This document shows, piece after piece, positions 1-34,696 of a stretch of DNA of 34,696 nucleotides; positions within the stretch are counted from its first letter, which is position 1; every line of letters starts with the position of its first letter. A model generated the notes under the pieces. It did no database searches, was not told where the DNA came from, and was given only the letters and a program-made list of their open reading frames with translations. This DNA comes from a virus: positions 1 to 34,696 of IMG/VR virus record IMGVR_UViG_3300046002_003237, one strand, 5' to 3'. Both the position numbers and the translations under genes were made by a program.

Positions 1-1202
1 TCTCGACTGATAAGCCCGAACGATTCCAGGGTCATCACGCGCCGCGTATGATGCTTGTTGTTGATGAGGCTAGTGGTATTGATGAGGCTATCTACGAAGC
101 TTCGGAGGGTTTCCTTACTGCGGACGAGGCGCGTGTCCTTCTGATTGGTAATCCGACGCGCCCGACGGGAACTTTTTATAAAGCCTTCCAGAAGGACTCT
201 GGTTGGTATCAGGTGCATATGAGTGCGTTTGATGCGCCAGCGTTCACGGGTGAGAAGGTGTCCGAGGCGGCGCAGAAGGCTCTGATTACTCAAGAATGGG
301 TGCAGGACGCGAAGCAACAGTGGGGTGAGGAGTCTGCTGCGTACAAGATTCGCGTCATGGGCGAGTTTTGTGAGACTACTGGTCGCCAATTCTTCCAATT
401 TTTAGACAAATTAGAGCCGGTTGCGCCTAAGAAGCGTGGCTTTGTGCGGGGAATGCCTGTCCCTGGGGGGCGTATCGAGTTCTATGAGGACTCTAGAGGC
501 GGAATGCGCTTGTGGGAGACGCCCAAGGCCGGCGAACGCTACATTATTTTTGCTGATGTTGCCGGATCGGTGAGTTTTGACGAGTATGAGCGTCGAGAAT
601 CCCGAATTGGCACTGGTGCCGGCTCGGATTACAGCGTCGCGCAAGTGTTGCGGCGTGATAATGGTCACCAGGTCGCTGAGATTCGTTATCGCGCTGATGT
701 TGACGAGTTCGCAGACGACTTGGCGCGCCTTGGCCGCTTGTATAACGATGCGATCATCGCTATCGAACGGAACGGGCCGGGAACGGCTGTCCTTACTCAG
801 CTGAAGAACACGATGGGGTATCCGCATATCTGGCGACCCCATAATCCGATTGGTGTGAAGGCGAAGTACGAGCAGACGCTTGGTTGGAACACGACGAGTG
901 CGACTCGACCATTGATGCTGGCGGCTTTGCAAGCTGCGATTCGTGACGAGCCTGAGCGTTTGAAGAGTGATCTTCTTCGTGATGAGATTCGCACGTTTGT
1001 TTTTAGGGATCGGAATGGTAAGGAGCCGCGCCCCGAGGCGGACGAGGGTTGTCACGACGACTTGGTGATGGCTATGGGTGGTGCGCAAGCGGTGTGGCAG
1101 CAAGAGTGTACGACTCCTATTCGGCTTGCTGAGCGTAAGAAGCCTGAGCCGCAGCCGAATCTTCAGAAGCGTGCGCCACGATTTGTAGTTGGTCGCGGCT
1201 GA
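1..1202 (+). CDS. terL: Terminase large subunit, 3' part (5' end outside window)
   Basis: This is the DNA-packaging motor ATPase/nuclease of the phage. The reading frame is open from base 3, upstream of the first ATG at 48, so the gene is cut by the window edge rather than starting at 48. What remains begins near the Walker B strand (LVVDEASG, where DE would activate ATP hydrolysis), followed by the IGNPT coupling motif. The C-terminal RNase H-like nuclease follows, with likely metal-binding residues in FADVAG, AIERNGPG and HDDLVMAMG. The phrase GWNTTSATRPLML is typical of these C-termini. It ends at TGA 1200-1202 and is followed at once by a hairpin with a T run. The Walker A part must lie upstream of the window. 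Family assignment is confident. Confidence 0.95.
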   Translation, partial: STDKPERFQGHHAPRMMLVVDEASGIDEAIYEASEGFLTADEARVLLIGNPTRPTGTFYKAFQKDSGWYQVHMSAFDAPAFTGEKVSEAAQKALITQEWVQDAKQQWGEESAAYKIRVMGEFCETTGRQFFQFLDKLEPVAPKKRGFVRGMPVPGGRIEFYEDSRGGMRLWETPKAGERYIIFADVAGSVSFDEYERRESRIGTGAGSDYSVAQVLRRDNGHQVAEIRYRADVDEFADDLARLGRLYNDAIIAIERNGPGTAVLTQLKNTMGYPHIWRPHNPIGVKAKYEQTLGWNTTSATRPLMLAALQAAIRDEPERLKSDLLRDEIRTFVFRDRNGKEPRPEADEGCHDDLVMAMGGAQAVWQQECTTPIRLAERKKPEPQPNLQKRAPRFVVGRG

Positions 1203-1203
1203 T

Positions 1204-1227
1204 CACAAGTTGCGGCTTGTGTTTTTT
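1204..1227 (+). terminator. Rho-independent terminator after terL
   Basis: CACAAG (1204-1209), loop TTGCGG, CTTGTG (1216-1221), then six T residues (1222-1227). A six-base-pair stem followed directly by a T run is a textbook intrinsic terminator, two bases after the terL stop. A related hairpin without a T run follows at 1237-1252. Confidence 0.75.
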
Positions 1228-1236
1228 GCTCTGATT

Positions 1237-1252
1237 ACAAGGTGCGACTTGT
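1237..1252 (+). repeat. Second copy of the 16-nt palindromic element
   Basis: ACAAG-GTGCGA-CTTGT repeats the core of the terminator hairpin (ACAAG-TTGCGG-CTTGT, 1205-1220) with two changed loop bases. The two copies are 32 bp apart. It has no T run, so it is not a terminator by itself. It could be a tandem operator-like site, a degenerate terminator copy or a packaging-related site. Confidence 0.55.
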
Positions 1253-1257
1253 TGGAT

Positions 1258-1314
1258 GCGGCTAGGAGAATCCGCGAGTGAGCGGGATGGGTTGGTATCT
1301 CCTAGCCGCTCGCG
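1258..1314 (+). other. Long inverted repeat with competing pairings
   Basis: GCGGCTAGGAGA (1258-1269) and TCTCCTAGCCGC (1298-1309) are perfect 12-bp inverted arms around a 28-nt loop. The loop holds CGCGAG (1273-1278), which can pair instead with CTCGCG (1309-1314). It also holds a small CCGC/GCGG hairpin. The element ends 13 bp before the -10 hexamer of the next gene. There is no T run. It may be an RNA switch, an operator or a DNA structure; the function is not known. Confidence 0.6.
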
Positions 1315-1326
1315 AACCGTAGCATG

Positions 1327-1338
1327 TATTATTCTCGC
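1327..1338 (+). promoter_or_regulatory. Leaderless-type promoter (TATTAT-N6-ATG)
   Basis: TATTAT at 1327-1332, then TCTCGC, then the ATG at 1339. With standard spacing the +1 base is the A of ATG. No -35 box and no Shine-Dalgarno is seen. Confidence 0.65.
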
Positions 1339-1668
1339 ATGAGCGAGTATAAGCCTAGCTCTGGAATGCAATCAGCAGCGCGCCGAGGACTAGACCTTGT
1401 TAAGGGTGGGCGTGCCGGCGGAGGCTTCGAGCCTGCTACGGCTACTCGCGCGCGGAAGATCGCCAGTGGCGCACCATTGTCGCGTGATCATGTTATGCGG
1501 ATGCACTCATTCTTTTCGCGTCACGCCGTTGATCGCAAGCCTAATTGGGGCGCGAAGGGTAAGGAGACTCCAGGGTATGTGGCGTGGCAGGCGTGGGGTG
1601 GGGATGCTGGTGCGGCGTGGGCTGCTCGGCAGGCTGCGAGCATTAAGCGTGTGGAGTCTGGTAAGTAG
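1339..1668 (+). CDS. Small phage protein with GL-x-L-(14-20)-ARARKIASG / WGG domain
   Basis: A 109-residue protein. It carries a domain often seen in phage head-region genes: a RGLDLVKGG start, a basic ARKIASG turn, SRDHVMRMHSFFSRH, and a C-terminal GYVAWQAWGGDAGAAWA. In other phages this module stands alone or is attached to head or prohead proteins; its function is not established. An ATG at 1324 is in frame, but the one at 1339 is chosen because TATTAT lies exactly 6 nt before it, as in the seven other leaderless-type genes here. It follows terL after a terminator, so it probably starts a new transcript. Confidence 0.8.
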   Translation: MSEYKPSSGMQSAARRGLDLVKGGRAGGGFEPATATRARKIASGAPLSRDHVMRMHSFFSRHAVDRKPNWGAKGKETPGYVAWQAWGGDAGAAWAARQAASIKRVESGK

Positions 1669-1670
1669 GG

Positions 1671-1682
1671 TATGATTCTCGT
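1671..1682 (+). promoter_or_regulatory. Leaderless-type promoter (TATGAT-N6-ATG)
   Basis: TATGAT at 1671-1676, then TCTCGT, then ATG at 1683. It lies within the 14-nt gap after the previous stop. No -35 box or Shine-Dalgarno. Confidence 0.7.
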
Positions 1683-1835
1683 ATGAGTGCAAAGTACGAG
1701 AAGCTTGTGAAGTCGTTGAGCGCGAAGGGTTCGCGTGATCCGAGGGCGCTGGCTGCGTATATTGGGCGGCGGAAGCTTGGTAAGGAAGAGTTTCAGCGTC
1801 GCGCTGCTGCTGGTCGTAAGAAGTCCGCAGAGTAA
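1683..1835 (+). CDS. 50-residue basic phage protein (KYEKLVKSL / RDPRALAAYIGRRKLG)
   Basis: Translation gives MSAKYEKLVKSLSAKG, then RDPRALAAYIGRRKLG, then a basic C-terminal tail ending in KKSAE. Small phage proteins with a 'RDPxALAAYIGRKKxG' core occur widely in structural regions; no role is known to me. It is short and strongly basic, consistent with nucleic acid or virion-internal binding (inference). The start is fixed by the -10 hexamer 6 nt upstream. Stop TAA at 1833-1835; the next promoter begins two bases later. Confidence 0.75.
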   Translation: MSAKYEKLVKSLSAKGSRDPRALAAYIGRRKLGKEEFQRRAAAGRKKSAE

Positions 1836-1837
1836 GG

Positions 1838-1849
1838 TATAGTTTTCGC
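1838..1849 (+). promoter_or_regulatory. Leaderless-type promoter (TATAGT-N6-ATG)
   Basis: TATAGT at 1838-1843, then TTTCGC, then ATG at 1850. The hexamer starts two bases after the previous stop codon. Confidence 0.7.
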
Positions 1850-2158
1850 ATGCCTGCTTTTGAGTCTGACCCTAGAGACAATAGTCGCCCGTTTGTACAC
1901 ACAAACGTAACTGGTGACGTTACAAAACAGAGTGCTATGAGTTCGATTGCCGAACAGGGCGTCAGCGGCGGGATGGGTGCGCTTGTTAAGACTCTTGCTA
2001 AAAAGGCAAAGGATAGGCGGTCAGCGATTAAGTATGCGCGCACTGGTGAGGCGGCGAAGAAGCGTGGCGAAATGGGATATAACCCGTCTGGCACGCAGGG
2101 CGCAAAGGGCACCGAGGCGAAGTATATGAATCCTCGCGTGGCTAAGCGAACTAAGTAA
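1850..2158 (+). CDS. Hypothetical basic protein, 102 aa
   Basis: No family recognised. The N-terminal third is polar (PAFESDPRDNSRPFVHTNVTG). The middle (SSIAEQGVSGGMGALVKTLAKKAKDRRSAIKYA) can form an amphipathic helix, and the tail is rich in Lys, Arg and Gly. It lies in the row of small genes between terminase and tail-tip genes, which suggests a virion-associated or assembly role. Its stop overlaps the next ATG by one base (TAATG), so the next gene is probably translated by coupling. Confidence 0.7.
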   Translation: MPAFESDPRDNSRPFVHTNVTGDVTKQSAMSSIAEQGVSGGMGALVKTLAKKAKDRRSAIKYARTGEAAKKRGEMGYNPSGTQGAKGTEAKYMNPRVAKRTK

Positions 2159-2442
2159 TGGACGCGCTTGACAAGCTCAAGAAGAAGAACGCTCCCCAAG
2201 TCAGCGTTGCCCTTATGCGCATGAAGCCCATGTCGCGCAAAGAAGCAGTAACAGACTCCATGTCGTATCGCGACGACGAAGGCAACATGGAAGAAAACAA
2301 GGAAATGTCGGAAGACAAAGAAGAGTATGGTTCCGAGTCTTGCCCCAAGTGCGCCGAGTATCAGATGCTAATCGGAGAAGCCATCACCATGTACATGCGA
2401 AACAAGGATAAGGAGGAAGCGCCAGACTCCGAGATGGAGTAG
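2158..2442 (+). CDS. Hypothetical acidic protein with CxxC, 94 aa
   Basis: Starts at the TAATG junction with the previous gene. It has a basic N-terminus (LDKLKKKN), then a highly acidic, Met-rich middle (DDEGNMEENKEMSEDKEE) and a single CPKC pair at about residues 62-65. One CxxC alone would need a partner to bind zinc. Codon choice differs from most neighbours, with more C-ending codons and fewer T-ending ones. No family recognised; probably a small structural or assembly protein by position. Confidence 0.7.
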   Translation: MDALDKLKKKNAPQVSVALMRMKPMSRKEAVTDSMSYRDDEGNMEENKEMSEDKEEYGSESCPKCAEYQMLIGEAITMYMRNKDKEEAPDSEME

Positions 2443-2446
2443 GTGC

Positions 2447-2458
2447 TACAATAATCGC
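2447..2458 (+). promoter_or_regulatory. Leaderless-type promoter (TACAAT-N6-ATG)
   Basis: TACAAT at 2447-2452, then AATCGC, then ATG at 2459. TG stands one base before the hexamer (TGcTACAAT), an extended -10 pattern. Confidence 0.7.
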
Positions 2459-2836
2459 ATGGCAGTAGATCCGAGCATGATGGGCGCACCTCCAATGATG
2501 CCGCCCGTACCAATGAGCGCACCCCCCGCACCCGGCGGCCCGATCCCTCCCGCAGTCGCGGCCCTTCCCGGCATGAGCCAGCTCGCGCAGGCGCAGACGA
2601 TGCAGATGATGGATCAGCAGCGTCAGATGGCGATGATGCAGGAAGAGATGCAGAAGCAGATGATGATGCTTATCTCTAGCCTGCCGACGCCGAATCCGGC
2701 TGGTGAGGCTGCTGTCTCGACTCCGATGAGTCCGATGATGAGTGGCGTTGGCGCTCCGCTTGGTGGCGCTTCGGCTCCGATGGGCGGCTCGATGATGGGG
2801 GGCGCACCGGACATGGGTGCGCCTGGTGCCTACTAA
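2459..2836 (+). CDS. Met/Pro/Gly-rich low-complexity protein, 125 aa
   Basis: About 24 of 125 residues are methionine, with many Pro, Gly, Ala and Gln. The layout is a Pro/Met-rich N-terminal segment (MMGAPPMMPPVPM), a central Gln/Met helix (QTMQMMDQQRQMAMMQEEMQKQMMML) and a Gly/Ser/Met C-terminal tail. The centre could form a coiled coil. No family recognised. Position between small head genes and the spike-base-like gene suggests a minor virion component. The 5' part is C-rich and the 3' part G/T-rich. Its end overlaps the start of the next gene. Confidence 0.7.
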   Translation: MAVDPSMMGAPPMMPPVPMSAPPAPGGPIPPAVAALPGMSQLAQAQTMQMMDQQRQMAMMQEEMQKQMMMLISSLPTPNPAGEAAVSTPMSPMMSGVGAPLGGASAPMGGSMMGGAPDMGAPGAY

Positions 2837-3104
2837 CAATTTTCAGCAGACTGATCCGGCGATCTTGTCGCCGTATACGCATGCTCATATTGTGACTCCG
2901 AGCAATACGGAGGATCTTGATGAGGTTACTCGCGGGTTGTACGCAAGTAAGGGTGCGTCTTCGCATTGTGACGTAAGCGTGATCCTAATAGGTGATACTG
3001 ATCCGGTTACGCTTGTGTTGGCGCGTGGCGAAATTGTTCCGATGCGAGTAAAGCGCGTACGTGTAACAAATACTGACGCGACAAACATCGTTGCCCTTTA
3101 CTGA
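2826..3104 (+). CDS. Spike base protein, Rcc01079-like
   Basis: The protein runs PTNNFQQTDPAILSP, HIVTPSNTEDLDEVTRGLYA, DVSVILIGDTDPVTLVL, then GEIVPMRVKRVRVTNTDATNIVALY. The order 'VTPSDT-DL-TRALY...G-tilPVrVkrV-TGTTATnIvAL' is the signature of the short spike-base family known from gene transfer agents and many phages, where it helps attach a host-contacting spike. The start is GTG 2826 (92 aa) or GTG 2817 (95 aa), both overlapping the upstream gene; neither has a clear Shine-Dalgarno. It is followed by a collar-domain protein, consistent with a tail-tip role. Confidence 0.75.
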   Translation: MPTNNFQQTDPAILSPYTHAHIVTPSNTEDLDEVTRGLYASKGASSHCDVSVILIGDTDPVTLVLARGEIVPMRVKRVRVTNTDATNIVALY

Positions 3105-3116
3105 TAGACTAGACAC
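3105..3116 (+). promoter_or_regulatory. Leaderless-type promoter (TAGACT-N6-ATG)
   Basis: TAGACT at 3105-3110, immediately after the TGA of the previous gene, then AGACAC, then ATG at 3117. TG lies one base upstream (TGaTAGACT). Confidence 0.7.
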
Positions 3117-3746
3117 ATGCCGTTTACCACGCCTGCGACAGTCTCGCCAGGAGACAAGTATAACGCTTCTGCGCATAACATTATTGTTGGCGACCTTACT
3201 GATCTTGACACGCGCCTAACAGCCGCAGCCGCGTACACCGTTCCCGCCGGCTCTCTCACTTCTTACGTTGGAGCTGCTGCTCCTTCTGGGTGGCTATTGT
3301 GTGACGGTAGTCAGGTTTCTCAGTCAACGTATAGTGCGCTTTATGCGATCATTGGGGCTAACAAGTTTGGCACTGATACGGGTGGAAACTTTTTTCTTCC
3401 CGATCTTCGCGGCCGGGTTCCTGTTGGGCTTGGTACGAATGCTGATGTTGATGTTATTGGTGATAATGATGGAGCAGCGTTGGCTAATCGTTCGCCTAAG
3501 CATCAGCACACTGTTTACGATCCGGGTCATTCGCATACTGTTACTGGCTTGACTTCAAATACTCAGTCGCCTCCCGATGGTGCTGTAACTTTGACTGGTT
3601 TTGGAGGTAGTTCGTTTTATGCTAACGCTCATACGGTCACAACAAATGCAACTGGCGTTAAGGTTAACCCCCAGAACACGGCTACTTCTACTAGCCCGGT
3701 TGACGCTCCTTCCTTCTTGACCCTCAACTTCATCATCAAAACTTAA
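3117..3746 (+). CDS. Phage tail collar domain protein
   Basis: A 209-residue tail-fibre or tail-tip protein. The N-terminus (FTTPATVSPGDKYNASAHNIIVGDL) is a typical attachment segment. A tail collar domain follows at about residues 45-105, with PSGWLLCDG and LPDLRGRVPVG as its two ends. The C-terminal half is rich in Ser, Thr, Gly and His, including KHQHT and GHSHT, like trimeric receptor-binding tips with metal-coordinating histidines. It ends LNFIIKT, matching NYIIKT at the end of the second collar protein at 13554. It is probably involved in host recognition. The next gene starts directly after its TAA. Confidence 0.85.
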   Translation: MPFTTPATVSPGDKYNASAHNIIVGDLTDLDTRLTAAAAYTVPAGSLTSYVGAAAPSGWLLCDGSQVSQSTYSALYAIIGANKFGTDTGGNFFLPDLRGRVPVGLGTNADVDVIGDNDGAALANRSPKHQHTVYDPGHSHTVTGLTSNTQSPPDGAVTLTGFGGSSFYANAHTVTTNATGVKVNPQNTATSTSPVDAPSFLTLNFIIKT

Positions 3747-4256
3747 ATGCCATATACCCGACCCTACTCTGGTGGTTTCCAAGACTTTCCGAATACGGGA
3801 ACGCCAATCAATGCGCTTGCGCTGAACACAATTGACCTTGGCGTAAAAACAGTTAGCGACACCGTAGACGCTCTTGGTTCGTGGACAGCGTACGTCCCGG
3901 CTCTGACTAATACGACTGCGCCTATTACGGTAGCTCGCTACTCAAAGACTGGCAAGACAGTCCACTTTTATGTCCAGTTGACGCTAACTGGTGCGCAGGT
4001 AACTGGGCTTGTTGGGATTGCGCTTCCTCCGTTTGCGATGCTTAGCACTAGCTCTGGCACGTTTGAAGTAAAACTGATTGACGCGGGAGTTGTATACGCT
4101 GGCGTTGGAGTTGCCGGAACGACGGCTAGGGTTGATTGTTACGCTCTTAACGCCGCTGGTACATACGCCGTAGTTACAGCAACAAGCAGTACCGTCCCGG
4201 TTACGTGGGCAACTACAGACCAGATCATTGTAAGCGGAACATACGAGTCCGCATAA
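3747..4256 (+). CDS. Putative tail fibre-associated protein, 169 aa
   Basis: No named family recognised. It starts with no gap after the collar protein and has a similar opening (PYTRPYSGGFQDFPNTGTPINALALNTIDLGVK). The rest is a beta-rich run of Thr, Val, Gly and Ala, including TVARYSKTGKTVHFYVQLTLTG, which resembles beta-sandwich modules of phage fibres. No signal peptide or membrane segment. A role as fibre accessory or receptor-binding partner is an inference from position and composition. Its stop overlaps the portal ATG by one base (TAATG). Confidence 0.75.
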   Translation: MPYTRPYSGGFQDFPNTGTPINALALNTIDLGVKTVSDTVDALGSWTAYVPALTNTTAPITVARYSKTGKTVHFYVQLTLTGAQVTGLVGIALPPFAMLSTSSGTFEVKLIDAGVVYAGVGVAGTTARVDCYALNAAGTYAVVTATSSTVPVTWATTDQIIVSGTYESA

Positions 4257-5959
4257 TGATCGAGTCTACCGACCAGAAGAAACTCCTAGACCGATTCCAA
4301 AAGTGCTGGGGCTACTCTGACCAGAAGCACCGCGCCAATCGAGAGTTCTACAAGAAGTGCGACGATGGTTACAACGCAATCATCAAGCCATCCAACTCTG
4401 AGTGGCAGAGTGACCTGCACCCGCCGTACGCGCTTCAGATCATTGACGTTATCGAGTCGAACATTGTTGATGATGAGCCTGACGTTCGCGTCATCCCCGC
4501 ACAACCCGACTACTCCGAAGGCGCTGACCTTCTCACGAACATTCTGAAGCAGCAGCGTTACAAGGATAACTTTGCTGAGAAGTACGCACTCTTCGTCAAG
4601 CAGTCCCTCATTCGGGGCATTAGCATTGCGAAGATTCCGTGGCTAGAAGAGTGGCGGAAAGTCCCCACTCCGAACTACAAGCCTGATCCGCTCGGGATGC
4701 GCGAGCCGTACCAGACCGTTCCGTACCGGCAGCAGCCAGGCTTCGTCAACGTAGACGCTAATCATTTCCTCTGGGACGCAAACGCTACCAGTCTTGACGA
4801 TGCCGAGTACGTCTTCTTCCGTACGTACGAGTCGAAGCGCAGCCTAGAAGCCGCCGGCGTCTACGACAACCTAGAGAAGATCGTCGAGCTAACAACGACA
4901 ACTACTGAAGATAAAGAGCGGCGCAATCGTGTCGAAGTTGTTGAGTGGTGGTGGCGCGACGGCAACATGATGCGCCTTACCGTTGTTGCGAACCGGAACA
5001 CGATCATTCGTGATTGTGCCTCTCCCTTCTGGCACGGCCAGTTCCCCTTTGTCGTCGCGAACATCATGCCGACACCATTCGCGTTCCGCGGCAAGAGCAT
5101 CGTTGAGATCATCAGTGACCTTCAGATCGCCCTCTGGGAGCTACAGAATCAGCGCATTGACAACTCAAAGTTCATGGCGAACGCGGCTATGTTTGTTGAT
5201 CCGAACACTGAGCAGCAGGACATTCGCCTCTACCCTGGCGCTGTCATTCCGCTTCGTCCTGATCAGGTGCAGGCGTGGGTGCCGAACATCTCGATTCTTC
5301 AGCCGAGCGTGCAGGCCGAGGAGATGCTGAAGGGTGATCTTCAGAACATCACGGGCGCGGTTGGCTACTTGAGTGGCGCGTCTAATACTCAGATTGATCA
5401 GACGACAGCAACAGGCATTTCGGTCATTAGTAATATGGCTGCTAAGCGCATCATTCGGATGAAGCAGCAGATCATGTATGCGATGCGACGCTGCGGCGAG
5501 CAGCAGGTCGCGTTGAATCAGCAGCTCCTTCCCGGCCCTATTGCTGTCAGGATTGATCGTGATTCTGATGCTGAGTGGAAAGTCGTTACGCCTACTGATA
5601 TTCAAGGCCAGTACGATTTCCGCGTCGAGGATGCGAATGAGAGCCTTATGCGGCAGGAGCGTCGCGCTGAGGCTCTCGCGTTTGCGAATTGGTTTGGACA
5701 GAATTATGCTCTCCTTACCCAGAGTGGCGTCACTCCTAATATGCGTCGAGTCGCTGAGGATGTTATTCAAGCGTTTGACGAAGATCCGAAAGAGTATCTT
5801 GGAGATGCCGAACAGGTGCAGAACCCGCCTTTGGTCGGAGGGCCGGGTCAGTCACAGCCGGAACCGACAACCCCAATGGGCGTAGCGCCTGGAATGCCGA
5901 GCATTCCGCCGGAAATCCTTGCTGCGCTCGGGGCCGGTTCCGGCCTAAACAATCAGTAA
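4256..5959 (+). CDS. Portal protein
   Basis: A 567-residue protein that should form the dodecameric DNA gateway at the capsid vertex. The N-terminal helical region (LLDRFQKCWGYSDQKHRANREFYKKCDDGYN) leads to the sequence IDVIESNIVDDEPDVRVIPAQP, typical of podovirus-like portals that bind peripheral DNA-translocation partners. The central part includes IADLQ-like SDLQIALWELQNQRIDNSKFMAN and GAVIPLRPDQVQAWVPN, and a later ATGISVISNMAAKRI stem region. The C-terminus is Pro/Gly-rich. The frame is open upstream to 4205, but the ATG at 4256 fits the TAATG junction and the family's N-terminus. It sits after the tail-tip genes rather than directly after terminase, which is unusual. Confidence 0.88.
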   Translation: MIESTDQKKLLDRFQKCWGYSDQKHRANREFYKKCDDGYNAIIKPSNSEWQSDLHPPYALQIIDVIESNIVDDEPDVRVIPAQPDYSEGADLLTNILKQQRYKDNFAEKYALFVKQSLIRGISIAKIPWLEEWRKVPTPNYKPDPLGMREPYQTVPYRQQPGFVNVDANHFLWDANATSLDDAEYVFFRTYESKRSLEAAGVYDNLEKIVELTTTTTEDKERRNRVEVVEWWWRDGNMMRLTVVANRNTIIRDCASPFWHGQFPFVVANIMPTPFAFRGKSIVEIISDLQIALWELQNQRIDNSKFMANAAMFVDPNTEQQDIRLYPGAVIPLRPDQVQAWVPNISILQPSVQAEEMLKGDLQNITGAVGYLSGASNTQIDQTTATGISVISNMAAKRIIRMKQQIMYAMRRCGEQQVALNQQLLPGPIAVRIDRDSDAEWKVVTPTDIQGQYDFRVEDANESLMRQERRAEALAFANWFGQNYALLTQSGVTPNMRRVAEDVIQAFDEDPKEYLGDAEQVQNPPLVGGPGQSQPEPTTPMGVAPGMPSIPPEILAALGAGSGLNNQ

Positions 5960-5985
5960 TTCTGACCATCCGACTGGAGGACTAG

Positions 5986-6897
5986 ATGAGTACGAACGAT
6001 ACGACCGAAATCGTTGACGAGATTGATCCGATTGCAAACGCGATCATGCATGGCGGCTCTGGGCATGATGCGCCGGAAAGCGGTGCGGATTTTGCACCGG
6101 AAAGCGGTGCAGACGTTGAGGAGGCTCCCGAAGAGCTGATCCTTGGCAAGTTCAAGAGTCCCGATGATGTTCTTGAGGCGTATAAGAATCTTGAGGCGTA
6201 CAACACGCAGCAGAATCAGCGCCTGTCCGAGCTAGAGGCTCTGTTGTCTGCGGATGATGAGGAAGAGTACGAGGCTCCGCGTCCGTGGGGTGTTCAGTTT
6301 AATGGCGAGCCGGATAATGAGGAGCAGCTTGTTGGTTGGGCTGAGCGTGATCCGGGTCAGGCTGCGCAGTGGGCGATTGCGAATGCTGATCGCGTTCCGA
6401 AGGAAACTGTTGATGGTCTTTGGGAGCATTGGTTTGAGCGTAAGCCGACTGAGGCGATGGCGTGGTATACGCAGCAGCAGACGCAGCATGTTACGCAGCA
6501 GTACGAGCAGGAACTCGCTTCGTTGCGTGAGCAGGTCGCTCCGTTGCGTGACGCGCAGACTCAGAACATGTTCGAGGGCGCGCTCGGGTCGCTAGAGGCT
6601 CAGATCCCTGATCTTGCCGAGTATTCGGAGAAGATCCAGGCGTACGTTGATAATATTCCTGTCGATCAGCTTCATCTTGCGTTCTTCCCGAATGGGATGG
6701 ATACGCCGGAGAAGGTGCAGGAAGGCGTTCGTAGTTTGTATGCGATTGTGCGGATGCGTGAGCAGCCGATGCAGGCGCAGCAGCAGGTTCAGCAGCAGAT
6801 GCAGCAGAATGCGTTTACGCAGTCGCGGCAGGGCATTGTTGATACTAATGCAACCGATTATGATGCTAAGATCAATGACGCTATCTTGAACGCTTGA
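5986..6897 (+). CDS. Putative scaffolding protein
   Basis: A 303-residue acidic, Gln- and Glu-rich protein directly between portal and major capsid genes, the usual place for a scaffold. GGAGG lies 6 nt before the ATG. The N-terminal 50 residues are acidic and contain two copies of an eight-residue unit (APESGADF, APESGADV). The next part (LGKFKSPDDVLEAYKNLEAYN) is a motif common in phage scaffolds and related minor head proteins. The remainder is helical, with coiled-coil potential (QQQTQHVTQQYEQELASLR) and a Gln-rich stretch (MQAQQQVQQQMQQN). No protease motif is visible, so the scaffold may exit intact. Confidence 0.8.
   Translation: MSTNDTTEIVDEIDPIANAIMHGGSGHDAPESGADFAPESGADVEEAPEELILGKFKSPDDVLEAYKNLEAYNTQQNQRLSELEALLSADDEEEYEAPRPWGVQFNGEPDNEEQLVGWAERDPGQAAQWAIANADRVPKETVDGLWEHWFERKPTEAMAWYTQQQTQHVTQQYEQELASLREQVAPLRDAQTQNMFEGALGSLEAQIPDLAEYSEKIQAYVDNIPVDQLHLAFFPNGMDTPEKVQEGVRSLYAIVRMREQPMQAQQQVQQQMQQNAFTQSRQGIVDTNATDYDAKINDAILNA
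6070..6113 (+). repeat. Tandem 24-nt duplication in the scaffold gene
   Basis: Two near-identical 20-nt blocks (6070-6089 and 6094-6113) with a 24-nt period encode APESGAD twice. They differ at two third codon positions, so the duplication is in frame and has begun to diverge. Confidence 0.7.
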
Positions 6898-6986
6898 TAG
6901 TGACCGACCAACCCGTGGCCCAACCCGACCGTTGGACAACCGCAAATCATCTCACACCTACTAGTCAGAAAGGCTAGGACAACCAA

Positions 6987-8162
6987 ATGCCTACCCTCCT
7001 CTCTGGGGTCGTTGACGACGCGGATATTCTGTCCAATCAGCGCGTTGTTGACATGTCCCCCACCATTGCCGAGCTTGAGCCTGATGAGGCTCCGCTCACG
7101 ACCATGCTTCAGAAGGTCAGCAAGCGCGCTGCCTACTCGCAGAAGGTCGAGTGGCTTTCGGATGAACTGGTGCCGCGTCTGACGACGCTTGCTGCATCGG
7201 CTACTTCGTCTGCTACTTCTCTGTCCGTTCCCGCGACTACGGGCGCTTCGTCCGGTACGTACTTCCGTGCCGGCGACGTTATCCGCATCGCTTCGACGGG
7301 CGAGAACTGCTACGTCACTGGCGTGTCGGCTGACACGCTGTACGTCACGCGCGGTATCGGCGGAACGGCTGTTACGGCTGTTTCTGCTGCTAGCGGCGTT
7401 GACGTTATCAAGGTTGGCAACGCGGCTGCTGAAGGTGCCACTCTCGGTACCCTCATCCAGACGAAGAAGGTCGCTAACTTCAACTACGCGCAGATTCAGC
7501 GTGACCCGTGGGGCTTCACGAACACGCTGGTCGCGTCGAAGCTGTACGGCGGCCCGGAGCCTGCTAACGAGGCTAAGAAGAAGCTGATTGAGCATAAGCG
7601 TCAGCTTGAGAACACCCTGTTCTGGGGTGTGCGTGACCTCAACACCAGCGGCTCTGCGCCGATTGGTTATTGTGGTGGCGTGTTCCAGTACGCGACGACT
7701 AACCTCACGGCTAGCGTTGGCACCCTGACGGAGAGCGTGTTCGAGTCGTTCCTCCGCAAGGCGTTCCGTTACGGCTCGCAGAACAAGGTGTTCTTCTGCT
7801 CGCCGCTCGTCGCGTCGGCTCTGTCCTCGTTCCCGCAGGGCAAGCTCGCTCCCCCGGCTCCTGGTATTACCGAGTACGGCGTTTCGCTGTCCTCGTACCA
7901 GAGCGCGTCGGGTGCGAAGGTTCAGATCATGGTGAAGCGTGACTGGTACGATTTCCAGAACACGAGCAACCAGTACGGTGGTATCGGCGTCATGCTCGAC
8001 ATGGACGATATTACGATGCGTCCGCTGCGCGACACGGTGCTGAAGCCGGATCGTCAGGCCAACGATGAGGACTCCATTAAGCAGGAGTACCTGACCGAGT
8101 GGTCGTTCGAGATGGGCAACGAGAAGAAGCACGCTATCATCTCTGGCATCACCGGCTACTAA
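6987..8162 (+). CDS. Major capsid protein, SU10-like (HK97 fold)
   Basis: A 391-residue protein that should form the icosahedral shell. It opens ADILSNQRVVDMSPTIAELEPDEAPLTTML, which matches the N-terminal arm pattern of the SU10-type major capsid family. The inserted region at about 75-140 (SATSLSVPATTGASSGTYFRAGDVIRI) is the beta-barrel-like part of that family. The rest contains NTLFWGVRDLN, GGVFQYATTN, VFFCSPLVASALSSF and a C-terminal EYLTEWSFEMGNEKKHAIISGITGY. AGAAAGG lies upstream of the ATG. Codons are strongly biased to C-ending forms, as expected for a highly expressed gene. A hairpin terminator follows. Confidence 0.9.
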   Translation: MPTLLSGVVDDADILSNQRVVDMSPTIAELEPDEAPLTTMLQKVSKRAAYSQKVEWLSDELVPRLTTLAASATSSATSLSVPATTGASSGTYFRAGDVIRIASTGENCYVTGVSADTLYVTRGIGGTAVTAVSAASGVDVIKVGNAAAEGATLGTLIQTKKVANFNYAQIQRDPWGFTNTLVASKLYGGPEPANEAKKKLIEHKRQLENTLFWGVRDLNTSGSAPIGYCGGVFQYATTNLTASVGTLTESVFESFLRKAFRYGSQNKVFFCSPLVASALSSFPQGKLAPPAPGITEYGVSLSSYQSASGAKVQIMVKRDWYDFQNTSNQYGGIGVMLDMDDITMRPLRDTVLKPDRQANDEDSIKQEYLTEWSFEMGNEKKHAIISGITGY

Positions 8163-8172
8163 GCCAACAAGC

Positions 8173-8204
8173 GGGGGAGAGTCGCCATTGTGCGGCTCTC
8201 CCCC
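8173..8204 (+). terminator. Strong hairpin terminator after the capsid gene
   Basis: GGGGGAGAG (8173-8181) pairs with CTCTCCCCC (8196-8204). The stem extends inward through a T-G wobble and CGC/GCG to a six-base loop, 13 pairs in all. The downstream side is only moderately T-rich (AGTTCTTCCT), so it may be leaky or may mainly protect the 3' end of the capsid mRNA. Confidence 0.75.
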
Positions 8205-8238
8205 AGTTCTTCCTACTCCAACGACCAGGAGACAATCA

Positions 8239-8883
8239 ATGCGATTTGTCAGCAAGCACGGGAACTTTACTTTTATTGCTCGCCCGGATACGGTTCAGAT
8301 GATCCTCGGGCCGGGTGGCGCGATGATGCCGCACACGGTTCAGAGTGCGATTATCTGCGACTTTACTCATGGCATGGTTCGCCCGGACGAAGCGGTGATG
8401 GCTGCTGAGAAGTGGATGGGCATGGGCGCTCGTAGCGATGGTACGCCTATCGCGTTTGGCGCTATTCCTAGTGGTCAGAGTGGCGTTGTGAATGGTGTTG
8501 CGCACGATTCGTGGCAGCCAATGTTGACGTTCAGCGTGTTTGATACGGAGTCGATTCCGAATCTTGAGGATCGCGAGTGCGCCGAGAAGCGCCTTGTTGA
8601 GGATTCTGGTAATGGTCTTCACTACATCCAGGTTGGTCATCGTCCGCTTAGTCCGCCGTGGCCGACGTACGAGCAGATGAAGGGCATTAAGGGTAACTCG
8701 ACGGCGCAGATGGTTTGTCGCATGATTGAGGATGGTGGTTATGATCCTGAGTATGTGGTTGCGTACGAGCTTCAGCGTGAGCGTCCTCGTTATGAGATTA
8801 CGAAGGCGATTGAAGAGTTGAAGTTGCGGCTTGCTGGTGAGGCGATTGAGGATGCTTCGCTGAGTCGCGAGATCCCCGCGTAG
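8239..8883 (+). CDS. Hypothetical virion-region protein, 214 aa
   Basis: No family recognised. The frame is open from 8188, but the ATG at 8239 has a good Shine-Dalgarno (CCAGGAGAC) 6-7 nt upstream and lies after the terminator. It starts RFVSKHGNFTFIARPDTVQMILGPGG and contains a short beta-rich N-terminal part, then AIPSGQSGVVNGVAHDSWQPM. The charged helical C-terminus (ITKAIEELKLRLAGEAIED) could be a coiled coil. It lies between capsid and glycosyltransferase genes. It could be a head decoration or completion protein, which is only a positional guess. Confidence 0.75.
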   Translation: MRFVSKHGNFTFIARPDTVQMILGPGGAMMPHTVQSAIICDFTHGMVRPDEAVMAAEKWMGMGARSDGTPIAFGAIPSGQSGVVNGVAHDSWQPMLTFSVFDTESIPNLEDRECAEKRLVEDSGNGLHYIQVGHRPLSPPWPTYEQMKGIKGNSTAQMVCRMIEDGGYDPEYVVAYELQRERPRYEITKAIEELKLRLAGEAIEDASLSREIPA

Positions 8884-8885
8884 TC

Positions 8886-10451
8886 GTGCATCACAACATT
8901 GCCGCGTATAAGGCGGCCGTGCGTCGCCATGTAACGGTCGTGATGCCTTGGCATGGGCAAGACGAGGCGTTGTTGCGCGAGGCTCTTAGATCGCTCCCTA
9001 GGGGCGTTAGAATCATCATCGCTCAGAATGCGGGGAAGCATGAGATGGCTAGTGCTTTTAACGCTGCGTTGGCTAGCGTAAAGACTCGATACGTGTTCAT
9101 CATGGGCGCTGATGATGTCGTTGACGAGGATACGTTGTGGCGCTTGTGGGAAGCAGCCATTGATCATGATGGTGCGTATCCGTGGATGCTTGGCTTTGGC
9201 GAGCGCCGGTTCCGCTTTCCCGCCGAGCCGTGGTCAAAGCTTCGTATCCAAGACGCGAACGTGTGTGGCGTGATGCTGATCAAGACAAGCGTGGCGCTTG
9301 CCGTTGGCGGGTATCGAGACAAGGTTATTGAGGATTGGGACTTCTCGTATCGTCTTGCTAGTGCGGGGTATCGCCTTGCTCCCGCTCCGCTTGCTCGTTA
9401 CGGGTATCGTCAGCGCGTCAAGGGATTGAATCAGCAGACACTTCGCGGCGCGCTTGATCTTGGCTTGTCTATCAGGGATCTTGCTCCGTATGAGGAGCGC
9501 GACGCGGTTAGTGGCGTGTTCTATCAGTGGAAGTACGATGGGACGGCGTATGTGCGGTGTGATCTTGCGTCGCGCACTGCTGGTGGCGTGGTGCGTTCAA
9601 CGTGGGATGCGACGGATAAGCATGAAGCGCCGGCGTGGGTGTATCAGTATCCGAATAGTGATGCGCAAGTGTATTGGGATCTTGGCGCTCGACTAGAGAA
9701 GAAGCGCGTTATTGATGTGGATGATAATTACTTGTCGCCCGACTTGGCGAGCGTTGTTGGTCGGTACAACGATAAGAATGGCGCGGCGTGGGGCGAGCGA
9801 CAAGAGTCGCATAAGCGCATGGTCGAAGAGGCCGACTATGTTATTTGCGCGACGCCAGCGTTGGGAGAAGTGTACAAACTGGTCAATCCTAATACGATTG
9901 TTTGCGAGAATACGTGCGACCCGCTGGATTGGCCCAAGGCAAGCAAGAAGCGTCGCATCGTTGGGTGCGTGTTGAGTGCGAATCATTATGATCACACGCA
10001 CCTCGTAGAAGATGCGCTACGCAAAGCAAGCGTGTCTGGAGCTGACGTTCAAATTGTTGGCTTAGACCCTGGGTGGGACTTCGCTTATACACACTTTTCG
10101 TTTACTCCGAGTGTCGCAGCGTATCGGCGTATCCTTACGCGCTGGAGTATCGGCTTAGCGCCAGTGATTGATAATGATGTCACTCGATGCAAGAGTGATT
10201 TGAAGTGGCTTGAGTTCACGATGAGTGGTGCTGCTCTTGTTGCCAGCGGAGTGGAGGCGTACAAGCTTGTGCCAGACGACTCGATTATTCGCGCTGATAG
10301 TGCCGATGGGTTTACTGACGCGGTACTTGGCCTTCTTCGTGACGAGTCGGAACGGAAGCGTATGATTCGTCGTAGTATGTTTCATGTGAAACAAAACCGC
10401 CTTGTTTGCAATGAGTCGTTGCAGAGGCGTTATACTACAGCACTAGCATGA
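8886..10451 (+). CDS. Two-domain glycosyltransferase (GT2-like plus GT4-like)
   Basis: A 521-residue protein joining two sugar transferase domains. Residues about 12-200 look like a GT-A (family 2) domain: HVTVVMPWHGQDEALLREAL, the metal/nucleotide-sugar motif GADDVVDED (74-82), GGYRD and EDWDFSYRL (149-157). Residues about 265-521 look like a GT-B domain: DVDDNYLSP, EADYVICATPALGEVY, and SIGLAPVIDNDVTRCKSDLKWLEF-type donor site with a conserved Lys (about 436) followed by SGAALVAS. It starts with GTG 8886, two bases after the previous stop. It may glycosylate virion proteins or alter the host surface; the acceptor cannot be told. Its TGA overlaps the next ATG. Confidence 0.82.
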   Translation: MHHNIAAYKAAVRRHVTVVMPWHGQDEALLREALRSLPRGVRIIIAQNAGKHEMASAFNAALASVKTRYVFIMGADDVVDEDTLWRLWEAAIDHDGAYPWMLGFGERRFRFPAEPWSKLRIQDANVCGVMLIKTSVALAVGGYRDKVIEDWDFSYRLASAGYRLAPAPLARYGYRQRVKGLNQQTLRGALDLGLSIRDLAPYEERDAVSGVFYQWKYDGTAYVRCDLASRTAGGVVRSTWDATDKHEAPAWVYQYPNSDAQVYWDLGARLEKKRVIDVDDNYLSPDLASVVGRYNDKNGAAWGERQESHKRMVEEADYVICATPALGEVYKLVNPNTIVCENTCDPLDWPKASKKRRIVGCVLSANHYDHTHLVEDALRKASVSGADVQIVGLDPGWDFAYTHFSFTPSVAAYRRILTRWSIGLAPVIDNDVTRCKSDLKWLEFTMSGAALVASGVEAYKLVPDDSIIRADSADGFTDAVLGLLRDESERKRMIRRSMFHVKQNRLVCNESLQRRYTTALA

Positions 10452-10831
10452 GTACCGCACAGATCCAATCGTGGCGCACGCCAATTACGGCGCACGCCGA
10501 AGAGACTTACGACCTAGAGTCGGGCGAGCCGCAGCGCAGCATTAACTGGCATTTGCATGGCGCTAATCAGTACGATGATGCTGAGCGTCTTGCTAAGGGC
10601 ATGGCGTGTGGCGTTTGCCTAAGCGTGTTCCCGGCGCGTCCGTGTATTGAGAACATGCGCGACTTCAAGCCGATTGCTCACGAATGGGAGCCGATGCGGA
10701 CGAAGGATGATGTGATGAAAATGGTCGCTAACGGTCTTTGTCCTACGTGCGCTAGCGAGGTTAATGATCGGATGCATGAGATTATGCATCGTGGCCTTGA
10801 CCCGCTTCGTCCAAAAGGCATGGACGAGTAG
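10448..10831 (+). CDS. Putative zinc-binding protein with two CxxC pairs, 127 aa
   Basis: Starts at an ATGA junction with the glycosyltransferase. CGVC (residues 53-56) and CPTC (about 98-101) could hold one zinc ion in a split zinc ribbon, with an extra Cys in ARPC. The intervening 40 residues (ENMRDFKPIAHEWEPMRTKDDVMKMVANG) are mostly helical. TATACT lies 11 nt before the ATG, so a nearby promoter with a five-base leader is possible, unlike the exact 6-nt sites elsewhere. No family recognised. It ends in TAGTG, where the next gene starts with GTG. Confidence 0.7.
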   Translation: MSTAQIQSWRTPITAHAEETYDLESGEPQRSINWHLHGANQYDDAERLAKGMACGVCLSVFPARPCIENMRDFKPIAHEWEPMRTKDDVMKMVANGLCPTCASEVNDRMHEIMHRGLDPLRPKGMDE

Positions 10832-11532
10832 TGGCTACGTTCGCACAGCTAAAGCAGCGCGCGCAGAACCTCGCGCTGAATGATGATGATACTGAGGCTG
10901 GTCTGCACGTAAACGATGCGCTTGTAGATATCGTCGTTGGCGCGCAGCTTCGCGTTGGACAGGTTGACGCGCCTCTGGTGATGGGCCAGTCGGTGTACGA
11001 TATTTCGTCCGATTGGTCGATTTCTGACTTTGGCGCGCTTCAGTATCTTGAGTATCTTGCGCTTGGCTCGACGTACTCGTACATCTTGCAGCCGACAAGT
11101 GCGGATGAGATTCTCGCGTTGAATGCGACGAATCCGATTGGCGCTACTCGACAGTACGCTTTTTTGGGTCTTGATCAGATCCGGTTGTGGCCGACGCCGC
11201 AGCAGACGGGTGACATTCTGAAGGTCTATTACTCGAAGGCTCCGGCTAGTCTTGTTGCGGATGGGGATATCCCTACGGACATTCCTTCGCAGTGGCATTG
11301 GCTGATTACGATTGCGGCTGCGTCTCGGCTTGCTGATGCGGTTGGCGAAGATCAGAATCTCAGCAGCGCGCTGGATACAAAGTTTATTCTCGGAATGGAT
11401 CGCTTCCAGAAATGGCTTGGTCGTCGCCAGGGTCGCACGGCGCGAACGATTCAGACGGGTTACTTGCGGAATCCGCGTCGCCCGTTCCACGATCCTTCGA
11501 CGTATTACTCGTTTACTCAGCGGCAGGGCTAG
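10831..11532 (+). CDS. Head-tail adaptor-like protein
   Basis: A 233-residue protein starting at GTG 10831, which overlaps the previous TAG by one base. The opening helix (TFAQLKQRAQNLALNDDDTEAGLHVNDALVDIVVG), the beta segment VYDISSDW, and QIRLWPTPQQTGDILKVYYSKAPASL are typical of the adaptor family associated with SU10-type heads, as is the later helix DIPSQWHWLITIAAASRLADAVGED. In that family the adaptor ring sits below the portal and connects it to the tail. The SU10-like capsid gene upstream makes this assignment consistent. No catalytic motif is expected or seen. Confidence 0.75.
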   Translation: MATFAQLKQRAQNLALNDDDTEAGLHVNDALVDIVVGAQLRVGQVDAPLVMGQSVYDISSDWSISDFGALQYLEYLALGSTYSYILQPTSADEILALNATNPIGATRQYAFLGLDQIRLWPTPQQTGDILKVYYSKAPASLVADGDIPTDIPSQWHWLITIAAASRLADAVGEDQNLSSALDTKFILGMDRFQKWLGRRQGRTARTIQTGYLRNPRRPFHDPSTYYSFTQRQG

Positions 11533-11535
11533 CGC

Positions 11536-13554
11536 ATGGCCGGTACTGTTCAGTACGCAAGCCACGCTAACTTCTTTAGTGGCATTGTTAGTGACGTTCC
11601 GCGCCACCTGATTCCCGAGGGCGCTGTCTATGATGCTGAGAACATTGTCATTACGAACTCTGGTTCGCTCGCTCAGCGCGGCCCATCAATTAGCGCGCTA
11701 GACAAGCAGACAAGCCTTGCGCCTGTTGAGATTGGTGCGCAGAAAAGCGCCAGTCCTGATGGGCGCAGCCGTCTTTATACGGTTGGGCTTGCTGTTGGTG
11801 CTCTCCAGTTTGGGTCTATGGAGTTCTCGTCTGACCCTAAAACGATGTACCAGTACAACAGTACGATCTCTGGTTCAAACGTAGACTCGTACTCTATTTA
11901 TGGTGATTCGATTGTTTTCCCCATTAACGGGTCTGGCGTTATGGCTTGGTGCGGCGGAGCTGACTTCCAAGAGTCCTTTGAAACGTACGCAGCTAGCGGC
12001 GTGTCGATCACTACGTCTGCTGGCAATAATCAGATTATTGTTGGGGCTGCTGCTGTAGCTTCAATCAAGATTGGTGGTTTCGTATTCCTTTCAAATGGTG
12101 GGACTGACGAGTATACGGGTCGAGTCATTGCGTCTGGCGGATCAACTATCACTGTTGACCCGGCCCCGATCAATCCGCGCACGGGCGTAGCCGTAACGAC
12201 GTACACAAGTATCAATTACTATCCCGTCCTCCCGCAGGTTGGAACGCGAAACGATGGACAGTATATTTCTAGTGCTGGTTGCGCCGGCGTGTTTTCTAGT
12301 GGTGGTGATTCGCGCATCCTTATGGGCAACGTGTCAATTACTGATGCGACAAGTGGCAACGCGCAGTCTCACCCGAACCGTATTGTTTGGAGCGTTCGCG
12401 AAGCTGGAGACACAACTGTTGCGAATTGTGATGGCCTAGTCCAGGCTACGCGCGCTGGTTTCCCGGCGCTTAATTATATTGATGTTCAAGATATTGAGCA
12501 GATCGTTGGTCTTGTCCCGATTGGTTCTGGCAACATGTTGGTTCTTGGGACGAAGAATTGTGTGATGCTAAGTGGTTATCTGCTTACGCAGTCGGGTGGC
12601 GCTACTAATGCGAGCTTGAGTCGTGGTGGTATTACGGCGAACATTCGAGCGTTCTCTCAGCAGGTTGGTTGTTTGTCGGCTAAGAGCATTCAGCGTACAA
12701 GCGCGGGTGTGATGTTTGCGTCTTCTGATGGTGTGTATTTGACTGATGGTTCTGCTCTTGTAAATACGATGACTAAGAAGATTGCTAATTCTTGGGGTAA
12801 TTTCGCGTCGGCAGCTAACACGTTTACGTTTGACGCTTCGACTTTTGATGGAGAGGCTGTGTTTGGAGCTGGAGGATCGTTTGGGGTTGTGTATGGTTCG
12901 GCAAACATTAATGATTCGCATTACTACATTAGTTTGCCTACGGGCGGGTATTTGTGTGATCTTCGTAGCCAGTTTGGTTGGACAAGGGTTACTTCTGGCC
13001 AGTTGGAAATTGCTTCGTCTACGAGTGACGCTGATCAGACTACGAATCGTATTTACGCAATTAAGCAGGGAACGTCTACGGCTTCTTCTGGGTTTGATCG
13101 AGTGATTCGCATTGATCCTGTTGTGGTTCCGATTGAGGGTTCGACGGATGCGGATGGTCAGCGCATTAATTCTACGATCACTACTCGCGCGTATACTGAT
13201 GGTGATCCTGCGCAGAAGCGTAGGTATCGGCATACGCTATTGACGTACGATGTTTCTCCTGGGTTGTCTACGTATCCTAATGCGACGACTTATCCTTCTG
13301 CTTTCTTGTATCCGGGGGCAAGCAACGGAGCGTTTGTGGTTAACGTGACGAAGGGGCTTGACGCTACTGGCGGCTCGTCTACTATTGGTTCTATTACTCC
13401 TACGAGTACGTCTGCTGGCGTTAGCCGGTTTGATCATCAGAGCCTTAGTCAAGCTGTGACGTATACGATTTCTACTGCTGGTTTTCCAACGTCTTTTTCT
13501 ATGTTTGAGGTTACGAACGGATTTAATCAGTTGCGTCCGGGTCGAGTTGTCTAG
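11536..13554 (+). CDS. Large tail nozzle-like structural protein
   Basis: A 672-residue beta-rich protein. It opens with SHANFFSGIVSDVPRHLIPEGAVYDAENIVITNSGSLAQRGPS. The phrase 'P-G-v-DaeNvvit-G-L-qRpG' is characteristic of nozzle or tail tubular proteins that close the end of short-tailed phages. Most of the rest is Thr/Ser/Gly-rich beta strand with GSGNMLVLGTKNCVML and SSDGVYLTDGSAL segments, suggesting a beta-propeller-like fold. It follows an adaptor-like gene and precedes a collar-fibre gene, which fits. It starts three bases after the previous stop and has no obvious Shine-Dalgarno, so coupled translation is likely. Confidence 0.72.
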   Translation: MAGTVQYASHANFFSGIVSDVPRHLIPEGAVYDAENIVITNSGSLAQRGPSISALDKQTSLAPVEIGAQKSASPDGRSRLYTVGLAVGALQFGSMEFSSDPKTMYQYNSTISGSNVDSYSIYGDSIVFPINGSGVMAWCGGADFQESFETYAASGVSITTSAGNNQIIVGAAAVASIKIGGFVFLSNGGTDEYTGRVIASGGSTITVDPAPINPRTGVAVTTYTSINYYPVLPQVGTRNDGQYISSAGCAGVFSSGGDSRILMGNVSITDATSGNAQSHPNRIVWSVREAGDTTVANCDGLVQATRAGFPALNYIDVQDIEQIVGLVPIGSGNMLVLGTKNCVMLSGYLLTQSGGATNASLSRGGITANIRAFSQQVGCLSAKSIQRTSAGVMFASSDGVYLTDGSALVNTMTKKIANSWGNFASAANTFTFDASTFDGEAVFGAGGSFGVVYGSANINDSHYYISLPTGGYLCDLRSQFGWTRVTSGQLEIASSTSDADQTTNRIYAIKQGTSTASSGFDRVIRIDPVVVPIEGSTDADGQRINSTITTRAYTDGDPAQKRRYRHTLLTYDVSPGLSTYPNATTYPSAFLYPGASNGAFVVNVTKGLDATGGSSTIGSITPTSTSAGVSRFDHQSLSQAVTYTISTAGFPTSFSMFEVTNGFNQLRPGRVV

Positions 13555-14606
13555 TGGCTAAGGATTTTGATTCGCCGGCGATGCCTTCGATAAAGCCGAT
13601 TGCTGAGCCTCCTGATCCGCGTGTCATTCCGCTTGATCGTCAGGAGGCTTTGACGCATAACCAGGTTGAGCAGATTCGGTTCGGGTTGGGGGATACGGGG
13701 CCGTTAGCTCAGGCGATTATGAATGCGAATGTTCCTGCGTTGGCTAAGCAGTTGACGATTGGTGCGGTGTCGTGTTTGTCTACTCGTCGTCCTGCTGATC
13801 CGGTGGTGGGTCAGATGATTTGGGAAACGGATACGCAGAGTGTCTTTTTTTGGAATGGCACGTATTGGGCGACTCCTGTTAACGCAACTCCTGTTGCGAC
13901 GATCCATCCGTATGCGGGAATTAACGTTCCGTCTGGTTGGTTGTTGTGTGGTGGTCAGACGGTTAGTAATGTTACTTATCCGGCATTGTTTTCTGCTGTT
14001 ACTACTGCTTTTACTGGTGCTACAACTACGAATCTTTCGGCAACTGTTTCTGGTCTTAGCGGTATGAGTTCGGCTGAGCATGTTGGTTGGGGCATTACTG
14101 GGAATGGTATTCCTTCTGGTGCGACTATTACTGTTGTTGGTAGTGCGACTTCTGTGACGATTAGTGCTAATGCGACTGTTACGCAGACTGGTACTGCTTC
14201 TTTGTGGATTGGGCCTTACCAGTTTACGGGCGCAAATAATACAACCGATTTTCTTATTCCCGATCTTCGTGGTCGGACGTTGTTTGGTAAGGACAATATG
14301 GGTGGGACTGCTATGAATCGCATTACTAATACTGGTACGGATAACTCTGGTATTCGTGGTACTTCTCTTGGTACTGCTGGTGGCGACCAGCGTATGCACC
14401 AACATACGCATATTCAGAATCCGCACGCTCACGGGCTTCCAAATGTGGTTAATACTTCGGCGGGTGGATCTAACTTTGTTGGTGGGCCTAATTACAATGT
14501 TAGCACTTCAACTTCTAACGCTACGGCTACCAACCAAAACGCCGGCACTGGTACGTTCCAGAATATGCCGCCTGCCCTTATTTCTAATTACATCATCAAA
14601 ACGTGA
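13554..14606 (+). CDS. Tail collar protein with an inserted domain
   Basis: A 350-residue receptor-binding or tail-tip protein starting at GTG 13554 in a TAGTG junction. Residues 1-80 are a virion-attachment region, and GQMIWETDTQSVFFWNGTYWA (86-106) is a small fibre module. A collar domain begins at PSGWLLCGG (126) and ends at LIPDLRGRTLFG (about 234). It is split by about 60 residues (156-217), rich in Thr, Ser and Ala, including GITGNGIPSGATITVVGSATSVTISANATV, a repeat type known from phage fibres. The C-terminus is His/Asn-rich (MHQHTHIQNPHAHG) and ends SNYIIKT, like the collar protein at 3117. Confidence 0.85.
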   Translation: MAKDFDSPAMPSIKPIAEPPDPRVIPLDRQEALTHNQVEQIRFGLGDTGPLAQAIMNANVPALAKQLTIGAVSCLSTRRPADPVVGQMIWETDTQSVFFWNGTYWATPVNATPVATIHPYAGINVPSGWLLCGGQTVSNVTYPALFSAVTTAFTGATTTNLSATVSGLSGMSSAEHVGWGITGNGIPSGATITVVGSATSVTISANATVTQTGTASLWIGPYQFTGANNTTDFLIPDLRGRTLFGKDNMGGTAMNRITNTGTDNSGIRGTSLGTAGGDQRMHQHTHIQNPHAHGLPNVVNTSAGGSNFVGGPNYNVSTSTSNATATNQNAGTGTFQNMPPALISNYIIKT

Positions 14607-14615
14607 CCCAATAGG

Positions 14616-14627
14616 TATACTCTAACC
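14616..14627 (+). promoter_or_regulatory. Leaderless-type promoter (TATACT-N6-GTG)
   Basis: TATACT at 14616-14621, then CTAACC, then GTG at 14628. The same exact spacing is used with a GTG start. Confidence 0.7.
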
Positions 14628-14885
14628 GTGCCATCTACCCTCTACTCCGCACAGCGCGTAAACTTCAAACCGTCCGCGCCACAGAATAGTGCAATGACTG
14701 ATCCGAAGAAAGTCTTGATCGAGTCGTTGAAGAAGCTTGGTGAGAAGAGTACGCAGAAGATTATGGATCAGTCGCCTGCTGCTGTGATGGGTGCGATTAC
14801 GAATCCTAAGGATGTTGCTAGTGGGATGAAGGGTAATATTCTTGGTGGTGTTGAGACTCGCGCTCGGATGATGGGTGGGCGTTAG
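14628..14885 (+). CDS. Hypothetical basic protein, 85 aa
   Basis: No family recognised. It starts at GTG 14628, fixed by the -10 hexamer 6 nt upstream. The protein is basic: a flexible N-terminus (PSTLYSAQRVNFKPSAPQ), a helix (DPKKVLIESLKKLGEKSTQKIMD) and a Gly/Met-rich end (SGMKGNILGGVETRARMMGGR). It is the first gene of the block that leads to the large internal proteins and could be a small virion protein. Its TAG overlaps the GTG of the next gene. Confidence 0.7.
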   Translation: MPSTLYSAQRVNFKPSAPQNSAMTDPKKVLIESLKKLGEKSTQKIMDQSPAAVMGAITNPKDVASGMKGNILGGVETRARMMGGR

Positions 14886-16039
14886 TGGCTCCTGCTATTA
14901 AGATTCCTAAGTCGGGGAAGACGGGTACGCCGCCGGGGATGGAGGGCGTGCGTCCGAAGCCGCCTAAGGCGTTGAAGCCTCCGGGCCGGCCAACGCCGCT
15001 TAAGCGTCCTGGTGGGGCGAGGGTTCCGTTTGTCGTAACGCTTGACCCTAGTAAGGGATCGACGTTCACGCCATCCGCAAAACTTCCGGACGCTCCCGCC
15101 GCGCCTCCCGCTCCGCCTGCCGCTGCCTCCACTCCTCCGCCCCCCGCCGCCCCAACAACGCCATTCAATTACGCGGACGCATTCCTAGCCGACCCGCGCT
15201 TCGCAACCGGCATGGCCGGCATCACACAAACACAACTCGGCGTTGGATCCAATTACGGATTCACGCTGAACCGCGACACGACTGAAGGCTCGCCCACTAA
15301 GGGCATGGTGTTGTATCGAGTGCCGGGAACCGAACCGGGCAAAGGCAATATCACTGGTCGCGTTGATCCCGTTACTGGCGCGTTTACATACGTTGACCCC
15401 TCGGGGGAAGTCTATGACGTTACGAAACTAGAGCTTGACGTTATTCCGATTAAGCGTGGCGAGCGTGGGTATCTTCAGGGCGCGCTTGGTCAGGCCGCGG
15501 CTGGTAGTGAGAAGCAGCAGTTTGCGATTGGGGATGCTGCTGCTCGGGCTGGTGCGCGTCGTAGTGGTATGCGCGCGTCTTCTTCTTCGGCCGAAACTCA
15601 GGCGCTACAGGATGCGCTTCGTAATCTTAGCGTTAGGTCTGGTGGCGAGTTTGCTGGGACGACTGGTCGTTATGCGGATCTTATCAATACGATTTTTCCT
15701 GATCTTGTGAAGAGGGCTGGCGAGTATGCGACGCCGCCTGCTGAAGCGCCGGCTGCTCCCGAAGCGCCTGCGGCTGCGGCTCCGGCTGCGCCAGAGTATG
15801 CTGGGTATAACGCTCCCGTTCCTGGCAATCCGACGAGTGGCACGCTTAGTGCGGGGCCGGGCGGCCAGTTTATGACAATGATTGGTAATGTGACGCTTGA
15901 GCGGAATACGAATGATAAGGCGATCCGTGAGGGTCTTCGAGCGTTCTTGAATAATCCTGCTTACCAGTTGAGTGCTCAGCAGATTCGATACATTAATTCG
16001 CTGATTACTGGTCGGTACAAGGGCAATAAGAAGTATTAG
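14885..16039 (+). CDS. Pro/Ala-rich virion protein candidate, 384 aa
   Basis: Starts at GTG 14885 (TAGTG junction). Residues 1-50 are basic and Pro-rich (PKPPKALKPPGRPTPLKRPGG). Residues about 65-95 form a Pro/Ala linker. A compact region follows (FNYADAFLADPRFATGMAGITQTQLGVGSNYGFTLNRD, then RVDPVTGAFTYVDPSGEVYDV), then a helix/loop region with QFAIGDAAARAGARRSGMRASSSSAETQALQDALRN. A second Ala/Pro linker and a helical C-terminus complete it. The order of basic tail, linker and helices resembles internal virion proteins, but I recognise no family. Nucleotides about 15050-15300 are C-rich, unlike the G/T-rich rest. Confidence 0.7.
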   Translation: MAPAIKIPKSGKTGTPPGMEGVRPKPPKALKPPGRPTPLKRPGGARVPFVVTLDPSKGSTFTPSAKLPDAPAAPPAPPAAASTPPPPAAPTTPFNYADAFLADPRFATGMAGITQTQLGVGSNYGFTLNRDTTEGSPTKGMVLYRVPGTEPGKGNITGRVDPVTGAFTYVDPSGEVYDVTKLELDVIPIKRGERGYLQGALGQAAAGSEKQQFAIGDAAARAGARRSGMRASSSSAETQALQDALRNLSVRSGGEFAGTTGRYADLINTIFPDLVKRAGEYATPPAEAPAAPEAPAAAAPAAPEYAGYNAPVPGNPTSGTLSAGPGGQFMTMIGNVTLERNTNDKAIREGLRAFLNNPAYQLSAQQIRYINSLITGRYKGNKKY

Positions 16040-16044
16040 GTTGG

Positions 16045-16056
16045 TACACTAGACTT
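16045..16056 (+). promoter_or_regulatory. Leaderless-type promoter (TACACT-N6-ATG)
   Basis: TACACT at 16045-16050, then AGACTT, then ATG at 16057. The hexamer starts five bases after the previous stop. Confidence 0.7.
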
Positions 16057-17364
16057 ATGCCGCAGTTTACTTTTGATCCGAAGAACCCGGGAGCAATGTA
16101 TGTCAATACTGCTACTTCTGGTTTTTCCGAAAGCGGGCCTCCTCGTAAGCCTGCAACGACGACGACGATGACAACCGCGACGACCGCTGCTCCGGGCAAG
16201 ACTGCTGCTCAGAAGGCTGCTGAGAAGAGGGCTGTTGATAAGAAAGCCGCCAAGAAGAGGGCTGAGGAGCGTAAGGCTGCTGCTGCTGCGGCGGCGGCTG
16301 CCGAGCGGAATCCGCTTACTAGTTCGTTTAAAACTCCGAATGAGCTTCGCGCTGAGGCTGCTCGATTGGCTGCGATGGGGTCGGTTAGCGAAGAGTCGCT
16401 TCGTACAGAGTCGGCCGCTCAGCAGCGTGACATTAGTGGCCTTAGTACGGCTTTGACTGGTCGCCTTGCGGGGCTTGGCAATGAGTATGCGGCGACGCTT
16501 GGTGGTCTTACGTCACAGTACGGCCAGCTTGCTGGGCAGGCGCAGAGTGCTGGCGAGTCGCAGGCCGCTGCTGCTGGCGCTCCGACGAGTATTGCTCCTG
16601 GTGCTTCTCCGACGGTTGCGACGACGATGGCTGCGCTTGGTGCGATTCCGGCTACGTATGCTCCGGCCGCTGCGATGCGTGGTGCGATGCTTGGTGGTGA
16701 GGCGCGTGCTGCTTTGACGAAGGCGCTTGCTGATCGAGCGACGAAGATTAGTGGGGATACTGCGAAATACTTGTATCAGTTGCAGCAGGATGAGATGAGT
16801 AAGGCTGTGGCTCAGGCTGCGTCTGCTCAGAACGCTGCGCGGCTTGCTCAGAGTGGTGAGGCTGAGTCTTGGAATCAGCAGGTTGATGTTGCTCAGCTTG
16901 GTCAGGGGCAGCAGCGTATTGATATCCAGGCGCAGAAGGCTGCTGCTCAGATTCAAAAGGATCTTGATGCTCTCGGTGGTAAGAGTGCGAAAAAGATTCA
17001 GTCGGCTAAGGATAAGATCCTTACGACTCCGTTTAAGTGGACGAAGCCGAAAAAGGTTCCGACTGGCGAGTACGAGTTTACGTTTGATGTTGGAGATAAG
17101 AAGTATTCGAGTGCGGGCCGTGATGTTGAGGAGGCTAAGGCTAGGCTTGGGGGCGCGATTAACCAGAGCATTGTTTACCCGTATAAGCAGGGCAAGGAAG
17201 TCGTTAAGAGTGTCGCTCCGAATAATGAGGATGTGATCAAGCTTGTGTTGCCGATTCTTGTGAACGCTGGGATGAAGCAGAAGAATGCTCGATTGTGGAT
17301 CTTGAAGAACATTCTCAATGTTACGCCTAGCGTTCCTTCTGCGCCTGCTTATCCTACTACGTAG
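16057..17364 (+). CDS. Ala/Lys-rich coiled-coil protein, probable internal virion protein
   Basis: A 435-residue protein. Residues about 35-90 are a Thr-rich linker followed by a histone-like Lys/Ala tract (KTAAQKAAEKRAVDKKAAKKR) and nine alanines. Residues about 90-320 are long Ala/Gln-rich helices with coiled-coil character (LAGLGNEYAATLGGLTSQYGQLAG; QVDVAQLGQGQQRIDIQAQKAAAQIQKDLDAL). The C-terminal 110 residues are globular, with GEYEFTFDVGDKKYSSAGRD and a helical end. No enzyme motif. Placed just before the giant gene, it resembles the internal protein set that short-tailed phages eject with their DNA; that role is inferred. Confidence 0.7.
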   Translation: MPQFTFDPKNPGAMYVNTATSGFSESGPPRKPATTTTMTTATTAAPGKTAAQKAAEKRAVDKKAAKKRAEERKAAAAAAAAAERNPLTSSFKTPNELRAEAARLAAMGSVSEESLRTESAAQQRDISGLSTALTGRLAGLGNEYAATLGGLTSQYGQLAGQAQSAGESQAAAAGAPTSIAPGASPTVATTMAALGAIPATYAPAAAMRGAMLGGEARAALTKALADRATKISGDTAKYLYQLQQDEMSKAVAQAASAQNAARLAQSGEAESWNQQVDVAQLGQGQQRIDIQAQKAAAQIQKDLDALGGKSAKKIQSAKDKILTTPFKWTKPKKVPTGEYEFTFDVGDKKYSSAGRDVEEAKARLGGAINQSIVYPYKQGKEVVKSVAPNNEDVIKLVLPILVNAGMKQKNARLWILKNILNVTPSVPSAPAYPTT

Positions 17365-17378
17365 TGGCGCTTAGGCGC

Positions 17379-17390
17379 TAGAATACAAGC
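17379..17390 (+). promoter_or_regulatory. Leaderless-type promoter (TAGAAT-N6-ATG)
   Basis: TAGAAT at 17379-17384, then ACAAGC, then ATG at 17391. It would drive the largest gene of the window. Confidence 0.7.
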
Positions 17391-20300
17391 ATGGCGGTAA
17401 ATCCGAATACGGGTCTTACTTCTGGCCCTCCTAAGCCTGTTGATAAGAAGCCGGCGAAGAAGAAGCCTGTTGCGAAGAAGCCTGTTGCGAAGAGGCCGTC
17501 GGTTACGGTTGCCGCTCCGACTCTTCGGCCTGAGTATAATCTTGTTTTTGATCCGACGGGTCAGCAGTCTGAGGCTTTGCAGGGCGAGTTGGATGCTATT
17601 CGAGACTTGTATCTTTCGTCTGCTGGGCGGAACATTGAGGACGAGCCTGATAAGCGCGTAGCCTTGGAGCAGGCTGGTTTGTTGAAGCCGACTGTTTCTA
17701 AGAAGAAGGTTTCTGGGTTGAGGCGTGGCGCGTCGGACGAGTTTGCGTCTGCGATGGATGCGGTTGATGCGGTTGCGCGTGGTGCGGATAAGTCTGTTGG
17801 CGAGCTTGTGAAGCCATTGTTGTTTGGTGGTTTTCTTGGTGGTAAGGGGCTTGTTGAGGGTGTTGAGCGTATTCCGACTGGTCTTGTTCGTGATGAGGGT
17901 GAGCGGTCAACTGTTGGTAAGGATATTGGTGATGCTGCTCGGGGTGTTGTTGGTGGTGTTGCTGAGGCTGGTCGGTTTGTTATTCAAGATCCTGTTGCTG
18001 CTCCGACGACTGGTAAGGCTCCTAAGCGTCCTAGTGGTGCGCGGCCTACGTTTGGTACGGGTGGGTTGAAGCAGACTCGACCGTTGCAGGACATTGCGTT
18101 TGAGGCGCTTGGGAAGACTCCTATCCCTACGGTTCGTCCACCCGTTATTCAAGCAACTGGTTCTGGGCAGCTTGGCGCTGCTGATTTTAAGCAGCAGACG
18201 CTTGGCGGGTTGCAGGATGTTGCGAAGGATATGGCTGCTAAACCGAACAAGTACATTGATGCAAGCGCAGCAAATAAGACTCTTATCGTTGGCGCTTCGC
18301 CAATACTCGCCACTGCCACGCAGCTCTCACTTGACGGCGTTACCGCGCCCGAGATCCAGTCGGTCTTAGATCAGAACAAGTATGGCGCTTTGTCTCCGAA
18401 CGAGAGCATGGAGTATCGCGAAAGGGCGCGCGCTGCCGGACACGATGTTACTAATTGGGAATCGTTGACGCCTGGTGAGAAGATTTATAAGGCGTACAAT
18501 AGTGGTAGCTATGGGCTTGTGACGCTTCGTAATGCGGTTCGCGCTGTGGGTGCTACTGGTAGTGCGCCGGCGGGTATTAAGGCTATTGGTGATGCTGCGT
18601 TTGCTGCGTTTCGTGGCGACACGGCTGAGGGCAAGTCGGTTATCAATGGTGTGCTTGAGCCGTTTGAGTATGCGAGTGAGGTAGCCGAGCGTGATGGGCT
18701 TGCTGCTGGTCTTGCTGTTGCGTTTAGGGATAATCCTGTTGATTTTCTTTTGATTGCGAATGCGGCGCTTCGTACTACTGGTCGAGTTGCTGGTGTTGTT
18801 TCTCGAACTGGCGTGGTGGGTAAGGTTGGTGGTCGCCTTCCGGGTGTGGCGGGTAGGGCGGCGCGTGGCACTGAGGAGTTTGCGCGTACGGGAAAGCCGA
18901 TTATTGCTGAGAGGAATCGTGGCGAGGTTGTTGAAGAGACTCCGCTTACGCCGGGCGCGTTCAAGATTGAGCCTGGGCGCGGGAGTGTTATTGCGCAGTA
19001 TAATGAGTGGAAGAATCGCGACACGGAAATGCGCGCTGAGAATGCTGATGAGATTGCTGAGGCTGAAAGCGTTGGTCGAGTAAACGAGGCTGGCGTTCCG
19101 TTTAAGATTGATCGCAGGCCGCTTGAGTCTTCTATTATTGTGGGGTATACGGGGCCGAACATCCTTAGTCCTATTGGACTTAAGGTGCGTCAGGTTATTG
19201 CTCAGCGTAACAATAGGTTTGGTCGGGCGTATGCGGATCGGCTTCAGGGTAGGCAGGCTTCGTTGTTTACTCGTACGCAGGCGAACATTAGTGATGGCGT
19301 GTTTGTTGAGATCAATAAGGTTCTTTCTGAGGCGCTTGGTAGGGCGGCGACTGATGCTGAGCGTCAGCGTGCAGCGTTTGAACTTACGTGGGCTGGCGAG
19401 TCGTTTAAGGGTACGCCGATTACTCCGAGTAGTGTTGCTGATTATTTTCGGCAGAACATTCGTGATATGGAGGAGTCGCCAGAGTTTTTGCGTGATCCTA
19501 ATAGGAAGACTCTTAAGACGCAGATTGATAAGTGGGCTGAGCAGGCGCGCGAGTGGGATCGTATTGAAGCGGCTCAGCTTGATGCTCAGACTGTTAGGCG
19601 TATTCGTGCGGTTGCGAGGCCGCTTGGTGATCGGAACGAGCTTCTTGTTGCGGCGGCTCTTGGTGTTCCGACTACGGAGTTGAAGCGTCAGAATTATTTG
19701 AGGATGCTAATTATTGATCCTGATTTTGAAGCTGCTGCTCGGGCGCGTAAGGCTGAGCGGAATGTTGGCAAGTCAAGTCCTAAGGCGTTGATTAGGTCGC
19801 AGAAGAAGATTGCGCGTATTGCTGCGACTATGCGTGAGAAGGCTAAGCCTGAGGGGTTTGGTGCGAAGAGTCGTCCGAAGAGTCGCGCTCGTTTTGCCGA
19901 GTTGCGTAGGGATCTTGTTGACGAGTTGCGTCGTGCTGAGAAGGCTGCGCTTGTTCTTGGTGATGAGGATCTTGCTACGCAGTATCGCGAGTATCGAGCG
20001 CAGCTTGTTCTTGCGCGTGTTGGTGCGCCGGAGCGTGCTGCTGTTCTTGCTGATGAGGTTGCGCGTATTGGTCGGTTGGAGGAGCGTGTTGAGGATTTGC
20101 CGGTTGAGGCGCGGCCGGCGTATAGTGCGGCTCAGGCTGTTGCTGCTGAGGTGTCTGAGGCGGTGTCTGCTGCTGAGGCTGCTGGCGGGGTGCGTGCTGC
20201 TGCGCTTGCTTCTGCTGGGGTGAAAAGGGTTGATTCTCGCGTTGTTGCGCTTGCTGAGCAGGCGCTTGAGAAGGCGCGTAAGGATTATGAACTTGATTTG

Positions 20301-22769
20301 GGTTCTGAGAGTTTGACGCCTGACCAGGTTGAGGCGTCGCGGGTGGCTGTTGATGTTGCTGAGCGTAGGCTTGTTGCGTTGCGTGAGGCGCAGGAAGCTC
20401 AGCTTGTTGCGACTGAGGCGCGCAGCACTGTTCGTGGTGCTGAGCGTCGTAGAGAGTCTGCTGTTCGTGAGGTTCTTCGGATTGTTGAGAGTGGTCGTCC
20501 CGTTATTGAGACTGGTAATTTGAAGGCGGCGCTTGACGCTTCGGAGCAGATCGCTGCTGTGCGTGTGCGTAAGTATAAGGATTACGGGTATTACAAACTT
20601 GAGCGTGCGCGTGGCGAGGTGCTTGACGAGTTCATTGCGCGCGTCGAGGCTGCGGATAACAATGCGATTCTGCATCTTGTTCAGAGGGGCGCTATTGAGG
20701 ACATTAGTGCGCCTACTGTTGTGCAGGGCGCTCGGGCGCTTGAAACTGGGCCTGCTGGTCGTGTTCGTAAGGGACGGTTGAAGCCTAGTAAGGGTAGTTT
20801 CTTCGCGTTGGGTAATGAGGAAACGTCTAAGATGTGGCAGAACCTTATGTTCGACACGGCAGAGTTTATCGCTGCTGAGGGTTGGCGTAAGAAGATGCAG
20901 GAACTGATTGAGCTTACGTCTATTAAGGTTAGTGTGTCGGAGCAGATCCTTCGTAATGCTCAGCGCCAAGCTAGTCAGAGGGTTGCCGACAATCCTGATA
21001 TTGATTTTGATGCGGAGATGCAGAAGCTTGTTCTTGAAGGCTTGAATGCTGATTCGTTCGAGTTTAGTATTGGCGATTTTCACTTGTTTAATCCGGGTGC
21101 GCCTAAGGCTAAGAAGCCTACGGAGAAGACGTTTCGTGGGATGATTAATGAGAATATTGATCCTGGGACTGCGGCTGGTTTGTTGTGGCGTGAGGTGAAT
21201 GATCGGACGATTGATCCGAATGCTCCGGGTGATTATTATCTTATGCCTCGCAAGGTTTACGAGTCGATTCAAGAGTCGCTTGCGGATGAGGCGTTCAGGT
21301 TCCGGCCCGGGTCTGGCAAGCTTAGTGCGCTTAGTGGGTATAACCTTGATCGTGCTACTCGGGCTTGGCGTACGTTGACGTTGAATGTTCTTCCGCGTAC
21401 GGCGTTTGCGAATATTGCGGGTAGTGCGATCCTAGGTTTGCAGGCTGGTGCTGGGCCGCGTGCGTGGTATTACGCTTGGCGAGCTTTGATGGGTAAGACT
21501 GATGCTAATGGTCGAGCGTTGCCTGTTCCGAAGGAGTTGTTGCAGCGTTACTACGATCAGTTTACGCCTGAGGTTGGCGTGTCTGGACGGCTTCGTAATG
21601 CTCCTGATGCGGTGCAGGTTGGTGCTGCGTGGGTTGCGTGGTGGATGAATAGCATGCGTCGTTTGAATGGTATGAGTGAGGACTTTGGGCGTCTTGCTGT
21701 GTGGTACTCGAAGGCTTATCCTGAGGCGTTGAAGGTTGCTGATGGTGATGGGCAAGTGTTTCTTAGTCGGGCAAAGCGTTTGAATGATGATGCTGTTGAT
21801 CTTCTTGACGCTATGGCTAATGGTGATCCTGCTTGGACGGCGAAGAATGATGCGTGGCTTCGCCAGTCGTACGACTTCTTGGGGTACTTGCATCGTGGTG
21901 GTCAGACTGCTTCTCGTATTCGTATTGTGATTCCGTTCTGGCAGTGGTACGTGCATATGTTGAAGTTGACGTTTGTGACGATGCCGGTGAAGTATCCTGG
22001 TCGAGCGTTGCTTCTTCAGCAGCTTGGTGATATTGGTGAGGAGTATCAGCGGACGCATGGAGTGATGATCCCTGGGTATGGTGATCTTATTCCGTTGCAT
22101 ACGTTTGAGATGAGTGTTGATAATCAGCCACAGTTTGTGACGACGGCTGTTGGTTCTAGCAATTGGTATCCGCAGGGTACTCCTGCTGGTCTTATTGGTT
22201 CTGGTGGTGATCCTAATATTGCTGGGTATGTTCGTGGTTCTGTGAACCCGGTTATTTCTAATGCGTTTCTTATTGGCCTTAGCTTTGCGATGGGTGAGGG
22301 TAAGGAGTATTCGGATTATGATGGGTTGAAGGCTGCGAAGAACGAGTATGGGAATAGTATTGAGCGCGGCTTTAGTGGTGATTTTGCGAATTATGTTGCG
22401 AATCGAGTTGGCCAGTCTTTCCCGCTTGCGTCTACGATCATGGGTATGGCTGGTCGTCCTTCTAACTCGACGCTTTGGAATCTTCAGATGAAGCCTCAGC
22501 GTGACGATACGCTTCCTCCTCGGCGCGTTGACTTGGTGTCTATCTTTGAGGATCCGTGGGGGCCGAGTGCGCCGATGTATCTTTTGAAGGCGTTTACTGG
22601 TATGCAGTTTCAGGATGTTCCTGGTATTGGCCCGTACGAGCAGGCTCGTATTCGTAAGCTTGCTGATTATGAGGCGAGTAATGCTGCTCGCGAAGAGTCG
22701 AATATTCAGAAGATCATTGCTCAGATCCAGTCTGGTACGACTCTTAATGATCCTAGGGCTGGCAGGTAG
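17391..22769 (+). CDS. Very large internal virion/ejection protein candidate, 1792 aa
   Basis: The largest gene in the window. The N-terminus has tandem Lys/Pro repeats (KKPAKKKPVAKKPVAKRPS). Next come loop/helix regions with GDAARGVVGGVAEAGRF, a segment with YNSGSYGLVTLRNAVRAVGATG, and a long charged helical middle (about 780-1130), probably coiled coil. The C-terminal third is globular and amphipathic: ATRAWRTLTLNVLPRTAFANIAGSAILGL, then YLHRGGQTASRIRIVIPFWQWYVHMLKLTFVTMPVKYPGRALLLQ. These hydrophobic stretches could insert in membranes. With no tape measure gene, size and position suggest the ejectosome protein of a short-tailed phage. No lysozyme motif is visible. I recognise no exact family. 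Confidence 0.75.
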   Translation: MAVNPNTGLTSGPPKPVDKKPAKKKPVAKKPVAKRPSVTVAAPTLRPEYNLVFDPTGQQSEALQGELDAIRDLYLSSAGRNIEDEPDKRVALEQAGLLKPTVSKKKVSGLRRGASDEFASAMDAVDAVARGADKSVGELVKPLLFGGFLGGKGLVEGVERIPTGLVRDEGERSTVGKDIGDAARGVVGGVAEAGRFVIQDPVAAPTTGKAPKRPSGARPTFGTGGLKQTRPLQDIAFEALGKTPIPTVRPPVIQATGSGQLGAADFKQQTLGGLQDVAKDMAAKPNKYIDASAANKTLIVGASPILATATQLSLDGVTAPEIQSVLDQNKYGALSPNESMEYRERARAAGHDVTNWESLTPGEKIYKAYNSGSYGLVTLRNAVRAVGATGSAPAGIKAIGDAAFAAFRGDTAEGKSVINGVLEPFEYASEVAERDGLAAGLAVAFRDNPVDFLLIANAALRTTGRVAGVVSRTGVVGKVGGRLPGVAGRAARGTEEFARTGKPIIAERNRGEVVEETPLTPGAFKIEPGRGSVIAQYNEWKNRDTEMRAENADEIAEAESVGRVNEAGVPFKIDRRPLESSIIVGYTGPNILSPIGLKVRQVIAQRNNRFGRAYADRLQGRQASLFTRTQANISDGVFVEINKVLSEALGRAATDAERQRAAFELTWAGESFKGTPITPSSVADYFRQNIRDMEESPEFLRDPNRKTLKTQIDKWAEQAREWDRIEAAQLDAQTVRRIRAVARPLGDRNELLVAAALGVPTTELKRQNYLRMLIIDPDFEAAARARKAERNVGKSSPKALIRSQKKIARIAATMREKAKPEGFGAKSRPKSRARFAELRRDLVDELRRAEKAALVLGDEDLATQYREYRAQLVLARVGAPERAAVLADEVARIGRLEERVEDLPVEARPAYSAAQAVAAEVSEAVSAAEAAGGVRAAALASAGVKRVDSRVVALAEQALEKARKDYELDLGSESLTPDQVEASRVAVDVAERRLVALREAQEAQLVATEARSTVRGAERRRESAVREVLRIVESGRPVIETGNLKAALDASEQIAAVRVRKYKDYGYYKLERARGEVLDEFIARVEAADNNAILHLVQRGAIEDISAPTVVQGARALETGPAGRVRKGRLKPSKGSFFALGNEETSKMWQNLMFDTAEFIAAEGWRKKMQELIELTSIKVSVSEQILRNAQRQASQRVADNPDIDFDAEMQKLVLEGLNADSFEFSIGDFHLFNPGAPKAKKPTEKTFRGMINENIDPGTAAGLLWREVNDRTIDPNAPGDYYLMPRKVYESIQESLADEAFRFRPGSGKLSALSGYNLDRATRAWRTLTLNVLPRTAFANIAGSAILGLQAGAGPRAWYYAWRALMGKTDANGRALPVPKELLQRYYDQFTPEVGVSGRLRNAPDAVQVGAAWVAWWMNSMRRLNGMSEDFGRLAVWYSKAYPEALKVADGDGQVFLSRAKRLNDDAVDLLDAMANGDPAWTAKNDAWLRQSYDFLGYLHRGGQTASRIRIVIPFWQWYVHMLKLTFVTMPVKYPGRALLLQQLGDIGEEYQRTHGVMIPGYGDLIPLHTFEMSVDNQPQFVTTAVGSSNWYPQGTPAGLIGSGGDPNIAGYVRGSVNPVISNAFLIGLSFAMGEGKEYSDYDGLKAAKNEYGNSIERGFSGDFANYVANRVGQSFPLASTIMGMAGRPSNSTLWNLQMKPQRDDTLPPRRVDLVSIFEDPWGPSAPMYLLKAFTGMQFQDVPGIGPYEQARIRKLADYEASNAAREESNIQKIIAQIQSGTTLNDPRAGR
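17440..17495 (+). repeat. Tandem Lys/Pro-coding repeat
   Basis: AAGAAGCCTGTTGCG occurs twice in tandem with degenerate flanking copies, encoding KKPVA units at the N-terminus of the large protein. The 15-nt period makes in-frame copy number change easy. Confidence 0.65.
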
Positions 22770-22898
22770 CGAGCTTTCGCACCTTCATGTAGGTGGTACT
22801 TACTACCGATAGGCTTGCTTCTTATAGTCTTGATGCTTGTCTTGTAGACTTACAGCAACATCATCAAGCCATCGGTGTAACTACAGATTGGTTTGAGT

Positions 22899-22917
22899 CC
22901 CCCCCCAAACCCCCCCC
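22899..22917 (+). repeat. Double poly-C tract (C8-AAA-C8)
   Basis: Two runs of eight cytosines separated by three adenines, right before a -10-like TACACT. Such long runs are rare in this genome and prone to slippage. Confidence 0.85.
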
Positions 22918-22923
22918 TACACT
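22918..22923 (+). promoter_or_regulatory. Possible -10 element before the NlpC/P60 gene
   Basis: TACACT follows the poly-C tract. It predicts a transcription start near 22930, inside the widest form of the next reading frame, so it argues against the TTG at 22926 as the only start. No -35 box seen. Confidence 0.4.
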
Positions 22924-22925
22924 AA

Positions 22926-23537
22926 TTGAACATTCCAAACTTGTCAATCCAAGAGGACGAGGCGCTTCGCTCTAACTTGCAGATCATGCAGAAGCAGACT
23001 CGTTTCAAGGTGCCGAACATTAGTGTGCCTGTTGAGATTGACTTGCCTGAGGTGGAGGCTCCGACGGGTAGCGTTGCGCGTAGCACTGTCACGGGTGCGA
23101 ACATGGTGAATGCGAACATTCCTATTCCGCCAACGTCGCGGATCGGTAAGAGCGTTGTGCGCGCAGCGTTGCAGATGCAAGGCATCCCGTACTCTTGGGG
23201 TGGTGGTGGTGCTGGTGGCGCGTCGAAAGGAATCGAGCAGGGCGCGAACACGGTTGGCTTTGACTGTAGTGGCTTGGTGCAGTACGCGCTTGGCAAGTTT
23301 GGCGTGAAGACTCCGCGCGTAACGTACGAGCAGTTCCGAGCTGGCAAGCCTGTCCCGACTAAGGCGATGCGTCCAGGCGATTTGGTGTTCTTTAATCCGT
23401 CTAGTCGAGGGCCGGGGCATGTTGGGATCTTCATTGGTGGTGGCAAGTTTATTCACGCGCCACAGACGGGTGACGTTGTGAAGGTGAGCGACTTGTCGAG
23501 TCGGTCTGATCTTGTGGGAGTGCGGAGATACGGATGA
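22926..23537 (+). CDS. NlpC/P60 peptidoglycan peptidase
   Basis: A cysteine peptidase of up to 203 residues that should cut peptide bonds in peptidoglycan. The catalytic Cys is in FDCSG (Cys114 from the widest start), the first His in GHVGIF (165) and the second in FIHAP (177). IPYSWGGG and MRPGDLVFF complete the family pattern. The N-terminal 60 residues are an extended linker (VPNISVPVEIDLPEVEAP) without a signal peptide. The start is uncertain: TTG 22926 directly follows an in-frame stop, TTG 22977 and ATG 22986 are inside, and GAGGACGAGG is at 22953-22962. It could be a virion-associated lysin used at entry or an endolysin; being next to the ejection proteins and a holin-like gene leaves both open. 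Confidence 0.88.
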   Translation: MNIPNLSIQEDEALRSNLQIMQKQTRFKVPNISVPVEIDLPEVEAPTGSVARSTVTGANMVNANIPIPPTSRIGKSVVRAALQMQGIPYSWGGGGAGGASKGIEQGANTVGFDCSGLVQYALGKFGVKTPRVTYEQFRAGKPVPTKAMRPGDLVFFNPSSRGPGHVGIFIGGGKFIHAPQTGDVVKVSDLSSRSDLVGVRRYG

Positions 23538-23770
23538 GCGAAGATTCGGTTCAGGTTATTCTGCTTAGGCTTCAGCACATGGAACGAATGTTGGAGCAGA
23601 TTCATGCTGAGGTGAAGCGGACGAATGGTCGCGTCACTAGCTTGGAGATGGAGAATGCGAAGTACAGTGGGGAGCAGCGTGCGAGGCGTATGCAGACTGT
23701 GGTGGTTACAACTGTCGTTAGCGGCTCGCTTCTGGCTGCGGTGGTTTGGTTTGTCCAAGCAGCAATCTAA
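23534..23770 (+). CDS. XhlA-like membrane protein, possible holin or holin accessory
   Basis: A 78-residue protein starting at an ATGA junction. Residues 1-50 form an amphipathic, coiled-coil-like helix (VQVILLRLQHMERMLEQIHAEVKRTNGRVTSLE). A single membrane segment follows at about 55-75 (VVVTTVVSGSLLAAVVWFV) with a short polar end. This layout is that of XhlA/hemolysin-type phage proteins, which act with a holin to release lysins. It is followed by the endolysin and, 1.7 kb later, by a second membrane protein, so lysis may use two membrane proteins. Confidence 0.75.
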   Translation: MSEDSVQVILLRLQHMERMLEQIHAEVKRTNGRVTSLEMENAKYSGEQRARRMQTVVVTTVVSGSLLAAVVWFVQAAI

Positions 23771-23794
23771 GCAGGACTTCTAGTGCGCGCGTGG

Positions 23795-23800
23795 TATCCT
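23795..23800 (+). promoter_or_regulatory. Possible leadered promoter of the endolysin
   Basis: TATCCT at 23795-23800, start predicted near 23807, then AAGGAGG and the ATG at 23827. No clear -35 box. Confidence 0.4.
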
Positions 23801-23826
23801 TGTCGCGTAAGCAACAAGGAGGCACC

Positions 23827-24561
23827 ATGCGTACCCTTACTCTGACAACGCCGCTGACTCGCGGCTCTGATGTTGATCGCGCCCAGCGTATCCTTTCTGT
23901 TCGCGGCTACTTCGTTGGCAAGGTTGATGGCGTGTTTGGCGAGATTACTGGTCGAGCTTGCACTGACGCGAAGTACGCGCTTGGCTATGCGGCTAAGAAT
24001 ATTAAGCCGTCGTATGGTAGTGATCTTGAAGCATTCTTGACGGGGAAGAAGCCGACGCCGGCGATGCGTATTCGCGCGAACCAGCGCAAGAAGAAGACAA
24101 GCATTGGCGAGGCCGCGTTGAAGGTTGCGCGCGAGTACGTCGGCGTGAAGGAGAATCCTGCGGGATCAAACCGCGTCGTCTTCTCTGAGTGGTATGGAGT
24201 TACTGGGCCGTGGTGCGCAATGTTCGTGACGTACTGCATGGTGAAGGCGGGTAGTAAGACGTTCGAGCGTGCGCGTCGCTACGCTTATTGTCCGTACATC
24301 CTGTCGGACGCTAAGCAGAATCGCGGCATGAGTGTCGTGTCTGCTGATGATGCTGAGTCGGGCGACGTTGTTCTCTACTCTTGGAGGCAGAACGGAGTAG
24401 CTGATCACGTTGGCCTTGTCGTCACCCCTCCGAATGGTGGCGTTTCGTTTGTCGCGATAGAAGGCAACACTGCTATTGGTGCTGATAGTGATAATGGAGA
24501 AGTGATGGTACGGCAGCGCCAGGTACGTGATGTGATCGCGTTCGTCCGATGCGTCAAGTAA
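23827..24561 (+). CDS. Endolysin: peptidoglycan-binding plus CHAP domain
   Basis: A 244-residue cell-wall hydrolase. Residues about 8-60 are a peptidoglycan-binding domain (SDVDRAQRILSVRGYFVGKVDGVFGEITGRAC). After a basic linker, residues about 95-244 form a CHAP amidase/peptidase: the catalytic Cys is in GPWCAMFVTYC (Cys130) and the His in ADHVGLV (194), followed by VAIEGNT. No signal peptide, so release should depend on a holin. An upstream in-frame start exists at 23746, but AAGGAGG 6 nt before the ATG at 23827 decides the start. It differs in family from the NlpC/P60 gene upstream, so the phage has two wall hydrolases here. Confidence 0.9.
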   Translation: MRTLTLTTPLTRGSDVDRAQRILSVRGYFVGKVDGVFGEITGRACTDAKYALGYAAKNIKPSYGSDLEAFLTGKKPTPAMRIRANQRKKKTSIGEAALKVAREYVGVKENPAGSNRVVFSEWYGVTGPWCAMFVTYCMVKAGSKTFERARRYAYCPYILSDAKQNRGMSVVSADDAESGDVVLYSWRQNGVADHVGLVVTPPNGGVSFVAIEGNTAIGADSDNGEVMVRQRQVRDVIAFVRCVK

Positions 24562-24589
24562 CTTCCACCAGACTCTAAGAGGAGGCATT

Positions 24590-25483
24590 ATGCGAGTAGC
24601 CCGAATCACAGAAACACTCAACGCCAACGACACGTATCGCATCTGGCCCATCAGCGACACGCACCTCGGGGCGGCTGACGTAGACGAGGATCTTCTCCGC
24701 GAACACGTAGAGATGATTCGTCAAGACAAGAACGCGCGCGTCATCTTCCTTGGCGACGTAGGCGACCTGATTGATTGGCGAGACAAACGATTCCAAGCAG
24801 GCATGTGGCCCGAGCGGTACGCCGAAGCGATGCACGCCGAAGGAGGCATCCCATCCGAAACGGTCGCTCACGCGCTCGAGATTTTCAAGCCGATCAGTAA
24901 GCAGATTTGGTGTTGGCTCAGCGGCAACCACGAGTTCACGATTCGTAATCGGTTTGATCGAGAGATCGGCAGCGAGATCGCCGGCGCGCTAGGCGTCGAG
25001 TACCTAGGGTATGGTGGCTTCCTTCGCGTACAGTGGAAGAACAAGACAAGCAAAGCACTAGGCGGCGAACACGTAACCGTCTTTGATTTGCATCACGGCT
25101 GGCAGGGTGGCCGCACTAGCGGCGCGAAGATCAACCAGCTTGAGAAGCACCTTGGCGAGTCTGATGCGGACATGGTGCTACGCGGCCATAGCCATGATCG
25201 AGTCGCACAAGTCTTCCCTAGCCTTCGCATCATGCCGAGCCAAGTGCGTGATTGGGAACGAGTCGTCGCTCACTGTGGCACGTACAAGCTTGGTCGTATC
25301 GACACGAAGCGCAACGAAGAAGCACACGATACGTGGGAAGCACGCAAGGGCTTTCGTCGCAAGACACAAGCCGTCGTCGGCCCCCCGATTATTGAGATGA
25401 CGTTCAAGCGGCACGAACGCCCGTCGGAGAAGAAGAACAATATGTCTTCGCGCGCTGGTGTGCAGTATCGTGTAATCCTATGA
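24590..25483 (+). CDS. Calcineurin-like metallophosphoesterase
   Basis: A 297-residue enzyme with all metal-binding blocks: ISDTHLG (Asp23, His25), GDVGD (Asp56), GNHE (112-115), DLHHG (168-169) and GHSHD (199-203). The family hydrolyses phosphomono- or diesters using two metal ions; substrates include nucleic acids and nucleotides and cannot be told here. GAGGAGG lies 5-6 nt before the ATG. It sits between endolysin and holin genes, a common place for such genes in phages. Codon use is more C-ending than in the tail genes. Confidence 0.9.
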   Translation: MRVARITETLNANDTYRIWPISDTHLGAADVDEDLLREHVEMIRQDKNARVIFLGDVGDLIDWRDKRFQAGMWPERYAEAMHAEGGIPSETVAHALEIFKPISKQIWCWLSGNHEFTIRNRFDREIGSEIAGALGVEYLGYGGFLRVQWKNKTSKALGGEHVTVFDLHHGWQGGRTSGAKINQLEKHLGESDADMVLRGHSHDRVAQVFPSLRIMPSQVRDWERVVAHCGTYKLGRIDTKRNEEAHDTWEARKGFRRKTQAVVGPPIIEMTFKRHERPSEKKNNMSSRAGVQYRVIL

Positions 25484-25501
25484 TGAGTGAGGGGGTGAAT
25501 A

Positions 25502-25681
25502 ATGAATCTGAATCCGAAGCTGAAAGCGAGCGCGGCGGCTGCTGCGGTGACCCTGGTGATTGTGTTTGTGCTGGGCGAGCTGGGTGTGGATGTTCCGGCG
25601 GATGTTGCGACTGCGGTGACTCTCATTCTGAGTGTTGTTGCGGGGTATGTGAAGAGTGCTGATGACTGGTCTGCACGCTGA
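25502..25681 (+). CDS. Two-helix holin
   Basis: A 59-residue protein: a short basic N-terminus (NLNPKLK), membrane helix 1 at about 9-26 (ASAAAAAVTLVIVFVLGE), a short turn (LGVDVPADV), membrane helix 2 at about 35-50 (ATAVTLILSVVAGYVK) and a charged tail (KSADDWSAR). This is the pattern of small class II holins, which pore the inner membrane to time lysis. GGGGG lies 6-10 nt before the ATG. A Cys-rich frame over the same bases (25480-25662) is longer but is an artefact of Gly/Ala/Val codons. The next gene overlaps the 3' end by about 20 nt. Confidence 0.82.
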   Translation: MNLNPKLKASAAAAAVTLVIVFVLGELGVDVPADVATAVTLILSVVAGYVKSADDWSAR

Positions 25682-25844
25682 CCTGTTGGCGAGCATGGCT
25701 CGCGACGTTCGATGGGCGCTGGATGCGCTCCGCGCGGGGGAACCCGAAACTGCGGAGCGCATCCTGTCTCGCTCGTTTGAAACGTATGTCCTTGTTCGCG
25801 AGGGCGAATATGATCGACTTGCGGAACGCGCAAAGAGAGTGTAG
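25662..25844 (+). CDS. Small helical protein, 60 aa
   Basis: No family recognised. It would be a single helical hairpin, with LLASMARDVRWALDALRAGE and AERILSRSFETYVLVREGEYDRLAERAKR. ATG 25662 is preceded by GAAGAG; GTG 25656 is a possible alternative. It overlaps the holin end, which suggests coupled translation. It may belong to the lysis group (antiholin or regulator are possible, without direct evidence). The promoter of the recombination genes lies across its end. Confidence 0.6.
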   Translation: MTGLHADLLASMARDVRWALDALRAGEPETAERILSRSFETYVLVREGEYDRLAERAKRV

Positions 25845-25847
25845 AGT
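25819..25847 (+). promoter_or_regulatory. Sigma-70-type promoter of the recombination operon
   Basis: TTGCGG (25819-25824), 17 nt, TAGAGT (25842-25847). Predicted start near 25854, giving a 23-nt leader with GGAGG. The -35 box lies inside the end of the previous gene. Confidence 0.6.
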
Positions 25848-25876
25848 TCGCCTAATCAATCGGCTTGGAGGCCATG

Positions 25877-26779
25877 ATGAGTAGAGAAGTAATCGTTCAT
25901 AGCGATAGCATTGATGATGACATTCGTCTTGCTAACGCGCTTGCACAGTCCGGGTTCTACAAGGACATCAAGGACGCAGCGGCCGGCGTGGTCAAGCTTC
26001 GTATCGCTCGCGAGTTCGGACTCGGCCTGAAGGGAATTAGCGATGTTCATATTGTTGAGGGCAAGCCGACGCTCGCATACCAAGCTATCCTTGGCATGGT
26101 CAGGCGTTACGTTGGCCCGTTCGGATCGGATCGCTACTCGTTCAAGTATCTCCGCAGGGATGAGGAGTGCGTTGAGATTGAGTGGACGATTAACGGCGAG
26201 GCCATTGGCACTAGCAAGTGCGACACTGATGATGCGAAGCGCATGGGCCTTGCTGGTCGAGGTACGTGGCAGAAGTATCCGCGTCAGATGCGCACCGCTC
26301 GCGCCGTAACCGAAGGTGTGAATGCTTTCATGCCGGAGGTAATCGGTGGTAGCATCTACACCCCGGAGGAGTTGGGCGACGACTCCGGTTTCAATGGCGG
26401 GGAGGGTGGTGCATCCTCCTCTAAGGTGGCCTCCTCAGGCACCATCCTCCCCTCCTCCACTCTCACTCTGAAGCCTGCCGAAACGGAGGACGCGGTTGTT
26501 GAGGCGATGGTCGTTGAGGCAATCAAGACGATGGACGCTGCGGAGGAAACAGTAGACGGCGAAGTGATCGACCCGACTCCCGGCTGGGTCGATGCGGCCA
26601 AAGCATTCTTCGCATCCTTGTCTAAGGAGGAAAAGGTTGAGGCTGGCAAGCTGTTGAGGATTCACGGCTACTTGCCCGATGGGAAACTAACGCAGGCTCA
26701 AGTGTACGAGTCGCTGGCAGAAACGCTTGGCGTTCGCTGCGTCGAGCTAGACATTGTGATCAAGGAGTTGGCAGCATGA
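25877..26779 (+). CDS. RecT-like single-strand annealing protein
   Basis: A 300-residue protein that should anneal complementary single strands during phage recombination. The conserved core reads ANALAQSGFYKDIKDAAAGVVKL, FGLGLKGISDVHIVEGKPTLAYQAI, then DDAKRMGLAGRGTWQKYPRQMRTARAVTEGVNAFMPEVIGGSIYTPEEL. This order is known from RecT-type phage proteins. A Ser/Gly-rich linker and an acidic part follow, then a helical C-terminal domain (VDAAKAFFASLSKEEKVEAGKLLRIHGYLPDG). GGAGG gives the best spacing to ATG 25877; ATG 25874 and TTG 25865 are alternatives. It overlaps the nuclease gene (ATGA), the usual annealase/exonuclease pair. Confidence 0.78.
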   Translation: MSREVIVHSDSIDDDIRLANALAQSGFYKDIKDAAAGVVKLRIAREFGLGLKGISDVHIVEGKPTLAYQAILGMVRRYVGPFGSDRYSFKYLRRDEECVEIEWTINGEAIGTSKCDTDDAKRMGLAGRGTWQKYPRQMRTARAVTEGVNAFMPEVIGGSIYTPEELGDDSGFNGGEGGASSSKVASSGTILPSSTLTLKPAETEDAVVEAMVVEAIKTMDAAEETVDGEVIDPTPGWVDAAKAFFASLSKEEKVEAGKLLRIHGYLPDGKLTQAQVYESLAETLGVRCVELDIVIKELAA

Positions 26780-27621
26780 CAAGCATCCCCGGCGGACAAG
26801 TATCCGCCAGCAAGTTCAGCACCGCATTCGGCAGAGCCGGGTGCGGCATGAAGTTCTACTACCGCTACATCGAAGGCATCAAAGGCGCAGTCAACGCAAG
26901 CCTCTTGACTGGCATTGCCTTCGACGAAGCGACCAGGCAGTACCACGACAACCTCATCGCCGGCACCCTCATCGAAGATCCCGAGGTTGTCTTTACTGAG
27001 GCGTGGAACAATCCGCCGGAGACAAACAAGGATGGAGAAGTCATCGAGTACGACTTGTCTGATCAGCCGGATGATCTTATCGGCAGCGCACTGCACGCTC
27101 TCGCTGTGTACGAGCAGACAACGAAGGACACGATCAAGCCGATTGCTACGCAGGTGTACGTGGAGCAGAGCTTTGAGGAGACTGACGCTAAGCTCATTGG
27201 CTACATCGACTTGATCGAGGCTGCTGATAATGGGATCTGCGTGTCGGATATCAAGACGAGTATCTCTCCGCGTAAGAAGTGGACGGAGGCTGACGCTGCG
27301 CGCGACGCACAGCTCGGCATCTATAGTCTCCTTGCTGATGGTGATGTGACGACGGTTGGTTGGCGGCACGCGCGTATCGGTGGGAAGGTTGAGGTTGGTG
27401 CGACTCACGTTGCTGCGCCGAAGAAGGAAGTGGTGTTGGCGCGAGTCACGGGTTGGATGAACACGCTGGAGGCGTGGTGTCAGACGGGGAACTTTCCGCC
27501 GACTGGTCTTGACCGTGATGCGTGGGTTTGTTCGGAGAAGTATTGTGATTATTATCATCGCTGCGAGTTTGGCAGCAAGTCTCAGAGCGTTATCCCTATC
27601 ACGATTGGAGGCAGAAAGTAA
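26776..27621 (+). CDS. Cas4/RecB-like PD-(D/E)XK nuclease with Fe-S cysteines
   Basis: A 281-residue exonuclease candidate. The nuclease core is GYIDLIEA (Asp145) followed by VSDIKTS (Asp158, Lys160). Four cysteines fit the Cas4/AddB-type iron-sulphur cluster: Cys23 in GCGMKF and Cys253, Cys258 and Cys264 in the C-terminal VCSEKYCDYYHRCEF. Such nucleases resect DNA ends to give single strands. Coupled by ATGA to the RecT-like gene, it would supply the substrate for annealing. AAGGAG precedes the ATG. No sign of CRISPR genes, so Cas4-like here means fold only. Confidence 0.85.
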   Translation: MTSIPGGQVSASKFSTAFGRAGCGMKFYYRYIEGIKGAVNASLLTGIAFDEATRQYHDNLIAGTLIEDPEVVFTEAWNNPPETNKDGEVIEYDLSDQPDDLIGSALHALAVYEQTTKDTIKPIATQVYVEQSFEETDAKLIGYIDLIEAADNGICVSDIKTSISPRKKWTEADAARDAQLGIYSLLADGDVTTVGWRHARIGGKVEVGATHVAAPKKEVVLARVTGWMNTLEAWCQTGNFPPTGLDRDAWVCSEKYCDYYHRCEFGSKSQSVIPITIGGRK

Positions 27622-28076
27622 TGACTCCTCGTAAGTTTGATCGTGAGGTAGCAAAGCGCCTTCGCGCAGATGGCCTGACTTACCAGGCTATTGCTGTTGA
27701 GCTTGGGGTTTCTGCTCCTTCCGTTCGGACTGGCATTGATCCGGCGGCAAGGGCTAAGCATCGCGAGTGGGTGCTGGCAAATCCCCCCCATCGTGGGATC
27801 TGCCCAGCGTGCGGAGGGAGTGCGCGTAATCGCTACCGACCGGGGGCGCAGTGTGACTCTTGCTACAAGAAGGAAATGGCGGGTCGTCACGTACGAGAAT
27901 CGACCCTGCTCTGTAACGGTTGTGGCACTTGGAAAACGGATGACGAGTTTAGCCCAACGTCAAACGAGAAGGCGCGCAGGATGCGCCACCGGCAATGCAA
28001 GAGTTGCGAAAGCGCACGTAGGAGAAACTCTCGCGCAATAAAGTGCGAGGCGAATACACAAGGAGCGTTGGTATGA
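27621..28076 (+). CDS. HTH and double zinc-ribbon protein, 151 aa
   Basis: Residues about 5-40 form a helix-turn-helix (VAKRLRADGLTYQAIAVELGVSAPSVRTGI). CPACGG and CDSC (about 61-80) make one zinc site. LCNGCGTWKTDDEFSPTSNEKARRMRHRQCKSC makes a second one of the type found in front of many phage HNH or endonuclease VII domains ('C-x2-C-x3-K...F...C-x2-C'). No HNH catalytic motif follows, so it may be a DNA-binding factor or a truncated endonuclease relative. TAATG junction upstream and ATGA junction to SSB place it inside the recombination operon. Confidence 0.72.
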   Translation: MTPRKFDREVAKRLRADGLTYQAIAVELGVSAPSVRTGIDPAARAKHREWVLANPPHRGICPACGGSARNRYRPGAQCDSCYKKEMAGRHVRESTLLCNGCGTWKTDDEFSPTSNEKARRMRHRQCKSCESARRRNSRAIKCEANTQGALV

Positions 28077-28438
28077 GCGCGTGTCATGTAAACATCATTG
28101 GCCGATTGACGGCTGACCCCGAAGCGAAAGTCCCCGCAAGCGGAGCGTCGTACACTCGGCTCCGCCTAGCGTGGAACGCACGCAAGGACGAACCAGGCTA
28201 CATCGACGCCACCCTGTTCGGCAAGAGTGGCGAGATCGCAGCGAAGTACCTGACAAAGGGCAGCCAGCTCTCGATCATGGGCGCTCGCCTAGAGTGGCGA
28301 CAGTACGAGAAGGAAGGCGAGGCGACAAAGCGCACCGCTTACTCTCTCGTCGGCGGGGATTTGATCCTGCTTGGTAGCAAGAATGATGCTGAGCAGGCGA
28401 GTCCGAAGGTGTCCACCGATGATGACATTCCGTTCTGA
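28073..28438 (+). CDS. ssb: Single-stranded DNA-binding protein
   Basis: A 121-residue OB-fold protein. It starts SACHVNIIGRLTADPEAKV, has YTRLRLAWNAR, LFGKSGEIAAKYLTKGSQLSIMGARLEWRQYEK and AYSLVGGDLILLG, and ends with the acidic tip STDDDIPF that recruits partner proteins. This is short compared with bacterial SSB (about 160-180) but normal for phages. AAGGAG lies 7-8 nt before the ATG; an upstream in-frame start at 28043 is rejected. ATGA coupling with the upstream gene and TGATG to the next gene. Confidence 0.92.
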   Translation: MSACHVNIIGRLTADPEAKVPASGASYTRLRLAWNARKDEPGYIDATLFGKSGEIAAKYLTKGSQLSIMGARLEWRQYEKEGEATKRTAYSLVGGDLILLGSKNDAEQASPKVSTDDDIPF

Positions 28439-28863
28439 TGTGGCCGCGCATACTACTCGTCCTTCTTGTCATCGTCTGCTTTGTGCTGGCGATGCTCAGT
28501 CCCGAAGTGGGCTGGTCGAAGGCGAAGCTCCCGCCGCACTACGAGCAGTGGCTCAAGACTTGCCGAGTGGAACAGCCAAGTGGCAAGCCCGGCAAGTGGG
28601 CAAGTATCAAGTGGAAGCACGACGGTTCGGGCATCACGTACCCGGGTGGGTGCGGCTTCACGATTCCGAACTGGCGGGATCACAAGCCGAAGGGCGCACC
28701 CGAGCGCATGTCGGACGCAACGCCGGCGCAACAGTTGTGGGCGTGCGAGAACATCTACACGTTCTACTTAAGACTGAGCGGCAGTCACAGGTACGCATCG
28801 ACAGTTTGGGACGCGAACCACAGCATCCTGGGATGGTACGGCTTCACGGAGGAGACATGGTAA
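28438..28863 (+). CDS. Secreted Rpf/transglycosylase-like lysozyme-fold protein
   Basis: A 141-residue protein with an N-terminal membrane or signal segment (residues 4-20, ILLVLLVIVCFVLAMLS) and a domain similar to resuscitation-promoting factors: EQWLKTCRVEQPSG (Glu45 as probable catalytic acid), GGCGFTIPNWRDH, and ATPAQQLWACENI. Those factors cut peptidoglycan glycan strands in actinobacteria. It has two extra cysteines in the domain. Its place among recombination genes, far from the lysis genes, is odd. It may act on the wall during infection, for example in superinfection exclusion or maintenance; that is inference. It overlaps both neighbours. Confidence 0.72.
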   Translation: MWPRILLVLLVIVCFVLAMLSPEVGWSKAKLPPHYEQWLKTCRVEQPSGKPGKWASIKWKHDGSGITYPGGCGFTIPNWRDHKPKGAPERMSDATPAQQLWACENIYTFYLRLSGSHRYASTVWDANHSILGWYGFTEETW

Positions 28864-29789
28864 AAGTCATTCTCGTTGGTCACGGATACTTTGGTTCTCT
28901 CTATCGAGAGCGCATCCTCAAGCACAAGCAACTCAAGCTTGTTGGCGTTGTTGATAAGGATCTTGGTCGCCTAGTCGAGTTTCGTGGCACGAACCTTGGC
29001 GAGTCGTACGAGATGTGTGCTGACAGTATTGACCATGACGCAGTAGTCGTATGCACACCACCGCAGCATCACGCAAGCATCAGCATCAGCGCACTAGAAC
29101 GAGGGAAGAATGTTCTCTGCATGAAGCCGGGAGCTATGACTGAGGCCGAGGCCGAAGCTGTGACGAAGGCAGTGAACGTAGGCAATGGTCGTTTCTTTGT
29201 GGATTACACGATGCTGAACGCTCCCGAAATAGACTTCGTTACTGGGCTGATTGGAATGGTTGGCCTCTTAGGTAGCTTCTCGTCGGCTCGGCACGTAGTT
29301 ACTGGGCCAAAGCCAGAAGGTATCGTGCGGGATCTTCTCTGCCATGACGTAGCCATGCTGGAACACTTGGGCCTTGCGAGTAATTATCTGAACGTGACAT
29401 GCGTGATGACGAGTGGCGTGAGTGCGACGGCGATCATCACTCGTCCGAACGGCAAACGTCTCGCATACATGAACGCTAGTTACAACGCTACGTATCCTCG
29501 AAAGGACACGCGCTTCAAAGCTGAGGAGATGCGTAGCGTAACGAACCCTGGCCTTACCGTTACGTGGGATCAGAACCAGAAGTCAGTCAGCGTCGCGTCA
29601 CAGGGTAAGAGCATTGATGTTCAGTTCCGACACGATCCTGATCTGATCACGCGCTCGTTGGATACGTTCGCTGATCCGTGGTACTCGCTACTGGTCGAGG
29701 GGCAAACGTATCGTCGCATCATGCGTATCCTTCACGCAATGCAGCACTCTGCTGACAATGATGGTATTGTCGTCAGCGTTCCATCGTGA
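28857..29789 (+). CDS. Gfo/Idh/MocA-type oxidoreductase
   Basis: A 310-residue NAD(P)-dependent dehydrogenase candidate. The Rossmann loop is VGHGYFG (residues 7-13), followed by LVGVVDKD (acidic strand end), then DAVVVCTPPQHHASISISALERGKNVLCMKPGAMTEAEAEAV, in which Lys90-Pro91 takes the place of the conserved EKP. The C-terminal part has DLLCHDVAMLEHLG, with a His-Asp pair likely in the substrate site. These enzymes commonly oxidise or reduce sugars and inositols. ACGGAGGAGAC is the Shine-Dalgarno. Possibly linked to sugar supply for the glycosyltransferase gene, which is inference only. Its TGA overlaps the next GTG. Confidence 0.82.
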   Translation: MVKVILVGHGYFGSLYRERILKHKQLKLVGVVDKDLGRLVEFRGTNLGESYEMCADSIDHDAVVVCTPPQHHASISISALERGKNVLCMKPGAMTEAEAEAVTKAVNVGNGRFFVDYTMLNAPEIDFVTGLIGMVGLLGSFSSARHVVTGPKPEGIVRDLLCHDVAMLEHLGLASNYLNVTCVMTSGVSATAIITRPNGKRLAYMNASYNATYPRKDTRFKAEEMRSVTNPGLTVTWDQNQKSVSVASQGKSIDVQFRHDPDLITRSLDTFADPWYSLLVEGQTYRRIMRILHAMQHSADNDGIVVSVPS

Positions 29790-29908
29790 AGGTGTGGTGC
29801 AGCAAGTGTGCTGATTACACGCTATTGAATGCTCGTAAGGTTTGCTTGTTCTGTGACTCTAAGATCACAGAGAAGAACATCATCAAAGCACGGAAGGAGT
29901 CGAGATGA
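29786..29908 (+). CDS. 40-residue zinc-ribbon microprotein
   Basis: Starts with GTG in a GTGA junction. The peptide has WCSKCADY and KVCLFCDSK (Cys5, Cys8, Cys20, Cys23), spaced as a treble-clef or rubredoxin-like zinc knuckle, then a helix (TEKNIIKARKESR). Its own end overlaps the next ATG. Both junctions and the perfect Cys spacing support a real gene despite its length. Function unknown; such knuckles often bind nucleic acid or an enzyme partner. Confidence 0.7.
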   Translation: MKVWCSKCADYTLLNARKVCLFCDSKITEKNIIKARKESR

Positions 29909-30207
29909 GTGAGTGGCAGAAGATTGAGAACCAGCTTGCCAACGGGGTCGAGGATTTGTATGAGGAGTGCCTTGTCTTGTGGGAAGATAAGATGAATCGT
30001 GAGAAGGATGGTGCGTGGTCAAGGTTTGTTGCTGAGTGTAAGGCTCGGTACGAGGCGGGTCGTAAGGAGCATGAGGCTACGTCGTCTACGTGGGAAGCGT
30101 GGAGTGACGAAGAGTTTGCTGAGAATATTCGCGAGGAGTTGATGGATTTTGTGATCTATTCTGCTGCTCGTACCAATCGTATGCTCACTCGTCATGCGCG
30201 TAGGTAG
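29905..30207 (+). CDS. Hypothetical helical protein, 100 aa
   Basis: No family recognised with certainty. It is helical and acidic, with WQKIENQLANGVEDLYEECLVLWEDKM, a Trp-rich middle (SSTWEAWSDEEFAENI) and REELMDFVIYSAARTNRML. The last segment recalls helices of small phage MazG-like or nucleotide-handling proteins, but the metal-binding EExxE pattern is not clear. AAGGAG precedes the ATG. It overlaps both neighbours, 4 nt upstream and 14 nt into the methyltransferase gene. Confidence 0.7.
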   Translation: MSEWQKIENQLANGVEDLYEECLVLWEDKMNREKDGAWSRFVAECKARYEAGRKEHEATSSTWEAWSDEEFAENIREELMDFVIYSAARTNRMLTRHARR

Positions 30208-31228
30208 CACGTTCACTGGCGTTGGCGGCGCAGACATGGGCTTCGAGGCTGCTGGCATGACGGTTGCGTGGCAGTGCGAACTGGATGCGTGGAAGCGCAG
30301 CGTTCTTGCGGCGCACTATCCGAGCATCCCTATCTATGATGACATTACGACATTGTTTGATCCCGAACCAGTAGACCTTATGGTCGGCGGGTTCCCATGC
30401 CAAGACTTGTCCATTGCAGGCAAACGAAAAGGATTTACTGGTGAACGATCAGTCCTCGCTTTTGAGTTCCTCCGACTTGCAGAAACTCTCAAACCACGAT
30501 GGCTCGTACTTGAGAATGTTCCAGGCCTCCTCTCTTCCAACAAGGGACTTGACTTCCAACGACTCTTGCGAGAAGTGGCCGCTTGTGGGTACGGCGTGGG
30601 GTACCGCTGCTTGGACGCCAGATATTTCGGAGTACCGCAGCGGCGCCGGCGAATCTTCGTTGTCGCCCGTCGAGTTGAAACTGGTGTCGATCCTAGAGCC
30701 GCTAGTGGATTCGCGTTACAATCTCTCTGCGAAAGCGGCAGCGGGGATACTACGCCGTGCGTCCCGCCGTGGCAGGACACTGCCCGAACCGTTGGGGGCG
30801 GCGCTGAAGAGGGTCGCATCGTCGGAGCTCTAAGCGCGCGAGGTTACACGCAGTACACGGATCAAGAGTTTGTCCGTGGCGGCCAGCTCGTAACCGGGGA
30901 CGACATGATTGCGTATCGTAAGAGTGCGCGCGTAAATGCTGATCCAGATTCGCCTGAGACTTGGGTTGATGATGGTCGGGCGAACACGCTGAACAAGTTC
31001 GATGTTGGTGATGTGCGCACTACGCACGCTGTGGTCGGTTCAGTGGTACGAAGACTTTCCCCAACGGAATGCGAGGCACTGATGGGATGGCCGCGCAACT
31101 GGACGGCACCCGAAGGCGTCAAGGCGCCCGACTCTCGACGCTACGCAGCATGCGGCGACGGCATCGTTGCTAACGTGGCGTACTGGATTGGACAACGCAT
31201 CATGCAGATCGACAAGGAGACACAGTGA
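30194..31228 (+). CDS. C5-cytosine DNA methyltransferase
   Basis: A 344-residue enzyme that methylates carbon 5 of cytosine in DNA using S-adenosylmethionine. Motif I is FTGVGGADMGF (7-17). Motif IV is GGFPCQDLS with the catalytic Cys69. Motif VI is ENVPGL (107-112), motif VIII QRRRRIF (149-155), and motif X GDGIVANVAYWIG near the end. The stretch from about 160 to 285 is the target-recognition region. No restriction endonuclease gene is near, so it is an orphan, probably protecting phage DNA. A second reading frame with its own start signals lies inside it (30441-30833). It overlaps the upstream gene by 14 nt and the RuvC-like gene by GTGA. Confidence 0.92.
   Translation: MRVGSTFTGVGGADMGFEAAGMTVAWQCELDAWKRSVLAAHYPSIPIYDDITTLFDPEPVDLMVGGFPCQDLSIAGKRKGFTGERSVLAFEFLRLAETLKPRWLVLENVPGLLSSNKGLDFQRLLREVAACGYGVGYRCLDARYFGVPQRRRRIFVVARRVETGVDPRAASGFALQSLCESGSGDTTPCVPPWQDTARTVGGGAEEGRIVGALSARGYTQYTDQEFVRGGQLVTGDDMIAYRKSARVNADPDSPETWVDDGRANTLNKFDVGDVRTTHAVVGSVVRRLSPTECEALMGWPRNWTAPEGVKAPDSRRYAACGDGIVANVAYWIGQRIMQIDKETQ
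30441..30833 (+). CDS. Overlapping gene inside the methyltransferase (Ser-rich, ILRRAxxRGRxLP)
   Basis: A 130-residue frame, offset from the methyltransferase frame. It has AAAAGGA 7 nt before GTG 30441. The protein has a Ser-rich start (SSLLSSSDLQKLSNHDGSY), SLPTRDLTSNDSCEKWPLVG, AWGTAAWTPDISEY and the C-terminal block YNLSAKAAAGILRRASRRGRTLP followed by EPLGAALKRVA. I recall similar hypothetical proteins in phages ending 'LSaKACaGILRRAEKRGreLP..L..AL'. Shifted by one base, that block reads as the methyltransferase segment 'ESLRGdPaPrREAgqgaA', so the overlap appears to recur across phages. Whether it is translated is not proven. Function unknown. Confidence 0.55.
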   Translation: MNDQSSLLSSSDLQKLSNHDGSYLRMFQASSLPTRDLTSNDSCEKWPLVGTAWGTAAWTPDISEYRSGAGESSLSPVELKLVSILEPLVDSRYNLSAKAAAGILRRASRRGRTLPEPLGAALKRVASSEL

Positions 31229-31710
31229 GTAAGCATTATCTTGGACTAGACGTAAGCCCCCTTCGTATCGGATGGGCAGTAGTCGAAGGCAACGGTGATG
31301 ATGCTGAGATCACTGATCACGGAGTCATCATCTTCGACAGCAAGGCGTGGGTCACGCCGGGGATGCGCAGCGACAGGCTTGAGGACTTGGCGGATAAGCA
31401 CGCCAGCATTGACATGGTTGGCCTGGAGGCTGTGTTTGTTGGGCCGAACAAGCTTGGTTCTATTCGTGCTGCGATGGCGCTCGGTCAGGTTGAGAGCATT
31501 GTGGATTACTTGTGGCCGGAGGTGGATCAGAAGATCCTTGTCGCTACGCAGTGGCGAGCGGCGTGTGGCATTGCTCAGGGTGGTAAGGCCGGCGTGATGG
31601 ATTGGTCTGTGAGTGCGTGTCGTGCTTATGGTGTGCATCCTCCTGAGAATCAGGATGCTGCTGATGCTACGGCGATTGCGTGGGCAACGATGGTGCGGGA
31701 CGATGGATGA
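31225..31710 (+). CDS. RuvC-like Holliday junction resolvase
   Basis: A 161-residue RNase H-fold nuclease. YLGLDVSPLRIGWAVVEG holds Asp9, GLEAVFVGPN holds Glu68, and the C-terminal NQDAADATAIAWA supplies the last acidic pair (Asp144, Asp147), as in RuvC. It would cut branched recombination intermediates before packaging. It starts with GTG in a GTGA junction, with AAGGAG upstream, directly after the methyltransferase. Fits the recombination set RecT-like, nuclease and SSB upstream. Confidence 0.87.
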   Translation: MSKHYLGLDVSPLRIGWAVVEGNGDDAEITDHGVIIFDSKAWVTPGMRSDRLEDLADKHASIDMVGLEAVFVGPNKLGSIRAAMALGQVESIVDYLWPEVDQKILVATQWRAACGIAQGGKAGVMDWSVSACRAYGVHPPENQDAADATAIAWATMVRDDG

Positions 31711-32230
31711 GCATTGGTTAGACAGAGCTATCGAGGATAAGCTTGGTGAGGTTATTGATAGGTACCGGGCGCAGGGCAAGGCGGTCAATAACGTTGGTGC
31801 GCTCAGAACTAGGGTTGCTGCTGACATTCAAGGGTTGCGTGGCACTGCTGCTTGGGTGTCGCTGAAGCAGAAGTATGATCCTGCTCCGCAGGTTAGGGTT
31901 GGTCAGTGTACTGCGTGCAGCAAGCCTTTCCAGCGCGACTCTGTTAGTGCTTGGCTTGAGGATAAGAAGGGTTGGGAGTTCTGCTCGAAGGAGTGTATGG
32001 AGGATGAGAAGCATCATCCGATTAGTTGGGCAGAGTTCAAGGGGCGGGTGCGTGAGAAGGGTAGTGTGAGTACGCATCGGTTGGAGATTGTGGATGGCGA
32101 GCTGGTTCCTGGTGGGCAGATTACGATTACGTGGGATGAAATCAAAAACGTGGGAAAGCCTATCCCCGATTTGCCTACGACGGGGGCCGCCGCTGTTGCT
32201 GTTGTTGATGATGAGATTGAGTGGGATTAG
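31703..32230 (+). CDS. Putative zinc-finger protein, 175 aa
   Basis: Starts inside the resolvase end (8-nt overlap). The N-terminal part is helical (WLDRAIEDKLGEVIDRYRAQGKAVNN). CTACSKPF and FCSKECMEDE form a likely TRASH/FCS-like zinc site. The C-terminus is beta-rich, with an acidic tail (VVDDEIEWD). No exact family recognised. The acidic tail recalls single-strand-binding or partner-recruiting tips, but this is only a resemblance. Next gene begins two bases after the stop. Confidence 0.68.
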   Translation: MDEHWLDRAIEDKLGEVIDRYRAQGKAVNNVGALRTRVAADIQGLRGTAAWVSLKQKYDPAPQVRVGQCTACSKPFQRDSVSAWLEDKKGWEFCSKECMEDEKHHPISWAEFKGRVREKGSVSTHRLEIVDGELVPGGQITITWDEIKNVGKPIPDLPTTGAAAVAVVDDEIEWD

Positions 32231-32231
32231 A

Positions 32232-32495
32232 ATGGATGACGACTCGTACGAGATGAACCTCATGATGCTAACTGCGAACCTGCACTTCGAGCATTACTAC
32301 GGCAACGAGGCAGAGGCGCAATGGGTTCGCAAGTTGTGGCGTTCCGTTGGGCGCAAAGCTGGCATCAAGGTTAGAACGTACGATGTGAAGCAGCTCGGGT
32401 TTGTCCAAGTTGAGCGGCTAACGGTGCTTCCGCAAGACGTTCAGATAGAGAAGATGGCTTTTGCGTATGCGCGTGACAAGATGCGCGGCGCATAA
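32232..32495 (+). CDS. Hypothetical protein, 87 aa
   Basis: No family recognised. MDDDSYEMNLMMLTANLHFEHYYGNEAEAQWVRKLWRSVGRKAG suggests an acidic N-terminus followed by a helix, then a beta segment (KVRTYDVKQLGFVQVERLTV) and a final helix. The chosen ATG at 32232 follows the previous stop by one base; the frame is open further upstream but would overlap the zinc protein over most of its length. Confidence 0.65.
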   Translation: MDDDSYEMNLMMLTANLHFEHYYGNEAEAQWVRKLWRSVGRKAGIKVRTYDVKQLGFVQVERLTVLPQDVQIEKMAFAYARDKMRGA

Positions 32496-32500
32496 TCGTG

Positions 32501-32506
32501 TAGCAT
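32501..32506 (+). promoter_or_regulatory. Possible -10 element before the 24-residue peptide gene
   Basis: TAGCAT at 32501-32506, predicted start near 32513, AAAGGGA next, ATG at 32527. No clear -35 box at normal spacing. Confidence 0.4.
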
Positions 32507-32526
32507 TTGTTGCAAAGGGAGATGTG

Positions 32527-32601
32527 ATGAGAGACTTGATTCCGTACGTGATCCTTGCTTTACTAGTCTTGTTCCTCACAACTAAGGCAGGAAGAACATG
32601 A
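32527..32601 (+). CDS. 24-residue single-pass membrane peptide
   Basis: The peptide MRDLIPYVILALLVLFLTTK ends in AGRT. Residues 5-18 are a membrane helix with charges at both ends, fitting insertion in the inner membrane. AAAGGGA lies 6 nt before the ATG, and its stop overlaps the next ATG (ATGA). Both signals support translation. Function unknown; such peptides in early phage operons can affect membrane proteins of the host. Confidence 0.62.
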   Translation: MRDLIPYVILALLVLFLTTKAGRT

Positions 32602-32780
32602 CTAACTGGTTGGAACAGGCATCCGTGTCGTTAGACAAAGCGATGCATGAGTATCGCCACAACACTTACTTGCATCAAGTAACGGGCAATGAAGAGAAGC
32701 GCGTTAGGTATGCGTGTCGCGTCGCATACGAAGAGGGACTGCGCAATGCAAAACGAATGAGCGAGGAGAAGGGCGCATGA
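32598..32780 (+). CDS. Hypothetical small protein, 60 aa
   Basis: No family recognised. TNWLEQASVSLDKAMHEYRHN and ACRVAYEEGLRNAKRMSEEKG would form two helices. AGGAAG precedes the ATG, which overlaps the stop of the membrane peptide gene. The Shine-Dalgarno of the next gene (GAGGAGAAGG) lies in its last codons. Confidence 0.65.
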   Translation: MTNWLEQASVSLDKAMHEYRHNTYLHQVTGNEEKRVRYACRVAYEEGLRNAKRMSEEKGA

Positions 32781-33073
32781 ATACACTAATGGAAACCCGC
32801 ACACTGCACTCGTCCGCGTTGTATCGCACGATGTGGCGCAGCGTGATGCACGCGCTCGGCGATGCTGCTGCTGCTGACCAGGTGATGCAGAGCGTGATGG
32901 ATACGCATCCGCATCTTGCTGAGGTGTGGGATGCGAATACGTGTCGCGCTTGCAAGGCGATCCTGTCGCAGCTGGATAAGGCTGAGGCTTCGCCGTACTG
33001 CGAGTGCTGTCGGATGGATGCTGATCCGCCGGAGTATTACGAGCGGAACGTGAAGATGTATGGGGGCGAGTGA
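32777..33073 (+). CDS. Putative zinc protein with CRAC/CECC, 98 aa
   Basis: Starts at an ATGA junction. The first half is helical (SSALYRTMWRSVMHALGDAAAADQVMQSVMDTH). CRACKAILSQLDKAEASPYCECC at about residues 56-78 could form a zinc finger with two CxxC pairs. The end (DPPEYYERNVKMYGG) is aromatic and charged. No family recognised. Next gene overlaps by one base (TGATG). Confidence 0.66.
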   Translation: MNTLMETRTLHSSALYRTMWRSVMHALGDAAAADQVMQSVMDTHPHLAEVWDANTCRACKAILSQLDKAEASPYCECCRMDADPPEYYERNVKMYGGE

Positions 33074-33183
33074 TGGTCAAGGGCAGGGTTGGTAGGGCGA
33101 AGGCTGCTGCTGCTATGCAGCGTAGGCTGGATCGAGGCGCGGCGAAGGCTGCGCGTAAGGCGTTGCGTAAGCAGGCGGCTTGA
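33073..33183 (+). CDS. 36-residue Arg/Lys/Ala-rich peptide
   Basis: MVKGRVGRAKAAAAMQRRLD followed by RGAAKAARKALRKQAA. Eleven or so Lys/Arg and many Ala make a strongly basic helix, as in nucleic-acid-binding peptides. It starts in a TGATG junction. Its stop codon lies within a TTGACG box of the promoter for the next gene. Whether it is a stable protein is not known. Confidence 0.55.
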   Translation: MVKGRVGRAKAAAAMQRRLDRGAAKAARKALRKQAA

Positions 33184-33209
33184 CGCGCACACGATTGTGT
33201 GTGTAGGAT
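33180..33209 (+). promoter_or_regulatory. Sigma-70-type promoter for the distal early genes
   Basis: TTGACG (33180-33185), 18 nt, TAGGAT (33204-33209). Predicted start near 33216; leader contains GAGGAGGTC before ATG 33242. This is the best -35/-10 pair I find in the window. Confidence 0.68.
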
Positions 33210-33241
33210 GGGCAAACCCTAGACCTGAGGAGGTCGAAGTA

Positions 33242-33412
33242 ATGGACAAAGTAGGAACGCTTTTTATCTGGTTGGGCGGGAATCTTTCTGATGGGTTTAC
33301 CGCCGTTGGCCCGTATCAGAGCTTTGATGATGTCTGCGAGGCGCATGATTGTGACGAGGGCTGGCTCATGGTACTTGAGCCGCCGGTGCGTTCTGAGGAG
33401 GTGGCGGCATGA
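33242..33412 (+). CDS. Hypothetical protein, 56 aa
   Basis: Short protein starting DKVGTLFIWLGGNLSDGFTAVGPYQSFDDVCEAHD and ending EEVAA. No family recognised. GAGGAGGTC precedes the ATG. The last codons hold GAGGAGG, the Shine-Dalgarno of the next gene, which starts in an ATGA overlap. It is the first gene after a strong promoter. Confidence 0.68.
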   Translation: MDKVGTLFIWLGGNLSDGFTAVGPYQSFDDVCEAHDCDEGWLMVLEPPVRSEEVAA

Positions 33413-33603
33413 GTGACTACGAACATGGATGGACGGTAGTCGAGTGCTACCCGAACGAGAAGGGAGCGGACGCTATCTTCCGCGTGTATGGAGTTTGGCG
33501 CACGGAAGAGGAGGCGTTGGACTACCTTGCGGAGTGCCGCGATGATGACGGCGCAGCTGACGGCGATGCGTGGACTACGGTTCGCATTCGGGTGGCTTCG
33601 TGA
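33409..33603 (+). CDS. Hypothetical acidic protein, 64 aa
   Basis: SDYEHGWTVVECYPNEKGADAIFRVYGVWRTEEEALDYLAEC reads as a small alpha/beta fold: a beta hairpin followed by a helix, then TTVRIRVAS. No family recognised. ATGA overlap upstream and TGATG downstream. Confidence 0.68.
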   Translation: MSDYEHGWTVVECYPNEKGADAIFRVYGVWRTEEEALDYLAECRDDDGAADGDAWTTVRIRVAS

Positions 33604-33995
33604 TGAGTAAGATGGGCGAGAAGTTTACAGAGCAGCAAGCCGCAGAGCACATGAACAAGGTATGGGTTACTCACTGGGATAATAGGTTTGATCCGCCGCT
33701 TCCATACATAAGAGAAAAAGGGGACAACAGCATGGGCAAGTCGGGCGAAAAGTTTACGGAGGATCAGGCCAAAGAGTACGAGGATCGAGGGGCGAACCGA
33801 TCCGAAGAGCTGGCCGACCTGCTCACCATCGGCGAGATGACGGACATTATTGCCGCGCTTTCGTACGCTTGCAACAGTGTGCATTTTCGCACCAATGGAA
33901 TGTTCGCGATCCGTAGTGTGATGTGGGAAGCGCGAGCCATTGCCGAGCGTAATGAGTACGCTGGCGACCACGACTACCCGGAGGCAGCATCGTGA
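33603..33995 (+). CDS. Hypothetical protein with N-terminal duplication, 130 aa
   Basis: The start SKMGEKFTEQQAAEHMNK is repeated at residues 44-62 as MGKSGEKFTEDQAKEYEDR. The second copy begins with its own ATG (33732) and AAAAAGGGG 8 nt upstream, so a shorter 87-residue product is likely too. The rest is helical (SEELADLLTIGEMTDIIAALSYACNSVHFRTNGMFAIRSVMWEARAIAE). No family recognised. It looks like two small genes fused by loss of a stop, or an internal duplication. Confidence 0.68.
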   Translation: MSKMGEKFTEQQAAEHMNKVWVTHWDNRFDPPLPYIREKGDNSMGKSGEKFTEDQAKEYEDRGANRSEELADLLTIGEMTDIIAALSYACNSVHFRTNGMFAIRSVMWEARAIAERNEYAGDHDYPEAAS

Positions 33996-34225
33996 GTAAG
34001 ATCCTTAGAGCAGACGATATCGTCTGGTACAACTGCGCCGACGGATCGTGGGGCGGATGCGAGTCCGACGATCTTGTGATTGTGCGCCTAGCGGACATGA
34101 CCGAAGATGAACGCGCGCTACTTGACGAGGCCGACGAGTATCATCGGAGTCCGCGCGAGGCTATCGTCGGGGCGTACGAGCGGATGGAATCGTACAAGCG
34201 TCATCACCCGGAGGAGGCGGCATGA
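33992..34225 (+). CDS. Hypothetical acidic protein, 77 aa
   Basis: Starts with GTG in GTGA, with GGAGGCAG in the end of the previous gene as Shine-Dalgarno. SKILRADDIVWYNCADGSWGG is probably beta, ADMTEDERALLDEADEYHRS helical. No family recognised. Its start (ILRAD) resembles that of the last gene in the window (ILRAD), so the two may be distant paralogues in their N-termini. Confidence 0.68.
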   Translation: MSKILRADDIVWYNCADGSWGGCESDDLVIVRLADMTEDERALLDEADEYHRSPREAIVGAYERMESYKRHHPEEAA

Positions 34226-34482
34226 GCCGTTACCAGGACGACATCATCGGTCTAGTCAATCGGTGCGACTGGATCTCGCCACCGAATGAGAAGCTCCCCG
34301 GCCTGTGCGACCACGTACGCGGCCTGCTAAACGTTGCCGATTCGCAGACGTACATGTTGTGGGATCGCGAACGCGCAGCCCTGATTAGTTGTGCTGAGGA
34401 ACTGATCGGCATGATGGAACGCGGACTAGAGGAGGACGCGGTGGCTGAGGCTGAAGCGTACGCGCGAGAGGCAGCATCGTGA
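34222..34482 (+). CDS. Hypothetical protein, 86 aa
   Basis: ATGA overlap with GAGGAGG upstream. The protein is helical (SRYQDDIIGLVNRCDWISPPNEKLPGLCDHVRGLLNVAD, then AALISCAEELIGMMERGLEED). No family recognised. It ends AREAAS, where GAGGCAG serves as Shine-Dalgarno of the next GTG. Confidence 0.66.
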   Translation: MSRYQDDIIGLVNRCDWISPPNEKLPGLCDHVRGLLNVADSQTYMLWDRERAALISCAEELIGMMERGLEEDAVAEAEAYAREAAS

Positions 34483-34694
34483 TCCTTCGCGCCGATATCG
34501 TCGTGCCGAAAGCCGACGCATACATCGTCGCAGCTCGACGCATCCCGACTAGTTGGAGTATCTGCAACGGGCCGAACCTGTCCGAGTTTGTCCGCGCCTA
34601 TCCAGGGTGGGGCTACTACGTAACGGGTGGCGTCGAGTCGTCGTGGCGTGGCGGTGTGCGGTTGCTGCACGAAGCGGAGGCTACTGGCTGGTAG
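34479..34694 (+). CDS. Hypothetical protein, 71 aa
   Basis: Starts with GTG in a GTGA junction. ILRADIVVPKADAYIVAARRIPTS then SICNGPNLSEFVRAYPGWGYYVTGG; compact alpha/beta appearance. No family recognised. It ends with TAG in TAGTG, so the next gene probably starts with the GTG at 34694, outside the window. Confidence 0.65.
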   Translation: MILRADIVVPKADAYIVAARRIPTSWSICNGPNLSEFVRAYPGWGYYVTGGVESSWRGGVRLLHEAEATGW

Positions 34695-34696
34695 TG

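Follow-up and report, generated by a model that had tools for sequence, protein, structure and literature searches.

A conserved hairpin between terL and the head region of an environmental phage as a putative minus-strand small RNA gene with its own promoter

The window analyzed here comprises all 34,696 bases of a virus record, in which terL is followed on its 3' side by several small genes, the portal protein gene and the major head protein gene. Matches of the TerL protein to named phages are distant at best, and a DNA search of window positions 1-3000 against 50,697 phage records gave no match. The features at the border between terL and the first small gene are as follows.

1-based positions 3-1202: terL, 5' end cut, stop codon TGA at 1202
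1203-1257, no strand assigned: insert with two palindromes (1205-1220 and 1237-1252), outside the conserved element
1258-1309, minus strand: putative small structured RNA of 52 nt, 5' end at 1309, closing stem formed by 1298-1309 and 1258-1269
1272-1285, minus strand: inner hairpin CCGC-UCACUC-GCGG of the predicted fold
1286-1297, minus strand: unpaired strand AUACCAACCCAU of the predicted fold, with CAACCC at 1294-1289
1310-1315, minus strand: putative -6 to -1 of the minus-strand promoter, variable in sequence and constant in length
1316-1324, minus strand: putative extended -10 box TGCTACGGT (TGnTAnnnT), in 36/36 carriers with flanking DNA
1327-1332, plus strand: -10 element TATTAT of a divergent, overlapping leaderless promoter; TATNNT, 6 nt and ATG/GTG in 36/36
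1339-1668, plus strand: first small gene, phrog_2859 region of unknown function; start taken at 1339, not 1324

The two arms of the hairpin, 1258-1269 (GCGGCTAGGAGA) and 1298-1309 (TCTCCTAGCCGC), are fully complementary across a gap of 28 nt, which confirms the 12-bp inverted repeat described in the original prediction. Eight inverted repeats with arms within 80 bp were listed in the window, and two of them, this one included, are perfect over at least 12 bp; the other (25721-25764, 13-bp arms, 18-nt gap) lies between likely genes. The RNA fold of 1200-1340 was better than that of 200/200 dinucleotide shuffles (z -4.2). With regard to the start of the first small gene, a stop codon separates the two candidate ATGs in one relative, L063, and the second ATG is therefore the start there.

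The insert at 1203-1257 is present in the window, in its close kin and in a group of relatives (L008-L011). It contains ACAAGnTGCGnCTTGT twice, 32 bp apart, with a T6 run after the first copy that is terminator-like on the plus strand; the motif pattern, with up to three mismatches, had 14 matches in the window versus 3.5 expected, and the repeats resemble an operator pair. Other relatives have differing inserts at the terL end, together with seeming repeats of the last bases of terL: the insert at about 2010-2441 of L029 is a gene, present in L029 and L031, and those in L016 (after 2972) and L007 (after 5197) are short non-coding stretches. The terL end looks like an insertion hot spot. The TAG in the left arm of the hairpin is the terL stop only in relatives without the window-type insert.

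Further observations were made elsewhere in the window. An inverted repeat (8166-8211; 20-nt, 80%, 6-nt loop) lies directly 3' of the major head protein gene, and long C runs (C8, AAA, C8) at about 22860-22910, located 5' of a tail gene, are a possible phase-variable stretch. A family search assigned 8886-10451, 28371-29789 and 30194-31228 to a glycosyltransferase, a GFO/IDH/MocA oxidoreductase and a C5 cytosine methylase, which may serve in surface or DNA modification.

A TerL scan yielded 48 terL relative loci, and the element was found in 34 of them, in addition to the window itself, and was absent from 14, a presence far above chance. Two further carriers, L063 and L069, were found via the element and are outside the rate of 34/48 but inside the counts on 37 carriers given below; two later-found carriers among relatives of the first small gene (L200 and L221) are in no count. 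Many of these loci are near copies, and the 37 carriers reduce to nine distinct hairpin sequences. Among the 48 loci with relatives of the first small gene, no distant carrier was found in the 12 whose upstream DNA was inspected. In a 45-row tree of terL, three changes are needed for the main-type label; it is clustered, neither forming one clade nor distributed at random. The L008-L011 group has the insert and the hairpin of the window beside a different terL lineage, which indicates exchange in the terL/hairpin region.

Conservation of the hairpin was compared with that of its surroundings. Among seven type-2 carriers (21 pairs), the hairpins differ at 0/52 positions in 11 pairs and at 2/52 in 10, whereas terL third codon positions of the same carriers differ by 25-44%. 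In five lineages (L029, L032, L033, L034 and L035) the hairpins differ at 0/52 positions in 10/10 pairs and terL third positions by 31-44%, and the 5-nt spacer 3' of the hairpin differs at 2-5 of its 5 positions in all 10 pairs. Beyond this spacer, conservation resumes in another block, whose plus strand reads ACCGTAGCATGTAT. Recent exchange alone is insufficient to explain why the spacer that separates the two conserved blocks varies in sequence and is constant in length, and the stricter conservation of the hairpin than of the adjoining terL argues for strong selection on the hairpin. The distance from the right arm to the start codon of the first small gene is 29 nt in 32/36 carriers and 32 nt in 4/36, whereas the hairpin and terL are separated by anything from an overlap up to several hundred nucleotides.

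The leaderless promoter that the original prediction had placed downstream of the hairpin is present by sequence, with TATTAT at 1327-1332, 6 nt, and ATG at 1339. Across 39 starts, which are our own list of likely genes and not an annotation, TAnnnT stands 6 nt upstream in eight, and each of the other spacings from 3 to 9 accounts for 0 to 2. The eight leaderless-type genes start at 1339, 1683, 1850, 2459, 3117, 14628, 16057 and 17391, and three of their promoters have the form TGnTAnnnT (2444, 3102 and 16042). In Mycobacterium tuberculosis, 73% of primary starts have TAnnnT, the main -10 motif, and the most active class of promoters is TGnTAnnnT (PMC3898074). The promoter style, taken by itself, suggests that the host may be an actinobacterium.

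The same extended motif, TGnTAnnnT, is found on the minus strand in 36/36 carriers with flanking DNA, either 6 nt (32 carriers) or 7 nt (4 carriers, L039 type) before the first minus-strand base of the hairpin. Its variants, TGCTACGGT in 29 carriers, TGCTAGTGT in 4, TGCTATGGT in 2 and TGGTATGGT in 1, change at n positions only. TGnTAnnnT occurs 21 times in the 69,392 positions of the window, including the box at the hairpin, and the odds of the minus-strand promoter are post hoc, since it was spotted after inspection of the conserved box. The two promoters and the hairpin occur together in each of the 36 carriers with flank; among the 14 non-carriers, one (L016) has a minus-strand TGnTAnnnT within 130 nt of the terL end, without the hairpin. 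The spacer between box and hairpin varies in sequence and not in length, as expected for the -6 to -1 positions, and at the level of sequence the arrangement is that of a dedicated promoter with its start at the 5' end of the putative RNA. The leaderless genes share the layout of promoter, six free bases and start; at the element, the hairpin occupies the place of the start codon. ATG, GTG and TTG are absent from the minus strand of the hairpin in 29/37 carriers, and one such codon is present in 8/37; 29% of all 52-mers of the window are without any. The hairpin and the leaderless promoter of the original prediction are supported; it had left this conserved promoter-like box pointing into the hairpin unreported.

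The arms can fold on either strand, and the two strands were therefore compared in the relatives. In eight of the nine distinct cores the sequence AACCC is kept, and the ninth (L063) has AAAUCCC. The L039 homologue differs from the main type in its inner stem and in part of its outer stem; its inner hairpin has a different stem sequence and a 6-nt loop, UCCAUC. On the minus strand L039 folds according to the main-type plan, namely the outer stem, 10-13 unpaired nucleotides with CAACC, the inner hairpin with a 6-nt loop, 1-2 bases and the outer stem again, and on the plus strand this plan is not kept. When the inner 27 nt were shuffled, 9/2000 sequences reached the plan on the minus strand; on the plus strand the observed sequence lacks the mirrored plan, which 8/2000 shuffles reached. 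The minus-strand consensus (8 sequences) has two-sided changes in 4/16 pairs and a covariation term of -0.8, and the plus-strand consensus (9 sequences) has two-sided changes in 2/17 pairs and a covariation term of +0.54; the two-sided changes stem from two sequences, and the MAFFT placement of L039 is imperfect. With this thin sampling, the minus-strand consensus points to a conserved secondary structure.

Individual pairs differ in the strand that they favor. A loop change in L009 is C-A on the plus strand and G.U on the minus strand, and one closing pair of the inner stem in the main types is U.G on the plus strand and C-A on the minus strand. Two models built from the eight main-type sequences scored the held-out L039 at 14.9 (plus) and 14.1 (minus) for R1 and at 15.0 (plus) and 14.6 (minus) for R2, these near-equal scores coming from the arms alone. 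Because the two strands score nearly equally and the inner pair is better on the plus strand, the choice of strand is carried mainly by the promoter.

These results are best explained if the minus strand of the element encodes a small structured RNA, expressed from a promoter of its own that is divergent from and overlaps that of the first small gene. We assign this reading a probability of about 0.6, based on sequence, conservation, spacing and fold prediction, from which we also infer transcription, the start site, mutual exclusion and action in trans. RNA polymerase would use the extended -10 element TGCTACGGT (1324-1316) and begin transcription on the outer base of the right arm (1309). 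The RNA would open with GCGGCUAGGAGA, continue into the unpaired strand holding (C)AACCC and into the small inner hairpin with its pyrimidine-rich UCnnUC loop, and be closed by the complementary arm; the RNA should be protected by this closing stem, in which its 5' end would be sealed. It would span 1309 to at least 1258. In the carriers listed, neither strand has a T-run after the stem, as an intrinsic terminator would have, and the absence of a U-tract on both strands leaves the 3' end unexplained; the RNA may run on in the direction of terL, may be processed back to the stem or may be terminated by Rho.

The -10 hexamers at 1316-1321 (minus strand) and 1327-1332 (plus strand) are 5 bp apart and would admit one polymerase at a time, a geometry from which synthesis of the RNA and transcription of the first small gene would be mutually exclusive. 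The RNA would act in trans, with its exposed strand and its loop contacting a protein or an RNA of phage or host, and the pyrimidine-rich character of both segments in the predicted fold suggests base pairing or protein binding. Complementarity to the 39 start regions of the window was no better than that of shuffled queries. Counted against an RNA gene are the facts that 14/48 terL relatives do without the element and that a start codon stands on the minus strand of the hairpin in 8/37 carriers.

Other explanations were weighed against the small RNA gene. The element could be a protein-binding DNA site, in which a regulator that binds the 52-bp dyad (positions of about -30 to -81) controls the plus-strand promoter. 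The fixed distance to that promoter and the near-absolute conservation of sequence, loop included, agree with such a site, but a dimer would not usually bind half-sites 28 bp apart, and neither the minus-strand TGnTAnnnT nor the architecture kept in L039 is explained, so that we regard this as rather unlikely. We consider it unlikely as well that the element functions as a plus-strand RNA in terL read-through transcripts, whether as an insulator, a terminator without a U-tract or a processing site. The plus-strand fold is stable, insert-less carriers have the terL stop within the left arm, and a weaker alternative stem, GGGUURG/CUAGCC, is available on the plus strand (3' halves alone, -8.9 and -14.6 kcal/mol); yet the U-tract is absent, the distance to terL is not conserved, the architecture of L039 is kept on the minus and not the plus strand, and the box with its spacer pattern is left unexplained. 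As a competitor for the right arm, this alternative stem is possible on the plus strand in most variants and needs U.G pairs that turn into C-A on the minus strand; it was set aside when the minus-strand reading was preferred, and is retained here as part of the plus-strand explanation. A recombination joint or packaging site, in the form of a conserved linker between modules that is maintained to allow exchange or terminase cutting, would fit the switching of gene cassettes and inserts right at the element and the occurrence of the window-type insert with another terL lineage in the L008-L011 group. Exchange would, however, homogenize the 5-nt spacer too, which is instead the most variable part, and 14/48 relatives with the same kind of terL have no element, which makes this explanation quite improbable.

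The original prediction had proposed a switch in which CGCGAG in the loop pairs with CTCGCG in competition with the 12-bp stem, and this match exists in the window, where the last base of the right arm and the adjoining TCGCG provide 6/6 pairs. It is contradicted by the relatives: all six pairs are available in only 6/14 distinct carriers, 1 to 5 pairs in seven, and L039 is without CGCGAG, and no compensatory changes were found in the carriers that lack the full match. Variation in the region is greatest in the 5-nt stretch where CTCGCG lies. A two-state switch or attenuator was accordingly rejected, the competing stem not being kept in relatives, and we give it hardly any credence. The suggestion of a ribosome site, AGGAGA, hidden in the stem was not supported, as the frame after AGGAGA differs among variants by eye; a leader peptide, GTG AGC GGG, after AGGAGA was likewise rejected, its length and sequence differing among variants by eye. 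A role in read-through RNA from terL is not favored either, since the distance is fixed to the downstream promoter and not to terL. What is supported of the earlier interpretation is a functional hairpin that lies outside the leaderless transcript and adjoins the leaderless promoter; the switch, the ribosome site and the read-through role are not supported.

Searches beyond the locus gave no match to a described element. No Rfam 15 family reached its gathering score on the element of the window or on those of L015, L022, L039 and L044, and a scan of window positions 1150-1400 with E up to 10 returned two sub-threshold unrelated matches and no 6C RNA. The core pattern had 0 matches in 84,980 sampled cellular genomes, and a looser loop pattern had two genome matches and one viral match (L188-L190), none of them flanked by the arms of the element. 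The arms pattern was found in 82 stretches of viral contigs; among the 51 listed (L137-L187), L170 is a known carrier, and the other listed stretches have arms that do not enclose GGGTTG and are probably chance matches. Whole-record searches for second copies with R1 in 35 records gave one strong place per carrier, and the only other R1 matches were in G017 (E 3.7e-4, inside an open frame) and G021 (E 0.07); R2 searches of 31 records, mostly non-carriers or distant terL relatives, found nothing. The CCGC/GCGG inner stem presumably bears a likeness to CRISPR repeats, and mimicry of such repeats received no support from the Rfam scans. A literature search, largely short of full texts, found no description of the element.

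It is possible, and we propose it tentatively, that the element represents an unrecognized phage small RNA family at the border of the packaging and head genes, in which either the RNA or the gene transcript is made and the RNA serves as a timer or regulator of infection. If so, a new small RNA family would have been found in an environmental phage group without a close DNA relative for window positions 1-3000 among the 50,697 records. The rule of TGnTAnnnT, 6 nt and a hairpin in place of the start codon could reveal hidden RNA genes in other phages that have leaderless genes, and it gives a precise prediction of one start site.

Several phage small RNAs of the set VpdS, DicF, sar, OOP and AgvB have their own promoter, and the 6C RNA of actinobacteria is a structured RNA with C-rich unpaired segments. 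The element has such segments in its predicted fold as well, and gave no 6C match in the Rfam scan of 1150-1400. The phage small regulatory RNAs VpdS, DicF, sar, OOP and AgvB are about 50-90 nt long, as given in Table 1 of PMC12197685. Set beside them, the element would likewise be a short RNA encoded by a phage genome; unlike them, it would open with a closing stem, has no U-tract as a terminator and is placed between terL and the head region. The cluster A mycobacteriophages D29, Kampy and L5 have non-coding RNA regions at their genome ends (PMC10986025). The likeness would be that of non-coding RNA in actinobacterial phages, and the difference is that the regions described there sit at genome ends. 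The element is thus probably a new example of phage small RNAs rather than a new class.
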